Source: Flavobacterium okayamense (GTDB lineage Bacteria; Bacteroidota; Bacteroidia; Flavobacteriales; Flavobacteriaceae). From it: 64,000 bases of DNA. A program made the translations under genes and the position numbers. The stretch is taken from positions 1,550,001 through 1,614,000 of the forward strand of contig NZ_AP024749.1 in NCBI RefSeq assembly GCF_019702945.1, read 5' to 3'. The notes beneath the pieces are model-generated. The model did no database searches and was not told where the DNA came from. It was given only the letters and a program-made list of their open reading frames with translations. Positions 1-64,000 of the stretch are shown piece by piece. Every line of letters begins with the position of its first letter. Positions within the stretch are counted from its first letter, which is position 1.

Positions 1-116
1 TTCATACTAGAACCTGCTAAATAAGCTTTGTTGGCTTCTTCTTTTAAAGAACTTAAATCTTGTGCAAATAAAGTAGTTGTAAATACTACAAATAGGCTTA
101 AAAATAATTTTTTCAT
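1..116 (-). CDS. Exported protein, N-terminal fragment (cut by window edge)
   Basis: The gene starts at an ATG on the minus strand at 116 and runs off the left edge. The visible 38 residues begin MKKLFLSLFVVFTTTLFAQ, a typical flavobacterial signal peptide with probable cleavage after LFA, followed by a charged stretch (DLSSLKEEANKAYLAGSS). Only six bases separate it from the stop of the large ATPase gene upstream, so it is probably the last visible member of the PspA/flotillin operon. Too little is present to name a family; the mature start looks helical. Confidence 0.6.
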   Translation of the reverse strand, partial: MKKLFLSLFVVFTTTLFAQDLSSLKEEANKAYLAGSSM

Positions 117-122
117 GTGTAT

Positions 123-3100
123 TTAATTTTCATTTTTAGTTATTGCTTTTTGAATTCCTTGTAATCCTTCAGAAAAATCCTCTAAAAGAGCTACAACTTG
201 ATTCATTTTGTCATTATTACCAAAACCTTTTAATCGATTGTTTTTCTTGAAAATAACTTTAATTTCGTTCCATCTTTCCAATTCTTTCTCCGATATAATC
301 CCCATAATCTCTTTTAATTTTAAAAGATTGGCTTCTGCTCCAGTTGTTAAAGTTTGTGATTCATTTTTGTAATGAGAAAGTAAAATAGCTTCAACTTCTT
401 TTTCAGAATGAATTGGTTCGATTTTGGCTACTAGTTTATTCATGTCTCGATAGGAACCTTGTAATTTAAAAATAGGTTCATTGCGGTATTCATCTGCCAT
501 TGCAGCTGATTGAATATAAGTTTCGTTAACTTTAATAACTGTATTTCGAACTTGAATAATTTTAGTTAATACATTTCTAAAGTCATCGATTTCTTGACTA
601 GTAAAATTTCCTTCTAAAGAAATATTTAAGTTATTGTTTCTAATACCTTCATATAATTCATACAAGTTGTTTAGACTTTGCTGTGTAAGTCTTGTCATGA
701 AAGGATTAGAAAGTATTGAGTTTTCAATTAAACTCAAATCAAACAATTCTGAATTTACGCCAGAAATTTCTCCCAAGTTATAAGTATCAGCTCGGTTGGC
801 TAACATGTCTGGTATTTGAAATTTTTCTCCACTTTCGGTATAAGGGTTTCCAGCCATAACCAAACAAAAACGTTTTGAGCGTAGGTCGTAGGTTTTAGCT
901 TCACCATTATAAATACCTTCAATTTTTCGTTGACCGTCTGCCAATGAAATGAATTTTTGCAGAAACTCAGGATTACAATGTTGAATGTCGTCTAAATATA
1001 GCATTACATTGTCTCCCATTTCAAAGGCAAGATTTAACTTTTGCAATTCTTGTTTTGCACCAGCATTTTTCGCCTCACTTGGATCCGTTGAGGTAATTTC
1101 ATGTCCTAAAGAGGGACCGTTGATTTTCATGAAGACCAATCCCATTCTATCGGCCAAGTATTCCATTAAGGTTGTTTTACCATATCCCGGAGGTGAAACC
1201 AATAATAACATTCCCATTCGGTCTGTTCTTTTTGTTTCTCCAGTTGCACCAATTTGTTTGGCTAAATTAGCTCCAATTAAAGGAAAATAAACTTCATTTA
1301 TTAGCTTGTTTCGTATGAATGAAGTTAATACTTGTGTATTGAAAGTGTCGAGTTTAAATTGTTTTCTTTTTGAAACAATCCAGTCTTTCTTTAATCCTTG
1401 AAATTCAGAAAATTTAGGTTTATTATTTTCAAAATAAAATTCTAGTTTTTCTGTGAAATCATGATACTCTAGTGTGTAAACTTCTTCTTTTTGTAAAGTT
1501 TTTAATCCTTCAATTGTTTCAGATGTACTAGTTTTTACAATTTGGGTTGACTTTAAATTATTTACCAATAAGAAAACTGCGGTTTCATCCAAAATACCAT
1601 TAGCCACATCAACATTATTCTCAATTGAAAATGTTTTTATAGCATTGAAAACAATGTCAAAGCAAGCAGAAGGGAACGGATAAAGCGCCTCAATTTTTTG
1701 TGTAAAAACTAAATCTTTCCCTTTTTCTTTTAAATTTTTGGTAAAGCTTTTTAAGAGTTTAGCACTTACCTCATTAATTTTAAAAGCGTCTCTATTTTCG
1801 TGTTTTAAATAAGATGCAGCTTTTAGGGAAGAAATAATTTGAAAATGATCAAAATGGCACTTAAATTCTTCAATTTTATGGGCTAATTGTTTGCTTATAA
1901 AACGGAATTGTTCTGTATTTTTAAAGGTATCCCTAAGTAATTCAATTGCTTGAAATTGTTTTTCGTAATACGATTTTTCATTTTCTTCTAGGAAGAACCA
2001 AAACAATTGTGCTAATGCTCTTTCAGAAGGAGAGAAGCGTAACAAGCCTAATTGATTATTCAGTTGTTGTAATTTTGTAACTAATTTTAACGCATCTTCA
2101 TCGTGAACACCTTTAACTAAACCTTCACCAAAATGATTGGCAAAAAACTCTTCAATTGCAGTTTTATTCGCTTTTTCAGTGTTTAATAATGGGTTTTTTA
2201 AGAACACGTCCCAAGCAATATATTCAATTTTTTTAACCTTGTGATTTTCTGTGATAAACTCTTGATTCCAAACGTCTTTGAATTTTTCTATTTCAGTATA
2301 TTCAATTGGTTCATAAAAATTGGTACCCGTTAAATGGTAGTAATAATTATTGTTTTTTAAAACCAAAGTTAAGTCGAGCTTTTGTTTGTTAACCGCAAAT
2401 TTGTAGTTTCCTAAAGCGATAATATTTTCGCCATCTTCATAAATTTCATTACGGTCTTTAAGTTTTCTTATGGCTTCTTGTTGGCTTGTTTTTAATTGCG
2501 TTAAAAGCTCTTCCGATTTATTGGCATCATTTAAATCTTTTAATTGTTCGGCAATGTCTCGAACTTTTTCAATCATTAAATCTGAAGCAAAATAACCATT
2601 GATTTCAATTTCAGTTGAAAAAGAAGCTACTTTATTAGCCAAACCTTTTAAAATGCGTTCTGCCGATTGAAATAAATTGGTTGTTCTTTTATTTCGAGCT
2701 TCTGTTAACTGAACTCCTTTTGTTTGAAATTGTTGGTAGATTTCTTCTCGTTTTTCGCTAATAACTTGGATAAACTCATCAAAATCGACAAATTTTGCTT
2801 CCATTTCTTCTAGTTGAATAGCTAGTTTATTCAAGAAATCTTGGCATTTATCGGGTGTGTTAGCAAGCTCAAAGAAATTAATAGCAGTTTGATCAAATAA
2901 AGTTATTTGCGCTTTAAAGTCTGCTGCTAATTCTTTACCAGATAGCTCTCTTTTTTTATTGTTTAATGCAATGCGTTCTTGATTAATTAAAGAAAATAAT
3001 ACAGAAATATTTTCGATAATTTGAGTAGAATGCGATGCATCTTCAATTTTTAAATTGTTTACGATATCTACTAGTAGCTCTAATTGATTTGCTAAATCGT

Positions 3101-4940
3101 CTAAGCTTTTTTCAATCTCTTTTGCTTGAATTGTTTTTAAAAGAGTGCTTATTTCAGTAGAAACTGAATCAATTATCTGTTGATAGGGCGCTAAGGCTTC
3201 AGGTGCTAATAAGAAAATGACACAATCGTTTGCTAATCTATCAGATAAAATACTTAATTCATTTTCCCAAGCATCAATTAATTTTACATCTACATATTGT
3301 AAATCTTTAGCAGAAATCATTTCCCCTCTTAGTGAACGAATTTCAGACAAAGAGACAATGTACTGTTGTAAACTCGTATAGTTTTGATAACTAAGTTCAT
3401 TTGTTTTAGCTTCAAATTTTTCTTTTATTTCTTCTAAGGCTGCAGCCGTTTTCTTTTTTATCTCCTGAACTTTTTCAAATTCATTTATTGCAGTATGAGC
3501 AATATTTCGAATTTCTTGAAGTGGCTCATTAATTTTAAAAACACCATTCTCATTTAAGAAATAATAGCTATCTAAAATAGTTGTTGTATGCTTTACAATT
3601 TCATCATATAAACCGTTATAAGAATCTTTTTTATTTAAAAAAACTTGTAATTCTTGACATTCGGCCATTAAGCGTACTAAATCTTTGTTACCAACTTTAT
3701 AGATAATGTTATCTTTATTTTGGTTATCAACAACTACATCTTTTGTAAATGGTGTTTGCCAAATTTGTACTAAATGATGTTTGGTTTCTTCATTGCTTTT
3801 GAAATAGCACATTTTTCCATCTTCAAAGAGAGTGAAACCATTACAATGAATAGGCGTTTCAATACTTTGTTTAATGATGTTGTATGGAATTAACATGTAT
3901 TCATTGCTTTCTTGATTGTAAAAGACAAACAAGAAATTCTCTCCATTTATTCCAACAATTTTTTTATAAAAATATATTGGTTTGTTATTTGTTTCTAAGG
4001 TTTTAATTTCACCTGTTTGTAATGCATAACCATTAGGGTAGATTAAGCCTTGATTTTCTGGGAGTAAAATACCAGAATATTGTAATGAGTCTACACGAGC
4101 GACTTTTTTATCTTTGTGATTATAGATGAAAAAACGTTCTTCTTCTTGATAAGGTTTTATTTTAAATGCGATCAGATTTTGATAATCAAAGAAATTGATT
4201 TCTGAATCGTCTAAAGTTTGATCTTTATGTTTAACATCTTCACTGTAAATACCTTTACCTGTTTTGGTATTATCTTCAACTTTAATCGTAATATCACCTC
4301 CAATAGCTTCAACAAATACTTTATCGGCTAATGAAACGTGAGGATGCTCTCCTTTACGTTGCATATCACGAGTAGCCTTTGTCCATTTAAACTCAAATTG
4401 ATTAGGGAATTTAACTTCAGCTGCACTTCTTGCATCAATAAATACTATACCATCTTCTTTTAATAGCCATTTAAATGCCTTAATATCTGAAGCATTTGAA
4501 GATAATTGGAAGACAAAATATAGGTAGTTACCAGAGATGAAAAATTTGGTAAATGTTGTATTTCTATAATATTTATAAAGATTTTTGAATTCGTCTATAA
4601 AGTTTTGATCTTCTAGCCATGATAAGGCAAGTGGTTCAAATCTATTTTCAGAAAAAGTATACATGGAAAAAACGTCAGTTATGTCTACTTCTGTTTTTAA
4701 CCCAAGATGTGTTTGATGTCCGACCAAACAAATAGAACCAATAGAAATAATATCGCGAATTTTACAACTTTGCTCAGTTGAAAGTCTTTCATTTGCGATA
4801 AGATTATAATCGATACCTCCAAATATTTTCTTCCGTTCTTCGTCTAAAAGAGTTATTCTTTTTGCTAACTCATTTTTTTGTTGCGTTAAACGTTGTTGAA
4901 TAATTTCGTAGGTACCATTTTGTATGGTTTCTTTACTCAT
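123..4940 (-). CDS. Very large AAA ATPase, 'DNA repair ATPase' type (DUF3686-like)
   Basis: This is a 1605-residue protein without signal peptide or membrane segment. The first 450 residues are beta-rich with many aromatic strands and resemble the DUF3686 region of bacterial proteins labelled DNA repair ATPase. Residues of about 450-900 are long coiled coils. A AAA module lies near 1200-1430: Walker A in VSPPGYGKTT near 1250, Walker B in LYLDDIQ near 1313, and a sensor-1-like stretch VMAGNPYTESG near 1345. It is the fifth gene of an operon with YbjN-like, PspA, OB-fold membrane and flotillin genes. That setting argues for an ATPase that acts on a membrane or PspA assembly. The DNA-repair name is historical and nothing here supports it. 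Family call is likely; function is inference. Confidence 0.8.
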   Translation of the reverse strand: MSKETIQNGTYEIIQQRLTQQKNELAKRITLLDEERKKIFGGIDYNLIANERLSTEQSCKIRDIISIGSICLVGHQTHLGLKTEVDITDVFSMYTFSENRFEPLALSWLEDQNFIDEFKNLYKYYRNTTFTKFFISGNYLYFVFQLSSNASDIKAFKWLLKEDGIVFIDARSAAEVKFPNQFEFKWTKATRDMQRKGEHPHVSLADKVFVEAIGGDITIKVEDNTKTGKGIYSEDVKHKDQTLDDSEINFFDYQNLIAFKIKPYQEEERFFIYNHKDKKVARVDSLQYSGILLPENQGLIYPNGYALQTGEIKTLETNNKPIYFYKKIVGINGENFLFVFYNQESNEYMLIPYNIIKQSIETPIHCNGFTLFEDGKMCYFKSNEETKHHLVQIWQTPFTKDVVVDNQNKDNIIYKVGNKDLVRLMAECQELQVFLNKKDSYNGLYDEIVKHTTTILDSYYFLNENGVFKINEPLQEIRNIAHTAINEFEKVQEIKKKTAAALEEIKEKFEAKTNELSYQNYTSLQQYIVSLSEIRSLRGEMISAKDLQYVDVKLIDAWENELSILSDRLANDCVIFLLAPEALAPYQQIIDSVSTEISTLLKTIQAKEIEKSLDDLANQLELLVDIVNNLKIEDASHSTQIIENISVLFSLINQERIALNNKKRELSGKELAADFKAQITLFDQTAINFFELANTPDKCQDFLNKLAIQLEEMEAKFVDFDEFIQVISEKREEIYQQFQTKGVQLTEARNKRTTNLFQSAERILKGLANKVASFSTEIEINGYFASDLMIEKVRDIAEQLKDLNDANKSEELLTQLKTSQQEAIRKLKDRNEIYEDGENIIALGNYKFAVNKQKLDLTLVLKNNNYYYHLTGTNFYEPIEYTEIEKFKDVWNQEFITENHKVKKIEYIAWDVFLKNPLLNTEKANKTAIEEFFANHFGEGLVKGVHDEDALKLVTKLQQLNNQLGLLRFSPSERALAQLFWFFLEENEKSYYEKQFQAIELLRDTFKNTEQFRFISKQLAHKIEEFKCHFDHFQIISSLKAASYLKHENRDAFKINEVSAKLLKSFTKNLKEKGKDLVFTQKIEALYPFPSACFDIVFNAIKTFSIENNVDVANGILDETAVFLLVNNLKSTQIVKTSTSETIEGLKTLQKEEVYTLEYHDFTEKLEFYFENNKPKFSEFQGLKKDWIVSKRKQFKLDTFNTQVLTSFIRNKLINEVYFPLIGANLAKQIGATGETKRTDRMGMLLLVSPPGYGKTTLMEYLADRMGLVFMKINGPSLGHEITSTDPSEAKNAGAKQELQKLNLAFEMGDNVMLYLDDIQHCNPEFLQKFISLADGQRKIEGIYNGEAKTYDLRSKRFCLVMAGNPYTESGEKFQIPDMLANRADTYNLGEISGVNSELFDLSLIENSILSNPFMTRLTQQSLNNLYELYEGIRNNNLNISLEGNFTSQEIDDFRNVLTKIIQVRNTVIKVNETYIQSAAMADEYRNEPIFKLQGSYRDMNKLVAKIEPIHSEKEVEAILLSHYKNESQTLTTGAEANLLKLKEIMGIISEKELERWNEIKVIFKKNNRLKGFGNNDKMNQVVALLEDFSEGLQGIQKAITKNEN

Positions 4941-4972
4941 AGAAATTCGTAAATGAGAGTTTTATAAGTTTA

Positions 4973-5009
4973 AACACCTATCTTTTCTAAAAAAGACAGG
5001 TGTTTTTTA
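4973..5009. other. Intercistronic hairpin between flotillin and ATPase genes
   Basis: Arms aacaccta-tctttt (4973-4986) and aaaaga-c-aggtgtt (4991-5004) pair with one mismatch around a ctaa loop. A T-run follows on the plus strand only. For the minus-strand operon the downstream side is TAAACTT, a poor U-tract. It is more likely an attenuating or mRNA-processing hairpin that lowers ATPase expression relative to flotillin than a full terminator. Confidence 0.5.
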
Positions 5010-5017
5010 TATTAAAA

Positions 5018-7030
5018 TTACTTGATAGGCTTGCTATCAATACCTAAATGTCTTGCCATATCAAGAGCCTTGGTTAAAATTCCTTGCTCGTTTTGATTTG
5101 CAACATCTTTTAATTTAAAAATTAATGATGCGATACTTAAGTTTTTAATGTCTTCAGAAGAGATTTTATATTTTTCAACGATTTGCATTACTTTTCCCAC
5201 TAGATTTCCTTCTTCATCACTGTTTAAAAGGGCATCTTTTAGTAACTGAGCATTTTCGCTATGTTGAATAAATTTATCAATTCCTTTACCAGCAGTTATT
5301 TGTTTAACAACATTGTCAAAGAATGTATTTTCTCCACCAACAATATCAATATTTGCTGTTTTAAATGCTTCAGCTAATACATGTGCTTGTGCATCTGCTA
5401 TATCTTTTTGAATTGCAATTTGTGCTAACTCTACTTCTTTTTCTTTTGCTAACTTTAAACGGAATTCTTCGTGATCTTTACCAGCATCATTTAATTTTTT
5501 CATCGCTTCAGCTTTTTCAGTGATTCCTGCAGCTTCAGCTAATGCCTTTTCTTTAATAACTTCTGCTTGAGCAAGACCATCTTTTTTGTTTGCTTCTGCT
5601 TTTTTCTCAATAATTGTAGCTTCAACAATTCCTTGGCGTTCTTGAGCTTCTGCTTTAGCGTGCATTACTTGAGCTTCAGATAATCCAACAGTTGCTTCTT
5701 CTTTTGCTTGAGCATCAGCTATAATTTTTCTAGCTTCTGCTTCTTTTTCTGCAGCATCACGTTTTGCTTGCGCTTCAATAACATATTTTTGCGCATCTTT
5801 TTCAGCAGCTAATTTACGTGCTTCTGCAGCTTTAGTTTCAGCAATTAAACGTTCTTCAGCCTCTTTGTTAGCAGCAATTATTTTTACTTGTTTGTCACGT
5901 TCAGCTATTTTTAATGCTTCAACGTCAAAAATTGTTTGTTGTTCTTCTACTACCGTTTTTTCTTTCACTAAACGTTCGCGAATAACATCTTGAATGTTCT
6001 TCTTTTCTAATTCTACTGCTTTTTCTTTTTCAATTTCAGCAAGGGCAACTACGCGCTCTCTTTCAGTAGCTTCTAATAAACGGTCTTTTTGAACTCTTTC
6101 AGTTTCAACTAAGTCAGCTCGCTCTTTATTTTTAGCAGCAATTACAACCTGACGTTGCTTGTTTTCTTCCGCTATTTGAAGACTTTCTTCTGTTGCAATA
6201 CGAACTGTTTCATGTTTTAAACGTTCTTCCTCAGCCACTTTAAGAATTTCAGCATTTTCACGCGCTTTGATGTTTTCAATCTCACGTTTTTGAGATTCTT
6301 CTTTTTCGGCTAATTGTTTCTCTAATTCTAAAATAGCTTCTCTGGCTTCAACATCTTGCTTCTTGATGGTTTTTTCTTCATCACGTCTAACAAGGTTTGC
6401 TTTTATGTTTTGATTCGCTGTTAACTCTGTAATCTTTTTAATACCTTCAGCATCTAAGATATTATCTTTATTTAAGTGATTTAATGAAGTTTGTTCTAAA
6501 TAATCTATTGCGCAATCATCTAAAACATATCCATTTAAATCAGTACCAATAATATTTAAAATTTCATTTCTGAATTCGCTTCTAGCTTCATATAATTCTG
6601 TGAAATCGAATTTTTTACCAACAGTTTTAAGTGCTTCTGAAAATTTAGCTTCGAAAAGTTCTCTTAAAGTTGAAATATCAGATGCTCTTTGACAACCAAT
6701 TGTTTGTGCTACGTTTACGATATCATCTACTGATTTATTAACACGAATAAAAAAGGCTACTTGTATATCAGCACGCATATTATCTTTACAAATAAGACCA
6801 TCTTTTCCTTCTCTTGAAATTTCTAGTTTTTTAACTGAAATATCCATATTTTCTTGGCGATGAATTACCGGAATTACAATACCAGCGTTAAAGAAAACTT
6901 TTGTTCCACCGTAACCAGTTCTTAAAATTACAATTCCTTGAACTGTTTTTTTATACATGGATAAAACCCAGAAAATTAATCCTAGTGTAGCGACAAGAAA
7001 AACTAATACTCCAATGTAGAATGTGTTCAT
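5018..7030 (-). CDS. Flotillin family protein (SPFH/band 7)
   Basis: The 670 residues start with one membrane anchor (about 4-26, FYIGVLVFLVATLGLIFWVL). An SPFH/band 7 domain follows (about 30-205). Then comes a very long Ala/Glu/Lys coiled coil (about 205-560) with the repeated EAEA/KAEA pattern typical of flotillins and E. coli YqiK, and a helical tail. Flotillins oligomerise on the inner leaflet of the cytoplasmic membrane and organise membrane domains. The partner OB-fold membrane protein lies 30 bases upstream in the same operon, the usual YqiJ-YqiK pairing. Family is clear; the process served here is unknown. Confidence 0.92.
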   Translation of the reverse strand: MNTFYIGVLVFLVATLGLIFWVLSMYKKTVQGIVILRTGYGGTKVFFNAGIVIPVIHRQENMDISVKKLEISREGKDGLICKDNMRADIQVAFFIRVNKSVDDIVNVAQTIGCQRASDISTLRELFEAKFSEALKTVGKKFDFTELYEARSEFRNEILNIIGTDLNGYVLDDCAIDYLEQTSLNHLNKDNILDAEGIKKITELTANQNIKANLVRRDEEKTIKKQDVEAREAILELEKQLAEKEESQKREIENIKARENAEILKVAEEERLKHETVRIATEESLQIAEENKQRQVVIAAKNKERADLVETERVQKDRLLEATERERVVALAEIEKEKAVELEKKNIQDVIRERLVKEKTVVEEQQTIFDVEALKIAERDKQVKIIAANKEAEERLIAETKAAEARKLAAEKDAQKYVIEAQAKRDAAEKEAEARKIIADAQAKEEATVGLSEAQVMHAKAEAQERQGIVEATIIEKKAEANKKDGLAQAEVIKEKALAEAAGITEKAEAMKKLNDAGKDHEEFRLKLAKEKEVELAQIAIQKDIADAQAHVLAEAFKTANIDIVGGENTFFDNVVKQITAGKGIDKFIQHSENAQLLKDALLNSDEEGNLVGKVMQIVEKYKISSEDIKNLSIASLIFKLKDVANQNEQGILTKALDMARHLGIDSKPIK

Positions 7031-7060
7031 AAATAAATATTAATAGTTATTATAATTGTT

Positions 7061-7717
7061 TTAAATTTCAAATGATTTTTCGATGTAGTAAAATTTTTTT
7101 TGAGGCTCTTCGTCAATAATTATTGCATTTTCTCCTTGTTTTATTTCACTACCATCTTTGCTTTTAACCATTAGTTTTATAGGATCTTTATTAATGATAA
7201 TTTCAATCATACCAATTTTATCTTCTTTAACAGTTGTGATTAATTTTCCACTTCTTCCTAAAAAGTCATAGGCAATTTCACCTTTATGATTTATTTCTTT
7301 AAAAAATGGTTTTAAAGGTGTACAGACATATTTAGAAATAAAAACACTTACAATAATAGCTGGTATTATGGTAATCATAAAAAACCAATTAGGAAATGGA
7401 AGATAAAAATTCAAATTTACATTAATAAGCCAAGCAAAAAGTAATGTTAATGTTAAAAAAAACGTTATTGGAATTATATCTAAGTTTAAGAACTTCAAAA
7501 ATTGAATAAAGTATGAAGGGTCTTGATTTACTTCAATTAATCCATCTGGATTATCCAAATTTGTGTCAGCATCGATATCAGTATCTAAATCGATGTCATA
7601 ATCTCCTAAACCAGTAAATATTGTTAATATCCAATACAGTACACTTAAAATAAGCAATACAGATAAAATTGTATTTGCAGGATTAAAGGAAATTTCTAAA
7701 AGTTCGTTAAAACTCAT
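7061..7717 (-). CDS. Membrane OB-fold protein, YqiJ/DUF1449 type
   Basis: The 218-residue protein has a first hydrophobic helix near residues 14-35. An acidic stretch follows at about 38-58 (DYDIDLDTDIDADTNLD). Two further membrane helices lie at about 80-103 and 108-130. A C-terminal soluble beta domain (about 140-218) ends in the GxxAIIID strand typical of NfeD/YqiJ OB folds. Such proteins accompany flotillins and are thought to form a cap or partner at the membrane. The Asp-alternating stretch resembles that of homologues and could bind divalent metal. It lies four bases from the PspA gene and 30 from the flotillin gene, so translation is probably coupled. Confidence 0.75.
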   Translation of the reverse strand: MSFNELLEISFNPANTILSVLLILSVLYWILTIFTGLGDYDIDLDTDIDADTNLDNPDGLIEVNQDPSYFIQFLKFLNLDIIPITFFLTLTLLFAWLINVNLNFYLPFPNWFFMITIIPAIIVSVFISKYVCTPLKPFFKEINHKGEIAYDFLGRSGKLITTVKEDKIGMIEIIINKDPIKLMVKSKDGSEIKQGENAIIIDEEPQKKFYYIEKSFEI

Positions 7718-7721
7718 ATAA

Positions 7722-8423
7722 TTAGTTAATATTCAATTGTTCTTTTAATTTTTTTAAAGCATCATCAGCCTTATTTTCGGTAGTATCCACAACAGAATTA
7801 ATTTCATCGTCTATACTTTTAGAAGCATTAGCAATTTCTCCATATGCATCAGCGATAGCTTCTTGTTGCAACACTTTGTCTTTCATTTTTTCAAGCATAC
7901 TAATTGTGCTATCTGCATCAATTTGAGTCATTTTTTTGTTTATATCTTGTGTTGCTTGACTTACTTGTACACGAGCTCTTAATGTTTTTAATTCACCTTC
8001 CCATTTTGCAATTGAAGTTTTTAAAGAATTAATGTTTACTTGCATTTTTTCAACATCATTTTCTAATTTTGAGCTTTCGGCATCAGCAATATTTGCATCT
8101 TGTGTAGCTTGTTCTTTTAATTTTAATGCTTCTTTAGCTAATCTATCACTTTCTTCTATAGAAATTTCTTCTTTTGCTCCTTTTTGAATTAAAAGTACAG
8201 CTTTATTTTGATATTCTTCGGCTTTGTTTAATAAGGAATTTTTTTCATTTTTACGTCTTATTGCAAGTGCTTTTACTTGTGCCATTGCATGAACACTTTT
8301 TTCAAGTTGTTCTTTCATTTCGCGAATTCCTTGTTCTGTCATTTTAATTGGATCTTCAAGTCCATCAATTGCAGCATGAGCTTCTGCTTTACCAATTCTA
8401 AATAATCTTCTTAAAATATTCAT
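7722..8423 (-). CDS. PspA/IM30 family protein
   Basis: I chose the ATG at 8423 (MNILRRLFRIGKAEAHA) over an in-frame TTG two codons upstream. The product is about 233 residues and almost wholly helical. The N-terminal amphipathic helix carries the RRLFRIGKAEAHAAID motif, followed by DPIKMTEQGIREMKEQL, both diagnostic of PspA/IM30. These proteins polymerise on membranes like ESCRT-III and counter membrane damage. No PspB, PspC or PspF homologue is near. Its partners here are instead flotillin, OB-fold protein and the AAA ATPase, a different functional set from the enterobacterial phage-shock operon. Confidence 0.9.
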   Translation of the reverse strand: MNILRRLFRIGKAEAHAAIDGLEDPIKMTEQGIREMKEQLEKSVHAMAQVKALAIRRKNEKNSLLNKAEEYQNKAVLLIQKGAKEEISIEESDRLAKEALKLKEQATQDANIADAESSKLENDVEKMQVNINSLKTSIAKWEGELKTLRARVQVSQATQDINKKMTQIDADSTISMLEKMKDKVLQQEAIADAYGEIANASKSIDDEINSVVDTTENKADDALKKLKEQLNIN

Positions 8424-8443
8424 AATCAATAATTTTTTAATTT

Positions 8444-8845
8444 TTATAATTTACTAAAACGAATCATTTCTGCTGAATACTCACTCAACAGTAAACTTAA
8501 TGAATTAATGGTAGCGATTAATTCATTTTGATCTAAATTTTCAGTTTGTAATGTGTCTCTGAAAATTACTTTTTCTCCATTTTCATCAAGTACAAAAGCA
8601 CCATGAACAATGTCTCTGTTTTTAATCAGAAGTTCTTTATAGACTTCAGTTTCATTTTTTTTGCAACGAAATAAAAATTGTTCAACAATCAATATTTGTG
8701 GTGCAATAACTAAAATCATGTTTTTAATACCTTCAGTTTCTTTACTGATTACAAAAGTATTGTGTAACTGATTTTCATGTAAAATTTCAAAATTGAAATC
8801 TAATAACCAATCTTTAATTTTTATAAATAAATGGTTTGCTTGCAT
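8444..8845 (-). CDS. YbjN / Tir-chaperone-like domain protein
   Basis: The 133-residue soluble protein has one domain. Its second half (NRDIVHGAFVLDENGEKVIFRDTL, then a helix NELIATINSLSLLLSEYSAEMI) follows the YbjN pattern: long helix, 'hGafxlDenGxvxh' strand pair, final helix. This fold is shared with type III secretion class I chaperones such as CesT, hence the common automatic label 'molecular chaperone Tir'. It is the first gene of the operon, 18 residues' worth of leader after a good minus-strand promoter. A role as adaptor for the PspA or ATPase assembly is inference. Confidence 0.6.
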   Translation of the reverse strand: MQANHLFIKIKDWLLDFNFEILHENQLHNTFVISKETEGIKNMILVIAPQILIVEQFLFRCKKNETEVYKELLIKNRDIVHGAFVLDENGEKVIFRDTLQTENLDQNELIATINSLSLLLSEYSAEMIRFSKL

Positions 8846-8965
8846 CTAAAAATATTTTCAATATGAAACAAATATAGAATAAAAAAAATAAATTGCAAAA
8901 AATATTAGCAAAATTATAAAAATATTTTCATTATCTTTGTGATGTAAATAAAATTAGCAAAGTGT
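8846..8965. promoter_or_regulatory. Divergent promoters with paired operator-like repeats
   Basis: For the minus operon, a -33 caa (8896-8898, TTG on minus) lies 19 bases from the -7 caaatata (8869-8876, TATATTTG). For the plus regulator, the -7 is TATCTTTG at 8932-8939, with no clear -33 TTG. The 13-mer aaaaatattttca occurs at 8848-8860, at the minus start site, and again at 8918-8930, abutting the plus -7; each contains the perfect palindrome AAAATATTTT. An 18-mer at 8893-8910 covers the minus -33 and recurs inside the regulator gene at 9281-9298. The arrangement suggests XRE binding at both promoters. Confidence 0.6.
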
Positions 8966-9583
8966 ATGACTTATTTTGGTACCAATATAAAAAAAATAAG
9001 ACAAATTAAAGGTCTTAGTCAGCAGGCTTTTGCAGAAATGTTAGATTTAAATAGAGGAGTTATTAGTTCTTATGAAGAAGGTAGGGCCGAACCTAAAATA
9101 GAAACGTTATTACGCATAGCTACACTTTTAGATTTAACCACTGATGAATTAATATCTAAACCGATAACTATTAATAAAATTACCAATTTCAATCACATTG
9201 AGGATTTTATTTCAAAACAGTCAAATGATAATAGTTTAATTAAGGAAATTAATAGCGATGAATCGATAAAACCCATTGACTTGCAAAAAATATTAGCAGA
9301 AGTAAATTGTGTTTTTACAATAGATGATAAAGTTGCAAAAGAAAGTATTTATTCAAAAGGGAACATTTTGTTATTGTCGACTAATCTTGATAAAAATGAA
9401 AAGAATTTTTCTTACTTAGTAATTGACAAAGTTAACGGTAAAAGAATTTTAGATTTTTTTGAAGAAGATAAGGAATCATATAAAATTGTTGGTGTAATTC
9501 AAACTAGTCAAAATATTAGCTTAATTTCTTCTATTCTGAATAGATTAGAGTTAATAGAGTCAAAATTAGATTTAAGAAAATAA
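8966..9583 (+). CDS. XRE-family transcriptional regulator
   Basis: The 205-residue protein has an N-terminal HTH_3 domain (about 5-62; IKKIRQIKGLSQQAFAEMLDLNRG, then ISSYEEGRAEPKIETLLRIA). The linker is followed by a C-terminal domain (about 105-190) whose strands resemble a LexA/S24-type dimerisation fold. I see no convincing Ser-Lys pair, so it is probably not a self-cleaving repressor. It is divergently transcribed from the PspA/flotillin operon across 120 bases with symmetric repeats, so the operon and its own gene are its likely targets. A leader of about 20 bases precedes the ATG. Confidence 0.85.
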   Translation: MTYFGTNIKKIRQIKGLSQQAFAEMLDLNRGVISSYEEGRAEPKIETLLRIATLLDLTTDELISKPITINKITNFNHIEDFISKQSNDNSLIKEINSDESIKPIDLQKILAEVNCVFTIDDKVAKESIYSKGNILLLSTNLDKNEKNFSYLVIDKVNGKRILDFFEEDKESYKIVGVIQTSQNISLISSILNRLELIESKLDLRK

Positions 9584-9614
9584 AAAAAGCCTTTTTGTCA
9601 AAAAGGCTTTTTTT
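9584..9614. terminator. Bidirectional terminator between regulator and secA
   Basis: Stem gccttttt (9589-9596) and aaaaaggc (9600-9607) with a three-base loop, flanked by A-tract and T-tract so it works in both directions. It separates the convergent regulator and secA genes. Confidence 0.85.
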
Positions 9615-9632
9615 ATGAATTTATTTAAACTA

Positions 9633-12600
9633 TTAAGCTTGATGATCTACTAAAATCCATTCTCCTGAAGCTAACATAGATTCAGCTTTTTTGAATTTCA
9701 TAGTTTCACTTTTACCACTCATTACATGTTTAATTGTAACAGTATCGTTACGATTAATTTTTGGAGTCTCACGAACAATAGTTTCTGTAACTTGTTGTTG
9801 TTGAGGTTGTGACGCTTGTTGCCCAGCTTGTCTATTACGAGCTGCAATTTCGTCAGTATTTAAAGATTCTTCTTTAGTTTCAGTGTAATTTTCTTTTTGT
9901 TTTACTTCTTTAGCTTCGCTAATTGTATTAGGGTTTTGAGAAGGTAAATCCGCTTTAAATAAGAAAGAAATAACATCTTTATTTACTTCGTCCATCATTT
10001 TTCTGAATAATTCAAAAGCTTCAAACTTGTAAATTAATAATGGATCTTTTTGCTCGTGAACCGCTAATTGAACAGATTGTTTCAATTCGTCCATTTTGCG
10101 TAAATGTTTCTTCCAAGCTTCGTCAATAATTGCTAACGTAACATTTTTTTCAAAATCATTGATTAAAGTTTTAGCTTCAGAAGTATACGCTTTTTCAAGA
10201 TTGGTTACAATATTTAACGATTTAATTCCGTCTGTAAAAGGAACAACAATTCTTTCGTATTGTCCGTTGTTGTTTTCGTAAACGTTTTTAACAACTGGGA
10301 AAGCTTCTTTAGCACTACGTTCGTTTTTCTCTGTATAATGTTGTAAAGCTGCTTTGTATGTTTTACCAATAATTTCTCTTTCTGTTAACTTGTTGAATTC
10401 ACTTTCTGAAACAGGAGAACTAATTGAGAAAATACGAATTAAATCAAATTCATAATTCTTAAAGTCACTTGCTAACTTGTTATTTTGAACGATTAATTCG
10501 CAAGTATCATACATCATGTTAGCGATATCTACTTTTAAACGTTCTCCATGTAAAGCATGTTTACGACGTTTGTAAACTACTTCACGTTGCGCGTTCATTA
10601 CATCATCATATTCTAATAAACGTTTACGAACACCAAAGTTATTTTCTTCTACTTTTTTCTGAGCTCTTTCGATAGATTTTGTCATCATTGAGTGTTGAAT
10701 AACTTCACCTTCTTTTAAGCCCATACGGTCCATAATTTTAGCGACACGCTCAGAACCGAATAAACGCATTAAGTTGTCTTCTAACGAAACGTAGAATTGT
10801 GAACTACCTACATCTCCTTGACGACCTGCACGACCACGTAACTGACGATCTACACGACGAGAATCATGACGTTCTGTACCAACGATTGCTAAACCTCCTG
10901 CTTTTTTAACTTCGTCAGAAAGTTTAATATCGGTACCACGACCTGCCATGTTAGTTGCAATTGTTACAACTCCAGGTTTACCAGCTTCAGCAACAATTTC
11001 TGCTTCGCTTTTGTGCATTTTGGCATTTAATACGTTGTGATGAATACCACGTATTTTCAACATTCGACTTAATAATTCTGAAATTTCAACCGAAGTTGTA
11101 CCAATCAATACTGGTCTTCCTGCTTGTGAAAGTTTAACAACATCGTCAATTACAGCATTATATTTTTCACGAACCGTTCTATAGATTAAATCTTCTTTAT
11201 CTTTTCTAGCAATTGGACGGTTTGTAGGAATTTCAACAACGTCTAATTTGTAAATTTCCCAAAACTCACCAGCTTCCGTTACAGCCGTACCCGTCATACC
11301 AGACAATTTGTTATACATACGGAAGTAATTCTGTAATGTAATGGTAGCGAATGTTTGCGTAGCTGCTTCAATTTTTACATTTTCTTTTGCCTCAATTGCT
11401 TGGTGTAAACCATCAGAGTAACGACGACCGTCCATAATACGACCTGTTTGCTCGTCTACAATCATAACTTTATTATCCATGATAACATATTCGGTATCTT
11501 TTTCAAATAAAGTATAAGCTTTTAATAACTGCGTAAGCGTATGAATACGTTCCGATTTTACAGAAAAGTCTTTGTATAATTCTTCACGTTTTTCTGCTTC
11601 ATCTTCTTTAGATAGGTTTTCTTTTTCAATTTTAGCAATTTCAGTTCCAATATCAGGTAAAACAAAGAAATGTTCGTCTGTATCTTTAGAAAGGAATTGA
11701 ATACCATTATCGGTTAATTCTACTTGATTGTTTTTTTCTTCGATAACAAAGTATAATGCTTCATCTATTTTATGCATTTCTCTGTTATTGTCTTGCATGT
11801 AAAAATTCTCAGTTTTTTGAAGTAATTGTTTTACACCTTCTTCGGATAAGAATTTAATTAATGCTTTATTTTTAGGTAATGCTCTGTGTGTGCGTAATAA
11901 ATAAAAACCAGCTTCTTTCATGTTTCCTTCTTTGAAGAAACGTTTTGCTTCAGTTAAGCAATCAGTAGCTAGTTTACGCTGTAAGTTAACCAAGTTGTCA
12001 ACTTTTGGTTTTAATTCCATAAACTCATGACGGTCACCATCCACAATTGGTCCCGAAATAATTAAAGGCGTACGTGCATCATCAATTAATACTGAATCGA
12101 CCTCATCGACAATTGCATAATTGTGTTTGCGCTGTACTAAATCATTTGGCCCATGAGCCATATTGTCACGCAAATAATCGAAGCCGAATTCGTTATTTGT
12201 ACCGTAAGTTATATCTGCGTTGTAAGCTTTTCTACGAGCATCAGAATTTGGTTGGTGATTGTCAATACAATCAACTGTCATTCCATGGAACTCGAATAAA
12301 GGTGCTTTCCAAGTACTATCACGCTTTGCTAAGTAATCATTCACCGTTACTAAGTGAACACCATTTCCTGTTAAAGCATTTAAATATAAAGGAAGTGTTG
12401 CTACTAATGTTTTACCTTCACCCGTTTGCATTTCGGCAATTTTACCTTGATGTAAAACCACACCACCAATTAACTGTACATCATAGTGAATCATGTCCCA
12501 AGTGATGGCTTTTCCAGCAGCATCCCATGAATTTGCCCAAACAGCGTTGTCTCCTTCTATTACTATATAAGGTTTTGTAGCTGATAATTCTCTATCTTTT

Positions 12601-13004
12601 GGAGTTGCTGAAACAGTAATTGATGTGTTTTCTTTAAAACGACGAGCCGTTTCTTTTACAACAGCAAAAGCTTCAGGAAGAATTTCGTTCAAAACTTTTT
12701 CAGACAATTCATATGCGTCTGCTTCTAATTGATCGATTTCTGCATAGATATCTTCACGAACATCAATGTCATCAGTTGTTTCTGCTTTTTCTTTTAGAGA
12801 AGCAATTTGATTGTCTTTTTCAGCTCTTGCAGCTTTTATTTTTCCTTTAAATTCAGCAGTTTTAGCTCGAAGTTCATCATGTGAAAGTGCTTTTAGGCTA
12901 CTTTCGAAAGTTTTTACTTTAGCAATTATAGGCTGAATGGCTTTAACATCTTTTTCAGACTTATCGCCAACAAATATTTTTAAAATTGAATCTACAAAAC
13001 TCAT
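9633..13004 (-). CDS. secA: Preprotein translocase ATPase SecA
   Basis: This is a 1123-residue SecA, the motor that drives unfolded proteins through SecYEG. Walker A GEGKT lies near residue 195 and [14 protein letters not shown] near 299. The preprotein cross-linking region follows, and the second helicase half carries [15 protein letters not shown] near 725. It is longer than E. coli SecA (901), with insertions near 320-420 and a Gln-rich linker ([13 protein letters not shown]) near 1065, as in other Bacteroidota. The C-terminus ends [11 protein letters not shown] and lacks the CxCxnCH zinc motif used for SecB and lipid binding. It is monocistronic, between terminators. Confidence 0.98.
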
Positions 13005-13029
13005 AATTATAGTATTTCTATAGGGTGTG

Positions 13030-13037
13030 CAAATTTA
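13030..13037 (-). promoter_or_regulatory. secA promoter -7 element
   Basis: caaattta on plus reads TAAATTTG on minus, matching TAnnTTTG. The implied start site is about 20 bases upstream of the secA ATG at 13004. Confidence 0.55.
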
Positions 13038-13040
13038 CAA

Positions 13041-13066
13041 AAAAAAAGCCTCAAGTTGAGACTTTT
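13041..13066 (-). terminator. Terminator after DUF2795 gene
   Basis: On minus, AAAGTCTC-AACTT-GAGGCTTT (one mismatch in an 8-pair stem) is followed by a T-run. It lies 24 bases beyond the DUF2795 stop and just before the secA promoter. Confidence 0.6.
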
Positions 13067-13090
13067 AAATTGTTGCGTTATTATTTTTTC

Positions 13091-13312
13091 TTAGTATTCA
13101 TCCTCATTCCAAAGGTAATCTTCGTCAGTAGGATAATCTGGCCAAATTTCTTCCATTGACTCATAAATTTCACCTTCGTCTTCAATAGACTGTAAGTTTT
13201 CTACAACTTCTAAAGGCGCTCCTGTACGAATCGCATAGTCGATAAGTTCATCTTTAGTAGCTGGCCAAGGCGCATCACTTAAATAAGATGCTAGTTCTAA
13301 TGTCCAATACAT
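13091..13312 (-). CDS. DUF2795 family small acidic protein
   Basis: The 73 residues match DUF2795: YWTLELASYLSDAPWPATKDELIDYA, then a helical pair and a very acidic tail (DYPTDEDYLWNEDEY). The domain resembles small helical modules where a hydrophobic first helix leads into a 'PAxKxELIxxA' motif. The molecular role is not known. It has its own promoter (TATTTTTG on minus at 13335-13342) and its own terminator, so it is expressed independently between secA and the cobalamin gene. Confidence 0.85.
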   Translation of the reverse strand: MYWTLELASYLSDAPWPATKDELIDYAIRTGAPLEVVENLQSIEDEGEIYESMEEIWPDYPTDEDYLWNEDEY

Positions 13313-13334
13313 TTTTTATCGATTTAATTTAGTG

Positions 13335-13342
13335 CAAAAATA
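13335..13342 (-). promoter_or_regulatory. DUF2795 gene promoter -7 element
   Basis: caaaaata on plus reads TATTTTTG on minus, a full TAnnTTTG match. The implied leader is about 18 bases. Confidence 0.5.
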
Positions 13343-13417
13343 ATTTTTTAACTTAAAAAGTCAAGTTTTTTTTGAATTATTTTTAAATAAGTTTAAAGAA
13401 CGTTTATTTACTGATGT

Positions 13418-13990
13418 TTAATCTTTTCTCGGAATCCATTTTACTTCATCAGCGCCTAAATCGTGTGACAACTTTCGTGCCAACACAAATAAGTAGTCAG
13501 AAAGTCGGTTTAAGTAGGTAAGAACACGTTCGTCAATAGGCTCTAATTCGTGTAAATGTACTGCTAAACGTTCAGCTCTACGGCATACACAACGCCCAAT
13601 ATGACAATATGACACTGTAGTGTGTCCGCCGGGTAAGACGAAATGTGTCATTGGAGGTAATTCACTATCCATTTTATCAATTTCAGTTTCAAGATATTGA
13701 ATGTCTTCTTCTGATATGCGATTAATGTTTAATCTTTTTTCACCGTTTTTTAATGTTTCCTTTTCTGGTGGAGTTGCCATTATGGCTCCAACAGTAAACA
13801 ATCGGTCTTGAACTTCTATTAAAATAGCTTTATATAGCGGATTTATTTCTTGATCGCGAATTAAACCAATGTAGGAATTCAGTTCATCAACTGTTCCATA
13901 ACTTTCAATTCGAATATGATGTTTAGGAACTCTCGTTCCTCCGAATAATGAAGTTGAACCTTTATCGCCTGTTTTTGTGTATACTTTCAT
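13418..13990 (-). CDS. Cob(I)alamin adenosyltransferase, PduO type
   Basis: The 190-residue protein transfers the adenosyl group of ATP to cob(I)alamin to make adenosylcobalamin. The N-terminal ATP loop KVYTKTGDKGSTSLFGGTRVP and the later CHIGRCVCRRAERLAV motif (about 128-142) with conserved Arg residues identify the PduO family. Adenosylcobalamin would serve methylmalonyl-CoA mutase, which fits the acyl-CoA carboxylase genes at 44.7-48.3 kb. A perfect 10-bp inverted repeat lies three bases upstream of the ATG. I see no cobalamin riboswitch: the upstream gap is only 72 bases. Confidence 0.95.
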   Translation of the reverse strand: MKVYTKTGDKGSTSLFGGTRVPKHHIRIESYGTVDELNSYIGLIRDQEINPLYKAILIEVQDRLFTVGAIMATPPEKETLKNGEKRLNINRISEEDIQYLETEIDKMDSELPPMTHFVLPGGHTTVSYCHIGRCVCRRAERLAVHLHELEPIDERVLTYLNRLSDYLFVLARKLSHDLGADEVKWIPRKD

Positions 13991-13992
13991 GT

Positions 13993-14018
13993 TTATTGCT
14001 AATAGCTGTTAGCAATAA
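13993..14018. repeat. Inverted repeat abutting the adenosyltransferase start codon
   Basis: ttattgctaa (13993-14002) and ttagcaataa (14009-14018) are perfect complements around tagctg. On the mRNA the hairpin ends three bases before the ATG, so it could mask initiation. The sequence also runs in seven-base steps (attgcta, atagctg, ttagcaa), like other heptad tracts in the window. Confidence 0.75.
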
Positions 14019-14062
14019 GCTTCCAGCATTTTAAAATTTAGCTCAAAGATAAGAAAAGTAGA

Positions 14063-14752
14063 CTACTTATTCTTCACATCTGTTTCGATCATTCCATCAC
14101 GTAAACGAATGATGCGATGTGCATGTGCAGCTATATCTTCTTCGTGAGTTACAAGAATTACAGTATTTCCGTTAGCATGAATTTCATCAAATAAATTCAT
14201 GATTTCTAATGAGGTTTTACTATCTAAGTTTCCTGTAGGTTCATCGGCTAAAATAATCGCAGGTTTGTTAACCAAAGCTCTTGCAACTGCAACACGCTGA
14301 CGTTGTCCACCTGAAAGTTGATTAGGTTTGTGGTCCATTCTGTCATCAAGACCAACTTGTGTTAGTACTTCAGTTGCACGTTCGTTTCGCTCGGTTTTAG
14401 ATTTTCCTGCATAGACCATTGGTAATGCTACATTGTCTAATGCGGTAGTTCTTGGCATTAAATTAAATGTTTGGAAAACGAAACCAATTTCTTTGTTTCT
14501 AATTTCTGCCAATTCGTCGTCATGCATTTCACTTACATGTTTTCCATTTAATACATAACTTCCCGAAGTAGGAGTGTCTAAACAGCCTAATAAATTCATT
14601 AAAGTTGATTTTCCAGAACCAGATGGTCCCATTAGTGCTACGTATTCTCCTTTGTTAATGGTTAAATCAATTCCTTTTAAAACATGAATAATTTCTTCGC
14701 CAAGTGGAAAATCGCGCGTAATTCCTTTAATTTCGATAATAGGTTGTGACAT
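14063..14752 (-). CDS. ABC transporter ATP-binding protein, LolD/MacB type
   Basis: The 229-residue ATPase has Walker [10 protein letters not shown] (42-50), Q-loop FVFQTFNL (91-98), signature [10 protein letters not shown] (146-155), Walker B IILADE (166-171) and the H-loop in VILVTHEE. The short length and the MNLLGCLD...GSYVLNG pattern are those of LolD/MacB/FtsE-class ATPases, which power lipoprotein release or efflux by FtsX-like permeases. No permease gene is adjacent, so the partner must be elsewhere. It is followed by the adenosyltransferase gene after 72 bases. Confidence 0.93.
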
Positions 14753-14773
14753 TATAAAATCAGAATTAAGATT

Positions 14774-14800
14774 TTTAGAATTTAGAATATCTAAATTTTA
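14774..14800. repeat. Heptad-type repeat with internal inverted repeat
   Basis: tttagaa occurs twice head to tail (14774-14780, 14781-14787) and is followed by the complementary tctaaattt. The gap lies between the ABC ATPase and methyltransferase genes. Confidence 0.6.
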
Positions 14801-14830
14801 TATTAATAAGTAGAAGAAGTCAGTTTTTTG

Positions 14831-15658
14831 TTACATTTTAATTCTAGTTTTTTCAAAAAATTTCGAGCTAAAGTTACGTTTTGGATTAATAACAAAATGT
14901 TCTTTTGCTTGTTCTTTTCTAAAGAAAACTATTCCCCATTGAAAAGTATCTATAGTAACTGTAACTTTTGGATGATTTTTTATTTCTGTCCAAGCTTCTT
15001 CCATGTCTTGTGACCAATGAATATCGTCGAAAATCCAAATAGTGTCATTTGAAATCGTAGGTAAAAGCATATTAAAATAATCTAAAGTTGCTTTTTTAGA
15101 ATGATTGCCGTCAAAATAAATTAAGTTGAAAGTTGAAAGTCGAAAGTCTGAAGATTTAAAGTAGGTTGAGAATTCTGTATTGACAAAATCAATAGAATTA
15201 ATATTGATTTTTTTCAATTCTAATTGCGTTTGTTTAATGGTATTTGGGCAACCTTCTAAAGTGGTAATTTTTGCATTCGAATTGCCAGACGCGAGAGCAG
15301 AAGTAGCTAGTCCTAAAGATGTTCCGATTTCTAAAATTTGTTCCGGTTGAAAATAACGAACGATTCGGAATAATAATTTAGCATTTTTAATTGAAATTCC
15401 AGCATTTTTAGCAATAGCACTAATTTCCCTCGTGTTTGATTTAAAAACGCGAGAACCTGCACCAAAATCGGTTACTTTAATGGTGTTTTTATTGTTTAAA
15501 AGCGAATTTCTGTAGTTTTTTAAAATTTCGTATTCAGGATAATTGGTTTTGTCGTAAAAGCATTTGGTAACCAAATCGAATACAAATGGCGAATGCACGC
15601 CATGTTCGTTTTTGGCTTTAAAAAAGAATTTTATATAAGCTTTTATTAAATGATTCAT
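14831..15658 (-). CDS. Class I SAM-dependent methyltransferase
   Basis: The 275-residue protein carries motif I in ILEIGTSLGLATSALA (about 104-120) and later acidic motifs (ITTLEGCPN, LIYFDGNHSKKATLDYF, IWIFDDIHWSQDMEEAW). The DGNHSKKAT and DDIHWS segments resemble the metal-binding loops of the O-methyltransferase family 3/COMT group. The N-terminal 80 residues are helical (KAYIKFFFKAKNEHGVHSPF...FDLVTKCFYDK), a pattern common in flavobacterial homologues. The substrate is unknown. An in-frame tract of seven-base repeats codes for residues about 170-178 (FRLSTFNL). Confidence 0.8.
   Translation of the reverse strand: MNHLIKAYIKFFFKAKNEHGVHSPFVFDLVTKCFYDKTNYPEYEILKNYRNSLLNNKNTIKVTDFGAGSRVFKSNTREISAIAKNAGISIKNAKLLFRIVRYFQPEQILEIGTSLGLATSALASGNSNAKITTLEGCPNTIKQTQLELKKININSIDFVNTEFSTYFKSSDFRLSTFNLIYFDGNHSKKATLDYFNMLLPTISNDTIWIFDDIHWSQDMEEAWTEIKNHPKVTVTIDTFQWGIVFFRKEQAKEHFVINPKRNFSSKFFEKTRIKM
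15125..15152. repeat. Intragenic heptad repeat in methyltransferase gene
   Basis: On plus the tract reads gttgaaa, gttgaaa, gtcgaaa, gtctgaa. The unit is seven bases, so loss or gain of one unit would shift the reading frame. The same unit (gtcgaaa) recurs at 18070-18104 in the glycosyltransferase gene. Confidence 0.8.
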
Positions 15659-15717
15659 TTTTTAGTGATTTGCTTCTCCAGTTCGCCTTAAAAAAGGCTC
15701 GTGTGTGTAAAGTGGCT

Positions 15718-15753
15718 AGTAATTAGCTTGCTGTTCACTATTTACTAATTACT
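15718..15753. repeat. Heptad-type inverted repeat downstream of ABC-F gene
   Basis: agtaattag (15718-15726) pairs perfectly with ctaattact (15745-15753). Between and within the arms lie heptads ttcacta, tttacta, attactt. It is adjacent to the ABC-F stop codon. Confidence 0.7.
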
Positions 15754-15756
15754 TTT

Positions 15757-17646
15757 TTATTCCATTTTAGAACTCAAATCAAACCAACGTTCTTCTTTTT
15801 CTTCTAACGATTGAATGATTTTTTGCAATTCGTTTGCTTTTGTTTCTATTTGCTTCGCCTGTTCGCTTTCGCTCGAGTTATCATCAGCTACTTTGCCTTC
15901 AGCAAATTCGGCTTCAATTTCTTTTTTCTTGAATTCTAAATCTTTGATTTCACGTTCAATTTTTTGAAATTCTTTTTGCTCATTAAAGGTTAAACCAGCT
16001 TTAACTTGTTTTTCTTTCCAGGATTTAGCATTTGCCGATTCTATTTTTTCTTCTTTAACCGGTTCAGCGGAATCTTCATAGGTTCTAAAATCAGAATAGT
16101 TTCCAGGAAAATCTTCAATTTCACCATTGCCTCTGAATACAAACAAGTGATCTACAATTTTGTCCATGAAATATCGGTCGTGACTTACTACTAACAAACA
16201 ACCCGGATAATCCAACAAGAAGTTTTCTAAGACATTTAAAGTCACGATATCCAAATCATTCGTTGGCTCATCGAGTATCAAGAAATTCGGATTTTGAATC
16301 AAAACCGTACACAAATACAAACGTTTCAGTTCACCACCGCTTAGTTTTTCAACGTAATCATATTGTTTTTTGGCATCAAATAAAAAACGTTCCAATAATT
16401 GCGAAGCCGAAATAATTTTTCCTTTGGTCAACGGAATGTATTCGCCATATTCTTTAATGATGTCGATAACTTTTTGTTGTGGCTTCGGGTTGATTCCGCT
16501 TTGCGTGTAATATCCGATTTTCATGGTGTCACCTACGATTACTTTTCCAGAATCGGGTTGTATACTTCCAGTAATAATATTTAAAAAAGTAGATTTTCCA
16601 GTTCCGTTTTTACCGATGATGCCCACACGTTCACCCCGTTGAAACGAATAGTTGAAATCTTTCAGAATCACTCTGTCTTGGAAACTTTTATTGATTTTTG
16701 CCAATTCAATAATTTTGCTTCCCATGCGTTCCATATTAATTTCCAACTCTACCACATTTTCTTTTCGGCGACTCATGGCTTTTTCTTTAATTACGTAAAA
16801 ATCATCTTGACGCGATTTTGATTTTGTAGTACGCGCTTTTGGTTGGCGACGCATCCATTCCAGTTCTTTAACGAATAAATTTTTAGCTTTGTCAACGCTT
16901 GCATTTTCAGAAGCTATGCGCTCTTCTTTTTTCTCTAAATAATACGAATAATTGCCTTTATATTGGTATAATTTTCCGTTTTCGAGTTCTAAAATTTCGT
17001 TACAAACACGTTCTAAAAAGAAACGGTCGTGCGTAACGATAAATAAGGTTAAATTTTCTTTCGCAAAATAATCTTCTAACCATTCGATCATTTCTAAATC
17101 TAAATGGTTAGTTGGCTCATCTAAAATTAAAAAATCAGGTTTATTGATTAAGATGATTGCCAATGATAATCTCTTTTTTTGTCCACCCGAAAGATTTTTA
17201 ACTTTCAGTTTTAAATCATCTAATTTTAGTTTAAATAAAATTTGCTTGTATTGCGTTTCAAAATCCCAAGCATTATGACGATCCATGTTGTCAAAAGCCT
17301 TTTGATAAGCCTCTTCATCATCAGGATTTTCAAGTGCTTTTTCGTATTGCGCTATGACTTTTAACGTATCATTATCGCTTGCGAAAATACTTTCCTCAAT
17401 CGTTAGTTCAGGCTGTAAATTATCATTTTGAGATAAAAACGCCATTTTAATGTCTTTACGAACAATAACCTGACCGCTATCGGGTTCGTCTAAACCCGCC
17501 AACATGTTCATGATTGTTGTTTTTCCTGAACCATTTTTGGCGATAAAAGCGATTTTTTGATCTTTATTGATACCAAATGAAATGTTTTCAAACAAAACGC
17601 GTTCGCCGTATGCTTTGGATATATTTTCGACTGAAAGGAAGTTCAT
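15757..17646 (-). CDS. ABC-F family ATPase (Uup/EttA class)
   Basis: I start at the ATG at 17646 (MNFLSVENISKAYG), which fits the family better than an ATG ten codons upstream. The product is 629 residues with two ATPase domains: Walker A KNGSGKTT near 38 and GKNGTGKST near 345, signatures LSGGQKKRLSLA near 155 and LSGGELKRLYL near 435. The inter-domain linker is basic (WMRRQPKARTTKSKSRQDD). The C-terminal region is a Lys/Glu coiled coil like that of Uup. There are no membrane segments: ABC-F proteins act on ribosomes. It reads as a housekeeping Uup-like protein, not an obvious resistance factor. Confidence 0.92.
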   Translation of the reverse strand: MNFLSVENISKAYGERVLFENISFGINKDQKIAFIAKNGSGKTTIMNMLAGLDEPDSGQVIVRKDIKMAFLSQNDNLQPELTIEESIFASDNDTLKVIAQYEKALENPDDEEAYQKAFDNMDRHNAWDFETQYKQILFKLKLDDLKLKVKNLSGGQKKRLSLAIILINKPDFLILDEPTNHLDLEMIEWLEDYFAKENLTLFIVTHDRFFLERVCNEILELENGKLYQYKGNYSYYLEKKEERIASENASVDKAKNLFVKELEWMRRQPKARTTKSKSRQDDFYVIKEKAMSRRKENVVELEINMERMGSKIIELAKINKSFQDRVILKDFNYSFQRGERVGIIGKNGTGKSTFLNIITGSIQPDSGKVIVGDTMKIGYYTQSGINPKPQQKVIDIIKEYGEYIPLTKGKIISASQLLERFLFDAKKQYDYVEKLSGGELKRLYLCTVLIQNPNFLILDEPTNDLDIVTLNVLENFLLDYPGCLLVVSHDRYFMDKIVDHLFVFRGNGEIEDFPGNYSDFRTYEDSAEPVKEEKIESANAKSWKEKQVKAGLTFNEQKEFQKIEREIKDLEFKKKEIEAEFAEGKVADDNSSESEQAKQIETKANELQKIIQSLEEKEERWFDLSSKME

Positions 17647-17693
17647 TGTTAATTTGATGATTTGAAAATGAGTCAATTTGAAAATTGATTGTG

Positions 17694-17701
17694 CAAAAAT
17701 A
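17694..17701 (-). promoter_or_regulatory. ABC-F gene promoter -7 element
   Basis: caaaaata reads TATTTTTG on minus. A possible -33 (caa, 17725-17727) lies 23 bases upstream, which is long. The implied start site is near 17688. Confidence 0.45.
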
Positions 17702-17764
17702 CTTTATTTCTTATTAAAAATTTTCAAATTTTCAAATTGGTAAATTTTCCCATTATATTTGTGC

Positions 17765-18910
17765 ATGCAACTATCGGTAATCATCCTTAATTATAATGTT
17801 CGCTATTTTTTAGAGCAATGTGTTTTGAGTGTTCAAAAAGCACTTGAAGGTATTGATAGTGAAATTATTGTGGTGGATAATGCGTCTTCAGATGATAGTT
17901 GTCGAATGATTAAGGAGAAATTTCCTGCTATCACTTTAATTGAAAATAAGGAAAATTTAGGTTTTCCAAAAGGGAATAATATTGGAGTTGATTACGCAAA
18001 AGGTGAATACATTTGCATTTTAAATCCTGATACCGTTGTTGCTGAAGATACTTTTTCTAAAATTTTAATGTCGAAAGTCGAAAGTCAAAACCCGAAAGTC
18101 GGAATTGTTGGCTGCAAATTAATTGATGGTTCCGGAAAATTTCTTCCAGAATGTAAAAGGGGAGTTCCAACACCTTGGGTGGCTTTTACCAAGATTTTTG
18201 GGTTGTATAAATTATTTCCAAAATCGAGTTGGTTTAATCAGTATTACGCCATGCATTTAAATGAAAATCAATCAGGTGAAGTTGATATTTTCGTTGGGGC
18301 TTTTATGGTAATGAAGCGCGATTTGTATTTGGAAGTAGGCGGATTTGATGAAGATTGCTTTATGTATTCCGATGATATTGATTTGAGTTATTTGGTAAAA
18401 AAAGCAGGATATTCTAATTATTATTTTGCTGATACAACGGTTATACATTATAAAGGCGAAAGCACAGTTCGAGACGGATTGTATATGAAACGTTTTCGAG
18501 AAGCGATGCAGTTTTTTTATAAGAAACATTTTAAGAAATCTTGGTTTTTCGATGTCATGATGCAAATGGGAAGTTTTGTTTTTTCGCTCTTAAAGGTGTT
18601 CCAATCTAAAACTATCAAGGTTAAAAAACCAGAACATTACATTTTAGTAAGCGAAGAATACAATGATGAAATACTTACTAAAATTTCAAATAAATTAAAA
18701 GTGAACATTAATAAAAAGGGAAAAGAAATTCCATTAGATTTGCGAGTAGAATTTATCATAGATTTGAAATCAATTTCCTTCAAGAAAGCTATTGAATTGA
18801 TGGAAAATAATATGAATAAAGCATATACATTTAAATTTTTATCAGTAAATCACGATTTTTTGATTGGAAGTAATAATTCCAATGAACGAGGGGAAGTTAT
18901 TTTGTTGTAA
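17765..18910 (+). CDS. Glycosyltransferase family 2 protein
   Basis: I start at the ATG at 17765 (MQLSVIILNYN); the in-frame TTG two codons earlier is part of the promoter-like TATATTTG. The 381 residues carry the GT-A fold: EIIVVDNASSDDS near 38-50, NPDTVVAED near 88 as the metal-binding Asp motif, and DIFVGAFMVMKRDLY...GGFDEDCFMYSDDIDLSYLVKKAGY as acceptor and base region. A membrane-associated helix region lies near 260-280. Family 2 enzymes of this layout transfer rhamnose or similar sugars to cell-surface glycans. The acceptor is not known. A heptad repeat lies in the coding region. Confidence 0.9.
   Translation: MQLSVIILNYNVRYFLEQCVLSVQKALEGIDSEIIVVDNASSDDSCRMIKEKFPAITLIENKENLGFPKGNNIGVDYAKGEYICILNPDTVVAEDTFSKILMSKVESQNPKVGIVGCKLIDGSGKFLPECKRGVPTPWVAFTKIFGLYKLFPKSSWFNQYYAMHLNENQSGEVDIFVGAFMVMKRDLYLEVGGFDEDCFMYSDDIDLSYLVKKAGYSNYYFADTTVIHYKGESTVRDGLYMKRFREAMQFFYKKHFKKSWFFDVMMQMGSFVFSLLKVFQSKTIKVKKPEHYILVSEEYNDEILTKISNKLKVNINKKGKEIPLDLRVEFIIDLKSISFKKAIELMENNMNKAYTFKFLSVNHDFLIGSNNSNERGEVILL
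18070..18104. repeat. Intragenic heptad repeat in glycosyltransferase gene
   Basis: Five seven-base units follow each other: gtcgaaa, gtcgaaa, gtcaaaa, cccgaaa, gtcggaa. They encode residues about 102-113 (MSKVESQNPKVG). A unit change would frameshift the gene. Same unit as at 15125-15152, in the same strand orientation though the two genes are opposed. Confidence 0.85.
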
Positions 18911-18949
18911 AAAATTATTGTATTCTTTACAAATACATCTAAAAATTAG

Positions 18950-18957
18950 TATTTTTG
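18950..18957 (+). promoter_or_regulatory. E2 gene promoter -7 element
   Basis: TATTTTTG matches TAnnTTTG. The implied leader before the ATG at 18995 is about 32 bases. Confidence 0.5.
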
Positions 18958-18994
18958 CAATCCAAAGAAGTAAAACACAACTTTAGTTAAAAAT

Positions 18995-20299
18995 ATGGCA
19001 AAGTTCGAATTGAAATTACCTAAAATGGGTGAAAGTGTAGCGGAAGCTACGGTTACTAACTGGTTAAAGAAAGTTGGTGAGAAAATTGAACAAGATGAAG
19101 CAGTTCTTGAAATTGCTACTGATAAGGTTGATAGTGAAGTTCCAAGTGAGGTTTCAGGAACTTTAGTTGAAATTTTATTTAATGTTGACGATGTTGTTCA
19201 AGTAGGACAAACAATTGCTATTATTGAAACTGAAGGTGGTGCTGTTGCTGCTACTCCAGTTGCTGAAGTAAAAACGGAAGCTGCGCCAGTAGCTGAGGTT
19301 GCTAAAGCAGTTGAAGTTGCTAAAGAAACTGTTGCAACTCCTGATTTTTCAAATTCAGATAAATTCTATTCTCCATTAGTAAAAAATATTGCTAAAGAAG
19401 AAGGAATTTCTATTGCTGAATTAGATGGAATTAACGGAACAGGAAAAGACGGTAGAGTAACGAAAGAAGACATTTTAGGATATATTAAAACAAGAGGAAG
19501 TCAGCCAGTTGCAGTTTCGCAACCAGTTAAAACTGAATCAGCTGCTCCAGTTCAAGAAGCACCAAAAGCTGCTCCAACATCAGTAAATGGAGAAGATGAA
19601 ATCGTAGAAATGGACAGAATGCGTAAGTTGATTTCTAAGTACATGGTGGAGTCTAAACAAACTTCAGCTCACGTACAATCTTTTATCGAAGTTGATGTTA
19701 CGAATATTGTAAAATGGAGAGATAAGGTTAAGAATGCATTCGAAAAACGCGAAGGTGAAAAATTAACGTTTACGCCAATTTTCATGGAAGTTGTTGCAAA
19801 AGCGTTGAAAGATTTCCCTGGAATGAACATTCAAGTTGATGGTGAATACATTATCAAAAAGAAAAATATTAATTTAGGTATGGCTGCTGCTTTACCAAAC
19901 GGAAACTTAATTGTTCCGGTAATAAAAAATGCTGACCAATTAAACTTAGTTGGTATGGCAAAACAAGTGAACGATTTAGCTAACCGTGCAAGAACTGGAA
20001 AATTAAAACCAGACGATACACAAGGAGGAACGTACACCGTTACTAACGTAGGTACTTTTGGTTCTGTTTTTGGAACACCAATTATCAACCAACCACAAGT
20101 GGGTATTTTGGCTTTAGGTGCTATTCGTAAAGTTCCTGCGGTAATCGAAACTCCAGAAGGAGATTTTATAGGAATCCGTCAAAAAATGTTTTTATCACAT
20201 TCTTACGATCATAGAGTAGTTGATGGAGCATTAGGAGGAAGTTTTGTAAAAAGAGTTGCTGATTATTTAGAAGCTTGGGATATTAATAGAGAAGTTTAA
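18995..20299 (+). CDS. 2-oxoacid dehydrogenase E2 (dihydrolipoamide acyltransferase)
   Basis: The 434-residue protein has a lipoyl domain (1-78) with the lipoylated Lys44 in TDKVDSEVP. An Ala/Val/Glu-rich linker is followed by an E3-binding domain (about 125-163; SPLVKNIAKEEGI...GTGKDGRVTKEDIL). The catalytic acyltransferase domain has the active-site His406 and Asp410 in SYDHRVVDGALGG. One lipoyl domain and these motifs fit the E2 of the branched-chain or 2-oxoglutarate complexes; the sequence alone does not decide between them. E1 and E3 genes are not adjacent. It ends at a bidirectional terminator. Confidence 0.92.
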   Translation: MAKFELKLPKMGESVAEATVTNWLKKVGEKIEQDEAVLEIATDKVDSEVPSEVSGTLVEILFNVDDVVQVGQTIAIIETEGGAVAATPVAEVKTEAAPVAEVAKAVEVAKETVATPDFSNSDKFYSPLVKNIAKEEGISIAELDGINGTGKDGRVTKEDILGYIKTRGSQPVAVSQPVKTESAAPVQEAPKAAPTSVNGEDEIVEMDRMRKLISKYMVESKQTSAHVQSFIEVDVTNIVKWRDKVKNAFEKREGEKLTFTPIFMEVVAKALKDFPGMNIQVDGEYIIKKKNINLGMAAALPNGNLIVPVIKNADQLNLVGMAKQVNDLANRARTGKLKPDDTQGGTYTVTNVGTFGSVFGTPIINQPQVGILALGAIRKVPAVIETPEGDFIGIRQKMFLSHSYDHRVVDGALGGSFVKRVADYLEAWDINREV

Positions 20300-20317
20300 T
20301 TTTATTATTATAAAAAT

Positions 20318-20346
20318 AAAAACCACGCTAATCGCGTGGTTTTTTT
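20318..20346. terminator. Bidirectional terminator after E2 gene
   Basis: aaccacgc (20321-20328) pairs with gcgtggtt (20334-20341) around taatc, with A- and T-tracts outside. The right arm encodes the last residues (PRD) of the opposing small gene. Confidence 0.85.
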
Positions 20347-20564
20347 ATGTTTTTTAGAATTATTATTATTGGAAATCCAATGCAAATAGTTAAAATAAAG
20401 TAATGTTTTAAAATTTTGGTGAGTTGAAATATAAAAATCAAACCAATAATGAGAAAAAAAATATATTTTAAGTAAAAGCTTAAATTTTTATGTTTAACTC
20501 CATCTAAAACAAAACCTAGAAATGGAATCAATATGGATAACAAAAAAAATAAAAATAGATTCAA
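20328..20564 (-). CDS. Small hydrophobic membrane protein, unknown
   Basis: The 78 codons encode three probable membrane helices (about 2-20, 30-48, 52-70) with a basic tail KNIKKPRD. I do not recognise a family. The stop codon lies within the terminator hairpin shared with the E2 gene, so the gene is very tightly packed. Codon use is AT-rich like the surroundings. No clear promoter is visible on minus. It may be a genuine small membrane protein or a chance open frame in AT-rich DNA. Confidence 0.45.
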   Translation of the reverse strand: MNLFLFFLLSILIPFLGFVLDGVKHKNLSFYLKYIFFLIIGLIFIFQLTKILKHYFILTICIGFPIIIILKNIKKPRD

Positions 20565-20588
20565 CTGGGTTAAAAAAATCCTTTAAAT

Positions 20589-20596
20589 TATATTTG
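20589..20596 (+). promoter_or_regulatory. Exonuclease gene promoter -7 element
   Basis: TATATTTG matches TAnnTTTG, about 20 bases upstream of the ATG at 20616. Confidence 0.5.
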
Positions 20597-20615
20597 CAAT
20601 ATAAAGATAATTGAA

Positions 20616-21389
20616 ATGGAATTAAAACTAAACAGACCTATTTGCTTTTTTGATTTAGAAACTACTGGAATTGATGTAGCTAAAGATAGAATTGTGGAAA
20701 TATCAATTTTAAAAGTCTTTCCAAACGGGAATAAAGAAAGCAAAACTTGGTTAGTAAATCCAACAATTCCTATTCCGGCATTTGCAACTGCTGTTCATGG
20801 AATTACCAATGAAAAAGTAGCAAACGAACCAACATTCGCCGAATTAGCGCCTCATGTTTATAATATGATAAAAGATTCTGATTTGGCTGGATTTAATTCA
20901 GATCGATTTGATATTCCATTATTAGCTGAAGAATTGTTACGTGCAGAAGTTGATTTTGACATGAAAAATAGAGTAACCGTTGATGTGCAAACAATTTTTC
21001 ATAAAAAAGAAGAAAGAACTTTAAGTGCAGCTTACCGTTTTTATTGTAATGAAAGCTTGGAAAATGCACATAGCGCTGAAGCTGATACTAATGCAACGTA
21101 TGAAATTCTGAAAGCGCAATTAGATCGTTACGAGGATTTAGAAAACGATATGAAGAAACTTTCTGAATTCACTACTCGTAAGAAATCAGTTGATTTTGCA
21201 GGATTTATTGCTTTAAACGAAGATGGACAAGAAATTTTTACTTTTGGAAAACATAAAGGAGCTTTAGTTGATGATGTGCTAGATAAAGAACCGGGCTATT
21301 TTGGATGGATTCAAAATGCTGATTTTCCATTATATACTAAAAAAGTTTTAACAGCAATTAAGTTAAGAAAGTTAAATACGAAGTTATAA
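20616..21389 (+). CDS. DnaQ-like 3'-5' exonuclease (DEDDh)
   Basis: The 257-residue protein has the exonuclease fold of the DNA polymerase III epsilon family. Asp13 and Glu15 lie in FFDLETTGID, a second acidic motif in GFNSDRFDIPLL, and the His and final Asp in HSAEADTNAT. A C-terminal part (about 190-257) contains GKHKGALVDDVLDKEPGYFGWI, a module also found beside exonucleases in other Bacteroidota (QEIFTFGKHKG). It probably trims single strands in repair rather than proofreading replication. It stands alone behind its own promoter. Confidence 0.9.
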   Translation: MELKLNRPICFFDLETTGIDVAKDRIVEISILKVFPNGNKESKTWLVNPTIPIPAFATAVHGITNEKVANEPTFAELAPHVYNMIKDSDLAGFNSDRFDIPLLAEELLRAEVDFDMKNRVTVDVQTIFHKKEERTLSAAYRFYCNESLENAHSAEADTNATYEILKAQLDRYEDLENDMKKLSEFTTRKKSVDFAGFIALNEDGQEIFTFGKHKGALVDDVLDKEPGYFGWIQNADFPLYTKKVLTAIKLRKLNTKL

Positions 21390-21412
21390 AAAAAGTAAAA
21401 GTATTTTTTTAG

Positions 21413-21440
21413 CTAATTACTATTCACTAATCACTAAAGA
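21413..21440. repeat. Heptad repeat in leader of FAH-family gene
   Basis: Seven-base units ctaatta, ctattca, ctaatca, ctaaaga run up to three bases before the ATG at 21444. Confidence 0.7.
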
Positions 21441-21443
21441 ATT

Positions 21444-22055
21444 ATGAAAATAATCTGTATAGGAAGAAATTATGCTGATCATATTTCGGAATTAAATAAC
21501 GAAAGACCTACAGAGCCTGTAATATTCATGAAACCTGATTCTGCTATTTTGTTGAAAAATTTTCCATTTGTAATACCAGAATTTACTAATGATGTACATC
21601 ATGAAATAGAAGTTATAGTAAAGATTAATAAAGTTGGAAAATATATAGATAAAAAATTCGCACATAAGTATTATGACGAAATTAGTTTAGGTATCGATTT
21701 TACAGCTCGAGATTTACAAAGTACGTTAAAAGAAAAAGGTTTGCCATGGGAAAAAGCTAAGGCTTTTGACGGTTCAGCGATTATTGGAGACTTTTTACCG
21801 AAAAATTCATTTACTTCATTAGAAAATATTAACTTTGAGTTAAAGAGTAATGGTAATGTAGTTCAGCAAGGCAATACATCGTTAATGCTTTGGAAAATAG
21901 ATGAACTTATTGCTTATGTTTCTCAATATTTTACGCTAAAAACAGGTGATATTCTTTTTACTGGTACACCTAAAGGCGTTGCCCCGGTTAAAGATGGTGA
22001 TGTTTTAGAAGGTTTCTTGGAAGGAAATCAATTGTTTAAAGTTCAAGTTAAGTAG
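21444..22055 (+). CDS. Fumarylacetoacetate hydrolase family protein
   Basis: The 203 residues cover the FAH catalytic fold without an N-terminal extension, like FAHD1-type acylpyruvases or oxaloacetate decarboxylases. Visible motifs are CIGRNYADH, FMKPDSAIL, the metal ligands in HHEIEVIVKI, GIDFTARDLQ, and the late GDILFTGTPKGVAPV. These enzymes cleave C-C bonds in acylpyruvates using Mg2+. The Hpt gene follows after two bases, so the two are probably co-transcribed, though no functional link is evident. Confidence 0.9.
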   Translation: MKIICIGRNYADHISELNNERPTEPVIFMKPDSAILLKNFPFVIPEFTNDVHHEIEVIVKINKVGKYIDKKFAHKYYDEISLGIDFTARDLQSTLKEKGLPWEKAKAFDGSAIIGDFLPKNSFTSLENINFELKSNGNVVQQGNTSLMLWKIDELIAYVSQYFTLKTGDILFTGTPKGVAPVKDGDVLEGFLEGNQLFKVQVK

Positions 22056-22057
22056 TT

Positions 22058-22405
22058 ATGGCGTTACAGTATAATTTATCAAAAGTTTATGAGATATCAG
22101 AAAATGATATTGATTTTGCATACCAAATTGTGAATCTTTTCTTAGAAGAAGTTCCAGCTGAAATTAAATCAATGAAAGTAGGAATTGAAGAAAAAGATTA
22201 TACAAGGGTTTATACATCTGCACATAAAATTAAACCTTCTCTAGATTTATTAGGAATGGATTTAGCATATGATGAAAACATTGAAATAATGACTTGGGCA
22301 AAATCTGAAGGTAAAAGAAAGGAAATTAAAGAAATTTTTAAATCTTTAAAAGATAGAGTAGATCTTGCTGTAAAAGAAATTAAAAAAGACTTTAAACTAG
22401 CCTAA
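22058..22405 (+). CDS. Histidine phosphotransfer (Hpt) domain protein
   Basis: The 115-residue helical protein is a single Hpt domain. His56 in [15 protein letters not shown] is the phosphate-accepting residue; the usual Hxx[KR]xx[SA] context is present. It could shuttle phosphate from a hybrid kinase such as the one at 42.5 kb to a separate response regulator. No kinase or regulator is adjacent. Its position between an FAH-family gene and cinA is a common flavobacterial arrangement. Confidence 0.85.
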
Positions 22406-22425
22406 CCCCATTCTTAACTTACTTT

Positions 22426-23673
22426 ATGAAAGCATCTATAATCACTATTGGTGACGAAATACTTATTGGACAAATCGTAGATACCAATTCATCCTATATC
22501 GCTAAACAACTTGATAAAATTGGTATATCAGTTACTGAAATGCGTTCTGTTTCTGACGATAAAACTCAAATTTTAGAAACACTTTCCGAATTACAAAATA
22601 AAGTCGAAGTTGTAATTATTACTGGCGGATTAGGTCCAACAAAAGACGATATTACAAAGAAAACAATTTGTGAATATTGTAATGATGTTTTGGTTGAAAG
22701 CGAAATTGTTTTACAACATGTAAAAGAATTGATCGAAGGGTTTTATAAAAGACCTATAACACAAATTAACAGAGATCAGGCTTTAGTGCCATCAAAAGCT
22801 GAAGTTTTATTTAATAAAATGGGTACTGCCCCTGGAATGTGGTTACAAAAAGAAAATACAGTTTTTATTTCATTGCCAGGTGTTCCTTATGAAATGAAAT
22901 ATTTAATTGATAACGAAGTCGTTCCTAAGTTGGTTCAAAAATTTTCTCGTCCATATATTATTCATAAAACAATAATAACATATGGTAGAGGTGAAAGTTT
23001 AATAGCGGAACAAATAGAAAGTTGGGAAGATAGTTTGCCATCCTTTATTAAGTTAGCGTATTTACCAAGTCCGGGAAGAGTTCGTTTGCGTTTATCTGCT
23101 AGAGGTGCTAATGAAAAGGAATTAAAAGTTGCTATCGAGAAAGAAGTAAGTAAACTTCAAGAATTAATAGGAGATATTATTGTTGGTTTTGATGAAGACG
23201 AGCCTATTGAAGTAGTTTTAGGTAGACTGTTAACAAATAAAGGTTTGACAATTGCAACAGCGGAAAGCTGTACGGGAGGTAAAATTGCACAAACTATTGC
23301 TTCTGTTTCAGGGGCTTCAGCATATTTTAAAGGAAGTATAGTGAGTTATGCAACTGATGTTAAAGAAAGAATTTTAAATGTTTCTCATAATGTTATTGAA
23401 GAAAATTCTGTAGTGAGTGCTCAAGTTGCAAAAGAAATGGTTCTTTCCGTTCAAAAAATGATGCAAACAAATATTGCAATTTCTACGACAGGAAATGCAG
23501 GTCCATTAAAAGGGGATTCAAATGCAGAGGTAGGTATTGTGTATATAGGTATAGCAATAGATGAAGAAGTTTTTGTTGAAGAATTTAACTTTGGTCAACC
23601 GCGTGAAAAAGTCATTGATAGAGCGGTAAGTAAAGCCTTGGAATTAGTTTATAAAGAAATTTTAAAAAAATAA
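22426..23673 (+). CDS. cinA: CinA: competence/damage-inducible protein, NMN amidohydrolase
   Basis: The 415-residue protein has the full two-domain CinA layout. The N-terminal molybdopterin-binding-like COG1058 domain ([23 protein letters not shown], then [10 protein letters not shown]) probably hydrolyses ADP-ribose type pyrophosphates. The C-terminal domain (about 260-415) has the PncC motif [12 protein letters not shown] with the catalytic Ser and deamidates nicotinamide mononucleotide in pyridine nucleotide salvage. It follows the Hpt gene after 20 bases. Confidence 0.95.
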
Positions 23674-23753
23674 TAAAATATAGTTGTGTAATTCATTGCT
23701 ATTTTGTTTCTTTGCACCCTGATTTTGAATAACGAAATAAAAGATTAGAAATA

Positions 23754-23975
23754 ATGTCAAGAGTTTGTGAACTAACAGGTAAAAAAGCGATGGTTGGAAA
23801 CAACGTTTCTCACGCTATGAACAAAACTAAGAGAAAATTTTCTGTAAACTTAGTTAAGAAACGTTTTTACATTCCTGAAGAAGATAGATGGGTAACGTTA
23901 AAAGTATCTACAGCAGCATTAAAAACTATCAATAAGATTGGTATTTCTGCAGCATTAAAAAAAGCACAAAAATAA
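23754..23975 (+). CDS. rpmB: 50S ribosomal protein L28
   Basis: The 73-residue protein opens [26 protein letters not shown], the conserved L28 signature, and is rich in Lys. It is the first gene of the rpmB-rpmG-DUF4295 group. An 80-base leader precedes it, containing a near-consensus TTTCTTTG. There is no Shine-Dalgarno; A-rich bases precede the ATG as usual in this phylum. Confidence 0.98.
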
Positions 23976-24016
23976 TAGTAAGTAATTAATATTACTTAGA
24001 TTAAAAATAAATCACG

Positions 24017-24199
24017 ATGGCAAAGAAAGGTAATAGAATTCAAGTTATTTTAGAGTGTACTGAGCACAAAGCTACAGGTATGCCTGGGACGTCTCGTTAC
24101 ATCACTACTAAAAATAAAAAGAATACTCCAGATAGATTAGAGATTAAAAAATTTAATCCTGTTTTAAAAAGAGTAACTGTTCACAAAGAAATTAAATAA
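24017..24199 (+). CDS. rpmG: 50S ribosomal protein L33
   Basis: The 60-residue L33 matches the family ([18 protein letters not shown]...[22 protein letters not shown]). Of the usual zinc-ligand cysteines only one remains (LECTEH), so this is a zinc-independent type. It lies 41 bases after rpmB. Confidence 0.98.
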
Positions 24200-24201
24200 T
24201 T

Positions 24202-24243
24202 AGCTGAAAGCATTAAGCCTTAGGCATAAAGTATAAAGATCAT
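24202..24243. repeat. Six-unit heptad repeat between rpmG and DUF4295 gene
   Basis: Units agctgaa, agcatta, agcctta, ggcataa, agtataa, agatcat keep a strict seven-base step and run into the DUF4295 ATG at 24242. The gap therefore consists almost entirely of the repeat. Confidence 0.75.
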
Positions 24244-24394
24244 GGCAAAGAAAACCGTAGCAACTTTACAAACTGCATCTAAGAGATTAACTAAAGCTAT
24301 TAAGATGGTTAAATCTCCTAAAACTGGTGCTTACACATTCGTAGAGCAAGTAATGGCTCCAGAAATGGTTGACGAATTCTTAAAAAAGAAATAA
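24242..24394 (+). CDS. DUF4295 family protein, probable ribosomal protein bL38
   Basis: Fifty residues: MAKKTVATLQTASKRLTKAI, then MVKSPKTGAYTFVEQVMAPEMVDEFLKKK. This small basic family is confined to Bacteroidota and always follows rpmG. As I recall, the Flavobacterium johnsoniae ribosome structure assigned an extra large-subunit protein, bL38, to this family; I could not verify this here. The operon position and composition agree with a ribosomal protein. Confidence 0.85.
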   Translation: MAKKTVATLQTASKRLTKAIKMVKSPKTGAYTFVEQVMAPEMVDEFLKKK

Positions 24395-24417
24395 TTCTTT
24401 TTTTTAATTATATAGGA

Positions 24418-24447
24418 AAGCTACTTTCGTTTGAAAGTAGCTTTTTT
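24418..24447 (+). terminator. Terminator after the rpmB-rpmG-DUF4295 operon
   Basis: aagctactttc (24418-24428) pairs with gaaagtagctt (24433-24443) around gttt, followed by a T-tract. Confidence 0.9.
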
Positions 24448-24480
24448 ATTTTTATTTTTGTTATTATAATTAAATAGGAT

Positions 24481-25434
24481 ATGAGTTTTTTCAAAAAATT
24501 ATTTTCATCAGAAAAAAAGGAAACTTTAGATAAAGGTTTAGAAAAATCAAAGTCTTCTTTTTTTGAAAAATTATCGAAAGCAGTTGCAGGAAAATCGAAA
24601 GTTGATGATGATGTTTTAGATAATCTAGAAGAAGTTTTAGTTTCATCTGATGTTGGTGTAAATACAACACTTAAAATTATTGAAAGAATTGAAGAGCGAG
24701 TAGAACGTGATAAATATCTTGGAACTGAAGAATTAAACAAAATCCTTCGTGAAGAAATTGCTGGTTTATTATCAGAAAACAACCATGAAGATGCTACAGA
24801 GTTTGAAGTTCCAAAAAATAAAAAGCCTTATGTTTTAATGGTTGTTGGAGTTAATGGTGTCGGAAAAACAACAACAATTGGTAAACTAGCCTATCAGTTT
24901 AAAAAAGCAGGGCATAAAGTTGTTTTAGGAGCTGCGGATACTTTTAGAGCTGCCGCTATTGACCAATTACAAGTCTGGGCAGATAGAGTAGACGTGCCCA
25001 TAGTTCGTCAGCAAATGGGGAGTGATCCCGCTTCTGTTGCATTTGATACCTTACAATCTGCAGTTTCACAAGATGCAGATGTGGTAATTATTGATACTGC
25101 AGGTCGTTTGCATAATAAAGTAAACTTGATGAATGAGCTTTCTAAAGTAAAACGTGTTATGCAAAAAGTAGTTGGTGATGCGCCTCACGATGTTTTATTG
25201 GTTTTAGATGGTTCAACAGGTCAAAATGCGTTTGAGCAAGCAAAACAATTTACTGCAGCGACTGAAGTAAATTCTTTAGCAGTTACTAAATTAGACGGAA
25301 CTGCTAAAGGTGGTGTTGTTATTGGAATATCAGATCAATTTAAAATTCCTGTAAAATATATTGGAGTAGGAGAAGGGATTGAAGATTTACAAGTCTTTAA
25401 TAAATTTGAATTTGTAGATTCGTTTTTCAAATAA
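24481..25434 (+). CDS. ftsY: Signal recognition particle receptor FtsY
   Basis: The 317-residue protein is the NG GTPase of the SRP receptor with almost no acidic A domain. G1 is GVNGVGKTTTIGKLA (about 122-136). AADTFRAAAIDQLQVW, VIIDTAGRLHNK and TKLDGTAKGG follow in order, and the protein closes with IKYIGVGEGIEDL-like sequence. It docks ribosome-SRP complexes at SecYEG. It has a terminator before it and a shared terminator after it. Confidence 0.97.
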   Translation: MSFFKKLFSSEKKETLDKGLEKSKSSFFEKLSKAVAGKSKVDDDVLDNLEEVLVSSDVGVNTTLKIIERIEERVERDKYLGTEELNKILREEIAGLLSENNHEDATEFEVPKNKKPYVLMVVGVNGVGKTTTIGKLAYQFKKAGHKVVLGAADTFRAAAIDQLQVWADRVDVPIVRQQMGSDPASVAFDTLQSAVSQDADVVIIDTAGRLHNKVNLMNELSKVKRVMQKVVGDAPHDVLLVLDGSTGQNAFEQAKQFTAATEVNSLAVTKLDGTAKGGVVIGISDQFKIPVKYIGVGEGIEDLQVFNKFEFVDSFFK

Positions 25435-25436
25435 AA

Positions 25437-25463
25437 AAAATCCCGCCTTTGCGGGATTTTTTT
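25437..25463. terminator. Bidirectional terminator after ftsY
   Basis: aaaatcccgc (25437-25446) pairs with gcgggatttt (25451-25460) around cttt. It serves ftsY and the opposing serine hydrolase gene, whose stop lies in the T-tract. Confidence 0.9.
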
Positions 25464-26538
25464 AATTTATAACTGCATTTATTTTTTCCCAAAGTTGATT
25501 ATCAAATTCAGAGCTGGCAAATGTTGGATTTAAAGGATCTGAAACATTTCCCATTCTTACAATAACTAATTTTTTACTAGGTATTATATAAAGTTTCTGG
25601 TCATCTTTACCTAATCCGCAATACATTTCTTCAGGCGCATTAGGAATTAGTTCTCCTTGAAATTCGAATTGTGTTTGAGGTAAATGAAAGGAAGATTTAC
25701 CATTAAGCCACCACATGTAACCATAGGCTAAATTGATGCTTTGAGAAGTGTTTACAGCCTCACTTTGATATGTTTGATTGATTATTTGTTCTCCGTTCCA
25801 ATTACCATTGTTTAAAGTTAATAGTCCAAATCTTGCCATACTTCTTGTGTTGCTCCAATATACATTTTCAGAACCTGTTGGTAACCATAAGCCTGTCATT
25901 CCTATTTTGTTCTTTAATTTGGAATTAAAATAATTGTCCCAAGTCGAATTGGCAGATTGAGCTATTACGTTTTGAAGTTTAAAGAACACAGTATGGTAAG
26001 CCCATCTTGTTCCGGCGTCTGCTAAATATTCTAAATCTTCAGGATTAATACCATCATTAGTGTCATCTAATCCAGAAGTCATAGTTAATAAATGTTTGCA
26101 TGTTATTAGATTCTCTTTAGCTAAAGGTGCACTTGTCCAGCCAGTTCCTATGTAATCAGAAACTTTGTTGTTTATATTGATAAGACCTTCTTGTTGGGCA
26201 ATTCCTGAGACTGCAGTTGTTAAAGTTTTTCCAGCACTTGCCCAATACCAAGGGGTAGAACTCGTATGGCCATTAAAATAATACTCCATTACAATTTTGC
26301 CATTATGAAGAACCATGAAACTTTTAGTATTTTTTAATTCTAAAAAATCTAATAAATCTTGAATATTATTTTCATTCCAATTTAATGATGCGGGAGTTTT
26401 TGTTTCCCAAATATCACTTCCTATAGGAGGAAAATATATATTTTCTGTAATTATATTTTGATTACTTGAATTTTCATCATCATTTGAACATCCAGCTAAT
26501 ATTAATAAAGTGGAAAGTAATAATAGAATTTTTTTCAT
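25462..26538 (-). CDS. Serine hydrolase lipoprotein (class C beta-lactamase fold)
   Basis: I start at the ATG at 26538 (MKKILLLLSTLLILAGCSNDD), which gives a lipoprotein signal with lipobox LAGC. The 358-residue product has the Ser-x-x-Lys nucleophile motif in WASAGKTLTTAVSG near residue 98. The usual Y-x-N appears as YHT in RWAYHTVFFKLQNV, and a C-terminal GLGKDDQKLYIIP stands in for the K-T-G/H-x-G box. This pattern matches esterase/6-aminohexanoate-dimer hydrolase-like members rather than true beta-lactamases. The substrate is unknown; it is probably anchored in the envelope. Confidence 0.87.
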   Translation of the reverse strand: MKKILLLLSTLLILAGCSNDDENSSNQNIITENIYFPPIGSDIWETKTPASLNWNENNIQDLLDFLELKNTKSFMVLHNGKIVMEYYFNGHTSSTPWYWASAGKTLTTAVSGIAQQEGLININNKVSDYIGTGWTSAPLAKENLITCKHLLTMTSGLDDTNDGINPEDLEYLADAGTRWAYHTVFFKLQNVIAQSANSTWDNYFNSKLKNKIGMTGLWLPTGSENVYWSNTRSMARFGLLTLNNGNWNGEQIINQTYQSEAVNTSQSINLAYGYMWWLNGKSSFHLPQTQFEFQGELIPNAPEEMYCGLGKDDQKLYIIPSKKLVIVRMGNVSDPLNPTFASSEFDNQLWEKINAVIN

Positions 26539-26628
26539 AGTATAAGAGTATTTACTATTAAGACAATAAATCAAATAAAAGGTTTAATTACTAGTTAAAA
26601 ATATGTAATTTAGTTTTAAAAATAAATA

Positions 26629-27042
26629 ATGAGGTATTTTATAAGTTTCTTGTTGTTAATTCTTGTTTCTTGTCAGAAAAATATCGTAAAAAAAGATATT
26701 AATCTAATAAATGGATATTGGGAAATAGTTAAAGTTGAGTTTCCAAACGGACAAGAGAAAGTGTATAAATTTTCAGAATCAGTTGATTTTTTTAAATTAA
26801 ATGATAGTTTAAAAGGCTACAGAAAAAAACTTGTACCTCAGTTCGATGGAAAGTTTTTAACGAATGAAGTAAATGAAAAGATTTCGATTTCATTTAATGA
26901 AGATTTAGTTATGATTAATTATGCTACTGAGTTTGCTAAATGGACAGAGATAATTATGAAATTAAACGATGATGAGTTAATATTGTCAAATGAGCAAGGA
27001 ATAAATTATATTTATAAAAGAAAGAAAATAACAAATGAATAA
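26629..27042 (+). CDS. Small lipoprotein, lipocalin-like
   Basis: The 137 residues start with a lipoprotein signal (MRYFISFLLLILVSC, lipobox LVSC). The mature part opens NGYWEIVKVEFPNGQEKVYKF and continues as alternating strands, the layout of lipocalin-like small lipoproteins of Bacteroidota. Its last eight bases overlap the DUF721 start, so the two are translationally coupled. No function can be given. Confidence 0.75.
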   Translation: MRYFISFLLLILVSCQKNIVKKDINLINGYWEIVKVEFPNGQEKVYKFSESVDFFKLNDSLKGYRKKLVPQFDGKFLTNEVNEKISISFNEDLVMINYATEFAKWTEIIMKLNDDELILSNEQGINYIYKRKKITNE

Positions 27043-27331
27043 GCGTTCTTCTGAAGAAAATTCTATTTCCGATGTACTAAAATCATTTATTGAAACAAAT
27101 AAATTACAAAATGGTTTAGACAAAATAAATGTTCGTGATGCATGGAAGAATGTTATGGGGCCTGGAGTTAATAATTATACAACGGATGTAGTTTTAAAAA
27201 ATAGCACACTTTATGTTGTTTTAACGTCTGCAGTATTAAGAGAAGAGCTTTTGTATGGGAAAGAGAAAATAATTACGATTCTAAATGAAGAATTAAGAAG
27301 GGATATTATAAAAGAAATTAATTTTAAATGA
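27035..27331 (+). CDS. DUF721 (DciA-like) family protein
   Basis: The 98-residue protein matches DUF721: ISDVLKSFIETNKLQNGLDKINVRDAWKNVMGPGVNNYTTDVVLKNSTLYVVLTSAVLREEL. The W-x-x-V/I-x-G and L-x-V-x-x-x-S-x-x-x-x-x-E/Q-L core is clear. Larger relatives include DciA, the bacterial replicative helicase operator; the short Bacteroidota form usually sits beside recF. Whether it loads helicase here is inference. Confidence 0.88.
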   Translation: MNKRSSEENSISDVLKSFIETNKLQNGLDKINVRDAWKNVMGPGVNNYTTDVVLKNSTLYVVLTSAVLREELLYGKEKIITILNEELRRDIIKEINFK

Positions 27332-27362
27332 AAAATGCTTCAATTAATGAAGCATTTTTCGC
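27331..27362 (+). terminator. Terminator after DUF721 gene
   Basis: aaaaatgcttca (27331-27342) pairs with tgaagcattttt (27348-27359) around attaa. Confidence 0.8.
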
Positions 27363-27404
27363 AAACAAACTAAACCTAAATTAGGTCAAACCAAAATTTT
27401 AATA

Positions 27405-28685
27405 TTATGAGAATTGAGCGGCTTCTGTTGAATCCTTCATAGCAACCGTTGAAGCTAAACCTGAAGTAACAGCATTTTGCACTTCATCAAAATAGGTTGT
27501 TCCTACAAAGTTTTGATGTTTTACAGCTCTAAAACCTTCTGCTTGTAAAGCAAACTCTCTTTCTTGTAATTCAGAATATCCTGCCATCCCTTTTTTCTTA
27601 TAAGCTAGTGCTAATTCAAACATTGATGTGTTCAAAGCGTGGAAACCAGCCAATGTAATAAATTGGAATTTATACCCCATTTTTGCTAATTCTTCACGGA
27701 ATGTTTCCATCTCGGCTACTGATAATTTTGCTGCCCAATTAAATGATGGCGAACAATTATAAGCTAATAATTTACCAGGATATTGAGCATGAATTGCTTC
27801 AGCAAATTGTTTTGCTTGTTCTAAATCTGGAGTTGATGTTTCTAACCAAATCAAATCAGCATAAGGAGCGTATGATAAACCTCTATCAATTCCTTGTTCT
27901 AAACCTGCTTTTACGTAGTAAAATCCTTCAGTAGAACGTTCACCAGTAACAAATTTTTTATCTCTATCGTCAATGTCACTTGTTAATAAGTTGGCAGCAT
28001 CTGCATCAGTTCTTGCTACAATAAGTGTCGGAACTCCCATTACGTCAGCTGCTAAACGTGCTGCAATTAACTTATTTATAGCTTCTTGTGTTGGAACCAA
28101 AACTTTTCCGCCCAAGTGTCCACATTTTTTTGCAGATGATAATTGGTCTTCAAAATGAACTCCAGCAGCACCTGCTTCAATCATAGCTTTCATTAATTCG
28201 AATGCATTTAAATTTCCGCCAAAGCCTGCTTCAGCATCGGCAACAATTGGTACTAAATAATCTTTTTTATTTACAATTTTATTAACCGATTGAATTTGGT
28301 CGGCACGTAATAAAGCATTATTAATGCGTTTTACTACCATAGGAACGCTATTCACAGGATACAAAGATTGATCAGGATACATTTCTCCCGCGATATTTGC
28401 ATCTGCTGCAACTTGCCAACCACTTAAATAAATAGCTTCTAATCCTGCTTCCACTTCTTGAATTGCTTGATTGCCAGTTAATGCGCCTAAGCCAGCAACC
28501 CATTCTTGGTTGTTTAATTTGTGCCATAAAATTTCAGCACCTCTTTTCGCAATACTATATTCAATTTGGTAAGAGCCTTGCAATTCAATTACTTTTTCAG
28601 CTGTATAAGTTCTTTCGATACCTTTCCATCTTGGATTTGTTGTCCAATCTGTTACCAATGCTTGAATTCTTTCTTGTGTTTTCAT
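27405..28685 (-). CDS. aceA: Isocitrate lyase
   Basis: I start at the ATG at 28685 ([28 protein letters not shown]), a typical isocitrate lyase N-terminus; the in-frame ATG 23 codons upstream lies in the intercistronic repeat. The product is 426 residues with the catalytic Cys in KKCGHLGG near 190, plus [15 protein letters not shown] and HFEDQLSS. It splits isocitrate into glyoxylate and succinate. With aceB upstream on the same strand it forms an aceBA operon that allows growth on acetate and fatty acids. Confidence 0.97.
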
Positions 28686-28735
28686 AATTTTGTATTCTTG
28701 TTTAATAGTTATGTGAGTAATTATTGAATGTTGAG

Positions 28736-28768
28736 CTGTCGGATGTTGCCGCATCCGGCAGTTTTTTT
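28736..28768. repeat. GC-rich inverted repeat between aceB and aceA
   Basis: ctgtcggatg (28736-28745) pairs with catccggcag (28752-28761), with one G-T pair, and lies five bases past the aceB stop. On the mRNA there is no U-tract after it, so it is not a normal terminator for the operon. A T-run follows on the plus strand. It may set the aceB to aceA mRNA ratio. Confidence 0.7.
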
Positions 28769-30347
28769 ATTGTATATGTTCGTAAGCTTTTAAGGTTAAA
28801 AATTCGTCTAAAGTTTCGCTTAAAATCATCTCGGTAAATAGTTCGGTTGCTAATTCAAATTTTCCATTTTTATATCTTTCTGTTCCAACATATTCTTTTA
28901 TTTTGGACAATTCTTCAGGAATAAATTTTCTATATAAATCTGCTGAACAAGTAGTTCCATTGTCTAGTATAACTTTCTTATTTAGCCAATGCCATAATTG
29001 TGCTCTTGAAATTTCTGCCGTAGCGGCATCTTCCATTAAGTTGTATAAAGCAGCTGCACCTACACCCATCAACCATGATTCTATGTAAAGAATTCCAACA
29101 TTTATATTTTTTCGAACGCCATTTTCGGTTACTGTTCCTTTTGGTAATTCTAATAGTTGTGCTTCTGTTATGTTTAGTTCGTTACGTTTAATATGCATTT
29201 GATTTTTGGTCAGCATATTTTCATTAAAAACTTTCATAGCAACTGGAACTAAAGCTGGATGCGCTACCCAAGTGCCATCGTGACCATTTTTTACTTCACG
29301 TTCTTTATCGGCTATAACTTTATTAAATGCAATTTTATTTGCTTCGTCATCATTTTTAATTGGAATTTGAGCTGCCATTCCGCCAATGGCCAAAACATTT
29401 CTTTTATGGCAAACTTGGATAACACGAAGTGAATACGCATTCATAAACGGACTTGTCATAGTAACTTGATCGCGATCTGGCACTAAAAAGTTTGATTGTT
29501 GATTTAATTTTTTAATGTATGAAAATATGTAATCCCAACGTCCGCAATTTAATCCTGCCATGTGGTCTTTTAATTCATAAATAATTTCGTCTAATTGAAA
29601 ACTAGCGGTTATGGTTTCTATTAAAACAGTTGCTTTAATTGTTTTTTGATGAATTTTTAAAAATTCTTGTGCAAATACAAAAACATCATTCCACCATCTC
29701 GCTTCTTCATAATGTTCCAATTTTGGTAAATAAAAAAATGGAGCTAAACCTTGTTTTAGTAAATTATGTGCATTATGAAAAAAGTATATTCCAAAATCGA
29801 CTAATGCACCTGATAGTTTTTCACCATCAATTTCTAAATTTTTTTCATCTAAATGTAAACCACGTGGTCTTACTAATAAAGTTGCGGTTTCTTCGTTAAG
29901 TTCATATTTCTTGCCGTTTTGTTCTAAACTAATGGTTTTATTAATAGCATCTTTTAAGTTTTGTTGGCCTTCCATTAAATTGTCCCAAGTAGGAGAGCAG
30001 CTGTCTTCAAAATCAGCCATAAAAACTTTTGCACCTGAGTTAAGGGCGTTAATAACCATTTTACGATCAACTGGTCCTGTAATTTCGACCCTTCTATCTA
30101 ATAATATTTCTGGAATTGGAGCGGCAGTCCATTCACTTTCTCTTATAGATTTTGTTTCTTTCAAGAAAGAAGGAACCTCGCCTGAATTAAATCTTTTTTG
30201 CTCTTTGTTTCTATTTTCTAGTAACTCTAAACGTCTATGATTAAATTTTAGATGAAGTGTTTCTATAAAAGCTAAAGCTTCTTCATTTAGAATATTTAAA
30301 TATTTATTTTCAGTTTTAATTTGAATGTTTTGAACTGATGTTTCCAT
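28767..30347 (-). CDS. aceB: Malate synthase A
   Basis: I start at the ATG at 30347 (METSVQNIQIKTENKYL) rather than 23 codons upstream, where the frame crosses the promoter region. The 526-residue protein is a short-form (A) malate synthase: VDRKMVINALNSGAKVFMADFEDS, LVRPRGLHLDEKN, ETITASFQLDEIIYEL, AGLNCGRWDYIFSYIKKL and the C-terminal IESWLMGVGAAALYNLMEDAATAEISR region are present. It condenses glyoxylate and acetyl-CoA. Expression is probably under the divergent RamB/ScfR-type regulator. Confidence 0.97.
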   Translation of the reverse strand: METSVQNIQIKTENKYLNILNEEALAFIETLHLKFNHRRLELLENRNKEQKRFNSGEVPSFLKETKSIRESEWTAAPIPEILLDRRVEITGPVDRKMVINALNSGAKVFMADFEDSCSPTWDNLMEGQQNLKDAINKTISLEQNGKKYELNEETATLLVRPRGLHLDEKNLEIDGEKLSGALVDFGIYFFHNAHNLLKQGLAPFFYLPKLEHYEEARWWNDVFVFAQEFLKIHQKTIKATVLIETITASFQLDEIIYELKDHMAGLNCGRWDYIFSYIKKLNQQSNFLVPDRDQVTMTSPFMNAYSLRVIQVCHKRNVLAIGGMAAQIPIKNDDEANKIAFNKVIADKEREVKNGHDGTWVAHPALVPVAMKVFNENMLTKNQMHIKRNELNITEAQLLELPKGTVTENGVRKNINVGILYIESWLMGVGAAALYNLMEDAATAEISRAQLWHWLNKKVILDNGTTCSADLYRKFIPEELSKIKEYVGTERYKNGKFELATELFTEMILSETLDEFLTLKAYEHIQ

Positions 30348-30402
30348 AAGTATTTGTTTTTGATTCCGATACAATATTATAAAATTAAAAAATACAAAAC
30401 AA

Positions 30403-30467
30403 GCGAACGTTCGCAAAAATGTAAAAAAAGTATAAAAATTGTTTTTCGCAAAAATGTATTATCTTTG
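30403..30467. promoter_or_regulatory. Divergent aceB/regulator promoter with repeated operator motif
   Basis: The 14-mer ttcgcaaaaatgta occurs at 30410-30423 and exactly again at 30445-30458. The first copy is fused to the perfect palindrome gcgaacgttcgc (30403-30414). The second lies between a TTG (30439-30441) and TATCTTTG (30460-30467), 18 bases apart, the likely promoter of the regulator. The core TTCGCAAA is close to the TTTGCAAA motif I recall for corynebacterial RamB. Confidence 0.65.
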
Positions 30468-30526
30468 TTTTGCTAAGTAAAATAGAGCCTTCGTTAAATT
30501 TTTGTTTGCCTAAAAAAAATAATAAA

Positions 30527-32005
30527 ATGATTGAAGAGGAATATATTCGATTAATTTTTGGTTTAAAAATGAAGCAAATTCGTTCTGATAAGAATTTGTC
30601 TTTATTTGGTTTGGCTAAACTTACAGGTTTGTCAAAATCGTATTTAAATGAAATTGAAAAAGGTAAAAAATATCCAAAACGTGATAAAATTGTAATCTTA
30701 GCCGATGCTTTAGAAACTAATTACGATAATATGGTTTCTTTAAAACTCGATAAAAATTTAGCGCCAATTGGAGAAATTCTTCAATCAAAAATTTTGAAAG
30801 AAATCCCTTTGGATATTTTTGGGATTAAAGAAAGTGATTTGATAGATATTATAGCTGAAGCACCTTTAAAAGTAAACGCATTTATTAGTACACTTTTTGA
30901 AATTGCTAAACATTATAATTTAACTCGTGAAAGTTTCTTTTTAGCAGCGTTACGTTCTTACCAGGAAGCGCATAACAATTATTTTGAAGAAATTGAAAAT
31001 CAAGTAGAAAAATTTGCAAAGGCTTATTCTATTGATTTGTCAAAGCGATTGCAAGTTTCTGATTTAGAAGAAATTTTGATTGAAGAATATGGTTATACGA
31101 TTAATAACGAGGAGTTAACCCAACATAAAGAATTGAATAATTTACGTTCTGTTTATGTTCCGAGTTCAAAAACTTTATTGGTTTCATCTGAAACTGATGA
31201 TTCACAGCGATTGTTTATTTATGCTAAAGAAATTGCATATAACTTTTTAAATATTTCAGATAGGTTATTTACTTTTTCTTGGATAAAGTTTGAAAGCTTT
31301 GATCAGGTTTTAAACAATTTCTTAGCTTCTTACTTTGCTGGTGCATTATTAATTCCGAGAAAAGAATTAGTTGAAACTTTGAAAGAATATTTTGAAAAAC
31401 AGGAGTTTACGAATGGTGCTTTTCAAAAAATGATGCATCGATTTACTGATTCTCCTGAGACTTTTTTTCAAAGATTAACTAATATTTTGCCAAAGGATTT
31501 TAATTTAAAAAATATATTCTTTTTACGATTTGCATATAAACCTCAAAGAGAATATCAATTAACTAAGGAATTACATATTACTAATTTATTGGAACCACAT
31601 GCAAACGAAAGAAATGAACATTATTGTAGAAGATGGGTTTCTATTCGAACATTAGGAGAAATTGCAAATAATAATTCCGATAAAGAAGTTTTTGATGCTC
31701 AAGTTTCGTCTTATGTTCATACAGATAATGAATATTTCGTACTTTCTTCTGCTACAAGAGATCCATTTAGAAGTGGTTATTATAGGAGTATTGCCTTAGG
31801 AATTATGATTTCAGCACATTCTACAAGCAAAATTTCATTTTTAGGTAGCGAAAAGTTAAAACGAAATAAAGTTGGAGTTACCTGTGAGACTTGTGCAATT
31901 TTAGATTGTAAAGAAAGAGTAGCGCCGCCAAGAACTTTGGAGCGAAAAGAACGTTTTTTAAAGACCGATCAAATTGTTCAGGATATTATGGAAAAATATA
32001 AATAA
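30527..32005 (+). CDS. RamB/ScfR-type regulator of acetate and fatty acid metabolism
   Basis: I start at the ATG at 30527 (MIEEEYIRLIFGLKMKQIRSD); the in-frame TTG upstream overlaps the promoter. The 492 residues have an XRE HTH (about 8-65; LSLFGLAKLTGLSKSYLNEIEKG), a middle region of IrrE/ImmA-like type (about 140-290), and the ScfR C-terminal domain (about 330-492) with clustered Cys in GVTCETCAILDCKERVAPP. Relatives such as RamB bind acyl-CoA-type signals and control the glyoxylate shunt. Divergence from aceBA supports that role. The middle domain has no HExxH, so no protease activity is expected. Confidence 0.88.
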   Translation: MIEEEYIRLIFGLKMKQIRSDKNLSLFGLAKLTGLSKSYLNEIEKGKKYPKRDKIVILADALETNYDNMVSLKLDKNLAPIGEILQSKILKEIPLDIFGIKESDLIDIIAEAPLKVNAFISTLFEIAKHYNLTRESFFLAALRSYQEAHNNYFEEIENQVEKFAKAYSIDLSKRLQVSDLEEILIEEYGYTINNEELTQHKELNNLRSVYVPSSKTLLVSSETDDSQRLFIYAKEIAYNFLNISDRLFTFSWIKFESFDQVLNNFLASYFAGALLIPRKELVETLKEYFEKQEFTNGAFQKMMHRFTDSPETFFQRLTNILPKDFNLKNIFFLRFAYKPQREYQLTKELHITNLLEPHANERNEHYCRRWVSIRTLGEIANNNSDKEVFDAQVSSYVHTDNEYFVLSSATRDPFRSGYYRSIALGIMISAHSTSKISFLGSEKLKRNKVGVTCETCAILDCKERVAPPRTLERKERFLKTDQIVQDIMEKYK

Positions 32006-32037
32006 AAAAAATCCGCTTTAAAAGCGGATTTTTTTAT
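32006..32037. terminator. Bidirectional terminator between regulator and ndk
   Basis: aaatccgctt (about 32009-32019) pairs with aagcggattt around ta, with A- and T-tracts outside. It separates two convergent genes. Confidence 0.85.
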
Positions 32038-32051
32038 GATGTTTTATTTTA

Positions 32052-32471
32052 TTAGAACATTTCTCTTCCTGCGAAGTGGAATGCACCTTCAATAGCAGCA
32101 TTTTCATCAGAATCTGAACCGTGAACTGCATTTTCTCCGATAGAAGTTGCATATTTTTTACGGATAGTTCCTTCTGCAGCTTCTGCAGGGTTTGTAGCAC
32201 CAATTAATGCACGGAAATCTTCAACTGCGTTGTCTTTTTCTAAGATTGCAGCAACAATTGGACCTCTTGTCATAAATTCTACTAATTCTCCGAAGAAAGG
32301 TCTTTCTGCGTGAACTGCATAAAATTTTTGAGCATCAGCAACTGTTAATTGCGTTAATTTCATTGCTACGATTCTGAAACCACCTTCAGTAATCATATTT
32401 AAAATTCCACCGATGTGTCCTTTTTCAACAGCATCTGGCTTAATCATTGTAAATGTTCTATTACTTGCCAT
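32052..32471 (-). CDS. ndk: Nucleoside diphosphate kinase
   Basis: The 139-residue enzyme transfers the gamma-phosphate from ATP to NDPs. [18 protein letters not shown] at the start and His117 in the ENAVHGSDS active-site motif are conserved. It is monocistronic with a very good promoter just upstream, giving a leader of about 12 bases, and it ends at a shared terminator. Confidence 0.99.
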
Positions 32472-32487
32472 TTTTTTAAATTTTGTG

Positions 32488-32517
32488 CAAAGGTAATATT
32501 TTGCAGTCTAAAAACAA
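32488..32517 (-). promoter_or_regulatory. ndk promoter
   Basis: On minus, TTG (caa at 32515-32517), a 19-base spacer, then TACCTTTG (caaaggta at 32488-32495). This is the cleanest Bacteroidota-type promoter in the window. Confidence 0.75.
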
Positions 32518-32527
32518 GGTTTTTTAA

Positions 32528-33358
32528 TTATTCTTTGATAGTTCTGGCAACTCTAAATCCGTAAAACTCATGCGTTTTGTTTGGTAAAGTTGAAATTCTA
32601 TTCGCAGGACGTAAATAATTAACATGACTATCCCATGAACCACCTCTTACAGATCTTCTTTCCCCCATTTCTGGTCCTTTAGGGTTGTTTCCATTTTCAA
32701 TTTTATAATAGTCTTTATTGTACCAATCCCAACACCATTCCCAAACATTTCCACTCATATCGAAAACACCAATTTCATTTGGCAATTTAGTTCCAATTGT
32801 GTGAGGAGATTTTTTGCTAATTTTTTTGTGCCAAGCTACATCGTCAGCATTATCGCTACCGCTATAACGAGTTTTTTTACTTTTGTTTCCACCTTTTGCA
32901 GCATATTCCCATTCTGCTTCAGTAGGTAAACGGTAACCGTTTGCTTTAAAATCACAAACATAATTTGGACCTCTCTTAGAGTAAACAGGTTGTAATTTTT
33001 CTTTTTTACTTAACCAATTACAATAAGCAATTGCCTGTTCCCAAGTAATGTTGTTGATTGGGTAATTGTCTTTCCAACCCCATTCTGGTGTTTCAGGCAT
33101 TTTTAAACGGTTAGCTTTTGTAAACTGTTTCCATTCCCAAACTGTAACTTCAAATTTGCTTAATTCAAATGATTTTACAGTTACATCGTGTTCTTTTTGT
33201 TCATCGTTTTCAGCTGCTACATCATTATCCTTAGAACCCATTTTAAATGTTCCTCCCTCAACTTTTACCATATGATTTTGAGCAAAAGTAATGTTTGAAA
33301 AAATTAATAGAGATAAAGCAATTAGTGCTTTTTTGAAAGTTAAAGTAATTTTTTGCAT
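32528..33358 (-). CDS. SUMF1/FGE-fold exported protein without catalytic cysteines
   Basis: The 276 residues start with a signal peptide (cleavage near NITFAQ). The rest is one formylglycine-generating-enzyme-type domain: VEGGTFKMGS, PINNITWEQAIAYCNWLS, YRLPTEAEWEYAAKGG, GNVWEWCWDWY, RSVRGGSWDSHVNYLRPANRI, FYGFRVART. True FGEs carry two catalytic Cys near the RGGS...R motif; here that stretch has none, so sulfatase activation is unlikely. Relatives in this phylum include the gliding proteins GldJ and GldK, but this one is shorter and not a lipoprotein. It is probably a periplasmic structural or binding protein. Confidence 0.87.
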   Translation of the reverse strand: MQKITLTFKKALIALSLLIFSNITFAQNHMVKVEGGTFKMGSKDNDVAAENDEQKEHDVTVKSFELSKFEVTVWEWKQFTKANRLKMPETPEWGWKDNYPINNITWEQAIAYCNWLSKKEKLQPVYSKRGPNYVCDFKANGYRLPTEAEWEYAAKGGNKSKKTRYSGSDNADDVAWHKKISKKSPHTIGTKLPNEIGVFDMSGNVWEWCWDWYNKDYYKIENGNNPKGPEMGERRSVRGGSWDSHVNYLRPANRISTLPNKTHEFYGFRVARTIKE

Positions 33359-33387
33359 GGTTATGAAAATGTTAAAAATTTCGGGTG

Positions 33388-33416
33388 CAAAGATAATTAA
33401 AATTTAACATTTTCAA
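33388..33416 (-). promoter_or_regulatory. Promoter of SUMF1-fold gene
   Basis: On minus, TTG (caa at 33414-33416), 18 bases, then TATCTTTG (caaagata at 33388-33395). The leader is about 25 bases. Confidence 0.7.
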
Positions 33417-33510
33417 ATTTTTTTGTTTAAAATATAAAAAAAACGACTTTTTAGTAAGAAAAATTAAATTAAAAGTGTTTTTTATCGATAAAAGTTGCAT
33501 TTCATCGATT

Positions 33511-35100
33511 TTACAGGGTATGAATATTGAAAGAATTTGAGAATATTTCAAAATCAGCTAGTAATTTATGTATTAATGTCTCACTATCAATATGTAAGCA
33601 AACTTCAGAAAAATTTAATTTTCGTTCTTGTAAGGATTGATTCGGGAAAAGTTGATTTTGTAATTCTATAATTTGATTTAATTCTTCATTATGTTTTCTC
33701 TTTTCAGCTTTTAATAAACGCTTTTCTAATTTATCTAAACCTTTTTTCTGTTTAGTCTCTTGTGCGTTAACCGCTCCTATAAAAGACTTATCTGTTTGAT
33801 TAGCAATTTTTCTTAAGTCTTTAAATTGATCTGTTAAAAATTCTTTCTGTTTCGAAAAGTCAAACGAGATAGTTGAAAGCTCATTTGTTTTATTTTTAAT
33901 TAAAGTGTTTTGTTCTGAAAATAAATCACTCCAATTTAAGTTTAGTTTAATCCTTTTCTTTTCTTGTTTTTCAGAAACTATTAAAACAGAGTTTCTTAGT
34001 TGAAGGATTGGAAAGGGTATTTGATTTTTTTGAAACATTGTTTTTAGTTCTAGCCAATAAGCGATTTCACCACCACCACCTATGTAAGCTAGGTTTGGCA
34101 AGATTACTTCTTGGTATAATGGACGTAAAATTACATTTGGACTAAAACGTTCAGGATAATTTTCTAGTTCTACTAATATTTCTTGCTCTGTAAATTGTAA
34201 AGGAGTGTTATTTATTTTATAAAGTTTGTCTTCAAAAACGATACGTTCACGCAAGGTATCTGTAATGTAAAATAGATTTATTTCCCTTGGATTAACTTGA
34301 ATTTTATAGTCTTCTAGAAGTTTTGATGTTTCTAAAACCTTTAAATGATTTTCTCTATTAACCAATTCATCTTTAATGTATGGGGAAAATATTTTTTTTA
34401 ATTGAGAATCATCACCGTCTATTATCACAAGTCCGAATTCTTTAAATAATTCATTAACTAAAAACCGAGTAGCTTCTGCTAAATTCTCATGTTCTAAATA
34501 AGCATTTTTAAAAAGATTTTTTATAAACTGTGCTTTTTCTCCTAAATTTAAATGTTTTGAATACTCTTCAAAAACTTTATCTAAACCTTCAGTGGATAAT
34601 CTGCCTACAGGTCCTGTCGATTCTTTGTCCCAACTTACTTTTTTTTCTTCAAAATTAAAATGATTAATCTCTTCAAAATCATGGTCTTCAGTAGCCATCC
34701 AATAAACCGGAACAAAATTGTAATTAGGATATTTAGTTGAAAGTTCTTTAGCTAATTTAATTGTGGTTACAATTTTATAGATAAAGTAAATAGGACCAGT
34801 AAATAGATTTAATTGATGTCCAGTAGTAACGGTAAATGTTTTTTCTGAATCTAGTAATTCTATATTTTTTTTTGTTGCTTCAGAAATTTCACTATTTAAG
34901 TATTGATTTTTTAACTGAGTTACTAAAACTTCTCTGTTATTTAAAGGAAAATTTTGTTTTTCTTCAATTTGAAATTTGAAATTTTCAATGGTTGGAAACC
35001 TATTGTAAAGCGATTGTATTTTTTTTTCTTGATTTAAATAATCTACAATTAATTTTGAAAAATATCCTGAATTTTGAAAAGTAATACAGTCGCTTGGCAT
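33511..35100 (-). CDS. bshC: Bacillithiol synthase BshC (cysteine-adding enzyme)
   Basis: The 529-residue protein matches BshC: YFSKLIVDYLNQ at the start, TGHQLNLFTGPIYFIYKIVTTIKLA, VPVYWMATEDHDFEEINHF, the PNLAYIGGGGEIAYWLELK motif and a coiled coil near 410-470. It adds cysteine to glucosaminyl-malate in the last step of bacillithiol synthesis, so this organism should use bacillithiol as its low-molecular thiol. bshA and bshB are not in the window. It lies 62 bases downstream of a DUF6263 lipoprotein gene on the same strand. Confidence 0.95.
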   Translation of the reverse strand: MPSDCITFQNSGYFSKLIVDYLNQEKKIQSLYNRFPTIENFKFQIEEKQNFPLNNREVLVTQLKNQYLNSEISEATKKNIELLDSEKTFTVTTGHQLNLFTGPIYFIYKIVTTIKLAKELSTKYPNYNFVPVYWMATEDHDFEEINHFNFEEKKVSWDKESTGPVGRLSTEGLDKVFEEYSKHLNLGEKAQFIKNLFKNAYLEHENLAEATRFLVNELFKEFGLVIIDGDDSQLKKIFSPYIKDELVNRENHLKVLETSKLLEDYKIQVNPREINLFYITDTLRERIVFEDKLYKINNTPLQFTEQEILVELENYPERFSPNVILRPLYQEVILPNLAYIGGGGEIAYWLELKTMFQKNQIPFPILQLRNSVLIVSEKQEKKRIKLNLNWSDLFSEQNTLIKNKTNELSTISFDFSKQKEFLTDQFKDLRKIANQTDKSFIGAVNAQETKQKKGLDKLEKRLLKAEKRKHNEELNQIIELQNQLFPNQSLQERKLNFSEVCLHIDSETLIHKLLADFEIFSNSFNIHTL

Positions 35101-35162
35101 ACAATTTTATTTTTTGCTAAAATACAAATTAAAAAAATGTATCCTCAAATTTTAATAAATCC

Positions 35163-36062
35163 TTAATAACCTATAACAGTTATTTTAGTATAAATTTTGA
35201 CAGGTGATTTAATTACAGAACTAGAACCATAATTTATAGGAGTTTCTGTATAACCTTTTAAATTTTGATATATAGTAGCTTCTTTTAACCATCCAGTTTT
35301 TGGGATAATTTTATAAGCTCCCTCCGTGGTTCCATTCAATGTAATAGGATTTACATTGTCTTCTTTTGAAATTGTATTAATATTACCATCAAAAGTAATG
35401 ATAGCATATTTGCTTTTATGTTTTTTTAAAGTCATTTCAGTACTACTTTTAAGCGACAATTCGTTATTTGTTAAGAGGTTGTTGCTTTTCCATTTGTCTT
35501 TTAAAGCAACCTCCTTTTTTGGATAAAAATTATTTCCAAAAAGCTGCATGTTTTTAAAAGCCTCTTCGCCATAATATTGTTTTAAATTAACCAAGATTGA
35601 TTGTTTTTGTGGTTCTGAAATATTGGGAAGATTATCAAAAACTTTGGAAAATATATTCTCAAATTTTGCAACTCTTAGTACTTCACCATTTTTTGCAACT
35701 TCCATTGTGAAATCTTTATTCATCATGTTTTTAAAAATTTTATTAAAAACATTAGTAGTGTCGTTATCGGTAGTACTAAAGATTATTGTCTGTGCAGGAT
35801 TATCAATTTTTAAATAAATTGAAATTAATTGTGCCCTCAAAATCATACTAGAATCTGTCTTTTTGACTACTTTATATAAAATTTCAAATGCATTTCGAGT
35901 TCTTATATCTACTTCTTGCCCATTTATTTCTTGTTCGATATCCATATCAACAATAGTTTTTTGTCGATACGTTTTTCCATTAGTCAAGTTAAGTTCGTAA
36001 GAATATTTTTCTTTACAAGAAGTAAAAAAAATGACGCTCAGTATTAAAATTTTTAATTTCAT
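35163..36062 (-). CDS. DUF6263-like lipoprotein
   Basis: The 299 residues open with a lipoprotein signal (MKLKILILSVIFFTSC). The mature part has YELNLTNGKTYRQKTIVDMDIEQEINGQEVDIRTR and later strands resembling DUF6263, a Bacteroidota envelope family of unknown role. It is one base from the stop of the type IX substrate gene upstream, so the two are co-transcribed. A contribution to handling that substrate is possible but unproven. Confidence 0.7.
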   Translation of the reverse strand: MKLKILILSVIFFTSCKEKYSYELNLTNGKTYRQKTIVDMDIEQEINGQEVDIRTRNAFEILYKVVKKTDSSMILRAQLISIYLKIDNPAQTIIFSTTDNDTTNVFNKIFKNMMNKDFTMEVAKNGEVLRVAKFENIFSKVFDNLPNISEPQKQSILVNLKQYYGEEAFKNMQLFGNNFYPKKEVALKDKWKSNNLLTNNELSLKSSTEMTLKKHKSKYAIITFDGNINTISKEDNVNPITLNGTTEGAYKIIPKTGWLKEATIYQNLKGYTETPINYGSSSVIKSPVKIYTKITVIGY

Positions 36063-36063
36063 A

Positions 36064-39000
36064 TTATCTTTTTAAGCTAAAATGCCCTTTAAATTCTTTT
36101 CCATTTTCTCTTATAACTACAAACCAGTAATCGTTTGAGGGTAATGGTTCTCCTAGATAAGTTCCATCCCAACCCTCAGACAATGAACTTAGTTGTTTTA
36201 AGAACTTTCCGTATCTATCAAAAATTTTAATAGTTAGGTTTGGTTCATTTTTAGAAAACTTGATTCTCCAAGCATCATTAAAACCATCTCCATTAGGTGT
36301 GAAAAATTTTGGATACATAAGTAAATAGATGTCTTCAGAAGCTATTCCACAACCATTTTTATCTCTTACATAAATAGTGTACTCACCATTTGGAAGGTTA
36401 CTAAATAAATTACTTTCCTGGAAATCAATTCCATTTAACGAATATTCATAATCACCAGCACCTGAAACATTAATTTGAATGTAGTTTTCATTTTCAGTCC
36501 AATCATCTGATTGAATTGAATATATAGTGGCAATATTTGAATTTACTACATTAAAAGTATAGGATGAACTACATGTTACCGAGCCATGATTTTGATTAAT
36601 TACAACATTGTAATTTCCTGGTTGCGAAACAGAAATTGAACTTGTTGTTTCACCAGTCGACCATAAATAAGAGTCATAACCACTATTAGCACTGATTATA
36701 ATTGAACTTCCTTCGCAAATAGGCATTGTATCATTAATATTTGCTTTAGGTTTTTCTACAAGTGTAAGAGTTAGTTCTACAATTTGATAACAAGTATTTG
36801 GCGATTCAATTCTAACATAAAATGTATTGATACCTAAAACTATATCATAGTTAAAATAGTTGTTTATAAGATCAGAAGATAATTGGTTTTCTGCTCCATT
36901 TAAAGAATTGTAATATGTATAGATGTTTCCAGTCGAGTTCAATAAATTTGATTCGTAAACGCTTAGGTCGACATTTTCAAAACTATTATTCTGCTCGTCA
37001 CAAATTATTTCAGAATAATTATTGGCATTTAAAGTATTTATTAATTGAATAGTTATGGCTAAACGGTTAATACTCTCGCAATTGTTTAAAGTTTGAGTTG
37101 CGTAATATGTAGTTCCATCAGTTAATAAAGTCGAATTGTTTAAAGGAATTGTACTATTAATACTATCATACCATAAGATATTTGAACCATTAATTAAAAT
37201 TGAGTTTAATGTTGCGTTTTCTGTGCTACAAAAACTTTGTGTTGTTTGAATTGTTGTTGGAGTAGGCGTATTATGTATAGTAATTGATACTGGAATTCTA
37301 TCGCTCTCACAACCATTAATAGTTTGTGTCGCATAATAATTTGTTCCGTCAATTAAAACTGTATTATTTGGCAAAATGTTTCCGTTTGTTTGAGCATCGT
37401 ACCAAGTTATATTTTGTCCAGTTATTGTTATATCATTTAATGTGGCATTGTCATGATAACAGAATTCTTGTGGTGAGTTTAGAGTTGGATTTGCAACAGA
37501 ACTAATTATTATATTTTGAGTTTGTGTTGTAGTATTTCCATTTCCATCATTATAAATCCATGTAATGGTGTGATTTCCAGAAGTTGAATAAGTTAAAGGA
37601 TCAGTTGTTGTTGCACTAATACTACCCGAACAATTATCAGTTGCTGTAGGAAAAGTAGAAATAACAGTGTTGCAATCACCATTAATACTTGGAAGGTTTT
37701 GAATATCTGGAATTGGAGCTAAATTGTCTCCAACAACTACATTAAGGATTATTGTATTGTCACAACCACCAGTTCCAGTTATTTCACAAGAATATTGCCC
37801 ACTATTTGAAGTTGTAGCATTAAGAATTGTTGGGTTTTGATCGGTTGAAGTAAACCCATTAGGTCCTGTCCATAAATAATTAGTCCCTCCTGAGGCTGAT
37901 AATTCTAAATTATTTCCTATGCAAGGATTTACTGCAGAAGCTTGTGGAGATGAGAGGCAATCTTGGAATTTTGCTAAGTACGTATTATATATTCCTCCTA
38001 AACTGTTAAAAGTTGGATTTTCTTGATGTGATCCAATCGATGAAATACCAATAGTGCTATCAGTATTGCCGAGCAAGTATATAAAATCATTATTGTCAAT
38101 TGATATTTTATTATTCACTTTGTCAGCGCCATTGTATCCTTCAGAATAATTTCCCCCGAAATAAGTGCCCCATACTCTTTGTCCATTTTCATTTAGTTTT
38201 ATTGTATAAGAATCGGAATATTCTGGATTTTCCTTGTATGCTCCGAGCGTTGAAATACCACTTGTTTGTGAAGTGCATCCATGAAAGAATATATTTTCAC
38301 TAGAATTAACAGCAATATCCTGAATTATTTCACCAAAATATGTTCCCCAAATAAGATTTTGATTAATTATGTCGAATTTTGCTATGAAAGAACTGTTTCC
38401 ATAATTAAGAGGTAAGTGCTGAAAGCTTTCATTAAACGTACCAATACTATTGAGATTGTTTGGGTTATTTGTTACTCCAATTATATATAGATAATTATTT
38501 TTTAAAATAGATTTGTTTATATTACAAAATGTTAAGCCATTGAAATAGCTCCCCCAAATTTTATTACCATCTGGGCTAAATTTAGCTATCAAACCCGAAT
38601 TGTATCCAATTAAATTTTCATTATAACTACCATTAGTACTTATGTTTTCAGAACTTCTTGTGAAACCTGTAACATAGATATTACCATCGTTACCTAAGTT
38701 AATACTTTTTATTTCGTCATTTTGATTCCCCCCAAAATATGTTCCCCAAATTCTATTTCCAAAAGTGTCAAATTTTACAATAAATCCATCGCTGTCTAAA
38801 TATCCAGGAGCATGATTTTCTTGATAACTATTCTGCGTAGCAATATTTTCTAGACTATTAGCTTTACCAACCATATAAATATTGTTTTGATTATCAAAAC
38901 ATACATCAAAAGCACGGTCAGAACTATTTCCACCATAATAAGTTCCCCATTCTCTTAATCCTAAAGAATTCAATTTTACTAAATAAGCGTTGTCATAATA

Positions 39001-40131
39001 ACCAGAATGTTGTGGTTGGTGGCTGTTTGGAGTTGTTACATCATTCACATTACTGCCAACATATCCTCCGAATAAAATATTAAAATTAGAATCTACATTT
39101 AAAAATTTTGGTACAACACAATAATAAGTTCCCCAAATTCTTTGCCCATTTGTGTTAAATTTTACAATAAACCCATTACCATTATAATATGTATAAGAAG
39201 AGGAGGTGAAAGACCCTTGTGTAGCAATATTATCAGTACTTCCAGTAGAACCTGAAATATAAACATTATTAAAATTGTCATTACAAATGTCGGTAGAATA
39301 ATCCCCTCCATTTCCTGAGTAATATGTTCCCCACAATCTTATTGGAATAGGATCTATTAGAATAGTATTATTACATAAATTCAAATCTCCTTTTAATCCG
39401 TAAACATTATTTTTTATTTTTTTATATTTAATTTTTATTTCTTCTTTTTCATTCTTGTTTTCAATCCAACTTAAAGGAATAGTTTCTTCCATTTCTCCAA
39501 ATTTGACTTTCATTCTGATTTTATTGTCTATAAGTTTGGTTTTGGCTCCTTTAAATTTTAGTTTAATGTCTGATACCTTACCGCCCGGTCTTACAATAAA
39601 ATTATATTCAACAACTTTTGTGGAGTCTTTGGGTATAAAGAATACCACATCTATTTTGTTATAAATATTTTGATAGGTTATTTTTTGGTATTTATGAACT
39701 TCAGTTATTCCTTCAGGTGCATGGGTAACATTATAATAATTTTCATAATCGCTAGATTTTTCTTCAGCAATTATTTTTGAGTCTTGATTAGCATTTACAA
39801 AGTCAACATCAATTCTATGAAAATTATATTCTAATGAGTGTTCAGGAAAATTATTTGATTCTGTATTTGAATCTCTATTAATTCCATAAAACTCTTTATC
39901 TTTTTTTGTTAATGGAACTTTTTTAGTTTCATATATATCATAAGAAAACCCTTTTTCTCTTATTTGTACATTAAGACCAGAAGTGTTTAAAAGGTATTTT
40001 ACTTCTTTGTTTTCTTTTAAGTTTTGATCAACAATTTGCCCTTTGTTTTCAATGAAACCAATACTTTTATTGTTTTGGGCAATAAAGTTTATAGTTTGAA
40101 ATAAAAAAAAGAATAAAAAAAGTCTTTTCAT
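36064..40131 (-). CDS. Type IX secretion substrate with SBBP propeller and CHU_C tail
   Basis: The 1355-residue protein has a signal peptide (1-19, ends INFIAQ). A DUF7948-type N-terminal region (about 22-265; IGFIENKGQIVDQN) follows. Next is a propeller of SBBP repeats (about 268-745; recurrent WGTYYGGN...D...N...NIYxxG). Then come Ig-like (745-825), HYR-like (830-905) and two related Ig-like modules (910-1065). The C-terminus (about 1270-1355; FTPNGDGFNDAWRI...IFDRYGKFLKQL...W.G.YLGEPLPSNDYWFVV) is the gliding-motility-associated, type B sorting domain for type IX secretion. It should be a cell-surface or secreted adhesin-like protein. Confidence 0.93.
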   Translation of the reverse strand: MKRLFLFFFLFQTINFIAQNNKSIGFIENKGQIVDQNLKENKEVKYLLNTSGLNVQIREKGFSYDIYETKKVPLTKKDKEFYGINRDSNTESNNFPEHSLEYNFHRIDVDFVNANQDSKIIAEEKSSDYENYYNVTHAPEGITEVHKYQKITYQNIYNKIDVVFFIPKDSTKVVEYNFIVRPGGKVSDIKLKFKGAKTKLIDNKIRMKVKFGEMEETIPLSWIENKNEKEEIKIKYKKIKNNVYGLKGDLNLCNNTILIDPIPIRLWGTYYSGNGGDYSTDICNDNFNNVYISGSTGSTDNIATQGSFTSSSYTYYNGNGFIVKFNTNGQRIWGTYYCVVPKFLNVDSNFNILFGGYVGSNVNDVTTPNSHQPQHSGYYDNAYLVKLNSLGLREWGTYYGGNSSDRAFDVCFDNQNNIYMVGKANSLENIATQNSYQENHAPGYLDSDGFIVKFDTFGNRIWGTYFGGNQNDEIKSINLGNDGNIYVTGFTRSSENISTNGSYNENLIGYNSGLIAKFSPDGNKIWGSYFNGLTFCNINKSILKNNYLYIIGVTNNPNNLNSIGTFNESFQHLPLNYGNSSFIAKFDIINQNLIWGTYFGEIIQDIAVNSSENIFFHGCTSQTSGISTLGAYKENPEYSDSYTIKLNENGQRVWGTYFGGNYSEGYNGADKVNNKISIDNNDFIYLLGNTDSTIGISSIGSHQENPTFNSLGGIYNTYLAKFQDCLSSPQASAVNPCIGNNLELSASGGTNYLWTGPNGFTSTDQNPTILNATTSNSGQYSCEITGTGGCDNTIILNVVVGDNLAPIPDIQNLPSINGDCNTVISTFPTATDNCSGSISATTTDPLTYSTSGNHTITWIYNDGNGNTTTQTQNIIISSVANPTLNSPQEFCYHDNATLNDITITGQNITWYDAQTNGNILPNNTVLIDGTNYYATQTINGCESDRIPVSITIHNTPTPTTIQTTQSFCSTENATLNSILINGSNILWYDSINSTIPLNNSTLLTDGTTYYATQTLNNCESINRLAITIQLINTLNANNYSEIICDEQNNSFENVDLSVYESNLLNSTGNIYTYYNSLNGAENQLSSDLINNYFNYDIVLGINTFYVRIESPNTCYQIVELTLTLVEKPKANINDTMPICEGSSIIISANSGYDSYLWSTGETTSSISVSQPGNYNVVINQNHGSVTCSSSYTFNVVNSNIATIYSIQSDDWTENENYIQINVSGAGDYEYSLNGIDFQESNLFSNLPNGEYTIYVRDKNGCGIASEDIYLLMYPKFFTPNGDGFNDAWRIKFSKNEPNLTIKIFDRYGKFLKQLSSLSEGWDGTYLGEPLPSNDYWFVVIRENGKEFKGHFSLKR

Positions 40132-40148
40132 ATTTAAAAAATTTTTCG

Positions 40149-40156
40149 CAAAAATA
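40149..40156 (-). promoter_or_regulatory. Type IX substrate promoter -7 element
   Basis: caaaaata reads TATTTTTG on minus; the leader to the ATG at 40131 is about 12 bases. Confidence 0.5.
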
Positions 40157-40228
40157 TAAACTTTAAAGCATTATCCGTTATTTAGTTAAAACAATTAATT
40201 AAAACTTTACATTTGTAAAATTTTTGAT

Positions 40229-42418
40229 TTGAAAAACATCCTTCTCATAACGCCACCTTTTACCCAACTGAATACGCCGTATCCAGCAACTGCTTATTTA
40301 AAAGGATTTTTAAATACCAAAAGTGTTCCTTCCTTTCAAATGGATTTAGGAATTGAAGTTATCTTAGAATTGTTTTCAAAAAAAGGGTTACAAGAGATTT
40401 TCGATTTTGTCACATCGAGCGGAGTCGAGATGTCTGAAAACTCACAAAGAATTTATTCTTTGCAATCTGATTATGTAAAAACAATAGACTCGATAATTGC
40501 TTTTCTTCAAGGAAAAAATCCTTCATTAGCTCGCCAAATATGTAGTGGTAATTTCCTGCCTGAAGCATCTCGTTTTGCTCAATTAGATGATATGGAATGG
40601 GCTTTTGGAAATATGGGAATGCAAGATAAAGCGAAGCATTTAGCAACTTTGTATCTTGAAGATTTATCCGATTTTATAGTAGAATGTGTTGATGAAAATT
40701 TTGGTTTCAGTCGTTATGCTGAACGTTTAGGTAGAAGTGCGAATTCTTTTGACGGATTATATAAAGTTTTAAATAGTAAACCAACATATATTGATGAATT
40801 AGCTCTTTCAATATTAAAAAGTAGAGTTAAAGAAACTCAACCAAAACTCATTTGTTTTTCGGTTCCTTTTCCAGGAAATTTATATAGTGCGTTTCGTTGT
40901 GCACAGTTTCTAAAAAATAATTTTCCAGAAATTAAAGTGGCAATGGGAGGTGGTTTCCCTAATACGGAATTACGTGATTTAAAAGACGAAAGAGTTTTTG
41001 AATTCTTTGATTTTATTACTTTAGATGATGGCGAATTACCTGTTGAACTTCTTTACAATTTTGTATGTTCAAGCGGAGTCGATAACTCATTAAAAAGAAC
41101 ATTTCTTTTACAAAATAATCAAGTAATTTATAAAAACAACTCGACTTTGAATGATTACAAGCAAAGTCAAGTTGGTACACCAGATTATTCTGATTTGTTA
41201 TTGGATAAATATATTTCCGTAATTGAAGTAGCAAATCCTATGCACAGTTTGTGGAGCGACGGTCGTTGGAATAAACTTACCATGGCGCATGGTTGCTATT
41301 GGGGAAAATGTACGTTTTGCGATATTTCGTTAGATTATATTAAGGTTTACGAACCCATTCATGCTAAGATTTTAGTCGATAGAATGGAGGAAATAATAGC
41401 GCAAACTGGTGAAACCGGATTTCATTTTGTAGATGAAGCAGCACCACCAGCGTTAATGCGCGAATTAGCTTTGGAAATTTTACGTCGAAATTTAGTTGTG
41501 ACTTGGTGGACAAACATTCGTTTTGAAAAAAGCTTTACACGAGATTTGTGTTTTTTATTGAAAGAATCAGGTTGTATTGCAGTTTCGGGTGGTTTAGAAG
41601 TAGCTTCCGATAGATTATTAGAGCTCATTAAAAAAGGAGTTACTATTGAGCAAGTTGCACAAGTTACTCGAAATTTTACTGAAAGTGGCATTATGGTCCA
41701 TGCCTATTTAATGTACGGTTATCCTACGCAAACTATTCAAGAAACAGTAGATAGTTTAGAAATGGTGCGTCAAATGTTTGAACTTGGTATTTTACAAAGT
41801 GGATTTTGGCACCAATTTGCCATGACAGCTCATAGTCCAGTTGGGTTAAATCCGGAAGAATTTGGTGTAGTTCCCGATCTAAAAGAGATTTCGTTTGCTA
41901 ATAATGATGTTGAATTCAAAGATAAAACCGGAATTAATCATGATAAATTCAGTTTCGGATTGAAGAAATCACTCTTTAATTATATGCATGGAGTTTGTTT
42001 TGATTATGATTTGCAAGATTGGTTCGATTTTAAAATTCCACGGACAAAAATTCACCCTGATTATATTCAAGAATGTATTTCTAAAGAAGAAGATTTCAAA
42101 ATAAGACAAAATGCTAGATTACTTTTTTTAGGTGAATTACCAAGAGTTATATACACTCAAAAACAGAAAAAAGGAAAAGTTTTTGAAAATATAATAATGT
42201 ATTTTGAAACCAAAAGCAGCTCATTTTCGCTAACTTTAGAAAAAGAAAAAGGTGAGTGGTTGATTGAGCAACTTAAAAACATTCATATAACTTCAGATCA
42301 TAAAATAACTCTTGCTGTTTGGAAAAATAGCTTCGATGAAATTTTTGGTGATTTTGAATTATTTTGGCATTCAAAAAATATTCAAAAAATAAAACAAAAT
42401 TCATTACTTGTGTTGTAG
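40229..42418 (+). CDS. B12-binding domain radical SAM protein with CX4CX2C motif
   Basis: Translation probably starts at TTG (40229): KNILLITPPFTQLNTPYPATAYL is the conserved N-terminus of these proteins and no ATG fits. The 729 residues have an N-terminal cobalamin-binding-like fold (about 1-290; the second part FCSVPFPGNLY...KVAMGGGFPN...DDGELPVELL). A radical SAM barrel follows (about 345-600) with the cluster motif HGCYWGKCTFCDIS, i.e. C-x4-C-x2-C rather than C-x3-C-x2-C, and FHFVDEAAPPALM downstream. The C-terminal domain is unknown. The reaction is unknown: methylation or other cobalamin-assisted radical chemistry. Two palindromic repeats lie within its coding sequence. Confidence 0.85.
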   Translation: MKNILLITPPFTQLNTPYPATAYLKGFLNTKSVPSFQMDLGIEVILELFSKKGLQEIFDFVTSSGVEMSENSQRIYSLQSDYVKTIDSIIAFLQGKNPSLARQICSGNFLPEASRFAQLDDMEWAFGNMGMQDKAKHLATLYLEDLSDFIVECVDENFGFSRYAERLGRSANSFDGLYKVLNSKPTYIDELALSILKSRVKETQPKLICFSVPFPGNLYSAFRCAQFLKNNFPEIKVAMGGGFPNTELRDLKDERVFEFFDFITLDDGELPVELLYNFVCSSGVDNSLKRTFLLQNNQVIYKNNSTLNDYKQSQVGTPDYSDLLLDKYISVIEVANPMHSLWSDGRWNKLTMAHGCYWGKCTFCDISLDYIKVYEPIHAKILVDRMEEIIAQTGETGFHFVDEAAPPALMRELALEILRRNLVVTWWTNIRFEKSFTRDLCFLLKESGCIAVSGGLEVASDRLLELIKKGVTIEQVAQVTRNFTESGIMVHAYLMYGYPTQTIQETVDSLEMVRQMFELGILQSGFWHQFAMTAHSPVGLNPEEFGVVPDLKEISFANNDVEFKDKTGINHDKFSFGLKKSLFNYMHGVCFDYDLQDWFDFKIPRTKIHPDYIQECISKEEDFKIRQNARLLFLGELPRVIYTQKQKKGKVFENIIMYFETKSSSFSLTLEKEKGEWLIEQLKNIHITSDHKITLAVWKNSFDEIFGDFELFWHSKNIQKIKQNSLLVL
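40412..40433. repeat. Palindromic element copy 1 inside radical SAM gene
   Basis: acatcgagcggagtcgagat contains TCGA arms around gcggag with partly complementary flanks (aca/tgt). It encodes TSSGVEM. The core agcggagtcga is shared with 41071-41081. Confidence 0.65.
41068..41087. repeat. Palindromic element copy 2 inside radical SAM gene
   Basis: gttcaagcggagtcgataac shares the 11-base core agcggagtcga with copy 1 in the same reading frame, encoding CSSGVDN, with gtt/aac flanks. Confidence 0.65.
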
Positions 42419-42510
42419 TCAATGTAAAAAAAACAATAATTTAATGAAAACGTTGTGTTTTTTTAATGAAATTAAGAAAATATAGCTATATTTAGTAGTC
42501 AATAAATTAT

Positions 42511-44613
42511 ATGTTTTCGTTTTTTAAAAATAGGAAAGATTCTACATATGCCAAGGTTATTGGATTACTATCATTAGTTTCGGTTTGTTTACTAATATTA
42601 GTGATTGCCTTGTATTTTTACATGAAAGTACAAGAACGTCAAATTTTTAAATCCAGTAACGAGATTTACAATAATGAGGTCAATACTTTACTTAAATTAA
42701 ATTCTGAATCATATACTTCAATTTCAATAGACGTTACATATTGGGATGAATTTGTTGACTTTATTGGGACTAGAGATTTAAACTGGTTCAATACTTCAGT
42801 GGCAAGTGTTTTAGATGCTTACAAATTAGAATATGTTGGTGTTTATACTACTAATGGAGAGTTTATTACAAAAGTCTCAACTACAAAGATAAATACTAAA
42901 GAATTTATTCCTAAAGAAGCTATAGATAAACTATTGCAAAAAAAAATTGATAAGTTTTATTTAAAAACTCCCGATGGTATTGTAGAAGTTTTTGGAGCAA
43001 CAATTCATCCTTCGAGTGATCCTTTTAAAAATAAGACAGAGCCAGCTGGTTGTTTTTTTATGGTTCGTTTATTAGATAATGAATATTTTGCCGATATTGA
43101 AAAAATAACAACTTCTAATATAAAGTTTTATAAGGGAAATGAAGTAGCAAATAAAACAGTGTTTACGGTAGTACCTCTTAATGATTTTAAAGATGAATTA
43201 GTAACAAGCTTATATTTTAAAAGAGCTTATAATATAGACTTTTGGATCACAAAAACGATTCTTTTAATTATGGGTTTTGCACTTATAATTTCTTGGCTTG
43301 TTTACTATATTTATGCTAATAAATGGTCAAAATTGCCTTTAAGTTTCATTAAAAAAATATTGCGTGATGGCGATCAATCTGCAATTAACTCATTAAAAAA
43401 CATCAAAGGTGAATTTCGTTATATAGGTAAACTTTTTGAAGATAATCAGATTCAAACTAAAGAGTTAGAAATAGCTAAAACAAAAGCAGAAGAAAGTGAT
43501 AGGTTAAAATCAGCTTTCTTAATGAATCTATCCCATGAGATAAGAACACCTATGAATGCTGTTGTTGGTTTTTCTGAATTGTTATCAAATAAAGATATTT
43601 CTGAAGCTGAAAGAATTGAGTATACTAAGGTTATTCAAGAAAGTGGTAAAAATTTAATAGACATTATCGATGATTTGGTTGAAATGTCTAAAATTGATTC
43701 AAATTTGGTTAAACCGAATTTACAACCTTTTGATTTACAAGAACTAGTTTCAAACATTTATAAGACATACGATAAACTTTATTCTAATTCTGAGGTTGAA
43801 TTTAAATTAATTGCTCCCGAAAATTTTGATAAAAAAATAATTACTGATAAGACAAAACTCAGTGAGATTATTACCAATTTAATGAATAATTCTCATAAGT
43901 TTACGCCTAAAGGTTTTATTATTTTAGAGTACAATTTAGATGAAAAGGCAAAAAAAATAAACTTTTGTGTTAAAGATTCAGGGATTGGCATTAAATCCGA
44001 ATTTCAAGAAAATATATTTAAACGCTTTAGTAAAGTAAATTCACAAGGTATTTCGGGTAATGAAGGATTAGGATTAGGATTAGCAATTTCTAAGGCCTAC
44101 ATAGATATGTTAGGCGGCGAAATTACTTTTGAATCTAAAGACGGAATAGGTACAACTTTTAATTTTTCAATTCCACTTATGTTTGATGATTCAACATCTG
44201 AAGATGAAAAATTAGCTGTAGAAGTAAAAGAGCCAGTAGATTTAGGAAAAGAGTTAGTTATTTTAGTTGCCGAAGATGACAATATTAATTACCTACTAAT
44301 TGAAAGAATTTTAAAGCCGTTAAATGCAAAAATAATTAGGGCTAAAGACGGAGTTGAAGCGGTAAATTTTTGTAAAGAAAATAATGAAATAGATCTTATT
44401 CTAATGGATATAAGGATGCCTAATATGAATGGGTATGAAGCATTTGTTAAGATTAGAGAATTTAATAAAAACATACCTATTATAGCGCAAACTTCTTATT
44501 CATTCGAAGAAGAATTAACTAAAATTGAATCTTTAGGTTTTACAGACTTCATTTCTAAACCTATTCAAAAGAATAAATTGCATGCTATGGTTCTTAACCA
44601 TTTAAAGAAATAA
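42511..44613 (+). CDS. Hybrid sensor histidine kinase, CHASE4-like sensor
   Basis: The 700-residue protein has two membrane helices (about 17-38 and 247-268) flanking a periplasmic domain of about 210 residues that resembles CHASE4 (SISIDVTYWDEFVDFIGTRD). HisKA follows with His342 in NLSHEIRTPMNAVVGFSELL. HATPase has N box NLMNNSHKFT, G1 DSGIGI and G2 GLGLGLAIS. A receiver domain (about 583-700) carries the phospho-acceptor Asp633 in LILMDIRMP and acidic VAEDDN. No response regulator is adjacent. The Hpt protein at 22.1 kb is a possible partner. Confidence 0.95.
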   Translation: MFSFFKNRKDSTYAKVIGLLSLVSVCLLILVIALYFYMKVQERQIFKSSNEIYNNEVNTLLKLNSESYTSISIDVTYWDEFVDFIGTRDLNWFNTSVASVLDAYKLEYVGVYTTNGEFITKVSTTKINTKEFIPKEAIDKLLQKKIDKFYLKTPDGIVEVFGATIHPSSDPFKNKTEPAGCFFMVRLLDNEYFADIEKITTSNIKFYKGNEVANKTVFTVVPLNDFKDELVTSLYFKRAYNIDFWITKTILLIMGFALIISWLVYYIYANKWSKLPLSFIKKILRDGDQSAINSLKNIKGEFRYIGKLFEDNQIQTKELEIAKTKAEESDRLKSAFLMNLSHEIRTPMNAVVGFSELLSNKDISEAERIEYTKVIQESGKNLIDIIDDLVEMSKIDSNLVKPNLQPFDLQELVSNIYKTYDKLYSNSEVEFKLIAPENFDKKIITDKTKLSEIITNLMNNSHKFTPKGFIILEYNLDEKAKKINFCVKDSGIGIKSEFQENIFKRFSKVNSQGISGNEGLGLGLAISKAYIDMLGGEITFESKDGIGTTFNFSIPLMFDDSTSEDEKLAVEVKEPVDLGKELVILVAEDDNINYLLIERILKPLNAKIIRAKDGVEAVNFCKENNEIDLILMDIRMPNMNGYEAFVKIREFNKNIPIIAQTSYSFEEELTKIESLGFTDFISKPIQKNKLHAMVLNHLKK

Positions 44614-44704
44614 TTGCCTATATTATTTTACCAATATTTTCTTTTTTTTAATTACTAAAACGTTTTCTTTTACTTAATTTTACAATTCTTTTAAAAAAGT
44701 AAAT

Positions 44705-45190
44705 ATGAGTAATCATTACAAGTTAAACGTAAACAATTCTTTTCAGATCGATGCAGACCAAGAGAAAGTTTCTCATTTAGATGCTGTTAGCATTGATGAA
44801 AACAAGTATCATATTCTTAAAGATAATCAATCTTATCATACAGAAATTGTAGATGCTAATTTTATTCAAAAAAAATATACTGTTAAAGTTAATAATAACA
44901 GTTATACAGTTAAAATTGGCAATGAATTAGATACTCTTATCAAAGAAATGGGATTTGAAGTTGGTGCTTCAAAACAAGTAAATGCTATTAAAGCACCTAT
45001 GCCAGGTTTAATTCTTGAAGTAAGTGTATCAGAAGGGCAAGAAGTACAAGAAAATGATCCTTTATTAATCTTAGAAGCTATGAAAATGGAAAACAGTATT
45101 GTTTCTCCAAGAAGTGGAAAAATTAAATCTGTTGTTGCCATTAAAGGAGCAGCTGTAGAAAAAGGTCAATTATTAATCGAATTCGAATAA
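44705..45190 (+). CDS. Biotin carboxyl carrier subunit of acyl-CoA carboxylase
   Basis: The 161-residue protein ends in a biotinyl domain (about 90-161) with the biotinylated Lys127 in LEAMKMENSI. The N-terminal 90 residues form a strand-rich assembly domain. Its stop is one base from the biotin carboxylase start, and a carboxyltransferase follows, so this is the carrier of a three-gene carboxylase. The N-terminus differs from E. coli AccB and fits propionyl/acyl-CoA carboxylases. Confidence 0.92.
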   Translation: MSNHYKLNVNNSFQIDADQEKVSHLDAVSIDENKYHILKDNQSYHTEIVDANFIQKKYTVKVNNNSYTVKIGNELDTLIKEMGFEVGASKQVNAIKAPMPGLILEVSVSEGQEVQENDPLLILEAMKMENSIVSPRSGKIKSVVAIKGAAVEKGQLLIEFE

Positions 45191-45191
45191 A

Positions 45192-46631
45192 ATGAAAAAA
45201 ATATTAGTTGCAAATAGAGGGGAAATTGCACTTCGTGTTATGAAAACAGCAAAAAAAATGGGAATAAAAACCGTTGCTGTTTTTTCTGTTGCCGATAGAA
45301 ATGCACCACACGTAAAATTTGCCGACGAAGCAGTATGTATTGGAGAAGCCCCTTCAAATCAATCGTATTTAAGAGGTGATAAAATTATTGAAGTTTGTAA
45401 AGAACTAGGTGTAGATGGAATACACCCTGGTTACGGATTCTTAAGTGAAAATGCTGATTTTGCTGAATTAGCAGAAAAAAATAACATTACTTTCATCGGA
45501 CCAAAGTCTAAAGCGATGAAAATTATGGGAAGTAAATTAGCCGCTAAAGATGCTGTTAAAGCTTTTGATATTCCTATGGTGCCAGGTTTAGATGAAGCGA
45601 TAACGGATGTTGCAAAAGCAAAAGAAGTTGCAAAAAATATTGGTTTTCCCATTTTAATTAAAGCTTCTGCTGGTGGTGGTGGAAAAGGAATGCGAATAGT
45701 TGAAAATGAAGGTGAATTTGAATCGCAAATGAACAGAGCTATTTCTGAAGCAACTTCTGCTTTTGGAGACGGTTCAGTTTTTATTGAAAAATATGTTGGT
45801 TCGCCGCGTCACATCGAAATTCAAGTAATGGCAGATACGCATGGAAACATTTTGTATTTATTCGAGAGAGAATGTTCTATTCAACGCCGTCATCAAAAAG
45901 TAGTGGAAGAAGCACCATCTTCTGTTTTAACACCAGAAATTCGTAAAGCAATGGGAGAGGCTGCTGTTAAAGTGGCACAATCTTGTGACTACTTAGGAGC
46001 AGGAACTGTTGAATTTTTATTAGACGAAAATAAAAATTTCTATTTCTTAGAAATGAATACGCGTTTACAAGTTGAACATCCGGTAACCGAAATGATTACA
46101 GGAATGGATTTAGTTGAAATGCAAATTCGTGTAGCAAGAGGTGAAGAATTACAAGTAAAACAAGAAGATTTACAAATTAACGGACATGCTATGGAACTTC
46201 GTGTGTATGCTGAAGATCCATTAAACGACTTTTTACCAAGTGTTGGAAATTTAGAAATATATCAATTACCAGTTGGAGACGGAATTCGTGTAGATAATGG
46301 TTTCGAACAAGGAATGGATGTGCCTATTTATTACGATCCAATGTTGTCTAAGTTGATTACTTACGGGAAAACACGTGAAGAATCTATTCAAAAAATGATT
46401 GAAGCGATTGCTGATTATCAAGTTGAAGGTGTAAGTACAACATTACCATTTGGTACTTTTGTTATGCAACATGAAGCTTTTCGTTCAGGAAATTTCGATA
46501 CAAATTTCGTAAAGAAATATTACGATAGCGAAATTCTTAAAGAAGCACAAAATAAAGAAGCTGAAATAGCTGGATTAGTTGCATTAAAACAATATTTAGA
46601 AGATCAAAAATTAGTTCGTTTACCCAATTAA
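45192..46631 (+). CDS. accC: Biotin carboxylase subunit of acyl-CoA carboxylase
   Basis: The 479-residue protein carries the N-terminal KILVANRGEIALRVMKTAKKMG, the ATP-grasp Gly loop KASAGGGGKGMRIV, the ERECSIQRRHQKVVEEAPS motif and the catalytic EMNTRLQVEHPVTEM. It carboxylates the biotin on the carrier protein using bicarbonate and ATP. It is about 30 residues longer than E. coli AccC, with a C-terminal tail. An inverted heptad repeat separates it from the carboxyltransferase gene. Confidence 0.96.
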   Translation: MKKILVANRGEIALRVMKTAKKMGIKTVAVFSVADRNAPHVKFADEAVCIGEAPSNQSYLRGDKIIEVCKELGVDGIHPGYGFLSENADFAELAEKNNITFIGPKSKAMKIMGSKLAAKDAVKAFDIPMVPGLDEAITDVAKAKEVAKNIGFPILIKASAGGGGKGMRIVENEGEFESQMNRAISEATSAFGDGSVFIEKYVGSPRHIEIQVMADTHGNILYLFERECSIQRRHQKVVEEAPSSVLTPEIRKAMGEAAVKVAQSCDYLGAGTVEFLLDENKNFYFLEMNTRLQVEHPVTEMITGMDLVEMQIRVARGEELQVKQEDLQINGHAMELRVYAEDPLNDFLPSVGNLEIYQLPVGDGIRVDNGFEQGMDVPIYYDPMLSKLITYGKTREESIQKMIEAIADYQVEGVSTTLPFGTFVMQHEAFRSGNFDTNFVKKYYDSEILKEAQNKEAEIAGLVALKQYLEDQKLVRLPN

Positions 46632-46639
46632 TTAAGAAT

Positions 46640-46714
46640 ATAGAAAATAGAACATAGAAAATAGAAATTTTAAGTTTTTTGATAAGTCTATATTCTATTA
46701 TCTATTCTCTTTAA
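46640..46714. repeat. Heptad inverted repeat between carboxylase subunit genes
   Basis: Left arm (46640-46667): atagaaa, atagaac, atagaaa, atagaaa. Right arm (46687-46714): tctatat, tctatta, tctattc, tctttaa. The arms are largely complementary, so the intercistronic mRNA can form a long hairpin around a 19-base loop. Confidence 0.85.
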
Positions 46715-46726
46715 TCTAAAAAAAAG

Positions 46727-48268
46727 ATGGAAGATAAAATCAAATCATTACAAGATAAAATTGCTTTAGCAAAATTAGGTGGAGGAGAAAAGCGTATTGC
46801 TAAGCATCACGAAAAGAAAAAATTAACAGCGAGAGAACGCGTTGAATATTTATTAGACGAAGGTTCTTTTGAAGAAATGGGAATGTTGGTTACACATCGT
46901 ACAACCGATTTCGGAATGGAAAACGAATCGTATTACGGAGATGGTGTTATAACAGGTTACGGAACTATTAATGGACGTCCAGTTTATGTTTTTGCACAAG
47001 ATTTTACCGTTTTTGGTGGTTCGTTATCGGAAACGCATGCAGAAAAGATTTGTAAAGTAATGGATATGGCTTTAAAAACGGGAACACCTATGATTGGTTT
47101 AAACGATTCGGGTGGAGCACGTATTCAAGAAGGTGTTCGTTCGTTAGGTGGTTATGCTGATATTTTCTTTAGAAACGTACAAGCTTCTGGAGTAATTCCT
47201 CAAATTTCTGCTATTATGGGACCATGTGCTGGTGGAGCAGTTTATTCTCCAGCAATGACCGATTTTACGATTATGGTGGAAAACAATAGTTATATGTTTG
47301 TTACCGGACCAAACGTTGTAAAAACGGTTACTAACGAAGAAGTAACTTCTGAAGAATTGGGGGGAGCAAGTACACACTCTACTAAATCGGGTGTAGCACA
47401 TATTACTTCTCCAAACGGAGTGGAATGTTTAGAAGATATCAAGAAGCTATTGAGTTATATGCCTCAAAATAATCGTGAAACAACTCCAAAATTAGCTTAT
47501 GAATTAGGAGAAGAATTACGTACAGCATTAAACACAATTGTTCCAGATAATGCAAACAAGCCTTACGACATGCATGATGTGATTAAAGGGATTATCGATG
47601 AAGATAGTTTTTTTGAGGTACACAAAAACTTTGCTGAAAATATTATTGTAGGTTTTGCTCGTTTAGGTGGAAGAAGTATTGGTATTGTGGCGAACCAACC
47701 TATGGTTTTAGCAGGATGTTTAGATGTGAACAGTTCAATTAAAGGTGCACGTTTCGTGCGTTTTTGTGATGCATTCAATATTCCATTATTGGTGTTAGAG
47801 GATGTGCCAGGTTTCTTACCCGGTACAGATCAAGAGTGGAACGGAATTATTACGCATGGGGCTAAATTATTATATGCATTTAGTGAAGCAACTGTGCCAA
47901 GAGTTACAGTAATTACGCGTAAAGCTTATGGTGGAGCGTATGACGTAATGAACTCAAAACACATTGGTGCCGATTTTAACTTTGCTTGGCCAACAGCAGA
48001 AATTGCAGTAATGGGAGCAAAAGGAGCTTCGGAAATTATATTTAAGAAAGAAATTAGCGAAGCAGCTGATCCAGCTGCTAAATTAGCGGAAAAAGAAGCA
48101 GAATATGCCGAATTATTTGCAAATCCTTATAGCGCTGCAAAACGCGGATTTATAGATGAGGTAATTTTACCAGAAAATACACGTAGAAAACTACTTAAAG
48201 CGTTTTCAATTTTAGAAAACAAAGTAGTAGATACTCCAAAACGTAAACACGGAAATATTCCGTTGTAA
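46727..48268 (+). CDS. Acyl-CoA carboxylase carboxyltransferase subunit (PccB-like)
   Basis: The 513-residue protein has the fused alpha/beta carboxyltransferase layout of propionyl-CoA carboxylase beta chains. Recognisable parts: [116 protein letters not shown] and [14 protein letters not shown]. Substrate is propionyl- or acetyl-CoA. Together with adenosylcobalamin synthesis (14 kb) it fits a propionyl-CoA to methylmalonyl-CoA route. Confidence 0.95.
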
Positions 48269-48271
48269 TTT

Positions 48272-48298
48272 AAAAACCGCTGTAAGGCGGTTTTTTTA
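48272..48298. terminator. Bidirectional terminator after carboxyltransferase gene
   Basis: aaaaccgc (48273-48280) pairs with gcggtttt (48287-48294) around tgtaag. The opposing toroid-like gene ends in its T-tract. Confidence 0.85.
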
Positions 48299-49048
48299 TT
48301 CAAACTCTTTTATAACCCATAATGCCAAAAGAGTAGTATGTATATTTGATGACTTATCTTCATCTGGATCCCATGACCAACCTCCATCTTTATTTTGTTT
48401 TTGTAGTAATTTTTTTAACCATCTTTTTTTTACTAAATTAGGCTTTTCAAAGCATATTAATCCTATTATTCCTTCTAGCCAATTGTCATTTATTGAATCT
48501 TCTTTTTTAATTTTTTCTAAAAGTATAGGTGTTATAAAAGTAATATAGTTTTTAAAAAGTAAATTTTCTTCTCTTGTTTGATTATACTTAGACCATCTAT
48601 ATGCTAGTGCTATATGACTGATTTGTCTGATATTTAAATTTTCGGGTGTTTTTTCTAAGATTGTTTTTTTGCATTCAGAATCAAATCTAATACTATTAGA
48701 ATTTGATGCCCAAAGAAGTAAATGTTCAATTCCTAGTGTCTTGTTATAATTGTAGATTAAAGAATCTATAGGTTTTATGTTTTTTTTCTCAATTATTGAA
48801 TTAAAAAAAGAATAAGGTATTTGTTCATCTGGGTTTAGCTTTTTGTCACCTAACGGAATTTGTTTTAATGAAGGGTTAAAAGTATATTGATTATTTAACC
48901 AATGTGTCATTAATTGTAAATTATAGGAATAGTCTTTTGTTTCTTTGTTACGAATTAAAAAATCAATTGCATATTCAATCGGTTTGGTTTTAAATTGTGC
49001 ATTTACTAATGAACTAAAAAGTACAAAAATCAGTATAATTTTATTCAT
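48296..49048 (-). CDS. Exported alpha/alpha-toroid-like protein, unknown
   Basis: The 250 residues have a signal peptide (1-18, SSLVNAQ). The rest is helical, with a C-terminal LQKQNKDGGWSWDPDEDKSSNIHTTLLALWVIKEF that resembles the QW/toroid repeats of prenyltransferase and squalene-cyclase folds or alpha-2-macroglobulin thioester domains. No catalytic DxDD or Zn ligands are clear, so a binding or structural role is likely. Its start overlaps the FISUMP gene by eight bases. It is the third gene of a three-gene exported-protein operon. Confidence 0.6.
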   Translation of the reverse strand: MNKIILIFVLFSSLVNAQFKTKPIEYAIDFLIRNKETKDYSYNLQLMTHWLNNQYTFNPSLKQIPLGDKKLNPDEQIPYSFFNSIIEKKNIKPIDSLIYNYNKTLGIEHLLLWASNSNSIRFDSECKKTILEKTPENLNIRQISHIALAYRWSKYNQTREENLLFKNYITFITPILLEKIKKEDSINDNWLEGIIGLICFEKPNLVKKRWLKKLLQKQNKDGGWSWDPDEDKSSNIHTTLLALWVIKEFE

Positions 49049-49934
49049 CTTTAATGTATCGAACAGATATTAAAAAAAGGGATTGTTTTTCGTAAGCAAT
49101 TGAGTGACCGTTTTCAGAAATTATTAGAATACCTTGTTTAGAATCATAATGATCATTTGTAAGATAATATCCAGATTCATTTTTAGCAATTAAAACTTTA
49201 TCTTTTATAGAATAAACTCCATTTTTATTTAATGAAATAGATGTATTATAATCATTGTTTTTGTTAAATAATTCTTCATAATTTTCTAAATAATTTACAA
49301 GTAAATCTTCCCAATCCCTATTATTTGGAATTCTCCATCCTTCAGGGCAATTTTTGAAAATATCTTTTACAGCAATATTAACAGCATAATCTTCACACAT
49401 CCATCTTGTTTTTCCTATCAATCGCGTTTTTATAGGTTTGTTGTTAATCTTTATAATTTCAATTGGTGATACTTTATATTCTTTTACTTTAAAATTAAAA
49501 GTTGAGTCAATACTTCCACAACTAGTTGTTTTTTTTATACTTATAGTAAGACTCGATGTGTTTGAAGGGATATTTGAAATATAAGGAGATTCATTGCTCA
49601 TTTTCCAATTTTCTATTTTAAATTGAGTGCTACCCTTAACTAAATCAGAATAATAGATTTTTACTAAATTATTTTTTTGAATAATAGAATCAATTTTAGG
49701 TAACCTAGCTTTAGGTGTACACTCACCACATAAAGCAAACCATTTATTAGTAAAAAAATAATTAATGCAACCAGTAGTAGTATTGAATACCATATAACCA
49801 TCTTCCGCATTCTTAATTGAATCAATTTGTTCTTGATTTAATTTAATAAAAGAAGTACTACTGTTTTTAATTTCAATATTTTGAGAAAAAACAGTATTGA
49901 CTATTAGCAACGTATAAAACAATAATTTATTCAT
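49041..49934 (-). CDS. Exported FISUMP-domain protein
   Basis: The 297-residue protein has a signal peptide (1-17, NTVFSQ). Its first part shares with the upstream protein the pattern MVFNTTTGCINYFFTNKWFALCGECTP. The C-terminal half (about 175-297) has RWMCEDYAVNIA and FKNCPEGWRIPNNRDWEDLL, the FISUMP (Fibrobacter succinogenes paralogous) signature, a C-type-lectin-like fold. Stop/start overlap at 49934 couples it to the glycine-rich gene. It is probably surface or secreted. Confidence 0.72.
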   Translation of the reverse strand: MNKLLFYTLLIVNTVFSQNIEIKNSSTSFIKLNQEQIDSIKNAEDGYMVFNTTTGCINYFFTNKWFALCGECTPKARLPKIDSIIQKNNLVKIYYSDLVKGSTQFKIENWKMSNESPYISNIPSNTSSLTISIKKTTSCGSIDSTFNFKVKEYKVSPIEIIKINNKPIKTRLIGKTRWMCEDYAVNIAVKDIFKNCPEGWRIPNNRDWEDLLVNYLENYEELFNKNNDYNTSISLNKNGVYSIKDKVLIAKNESGYYLTNDHYDSKQGILIISENGHSIAYEKQSLFLISVRYIKDE

Positions 49935-51610
49935 TATGGGTTTATTGCTCCTGTTTGTGTTCCATAATTAGAAAAAGTTGAACCACTGCCGTTACCTTGT
50001 AATGCTAAACCTGCAGCACCTCCATTACCTCTTCTTTGTGTTCCACCTCCTATATTCCCCGCAACACCAGGAACGCCTCCAATTCCACCAGTTCCGGCTC
50101 CTGTTCCATTGCAGGTACAAGATGTAGCACCTCTATTAACTCCAGCCCCACCAGTACCACCTGCTAAAGGAGTTCCTGCATTTCCAAAATTACTTGCTGA
50201 TCCACCACATCCACAAATAAATCCTGATGTAGCTCTTGTGGTATTATTGCCACCACCTCCACCAGGAGGAGTGCCAGCGCCGCCGCCGCCGCCGCCGCCT
50301 GCAGCTGCACAAGTAGCACCGCCACCGCCACCGCCACCGCCACCGGCGCGTACGGTACCATAATTTAAAACATTTATTGGAACAGTACCTGATGTTTGTA
50401 TTGCATGACCACCTCTTCCACCATTTTGTCCATTTGTATCTCCTTGGCAAACGGCATCACTCTCTTGACCTCCAGTACCGCCATCTCCACCTCCAGCATA
50501 AATATTACCATAATTATATAAAGTTATTGAAGCTCCTGCTGGCATTGTAGACGCATCAAATCCTGGGTTTCCTGCTGATCCTGATCCACCATTTGCGGCG
50601 GCAGATAAAGTTACACCAGCGCGAACGTAAACACAATAATTTTTTGCTTGACCACCACCAATGTAAGTGTTTAAATTAAATCCTGTTTGATTTGTGGAAA
50701 TAATAACAATTGAATCACATGTACTACACAAGCTATTCCAAAATCCATTATTACCAGTCACAGGTATTGAACTTGTATCCCAGAATTCAAAACAATTAGT
50801 TGTTGTATTGAAAATTAATAACCCTTCAGGATGTGTTCCTCCCATGGCATCTCTTTGAATAGTTGTCATTCTTGGTAATAATACCCCTTTTGTTGTAGAT
50901 CGAACCTCCAATACAGCACTAGTATTAGGAGCAGTTGTACCTATTCCAACACTATTTTCACTTGCGTCAACTGTAAAAGTACTAGCATCAACCCTTAAAT
51001 CTCCGTCATTATCATTTTGTAAATATAAGATTGAATTGGTGTTTGTAATAATTTCATTGTTATCAATTCTTAGACTATTTCCAATTTCTAAAACACCTGT
51101 TCCAGCTGTTGGAGTTGCATCATTTGTATTTGTAAATTCGACACGTCCATTGCTAACGACTAATCTATCGGTTGGTGAAATATTTCCAATACCAACATTA
51201 CCATTGGCTAAAACAACAACTTTTTCTGTATTATTTGTTTTAATAATTAAAGGCTGATTATCGGTAGTTCCAAGATAATTATTAGCTGGATTGGTTCCTG
51301 TATTTCCCCAAGTACTCCATTCTTTACCTTGTGATAAACTTTGCCAAATAGAAGTAGTTGCGTTCCAATAGTAAAAACCAGGTGATACATCTGCAATTGT
51401 TGCAGTATTATAAATTAATTCAGAATCTATTAGTGTGGGAACCGTTGTATTATCTGTTGAACTTGTCAATGCTACTTTAGGAATAATTAATCCATCATTG
51501 TTGATAGATTCTATGTGCAATGAACCTTGAGGGGTTGATGTGCCAATGCCAACTTGACCAATTGAAAGATTAATGATAAAAAAAGATAATAGTAGTAGAT
51601 TTTTTTTCAT
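49934..51610 (-). CDS. Exported protein with polyglycine C-terminal domain
   Basis: The 558-residue protein has a signal peptide (1-18). Then comes the motif VGIGTSTPQGSLHI, repeated in part as VGIGNISPTDRLVV and VGIGTTAPNTSAVLEVRSTTKGVLLPRM, the usual layout of flavobacterial tail-fibre-like or surface repeats. The FNTTTNCFEFWDTSS...LCSTCDS segment matches the FISUMP neighbour. Residues of about 330-550 are extremely Gly-rich (runs up to nine Gly), with scattered Cys (CAAAG, CGCGG, CTCNG). This resembles polyglycine-II adhesins of phage fibres. Function is not known; an extracellular fibre or adhesin is inference. Confidence 0.7.
   Translation of the reverse strand: MKKNLLLLSFFIINLSIGQVGIGTSTPQGSLHIESINNDGLIIPKVALTSSTDNTTVPTLIDSELIYNTATIADVSPGFYYWNATTSIWQSLSQGKEWSTWGNTGTNPANNYLGTTDNQPLIIKTNNTEKVVVLANGNVGIGNISPTDRLVVSNGRVEFTNTNDATPTAGTGVLEIGNSLRIDNNEIITNTNSILYLQNDNDGDLRVDASTFTVDASENSVGIGTTAPNTSAVLEVRSTTKGVLLPRMTTIQRDAMGGTHPEGLLIFNTTTNCFEFWDTSSIPVTGNNGFWNSLCSTCDSIVIISTNQTGFNLNTYIGGGQAKNYCVYVRAGVTLSAAANGGSGSAGNPGFDASTMPAGASITLYNYGNIYAGGGDGGTGGQESDAVCQGDTNGQNGGRGGHAIQTSGTVPINVLNYGTVRAGGGGGGGGGATCAAAGGGGGGGAGTPPGGGGGNNTTRATSGFICGCGGSASNFGNAGTPLAGGTGGAGVNRGATSCTCNGTGAGTGGIGGVPGVAGNIGGGTQRRGNGGAAGLALQGNGSGSTFSNYGTQTGAINP
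50264..50346. repeat. GC-rich triplet tracts coding for polyglycine
   Basis: About eight gcc/cgc triplets lie near 50278-50300 and accgcc/accgccacc units near 50317-50346. They are the local GC peak of an AT-rich window and code Gly runs on minus. They could change length by slippage without frame loss. Confidence 0.8.
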
Positions 51611-51725
51611 TTTGTTAGTTTTTGTAAAAATATTTAATTTTTTTATAGTTTGTTAATTTAAAACGATGTTTGGTTAAGAATTTCGTTAAAATATAATATA
51701 TATGTATTTTGTTTTTGTAAATGTT

Positions 51726-51733
51726 TATTTTTG
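51726..51733 (+). promoter_or_regulatory. LysM/NlpC gene promoter -7 element
   Basis: TATTTTTG about 40 bases before the ATG at 51773. Confidence 0.45.
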
Positions 51734-51772
51734 GCATGCTTTTTAATCAGTATTTGTGATGATTAATTTATT

Positions 51773-52858
51773 ATGAAACGGACAATTTTTTTATTTTTTA
51801 TATTCATTTTAACTTTTTCTGCCTTCTCTCAAACGGTTGTTAACCATAGAGTGAGTGCAGGAGAAACTATTTATGCCATTGCAAAAAAATATGATGTGAA
51901 AGAGAAAGCTATATTTGATGTAAATCCTAATTTAAAAGGAAAATATCTTCAAATTGGACAAGTGATTACAGTTCCAAAAAAAGTTAAGACTATTGAAACT
52001 GTCCTAATTCTTCCAGAAACGTATAAAGTTGAAAAAGGAGATACATTTTATGGAATTTCTAAAAAGTTTAATTTATCTATAAATGAAATTCAAAAACTAA
52101 ACCCCGATTTAGATTCTAGAGATTTAAAAATTGGAATGATTGTTCAACTTAAAAAGAAAGAAGAAGTTGTCGAAGTTGAACAACCTACAATTACTCCATC
52201 TGAAAATAATGTTGAGAATCAAGATGTCGAAGAAGACTTAAATGCGGTTGATGTTATTCACGTTGTAAAAAAAGGTGAAACTTTATATAGAATTGCTAGA
52301 AAATACGACACTTCAGTTTCAAAATTGCAAGAGCTAAACCCCAATTTAGATAAAACTTTACCAATGAATTATCAGTTGGTAATTAGAAAAGGAGTTCAAA
52401 CTGAAAATGTTGAGGTTGTAGCGGTTAAGGATGAAGAAATAAACGAAGTTGAAAACTCTTCCCAAGTTACTTTAGCTTTAGCTGATGCTCTAATTCTAAA
52501 ATCTAGCGAATTCTTAGGTGTGCGTTATCGATCTGGTGGAACTACAAAGGCAGGTTTCGATTGTTCGGGATTAATGTGTACAACATTTAAAGAAATAGAT
52601 ATAAACTTACCAAGAACTTCCAGAGATCAGGCAAATTATGGTATTAAGGTAAAAAGAAAACAAGCTCAAAAAGGCGACTTGATTTTTTTTGCAACAAATA
52701 GAAGACGAACTATAAGTCATGTTGGTATGATTACGGAAGTGAATGGAGACGAAATTAAGTTTATTCATTCGTCAACATCTTCGGGTGTTATTATTTCTTC
52801 CCTAAACGAAGATTATTACAAAAAACGTTTTGTACAAATTAATCGCGTGTTGAAGTAA
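51773..52858 (+). CDS. LysM-NlpC/P60 peptidoglycan endopeptidase
   Basis: The 361-residue exported protein has a signal peptide (ends FSAFSQ). Three LysM domains (about 25-67, 85-127, 161-203; e.g. HRVSAGETIYAIAKKYDV, YKVEKGDTFYGISKKFNL, HVVKKGETLYRIARKYDT) bind glycan. A C-terminal NlpC/P60 peptidase (about 240-361) carries catalytic Cys264 in FDCSGLM and His316 in ISHVGMI. It cleaves stem peptides in the wall. It is a single gene; the next gene is convergent and starts two bases after its stop. Confidence 0.95.
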   Translation: MKRTIFLFFIFILTFSAFSQTVVNHRVSAGETIYAIAKKYDVKEKAIFDVNPNLKGKYLQIGQVITVPKKVKTIETVLILPETYKVEKGDTFYGISKKFNLSINEIQKLNPDLDSRDLKIGMIVQLKKKEEVVEVEQPTITPSENNVENQDVEEDLNAVDVIHVVKKGETLYRIARKYDTSVSKLQELNPNLDKTLPMNYQLVIRKGVQTENVEVVAVKDEEINEVENSSQVTLALADALILKSSEFLGVRYRSGGTTKAGFDCSGLMCTTFKEIDINLPRTSRDQANYGIKVKRKQAQKGDLIFFATNRRRTISHVGMITEVNGDEIKFIHSSTSSGVIISSLNEDYYKKRFVQINRVLK

Positions 52859-52859
52859 A

Positions 52860-53336
52860 CTATTTTACAGGAATCCAAACTTCTTCTTCCGATTCAGGAT
52901 TTTCATGTCCTTTGTATTTGTCGCCTAACAGTTCAAAATGTGGTCTGTCATCTAATTTAAACTCACTTTTAGGCAACCATTCTCCAAATATAAATTGTGT
53001 TGTTTGCATAAAATCTTGAGTGGTGCCTTTATGAAGAAAAACAGCATACTTTCCAGGTTCTAATTCGAATTTTTCAAAACCTTCGGGTATAGAATCAAAA
53101 TCTTTTACTTCAACTAATGCATATTTTTGGAATTTAGTTAAAGGAGTAAACTTTTCTAAACTCTTAAAATCATAAATTTGAAGTGAAAACAAATCGGCCG
53201 AAACTGCATTGTGAATTTCTTTTAATCGAGGCATTAGTTTTTTCCAAACCATAATGGTTTTATCTTCAGCTATTGAAGTAGTGGTAGAGTATCCAATTAA
53301 TTTTTTAGGTTTGGTTTCTTCGATTCGTAAAAACAT
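52860..53336 (-). CDS. GyrI-like / AraC effector-binding domain protein
   Basis: The 158-residue protein has no HTH, so it is a stand-alone effector-binding fold: RIEETKPKKLIGYSTTTSI at the start, then EKFELEPGKYAVFLHKGT, a strong GyrI-like motif, and EWLPKSEFKLDDRPHFELLGDKY near the end. Members bind small hydrophobic ligands; some protect against gyrase poisons or hydrolyse xenobiotics. Ligand unknown. The stop is one base from the opposing NlpC gene's stop. Confidence 0.85.
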   Translation of the reverse strand: MFLRIEETKPKKLIGYSTTTSIAEDKTIMVWKKLMPRLKEIHNAVSADLFSLQIYDFKSLEKFTPLTKFQKYALVEVKDFDSIPEGFEKFELEPGKYAVFLHKGTTQDFMQTTQFIFGEWLPKSEFKLDDRPHFELLGDKYKGHENPESEEEVWIPVK

Positions 53337-53349
53337 CTTTTTTTATCAA

Positions 53350-53385
53350 ATATAAAAAATCCTTACCATTTACGATAAGGATTTT
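53350..53385 (-). terminator. Terminator after DUF465 gene
   Basis: On minus, AAAATCCTTA (from 53385-53376) and TAAGGATTTT (53365-53356) pair perfectly over ten bases and are followed by TTATA. It serves the minus-strand DUF465 gene. Confidence 0.75.
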
Positions 53386-53433
53386 CAACTAACCACGCAG
53401 TATTATGAATACTACTATTAAAAAAATCTACTC

Positions 53434-53670
53434 TTAATTTTGTTGCAAGAAACTATAAATTTCATCTTTTAATTGTACACGTTCCATTCGAAGTTTATTT
53501 AAAACTTCATCAGTAGCTGGTTCAGCATCACTTTCAATTCTATAGATTTCATGGTCTAACTCATCGTAAGCATCAAATAATTTTTTAAAATGATTATTTT
53601 CAACCTTTAAAGAGTTAATCTTAGCTTCAAATTCTGGAAATGCCTCAGTAAGTACATGCTTTTTTATCAT
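53434..53670 (-). CDS. YdcH/DUF465 family protein
   Basis: The 78-residue all-helical protein has FPEFEAKINSLKVENNHFKKLFDAYDELDHEIYRIE, then a second helix NKLRMERVQLKDEIYSFLQQ, the hairpin pattern of the DUF465/YdcH family. The role is unknown; members are small coiled-coil proteins often of stationary phase. A terminator follows. Confidence 0.82.
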   Translation of the reverse strand: MIKKHVLTEAFPEFEAKINSLKVENNHFKKLFDAYDELDHEIYRIESDAEPATDEVLNKLRMERVQLKDEIYSFLQQN

Positions 53671-53757
53671 ACCTAAAATTGTTTTAATGTTTAACTTTCA
53701 TATTCAAAGTTACTTCCTTTAGATAATAAAAAACATGATATAAATCATTCAAAATAA

Positions 53758-53793
53758 TAAAAAAACCTTGTAAATCATATTTTACAAGGTTTT
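53758..53793 (-). terminator. Terminator after metal-dependent hydrolase gene
   Basis: aaaccttgtaaa (53763-53774) pairs perfectly with tttacaaggttt (53781-53792). On minus a T-rich run follows. Confidence 0.8.
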
Positions 53794-53814
53794 AGTCATT
53801 TTTCTTAAATTAGA

Positions 53815-54804
53815 TTAATTTCCTTTAATTCTTTTCCAAATCGATTTCGACGCTTCATCTAAAGAGTAAGATATGTTTTTATCTATGAAATAGTCACCAT
53901 TTTCATTTTTACATAAGGGGAAAAATAATTCAGGTTGTTTATCCTTATTAAGGAAAACCCCAAATTTGAGCACAGATACTTTTTCAATTCCATTTTCGAA
54001 TCTTGCATAGGCAAAATCTTGTGAGAAGTTTACAAAAGGTTCAAGGCTTTTATCTGCTTTAATTTTTCTAATTATGGATTCATCGTTTTGTACATAAATT
54101 AATTCCATTTTATGATTAGAGTCTAATAAAGAATAATCACTTATGTAGTAACCGTCATCTGTTTTTACAACGACTTGCCAGTAAAAAGTATTAAATGGAG
54201 TAGGTGTAACTGTTAATTTTGAAAATAAAATGTTTTCAGAATTTAATTTTTCAGTAAATTCATTATAAATGAAAGTTCTTATTACCAATCCCCAAACTAA
54301 ATATAAAGTTGAAATTGTTAATGAAGTTGCTATGATTTTTTTTCGAAATGAATTGTCTTTCTTCAGAATTAATAAGACAATACAAGCTATTAATAACCAA
54401 ATTGTATATAATGGGTCAACAACAAAAACATTATTTAAGGAATAGAACTCCTTAGAAAATGGATATAGTATTCTTGTGCCGTAAGTAGTACAAATATCTA
54501 ATAATGGGTGTGTAAATAATGCTAAAAAAGACGCCCAAAACCAACCGAAGTAAGGTGTTTTATATTTTTTATGAAACCAAATGCCAAAAATAAGGCTTAA
54601 TGGAAACAAAAAGAAAATAGAATGTGAAAATGCTCTATGAATAGCATATTGTTGAATATCTGTAAAAAAAGGATTTAATAAAACATCTAAATCTGGAATT
54701 GTACCAAGTATAGCACCATAAAGCATTGCTTTTTTTCCTATTTCCTTGTCTTTCACAAGAGCAAAAGTTGCGGCGCCAAGAACAATTTGAGATAATGAAT
54801 CCAT
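53815..54804 (-). CDS. Membrane-bound metal-dependent hydrolase (YdjM/YfhO class)
   Basis: The 329-residue protein begins MDSLSQIVLGAATFALVKDKEIGKKAMLYGAILGTIPDLDVLL, with conserved His and Asp in HRAFSHSIFFL and HPLLDICTTYGTRILYPFS, the metal-dependent hydrolase membrane family. About four membrane helices lie between residues 60 and 180. A soluble C-terminal half (about 190-329) is less conserved. The substrate is unknown. Its ATG is two bases after the rimO stop, so it is co-transcribed with it. Confidence 0.87.
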   Translation of the reverse strand: MDSLSQIVLGAATFALVKDKEIGKKAMLYGAILGTIPDLDVLLNPFFTDIQQYAIHRAFSHSIFFLFPLSLIFGIWFHKKYKTPYFGWFWASFLALFTHPLLDICTTYGTRILYPFSKEFYSLNNVFVVDPLYTIWLLIACIVLLILKKDNSFRKKIIATSLTISTLYLVWGLVIRTFIYNEFTEKLNSENILFSKLTVTPTPFNTFYWQVVVKTDDGYYISDYSLLDSNHKMELIYVQNDESIIRKIKADKSLEPFVNFSQDFAYARFENGIEKVSVLKFGVFLNKDKQPELFFPLCKNENGDYFIDKNISYSLDEASKSIWKRIKGN

Positions 54805-54806
54805 TG

Positions 54807-56120
54807 TTAGTTTAAAGGTTCTGCGTACAAATCAAATTCTGTAGCATCAGTAATTTTTAAATCAACAAAATCTCCAGTTTTTAAATAGAATTTCGATGCT
54901 TCAACTAATACTTCATTGTCAACATCTGGACTATCAAATTCCGTTCTTCCAATGAAATATTCGCCTTCTTTTCTATCAATAACACAACGGAAAGTTTGTC
55001 CAATTTTCTCTTGGTTTAACTCCCAAGAAATTTGAGCTTGAATATCCATAATTTCCATGGCACGTTGTTGTTTAACTTCATCTGGAACATCATCAACTAA
55101 TGAATAAGCATGGGTGTTTTCTTCATGAGAATAAGCAAAGCATCCTAAACGTTCGAAACGCATTTCTTCAACCCAATTTTTTAATATTTGGAAATCTTCC
55201 TCCGTTTCACCTGGATAACCAACAATTAGAGTAGTACGAATTGCCATTTCTGGAACAGCTTTACGAAACTCCTTCAACAAGTTTGTTGTTTTTTCGTAAG
55301 TCGTTCCACGGCGCATCGATTTCAAAATATTATCAGAAATATGTTGTAAAGGAATATCTAAGTAATTACAAATCTTAGGTTCACGTTTCATTAATTCTAA
55401 TACATCCATAGGGAAGCCAGTCGGGAATGCGTAATGTAAGCGTATCCATTCAATTCCTTCAACTTTAACCAATGCTTCTAAAAGTTCAGCTAAGTTTCTT
55501 TTTTTGTATAAATCTAAACCGTAATACGTTAAATCTTGAGCAATTAGAATTAATTCTTTAACGCCATTTTTTGCAAGTTTTTCAGCTTCAATTACTAATT
55601 TTTCGATTGGAGTTGAAACGTGTTTTCCTCTCATTAATGGAATCGCGCAAAAACTACACGGTCTGTCGCAACCTTCTGAAATTTTTAAATACGCATAGTT
55701 TTTAGGAGTTGTTGTTAAACGTTCGCCTATTAATTCGTGCTTATAATCAGCGCCCAAAGCTTTTAGTAATAAAGGTAATTCTGTTGTGCCAAAAAACTGA
55801 TCAATATTTGGAATCTCTTTTTCTAAATCCGGCCTGTAACGTTCAGATAAACAACCAGTTACAAATACCTTATCAACCAAACCTCGTTCTTTTTTATCAG
55901 CATACTCTAAAATAGTATTAACCGATTCTTCCTTAGCATTGTCAATAAACCCACAAGTGTTGATTACAATAATATTGCCTTCGTCTTTAGTAGCTTCATG
56001 AGTTACTTCCTTTCCATTTGCTTTTAATTGTCCCATTAAAACTTCACTATCGTAAACATTTTTTGAACAACCTAAGGTAACAACATTGATTTTATTTTTC
56101 TTTAACGATTTGGTTCTCAT
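54807..56120 (-). CDS. rimO: Ribosomal protein S12 methylthiotransferase RimO
   Basis: The 437-residue radical SAM enzyme adds a methylthio group to an Asp of S12. The N-terminal UPF0004 part has VVTLGCSKNVYDSEVLMG, NTCGFIDNAKEES and VTGCLSERY for the auxiliary cluster Cys. The radical SAM motif CDRPCSFC (C-x3-C-x2-C) lies near residue 151. A C-terminal TRAM domain (about 370-437) binds RNA. It has its own promoter (TAATTTTG on minus) and leads the metal-dependent hydrolase gene. Confidence 0.97.
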   Translation of the reverse strand: MRTKSLKKNKINVVTLGCSKNVYDSEVLMGQLKANGKEVTHEATKDEGNIIVINTCGFIDNAKEESVNTILEYADKKERGLVDKVFVTGCLSERYRPDLEKEIPNIDQFFGTTELPLLLKALGADYKHELIGERLTTTPKNYAYLKISEGCDRPCSFCAIPLMRGKHVSTPIEKLVIEAEKLAKNGVKELILIAQDLTYYGLDLYKKRNLAELLEALVKVEGIEWIRLHYAFPTGFPMDVLELMKREPKICNYLDIPLQHISDNILKSMRRGTTYEKTTNLLKEFRKAVPEMAIRTTLIVGYPGETEEDFQILKNWVEEMRFERLGCFAYSHEENTHAYSLVDDVPDEVKQQRAMEIMDIQAQISWELNQEKIGQTFRCVIDRKEGEYFIGRTEFDSPDVDNEVLVEASKFYLKTGDFVDLKITDATEFDLYAEPLN

Positions 56121-56140
56121 GTGTTTAAAAATTTGGATTG

Positions 56141-56148
56141 CAAAATTA
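56141..56148 (-). promoter_or_regulatory. rimO promoter -7 element
   Basis: caaaatta reads TAATTTTG on minus, about 20 bases before the ATG at 56120. Confidence 0.5.
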
Positions 56149-56182
56149 CATTAAAAAAATGAAAGCATATCTATAAACTTTA

Positions 56183-56213
56183 AAAAAGAAACCCGATAGA
56201 ACTTCTATCGGGT
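56183..56213 (-). terminator. Terminator after FadL-type porin gene
   Basis: acccgatag (56191-56199) pairs with ctatcgggt (56205-56213) around aactt; on minus TTTCTTTTTT follows. Confidence 0.8.
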
Positions 56214-56237
56214 CATTGTTTTATCTTAAAGCTAAAA

Positions 56238-57713
56238 TTAAAAATTAACAGAATATGTTAATGTTACATTATTTTGAATGGCTCTAATTCTTGAAGTATC
56301 ATTCATACCTGAAGAAATTAAATATTGTTTATAATTTCTATGTGCATAAGAATAAGCTAAGTCTAATCTGTTTTTTCCAAAGTTATATCCTAATCCACCA
56401 GAATAACCTGTTAAATCTCCCATAGGGTAATCAACTGTGTACGGACTTTCTTCAAAACGATATCCACCTCTAAAACTCCACTGTTTGTATTTGAACTCTC
56501 CACCTAGGCGAATTTCTAATGCATCAGTTAGGGAATTTCCAATTCCTGTATTCAAATCTTGGTAAACAGAAACGTTTTTTGGTCGGAATTGAATTTCACT
56601 AAAGTCTTTTCTAGAAACATCTAAACTAATTAAACCTCTATTTCCAAAAATGTATGCAGCACTACCTGTTAAAGCACTTGGAGTTTGAAGTTTGTATGTA
56701 GGAAATACAAAAATTGGCCCTTGATAATATCTATTTTCATCACCAGATGGGACATTTACATTACCAAAAGTATATAAATCTTGAATTAATTCATCTGTAA
56801 GTCTATACCAAGTTGGTGATTCATATGCAATACCAACTCTGAAAGATTCGGTTACTTTTGCAATTGCACCAATATTAAATGAAAAACCAGAACCATAGGT
56901 AGATAATTGATTATCAAAAAGTATCTCTCTTACTGTAGGTTGCGATGATGCATTTTCAGGATTTTCATTATACTCGTATAAACTCGTTGTTCTAACATAG
57001 TCTGTAAAATGCGCATTTAAATTTAATCCAAGAAAAATTTTATCTTTATAAGATGTAGCAAAATTACCTGTGATTTTACCATTATAACCTGTTGTAGTTA
57101 TCAGGTTTTCTTGGTAATAATTTCCTCCACCAGGAACATTTGAAATAAATAAACCTGGATTATTGGTATCAGGATTAATGATGTACGTTTCGTATCCCAT
57201 ATCATATTGATAATCATTGAAATCAGTATTCGCAATAAAATTTGCTTGGTCTACAAAATATTGTGAAATTGAATTGTTCGGATTTGTTCCTGCAATAAAG
57301 ATTTCGTTATCAAAATCATGAGTATTTTCATAATTTAATCCAATTGAGAATTTTTTCCAGTCACTACTTCCACCTTTGTCTTCAAATATAAAAACGGCTC
57401 CTAATTGATTTAAATCTAATGTACTATAGCATTCATCCGTTTTTGTCCCAAAATAATTACTATTATTTTTAGTACTAAAACTTGAACCAGAAATACTTGC
57501 ATAATTGTTTGTAAACAAAACGCTTCCCGCAGGATTTACATTAAGAGCAGATAAATCTCCTCCTAAGGCACCAAAAGCACCACTCATTGCTCTAAATCTA
57601 GCCGTTCCGGTTAGATCTTGAATGGCATATCGTAATCCATCTTCTTGTCTTATTTCTTGGGCGTTAGATATAAAAAATCCTAAGCCTAATAGTGTAATTA
57701 ATGTTTTTTTCAT
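56238..57713 (-). CDS. OmpP1/FadL/TodX-type outer membrane transport protein
   Basis: The 491 residues have a signal peptide (1-18, FFISNAQ). RFRAMSGAFGALGGDLSALNVNPAGSVLF then forms the N-terminal hatch with the NPAG motif of FadL-like porins. Alternating aromatic strands follow to a C-terminal YSVNF, giving a beta barrel. It imports hydrophobic compounds such as fatty acids across the outer membrane, which fits the glyoxylate shunt and acyl-CoA carboxylase genes in the window. The gene 12 bases upstream is the Trp/Gly-repeat lipoprotein, probably co-transcribed. Confidence 0.87.
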   Translation of the reverse strand: MKKTLITLLGLGFFISNAQEIRQEDGLRYAIQDLTGTARFRAMSGAFGALGGDLSALNVNPAGSVLFTNNYASISGSSFSTKNNSNYFGTKTDECYSTLDLNQLGAVFIFEDKGGSSDWKKFSIGLNYENTHDFDNEIFIAGTNPNNSISQYFVDQANFIANTDFNDYQYDMGYETYIINPDTNNPGLFISNVPGGGNYYQENLITTTGYNGKITGNFATSYKDKIFLGLNLNAHFTDYVRTTSLYEYNENPENASSQPTVREILFDNQLSTYGSGFSFNIGAIAKVTESFRVGIAYESPTWYRLTDELIQDLYTFGNVNVPSGDENRYYQGPIFVFPTYKLQTPSALTGSAAYIFGNRGLISLDVSRKDFSEIQFRPKNVSVYQDLNTGIGNSLTDALEIRLGGEFKYKQWSFRGGYRFEESPYTVDYPMGDLTGYSGGLGYNFGKNRLDLAYSYAHRNYKQYLISSGMNDTSRIRAIQNNVTLTYSVNF

Positions 57714-57725
57714 AGCAAAATTATA

Positions 57726-58754
57726 TTAACGTCCACGTCCACCAGAGCTTCTTCCACCTCCGCTAAAGCCTCCACTTCTTCCACCTCCAAAACTTCCTCC
57801 AGAACTTCTTGGTGAAGAAAAACCACTGTTTGAACTAGGTCTAGGTGAAGAATAGTTAGATCTTGGTCTAGGAGTTGAAGTATTATTGCTTCTTGGTGTT
57901 GTTGTATTGTTTGATCTTGGTGTAGAATAGTTATTAGATCTAGGTCTAGGAGAAGAACTATTCACATTTCTAGGATTAGAGTTATTGTTTATACTTCTTG
58001 GATTGCTTGAAGTACTTCTAGGTCGGTTTAAGTTGACATTATTTCTTGTAGAATTCCTATTTGTAGTACCATAATATGGTCTTCCTCCTCTAGGTCCTGA
58101 GCTATAAACGACATTTCTTCCATAATTTCCATAATAACCATTATACCAGCCGCCGTAATATGGATTGTACCAAGAATTCCATCCCCAACCCCAATTTGGA
58201 CCATACCAAGAATTCCATCCCCAGCCCCAGTTGGCACCGTACCAAGAATTCCATCCCCAGCCCCAATTAGCACCATACCAAGAATTCCATCCCCAGTAAG
58301 GTCTATTCCAAGAGTTCCACCCCCAATAAGGGTCATACCAAGAGTTCCATCCATACCAACCATTGTTGTAGTAATTAATGGTTACATCATGATTATTATT
58401 ACCCCAACTAGCATATCTGTTTGAGCTATCATATTGAGAATTATAAACAGTTACAACTGTATCATTTGCTGTTTCTGAAGAATAATTATCAACATCAGTA
58501 AAATACTCATATTGATCTTGATATTCTCCTTGCATTGATTTGAATTGTTCTGCATAAACTTGCCCATTTTGCAGATTTTCTTCTGTGTACTGATTGATTA
58601 CTTCATTATCGTTTCTATCGTAATTTCCATAAACGCCATCATTATCATAATAAGAAGAATTTTGATACGAGCCACATGAAATTACAAAAACAGCTAAACT
58701 TCCAAATGCAAAAAGCATAGGAAATTTACTTAAAAAAGGTAGTTTAGTCTTCAT
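57726..58754 (-). CDS. Trp/Gly-repeat lipoprotein with RG-rich tail
   Basis: The 342 residues carry a lipoprotein signal (lipobox near VISCGSYQ, residue 27). The middle (about 135-210) has six imperfect repeats GWNSWY(D/G/N)(P/A)(Y/N)W, the central ones extended by GW to 12 residues. The C-terminal 130 residues are low complexity (Pro-Arg-Ser-Asn, then GGGRSGGFSGGGRSSGGRGR). I do not recognise a family; similar lipoproteins occur in flavobacteria. Trp-rich repeats suggest an aromatic stacking surface near the outer membrane. It precedes the FadL-type porin gene and is divergent from proS. Confidence 0.75.
   Translation of the reverse strand: MKTKLPFLSKFPMLFAFGSLAVFVISCGSYQNSSYYDNDGVYGNYDRNDNEVINQYTEENLQNGQVYAEQFKSMQGEYQDQYEYFTDVDNYSSETANDTVVTVYNSQYDSSNRYASWGNNNHDVTINYYNNGWYGWNSWYDPYWGWNSWNRPYWGWNSWYGANWGWGWNSWYGANWGWGWNSWYGPNWGWGWNSWYNPYYGGWYNGYYGNYGRNVVYSSGPRGGRPYYGTTNRNSTRNNVNLNRPRSTSSNPRSINNNSNPRNVNSSSPRPRSNNYSTPRSNNTTTPRSNNTSTPRPRSNYSSPRPSSNSGFSSPRSSGGSFGGGRSGGFSGGGRSSGGRGR
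58171..58350. repeat. 36-bp tandem repeats coding for Trp-rich motif
   Basis: caagaattcc (or caagagttcc) recurs at 58171, 58207, 58243, 58279 (36-base steps), then 58309 and 58339 (30-base steps). Each unit codes GWNSWY plus linker on minus. All steps are multiples of three, so copy changes keep the frame. Confidence 0.88.
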
Positions 58755-58854
58755 AACGCATTTTTTTTATTGTCGGACAATACAAATTTAACTAGTTTTG
58801 TCGAATATTTTACTTAAGATAAAGTTAAACAAATTTTATGCCAAAACATTAATA
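58755..58854. promoter_or_regulatory. Divergent promoters of lipoprotein gene and proS
   Basis: On plus, TTG (58770-58772), 20 bases, then TAGTTTTG (58793-58800), with a leader of about 50 bases to the proS ATG. On minus, TAAATTTG (caaattta, 58783-58790), about 20 bases before the lipoprotein ATG at 58754. Confidence 0.6.
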
Positions 58855-60330
58855 ATGAGCAAGAACTTAACAACTAGAGCAGAAGATTACTCAAAATGGT
58901 ATAACGAATTGGTAGTTAAAGCTGATTTAGCCGAAAATTCAGGAGTAAGGGGATGTATGGTAATTAAACCATATGGTTATGCAATTTGGGAAAAAATGCA
59001 AGCCGAATTAGATAGAATGTTTAAAGAAACAGGGCATGAAAATGCTTATTTTCCACTATTTATACCCAAATCATACTTTAGTAAAGAAGCTAGCCATGTT
59101 GATGGATTTGCAAAAGAATGTGCTGTTGTAACGCACTATCGTTTAAAAACTGGTGAAGATGGAAAATCTATAGAAGTTGATCCTGATGCAAAATTAGAAG
59201 AGGAATTAATTGTTCGACCTACTTCTGAAACAATTATTTGGGATACTTATAGAAAATGGATCGAATCGTATAGAGATTTACCAATATTAGTGAACCAATG
59301 GGCGAATGTAGTTCGTTGGGAAATGCGCACGCGTTTGTTTTTGCGTACCGCTGAGTTTTTATGGCAAGAAGGACATACAGCACATGCTACAAAAGATGAA
59401 GCAATTGCAGAAGCGGAACAAATGATGAATGTGTATGCTGATTTTGCTGAAAAATTTATGGCGATTCCTGTTGTTAAAGGTTATAAAACTGCAAACGAAC
59501 GTTTTGCTGGTGCGGAGGAAACCTATTGTATTGAAGCTTTAATGCAAGATGGAAAAGCCTTACAAGCAGGAACATCTCACTTTTTAGGACAAAATTTTGC
59601 CAAAGCTTTTGATGTGAAATTTGCTACAAAAGAAGGGAAGCAAGAATATGTATGGGCTACTTCTTGGGGGGTTTCTACACGATTAATGGGAGCTTTGGTC
59701 ATGACTCACTCTGATGATAATGGATTAGTGTTGCCTCCAAATTTAGCACCAATTCAAGTAGTCATTGTTCCAATTCATAGAACAGATGAGCAATTAGAAC
59801 AAATTTCTGCACAAGTGAATGATTTGGTTAAAGAATTAAAAAATTTAGGTGTTTCAGTTAAATACGATAGTAGAGAATCTCAACGCCCAGGATTTAAGTT
59901 TGCTGAATATGAATTGAAAGGTGTTCCAGTACGTTTAGCAATTGGTCCTAAAGACTTTGAAAATGGAACGTATGAAGTAGCTCGTAGAGATTTATTATCA
60001 AAAGAAGTTATTTCAAAAGATAGAATTGTTGACTATATAATGAATTTATTAGATGAAATTCAAACGAATTTATATGCTAAAGCGTTGGATTATAGAAATT
60101 CGCATATTACAGAAGTAAATTCATTTGATGAGTTTAAGGATTTATTAGAAACAAAAGGTGGGTTTTTATCAGCACATTGGGACGGAACTCCTGAAACAGA
60201 AGAAAAAATAAAAGAATTGACAAAAGCAACCATTCGTTGTATTCCTTTAGATCAAAAAGAAGAGGAAGGAAAATGTATTTTAACAGGTGCTCCATCTAAT
60301 GGAAGAGTACTGTTTGCTAAGGCTTATTAA
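58855..60330 (+). CDS. proS: Prolyl-tRNA synthetase, archaeal/eukaryote type
   Basis: I start at the ATG at 58855 ([20 protein letters not shown]); an earlier in-frame start at 58798 would sit inside the promoter region. The product is 491 residues: class II core with [38 protein letters not shown] and [14 protein letters not shown], then an anticodon-binding domain and a C-terminal domain ending in Tyr. There is no editing insertion, so this is the shorter archaeal/eukaryote-like ProRS rather than the E. coli form. Confidence 0.97.
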
Positions 60331-60358
60331 TTTTTTTTTAAAATTTTTCATTTGACTA

Positions 60359-60388
60359 TTGCAGGAATAAAAATTAGGTGTATCTTTG
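60359..60388 (+). promoter_or_regulatory. tRNA-Glu promoter
   Basis: TTG (60359-60361), 19-base spacer, TATCTTTG (60381-60388), about 20 bases before the first tRNA. Confidence 0.75.
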
Positions 60389-60408
60389 CAACCGCAAATG
60401 AGAATAAT

Positions 60409-60480
60409 GGTCCGTTCGTCTAGGGGTTAGGACGCCAGGTTTTCATCCTGGTAACACGGGTTCGATTCCCGTACGGACTA
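60409..60480 (+). tRNA. tRNA-Glu (TTC), copy 1
   Basis: The 72-base cloverleaf has acceptor ggtccgt/acggact (first pair G-U), a T-arm ggttcgattcc and an anticodon loop ttTTCat. Discriminator A; CCA is not encoded. Confidence 0.96.
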
Positions 60481-60493
60481 CAAAATATCTCAA

Positions 60494-60565
60494 GGCCCGT
60501 TCGTCTATCGGTTAGGACGCCAGGTTTTCATCCTGGTAAGAGGGGTTCGATTCCCCTACGGGCTA
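60494..60565 (+). tRNA. tRNA-Glu (TTC), copy 2
   Basis: Same anticodon arm as copy 1. Acceptor ggcccgt/acgggct and T-stem differ by compensated base changes, so both copies look functional. Thirteen bases separate the two genes. Confidence 0.96.
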
Positions 60566-60721
60566 CTAATTAGTTGTGATTAAGTTTTGTAAAATATAAG
60601 TCAAGTGTCTCTGATTTTTATTTTATTAGTTAAAACCAAAGTGATTGTAATGCAATTGTGGGAGGTTTTTCTTTTTTAACTAATAGTTTATAAATTATTA
60701 TTACAATTAAAAAGAAGTAAA
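60566..60721 (+). promoter_or_regulatory. Structured leader of rpsT
   Basis: tattagttaaaa (60624-60635) pairs perfectly with ttttaactaata (60674-60685). The enclosed loop holds a small hairpin (attg-taatg-caat, about 60644-60656) and a gggagg run. An alternative aaacc/ggttt pairing competes with the outer stem. This could be an r-protein autoregulatory leader. A near-consensus aagttttg at 60585-60592 may be the promoter. Confidence 0.5.
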
Positions 60722-60973
60722 ATGGCAAATCATAAGTCAGCTTTAAAAAGAATTAGAAGCAACGAAAAGAAAAGAGTTTTAAACAGATATCAGCACAAGA
60801 CTACACGTAATGCTATTAAATCAATACGTATGGCTACTGATAAAGCTGAAGCTATTGCAAAATTACCAAGCGTAATTTCAATGATTGATAAATTAGCTAA
60901 GAAAAACATCATTCATTCTAACAAAGCTTCAAACTTAAAGTCTAAGTTAACGAAACATGTTGCAAGTTTATAA
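60722..60973 (+). CDS. rpsT: 30S ribosomal protein S20
   Basis: The 83-residue, Lys-rich helical protein has the S20 opening MANHKSALKRIRSNEKKRVLNRYQHK and ends KLTKHVASL. It is a primary 16S rRNA binder. A 156-base gap with a clear stem structure precedes it, and a terminator follows. Confidence 0.98.
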   Translation: MANHKSALKRIRSNEKKRVLNRYQHKTTRNAIKSIRMATDKAEAIAKLPSVISMIDKLAKKNIIHSNKASNLKSKLTKHVASL

Positions 60974-60999
60974 TTAACTGCTTCAGTGTAGATAAAACA

Positions 61000-61027
61000 T
61001 AAAGCTCTCCTTGTGAGAGCTTTTTTT
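61000..61027 (+). terminator. Terminator after rpsT
   Basis: aaagctctc (61001-61009) pairs with gagagcttt (61015-61023) around cttgt, then T-tract. Confidence 0.88.
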
Positions 61028-61083
61028 GTATATTAAATTTACTTTATCTTTTTAATTAGTAGTGATTTATAAAATATTTACAC

Positions 61084-61091
61084 TAATTTTG
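61084..61091 (+). promoter_or_regulatory. typA promoter -7 element
   Basis: TAATTTTG, about 20 bases before the ATG at 61112. Confidence 0.5.
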
Positions 61092-61111
61092 CACCTTCAA
61101 AAAATCATCGA

Positions 61112-62911
61112 ATGAATTCTATTAGAAACATCGCTATTATTGCACACGTTGACCACGGTAAAACTACTTTGGTTGATAAAATTATGTACCATTGTCAATT
61201 ATTTCGTGAAAACGAGAACACAGGAGATTTAATCCTAGACAATAATGACTTGGAGCGTGAAAGAGGGATTACAATTACTTCTAAAAACGTATCGGTTATA
61301 TACAAAGGAACTAAGATTAACATTATCGATACTCCAGGTCACGCCGATTTTGGTGGAGAAGTAGAGCGTGTATTAAACATGGCTGATGGTGTGTGTTTAT
61401 TAGTAGATGCATTCGAAGGACCAATGCCTCAAACTCGTTTTGTTTTACAAAAAGCAATTAGTTTAGGCTTAAAACCTTGTGTTGTTATTAATAAAGTTGA
61501 TAAAGAAAACTGTACACCAGAAGAAGTTCATGAAAAGGTTTTCGACTTAATGTTTGAATTAGGGGCTACAGAAGAACAATTAGATTTTCCAACAGTTTAT
61601 GGTTCGGCTAAAAATAACTGGATGAGCGATGATTGGAAAAATCAAACTGAAAACATTGAACCTTTATTAGATATGGTTTTAGAAAATGTTCCAGCTCCAA
61701 AAGTTTCTGAAGGAACTCCTCAAATGTTAATTACTTCATTAGATTTCTCAAGTTTTACAGGTCGTATTGCTATTGGTCGTTTACAAAGAGGAGTATTAAA
61801 AGAAGGAATGAATGTTTCTTTGGTAAAAAGAGACGGAAAGATTATTAAAACTAAAATAAAAGAACTACATACTTTTGAAGGTTTAGGACGTAAGAAAGTT
61901 ACAGAAGTCGTTGCTGGAGATATTTGTGCTTTAGTAGGTTTAGAAGGATTTGAAATTGGTGATACTGTTGCAGATTTCGAAAACCCAGAAGCATTACAAA
62001 CTATTGCAATTGATGAGCCTACAATGAGTATGTTGTTTACTATTAACGATTCACCTTTCTTTGGTAAAGAAGGTAAATTTGTAACATCTCGTCATATTAA
62101 AGATCGTTTAACTAAAGAATTAGAGAAAAACTTAGCATTACGTGTTAACGAAACAGATTCTGCTGATAAATTCTTAGTTTTTGGTCGTGGTGTTCTTCAC
62201 TTATCAGTTTTAATTGAAACAATGAGAAGAGAAGGGTATGAGTTACAAATTGGTCAACCACAAGTTATCATTAAAGAAATTGATGGTGTAAAATGTGAGC
62301 CAGTTGAAGAATTAACAATTGATTTACCTGAAAATTTATCAGGAAGAGCAGTTGAGTTTGTTACAGTTCGTAAAGGTGAAATGTTAAGCATGGAGCCAAA
62401 AGGTGAACGTATGATTATTAAATTCAACATTCCATCTCGTGGAATTATTGGATTACGTAATCAATTACTTACGGCTACTGCTGGAGAAGCTATTATGTCT
62501 CACCGTTTTATTGAGTACCAACCATTCAAAGGAGAGATTCCTGGACGTTTAAGTGGTTCTTTAATTTCTATGGAAAACGGTAAAGCAATTCCTTATTCTA
62601 TTGATAAATTACAAGAGCGTGGTAAATTCTTTGTTGATCCTAATGAAGATATTTACGAAGGACAAGTAATTGGTGAAAATTCACGTGGTGACGATATGGT
62701 TGTGAACGTAACTAAAACTAAAAAATTAACAAACGTTCGTTCTTCTGGAGCAGATGATAAAGCAAGAATTATTCCTGCAATTAAATTCTCATTAGAAGAA
62801 GCATTAGAATATATTCAAAAAGATGAATATGTAGAAGTAACACCAAAATCGTTACGTTTACGTAAAATTTATTTGAATGAAAACGATAGAAAACGTTTTA
62901 AAATAGCATAA
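61112..62911 (+). CDS. typA: Ribosome-associated GTPase TypA/BipA
   Basis: The 599-residue translational GTPase has G1 AHVDHGKTTLVDK, G2 RERGITITSKN, G3 DTPGHADFGGE, G4 NKVDKE and G5-like GSAKNNW, then EF-G-like domains II, III and V and the TypA-specific C-terminal domain (EYVEVTPKSLRLRKIYLNENDRKR). It aids 50S subunit assembly, especially under cold and stress. It is monocistronic with terminators on both sides. Confidence 0.97.
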   Translation: MNSIRNIAIIAHVDHGKTTLVDKIMYHCQLFRENENTGDLILDNNDLERERGITITSKNVSVIYKGTKINIIDTPGHADFGGEVERVLNMADGVCLLVDAFEGPMPQTRFVLQKAISLGLKPCVVINKVDKENCTPEEVHEKVFDLMFELGATEEQLDFPTVYGSAKNNWMSDDWKNQTENIEPLLDMVLENVPAPKVSEGTPQMLITSLDFSSFTGRIAIGRLQRGVLKEGMNVSLVKRDGKIIKTKIKELHTFEGLGRKKVTEVVAGDICALVGLEGFEIGDTVADFENPEALQTIAIDEPTMSMLFTINDSPFFGKEGKFVTSRHIKDRLTKELEKNLALRVNETDSADKFLVFGRGVLHLSVLIETMRREGYELQIGQPQVIIKEIDGVKCEPVEELTIDLPENLSGRAVEFVTVRKGEMLSMEPKGERMIIKFNIPSRGIIGLRNQLLTATAGEAIMSHRFIEYQPFKGEIPGRLSGSLISMENGKAIPYSIDKLQERGKFFVDPNEDIYEGQVIGENSRGDDMVVNVTKTKKLTNVRSSGADDKARIIPAIKFSLEEALEYIQKDEYVEVTPKSLRLRKIYLNENDRKRFKIA

Positions 62912-62915
62912 TTTT

Positions 62916-62943
62916 AAATCCCGACTTGTTCGGGATTTTTTTA
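62916..62943 (+). terminator. Terminator after typA
   Basis: aaatcccga (62916-62924) pairs with tcgggattt (62930-62938) around cttgt, then T-tract. Confidence 0.88.
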
Positions 62944-62956
62944 TTTCAGATATATT

Positions 62957-63388
62957 ATGGAAGCAAAATTAAAATTTGGATTAGATCAATTGCTATACGG
63001 AATGAAACAAAATAACGTAGAGCAAATTTATGGAAAAGCAGATTTCCAATTTTTTGATGAAGATGAAAATGTAGTTTTAGTTTATAATAAATTGAAAGCT
63101 AAGCTTACTTTTTATGCAGATGAAGATTTTAAATTAGGTTATATTACAACTTCAAATACAGAACTTACATTTTTTGGGACTACTGTTCTAGGGAAATCTA
63201 AAAATGAAGTTTTAGAGCTTTTTAAAGCTAATAAAATTGAAAAATGGGAAATTGAAATTGTTGAAGGCGAAGAGATGTTGTTTAATGAAGACAATTGGGT
63301 TTTCTTATATTTTGATTATAACCAATTAATTAAAATTGAAATTGGTGCAGTTTTCAATAATCAAGATGAATTTGATTGGAAGTTTTAA
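62957..63388 (+). CDS. Conserved hypothetical protein, unknown
   Basis: The 143-residue soluble, acidic protein has no signal or membrane segment. KFGLDQLLYGMKQNNVEQIYGKADFQFFDEDENVVLVYNKLKAKLTFYADEDFKLGYITTSN suggests repeated beta-alpha units. The 'FG..LL.G.....V..i.GKPd...' and 'G.s..EV..LF' pair, seen twice, resembles SMI1/KNR4- or BamE-like motifs where a helix precedes a Gly turn. I cannot assign a family. It may be an immunity-like or assembly protein, but nothing beside it supports that. Confidence 0.7.
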   Translation: MEAKLKFGLDQLLYGMKQNNVEQIYGKADFQFFDEDENVVLVYNKLKAKLTFYADEDFKLGYITTSNTELTFFGTTVLGKSKNEVLELFKANKIEKWEIEIVEGEEMLFNEDNWVFLYFDYNQLIKIEIGAVFNNQDEFDWKF

Positions 63389-63392
63389 GCAT

Positions 63393-63425
63393 AAAAAAAG
63401 CCCTGAAAAATTCAGGGCTTTTTTA
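63393..63425. terminator. Bidirectional terminator
   Basis: gccctgaa (63400-63407) pairs with ttcagggc (63411-63418) around aaa, with A- and T-tracts, between two convergent genes. Confidence 0.88.
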
Positions 63426-63428
63426 TTT

Positions 63429-64000
63429 TTATTTTGGCATTGTTTCTAACATTTCAATTTCAAAAATAATATTAGAATTCGGTGGAATTACATTTCCTGC
63501 ACCTTGTTTTCCATAACCTAAAGCAGAAGGAATATATACTAAAATTCTATCGCCATAATTCATTTGCTCTAAACCTTCAATAAAACCAGGAATTAAACCT
63601 TGTTTGTTTCCATATTTAAAAGGGAATGGTTTGTATGCATTAGCTGCTGCTCTATTTGGATCCAACTTACCATTTGCATCAGCCACATCTTGAAAACTAG
63701 TATCAAATAATTCGCCAGTAGATTCTAAGAAACCAGCGTAGTTGATATAAACTTCTGTACCGCTAGCAGGTTTTTGACCCTCTCCTTTATTTATAAATTT
63801 ATAAATTACACCAGATGGTAATTTTGTACCATCTAATTTTAATTGTTCAATTCTTGCTAATGATTCGATTTTAGCTTTTTTAATCTTTTCAGCTATTTTT
63901 TTTGTCTCTTCTGCTTCTTTTTCGTGATATTCTTTGAAAACTTTAACGGCATCAAATCTTTTTGCTGCTTTCCCTTTTCTAACAATTGAAATTTTTTCAA
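63429..64000 (-). CDS. FKBP-type peptidyl-prolyl isomerase, C-terminal part (cut by window edge)
   Basis: The frame is open to the right edge with no start, giving at least 190 residues. The FKBP domain is the last 120 residues: LPSGVIYKFINKGEGQKPASGTEV, YAGFLESTGELFDTS, GFIEGLEQMNYGDRILVYIPSALGYG, VIPPNSNIIFEIEMLE. Before it lie a helical linker and EKISIVRKGKAAKRFDA, which resembles the last strand of a cyclophilin domain. The full protein may thus be a cyclophilin-FKBP dual isomerase, as known in some flavobacteria; this is inference. It helps protein folding, probably of exported proteins. Confidence 0.85.
   Translation of the reverse strand, partial: EKISIVRKGKAAKRFDAVKVFKEYHEKEAEETKKIAEKIKKAKIESLARIEQLKLDGTKLPSGVIYKFINKGEGQKPASGTEVYINYAGFLESTGELFDTSFQDVADANGKLDPNRAAANAYKPFPFKYGNKQGLIPGFIEGLEQMNYGDRILVYIPSALGYGKQGAGNVIPPNSNIIFEIEMLETMPK

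Follow-up and report, generated by a model that had tools for sequence, protein, structure and literature searches.

The operons most similar to the one described here have been grouped by Ravi et al. 2024 (PMC11237479), in the accessible parts of which a CesT/Tir-PspA gene pair is described together with genes for a flotillin, an AAA protein and a YqiJ/YuaF protein. The same parts also mention abbreviated operons lacking PspA, and for this group they were found to name neither a divergent XRE regulator nor an operator. The operon of Flavobacterium okayamense, located in the window (the whole analysed stretch of 64,000 nucleotides, positions 1550001-1614000 of the single 2.78 Mb contig), belongs to this published operon group: a CesT/Tir gene lies beside pspA, a flotillin and a YqiJ/YuaF protein with three hydrophobic segments are encoded, and the same five protein types recur as in the accessible description, including an AAA+ domain fused to a coiled coil and a beta-propeller. 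A preliminary description of this DNA had noted that surveys of PspA neighbourhoods report flotillin, Tir-like and AAA partners, which is borne out by these parts of the paper. Apparently new in comparison with the accessible portions of the literature examined, where they were not found, are the regulator, its operator, the lack of PspA across whole genomes that keep the core intact, and the placement of the ATPase with MoxR proteins.

The studied counterpart is probably the bacABCDEF operon of Pseudomonas aeruginosa. According to the available parts of three reports (PMC10948618, PMC2587700, PMC13086221), BacA has a CesT fold, BacB is PspA-like, BacC is a short NfeD protein and BacD an SPFH protein, the genes are co-transcribed as judged by RT-PCR, and a sigma-54 site has been proposed. 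The BacA protein is of the DUF2170/YjfI type, whereas its counterpart in the window is of the CesT_Tir_1 type. P. aeruginosa carries a DUF3686 ATPase of 1746 residues with 36% identity to that of the window, and from the gene order BacE would be this DUF3686 ATPase; PA3728 is listed as 'ATPase' in the accessible part of one source (PMC8190622) and as hypothetical in another. In the bacA mutant the levels of BacB to BacF are reported to rise 6.1- to 13.5-fold (PMC10948618, available part), which suggests that such an operon can be kept at a low level by a CesT-type protein. A mutant in bacB is described as biofilm-defective in the available part of PMC2587700. In a 2026 study of strain PA14, the accessible parts of which report no conserved genomic context for SPFH genes, these genes, including PaFlo3 of the bac operon, were non-essential and their deletions had slight effects (PMC13086221). 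A pa3728 insertion strain, used as an unrelated control, grew well on glucose (PMC12599236, accessible part); this growth and the slight effects of SPFH deletions, as given in these parts of the two papers, count against a strong role.

Parts of the system are also known from other bacteria. In Bacillus subtilis the SPFH protein YdjI is needed for the membrane localisation of PspA (PMC8581546, available part), and YuaFG of B. subtilis and YqiJK of Escherichia coli, each an SPFH2 flotillin with an NfeD2 protein, represent the same flotillin and YuaF/YqiJ pair as found here (PMC2636767, available part). DUF3686 itself was detected in 0 of 14 control genomes, a set that includes E. coli and B. 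subtilis.

Organization of the operon

The five tightly spaced minus-strand open reading frames of the preliminary description were confirmed at its coordinates, with intergenic gaps of 14, 4, 30 and 77 bases in the direction of transcription, and Pfam and profile matches upheld all five identities, namely a CesT/Tir-like protein, PspA, a YuaF/YqiJ-like protein, a flotillin and a DUF3686 AAA+ protein. The first gene (8444-8845, minus strand) encodes the CesT/Tir-like protein of 133 residues, which matches CesT_Tir_1 with E 2.9e-53; of its earlier label 'YbjN/Tir-like' only the second half stands, the YbjN match (E 0.0017) being below the cut-off. This protein gave no match to DUF2170 up to E 1, and a CesT profile found no match in the PDB. 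YjfI was set aside as a relative of it, as a profile made from the YjfI protein of locus L015 retrieved just its own seed. Adjacent to it, after the 14 bases, lies pspA (7722-8429, minus strand), which starts with TTG, an ATG following two codons further in, and encodes a protein of 235 residues. Its PspA/IM30 homology (PF04012, E 1.1e-36) places it in the ESCRT-III superfamily, its best PDB matches are Vipp1/PspA chains (best E 9.2e-15), and it is the sole PF04012 match in the 2.78 Mb genome. The statement that PspB, PspC and PspF are absent holds, as regards PspC, for the surroundings of pspA, but a single PspC-domain frame over the cut-off exists in the genome about 33 kb away (G000:C1:1524303), with a weak second match farther off; in the classical PspFABC arrangement, by contrast, PspC is encoded beside pspA.

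The third gene (7061-7717, minus strand) encodes the YuaF/YqiJ (NfeD2)-like membrane protein of 218 residues with three hydrophobic segments, an Asp-rich loop and a YuaF-like C-terminal part; a stretch of the CesT-like protein also passed the same hydropathy threshold. No Pfam family matches this protein above the cut-off, and the best PDB match of a 29-sequence profile is the soluble domain of YuaF (2k14), with a weak E of 0.015. The flotillin-like protein of 670 residues (5018-7030, minus strand) comprises a membrane segment at residues 1-27, an SPFH/Band_7 domain and a long Ala/Glu-rich region, whose coiled-coil nature is judged by composition alone. Residues 1-220 match Band_7 with E 5.6e-12; searched at full length it had no Pfam match, its C-terminal flotillin domain remained unmatched by Pfam, and an SPFH profile search of the PDB gave nothing convincing.

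The last gene encodes the giant AAA+ protein treated below. A sixth frame for an exported protein, reported six bases downstream, is indeed present just past 123-8845 (L002:13551-14117). It has a sub-threshold Pfam match and nothing better, and was set aside as a component; it probably lies outside the system, since no relative was found at E 1e-3 among the reading frames of 96 other loci, a few of which end soon after the ATPase.

The ATPase and its nearest folds

The AAA+ protein (123-4940, minus strand) has 1605 residues and matches DUF3686 (E 5.7e-170), DUF7902, AAA_5 (8.3e-08) and AAA in Pfam. It consists of a beta-propeller head (approximately residues 43-397), a helical middle part with DUF7902 at 581-665 and a C-terminal MoxR-like AAA+ domain (approximately 1205-1550), the AF2 models covering residues 1-560 (pLDDT 88) and 840-1605 (pLDDT 86). 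Residues K1255, T1256, D1317, D1318, N1365, R1383 and R1498 are invariant in 93 of 93 ATPases, from loci that include the best-scoring 80 of at least 588, with four ATPases outside 1500-2000 residues left out of both this count and the tree described below, and with D1317, D1318 and R1383 falling inside the bait patterns by which loci were picked. Named close relatives come from Flavobacterium. Databases label relatives of this ATPase 'DNA repair ATPase', and in the open-access literature no paper was found on DUF3686, nor on this name combined with flotillin, which may be in print elsewhere.

The preliminary description took the ATPase for the motor of the PspA filament; on this reading it would be a Vps4-like enzyme for taking apart or remodelling PspA filaments, the CesT-like protein serving as its adaptor. 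ATP-dependent remodelling is indeed suggested for PspA-AAA associations in the accessible parts of Ravi et al. (PMC11237479). Against it, the closest folds of its model among the matches listed are of the MoxR, dynein and Clp types, and those of the AAA domain are NorQ/CbbQ. The ATPase carries an AAA_5-type domain together with a MoxR fold, and a hairpin at 1339-1352 precedes sensor 1 in the model. As modelled, the ATPase domain most resembles MoxR-type motors among the matches listed, a placement that does not in itself exclude Vps4. MoxR motors such as NorQ and CbbQ work with the adaptors NorD and CbbO, whereas here a large propeller and a helical head are predicted on the ATPase's own chain. 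Membership of the Vps4 group was considered and is not supported: Vps4 is absent among the fold matches listed, which is no exclusion, the Foldseek TM-scores of the whole model are low (0.14-0.24), and no MIT domain occurs among its Pfam matches. At the membrane, an SPFH assembly also cooperates with an AAA+ enzyme in HflK/C-FtsH, and this theme is shared, but the ATPase of the window matches no protease family in Pfam.

Genes that accompany the ATPase

The conservation of the neighbourhood was assessed in 97 loci, made up of 80 genome contigs, 11 of 12 plasmid-collection records, five relatives and the window, which span Bacteroidota, Planctomycetota, Verrucomicrobiota, Kiritimatiellota, Chlorobiota, Thermodesulfobacteriota, Bacillota, Pseudomonadota, Actinomycetota and Deinococcota; Bacteroidota are over-represented among the genome loci, because these are the best-scoring 80 of at least 588 confirmed. 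After 15 loci with less than 6 kb upstream were dropped, 82 remained, the genome part of which again stems from the best 80 of at least 588, and of these, 79 have a flotillin gene upstream of the ATPase in the same orientation and 77 a YuaF-like gene. In the same set, PspA is encoded upstream in 40 by our own profile, or in 41 with the short PspA of L055 found by Pfam, and CesT_Tir_1 in 38; the divergent regulator is present in 40. The three flotillin exceptions comprise a divergently adjacent gene (L083) and genes elsewhere in the genome (L048 and L089). When eight genomes were searched for flotillin, three had no match, and in all three the ATPase lies near a contig end. Many of the surveyed genomes are MAGs and possibly incomplete.

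The distribution of the ATPase is patchy, with 6 of 247 Bacteroidota genomes and 22 of 249 genomes of the genus positive and 12 plasmid-collection records, some of chromosome size, carrying a copy. Such a spread would suit an operon for DNA repair or phage defence, for which the database name of the relatives would be correct, and 20 PADLOC families are matched by the regulator, which is usual for HTH proteins. However, the neighbours are membrane proteins, at E 0.01 not one PADLOC family was matched by the ATPase, the flotillin, the YuaF-like or the CesT-like protein, and the match of PspA is to a MukB-like model at 0.0042 only. Furthermore, the regulator alone is widely shared among the (unannotated) neighbour clusters at a fixed place. 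Phage defence was rejected on the PADLOC search, and a function in DNA repair or defence appears very improbable altogether.

ATPase genomes without PspA

Thirty-seven ATPase genomes without a CesT-PspA pair by our own profile were searched with PF04012, which was preferred for judging genome-wide absence because our own clade-trained profile had missed the short PspA of L055; other distant PspA-like proteins may likewise escape detection. Four of them (L072, L080, L085 and L097) were left out, since with less than 6 kb upstream the pair could be off the contig. Among the 33 counted, PspA scores above the PF04012 cut-off in 15 (one of these being the operon gene of L055) and below it in 18, and 14 have zero matches at E 1e-3; with all 37 counted, 15 are over the cut-off, six weaker and 16 matchless. 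The suggestion in the available parts of Ravi et al. (PMC11237479) that abbreviated operons might use a PspA encoded elsewhere meets 18 of 33 genomes in which none scores above the cut-off, and the same count speaks against remodelling of PspA filaments as the conserved mechanism of the ATPase. The matchless isolates include Chryseobacterium balustinum, C. aahli, Hyunsoonleella pacifica, Acidaminobacter sp. JC074 and Dysgonomonas capnocytophagoides, in the last of which (L068) the ATPase is split across two reading frames. Snf7 was matched in 0 of the 37 genomes, in a search whose control matched in 1 of 14 genomes only. In favour of a PspA motor, all 31 genomes with PspA-bearing operons (L043 left out) match PF04012, and in 26 of these the operon PspA is the only match.

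The same pattern recurs at close range. Besides the window, 21 genomes of the genus carry the ATPase; 15 have CesT, 5.3-7.6 kb from DUF3686 between outer ends, and six have none. In these six the YuaF-like gene, the flotillin and the ATPase are intact, with neither PspA nor the regulator detected by our own profile on the 14-16 kb read. For 9 of 11 pair-less plasmid-collection loci the absence of PspA was judged by our own profile and by eye from the upstream reading frames. On the ATPase tree, C. balustinum, C. aahli and H. pacifica are nested within pair-bearing clades and have kept the core. The persistence of flotillin, YuaF-like protein and ATPase where the pair is missing inside otherwise pair-bearing groups likewise runs counter to the PspA-motor reading, and, judged by gene content, PspA is dispensable for the flotillin/YuaF/ATPase core.

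The CesT-PspA pair in Bacteroidota

When 247 Bacteroidota genomes were drawn evenly, all six with DUF3686 proved to carry the CesT-PspA pair as well, at a distance of 3.6-4.4 kb from the DUF3686 match, as compared with 9 of 241 others when strong CesT_Tir_1 matches (E below 1e-40) are counted (Fisher p 1.7e-8, kinship ignored) and 23 of 241 when any CesT over the cut-off is counted (p 1.6e-6, kinship ignored). The co-occurrence of pair and ATPase thus goes beyond chance in this phylum, and it counts in favour of a motor acting on PspA. The converse dependence is lacking: 9 of the 15 genomes with strong CesT are ATPase-less, CesT lying 18-48 bases from PspA in these nine, and within the 17 kb read around their pairs our own profiles detected no flotillin, YuaF-like protein or ATPase. 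Together with the 18 of 33 genomes and the nearest folds described above, this leaves the PspA-motor reading unlikely in our judgement. Two of the nine (L117 and L121) resemble a polyamine-type operon, their reading frames being judged by eye. As the pair is linked to ATPase genomes yet also present without the core, we regard the two as separate modules with a strong linkage in Bacteroidota. This linkage is tighter than a loose add-on requires.

Alternatively, all five proteins might form one complex in Bacteroidota, with the ATPase ancestrally acting on flotillin and PspA gained as a second substrate. In favour of this, on the midpoint-rooted ATPase tree, from which 14 of 93 rows without a pair label were dropped, the label requires 5 changes as compared with 26.8 for shuffled labels, an independent-pairs test having n=5, at which significance is unreachable; a YjfI-PspA pair also lies within the same stretch of plasmid pQBR103. 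Because of the midpoint rooting, a gain of the pair in Bacteroidota can only be inferred. The core kept without the pair in C. balustinum, C. aahli, H. pacifica and the six genus-mates argues against a single complex, and we consider this arrangement rather improbable too.

Divergent regulator and predicted operator

Overlooked in the preliminary description was a gene on the plus strand (8966-9583) that starts 120 bases from the first operon gene and encodes an XRE-family regulator of 205 residues (HTH_3, E 1.7e-14). Its C-terminal part gave no Pfam match to Peptidase_S24, a domain that passes the cut-off, together with HTH_3, in 2 of 3 relatives examined. Among the 82 loci, whose genome part is the best 80 of at least 588, this regulator is found in divergent orientation in 38 of 40 that bear PspA and in 2 of the 42 others, both Chryseobacterium without the CesT-PspA pair.

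Between the regulator and the operon lies the predicted operator TTGCTAATATTTTTTGCAA (8893-8911, minus strand), which overlaps a presumed -33 box, and TATATTTG is located 19 bases past the TTTG of the operator on the operon side; we take TTTG and TAnnTTTG to be the -33 and -7 boxes of Bacteroidota. Of 40 intergenic regions next to the regulator, 23 hold the exact form TTGC-N11-GCAA, with 0.34 expected from dinucleotide shuffles, and 17 lack it. The fuller consensus TTGCTAANNNNWTTWGCAA has a single genomic occurrence, which is at this promoter, and zero matches in the reversed control; the loose TTGC-N11-GCAA over the whole window is no rarer than chance (1 found, 1.39 expected). All 15 further genus-mates with CesT have the regulator and an operator with at most one mismatch (exact in 11), and in 11 of the 15 TAnnTTTG is found 19 bases beyond the TTTG of the right half-site. 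Among the 23 exact operators, TAnnTTTG stands at the fixed distance in 6, nearer in 2 and nowhere in the stretch examined in 15. A pair-less genus-mate (L149) has a loose TTGC-N11-GCAA that mismatches the fuller consensus. On this co-conservation, we propose that the CesT-PspA module travels with the divergent XRE regulator and the putative operator TTGC-N11-GCAA, on which the regulator presumably acts as a repressor.

Proposed mode of action

The arrangement that we put forward, with confidence evenly divided for and against it, is an operon of two modules, in which a core of flotillin, YuaF-like protein and AAA+ protein is joined by a CesT-PspA add-on with an XRE/S24-like switch. The YuaF/YqiJ-like protein and the flotillin would form a membrane-anchored scaffold on the cytoplasmic face. 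The MoxR-like AAA+ protein would be recruited to this scaffold through its propeller and coiled coil, and would use ATP for remodelling either proteins held by the scaffold or the scaffold itself. The CesT-like protein and PspA would constitute a membrane-damage arm that may dock on the flotillin scaffold, and this arm would be switched by the dedicated divergent XRE/S24-like repressor binding TTGC-N11-GCAA over the -33 box. The ATPase may also use flotillin and YuaF as a mere anchor, since these two are a known pair by themselves (PMC2636767, accessible part).

Only tentatively, and with less confidence than in the two modules as such, we suggest a PspA-independent, ATP-driven flotillin machine to which Bacteroidota and, separately, Pseudomonas attached a PspA repair arm, in Bacteroidota with its own repressor, so that repair would join the ancestral motor on membrane damage. 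What changes in the proposed assignment of partners is that the ATPase goes with flotillin, PspA being optional.

To our knowledge, a motor is not known for most bacterial flotillins, and the disassembly of PspA filaments is still an open question. If the ATPase belongs with the flotillin scaffold, research on membrane domains would gain a testable motor, and the motor of PspA would have to be sought elsewhere. With the regulator and the predicted operator, the system could be switched and tested in Flavobacterium, and the probable link to bacABCDEF ties it to measured phenotypes.

Gene neighbourhood of the ATPase in other loci

On plasmid pQBR103 (L015:2004-15208), the genes are arranged in the order YjfI, PspA, rhomboid, DUF2491, DUF350, DUF1190 and glutathionylspermidine synthase, followed directly by those for the YuaF-like protein, flotillin and the ATPase, and this arrangement looks like a fusion of two of the operon groups of Ravi et al. 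2024 (PMC11237479). In a locus from Kiritimatiellota (L055:6131-7215), a short PspA is encoded divergently, immediately upstream of the YuaF-like gene, and the product of the gene preceding it looks, as judged by eye, like a DNA-binding protein. In Vibrio campbellii (L018:14855-16633), the ATPase gene is immediately followed by those for a PLD-like protein and for TelA (toxic anion resistance), and the same position in Photobacterium (L022) is taken by a PLD-like cluster gene.

Structural features and additional genes

In an alignment of 29 YuaF-like sequences, many members, including that of the window (7061-7717, about residues 34-54), carry a loop rich in Asp (DxDxD) that follows the first membrane segment and may be a cation site. 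Elsewhere in the window, the gene at 9633-13004, beyond the XRE regulator, resembles secA; a 1355-aa protein (36064-40131) combines a CHU_C type IX secretion signal with DUF7948 and Ig-like domains, and two adjacent tRNA genes are located at 60409-60565.

The ATPase frame reaches 3320 aa, approximately twice the usual length, in a Gimesia MAG (L066:9860-19822). In Dysgonomonas capnocytophagoides (L068) and a Rubripirellula MAG (L101) the ATPase is divided between two ORFs, reflecting either an assembly error or a real break. In P. aeruginosa, PA3728, likely the ATPase of the bac operon, is among the recurrently mutated genes of cystic fibrosis isolates listed in two reports (PMC8190622, PMC4199492).
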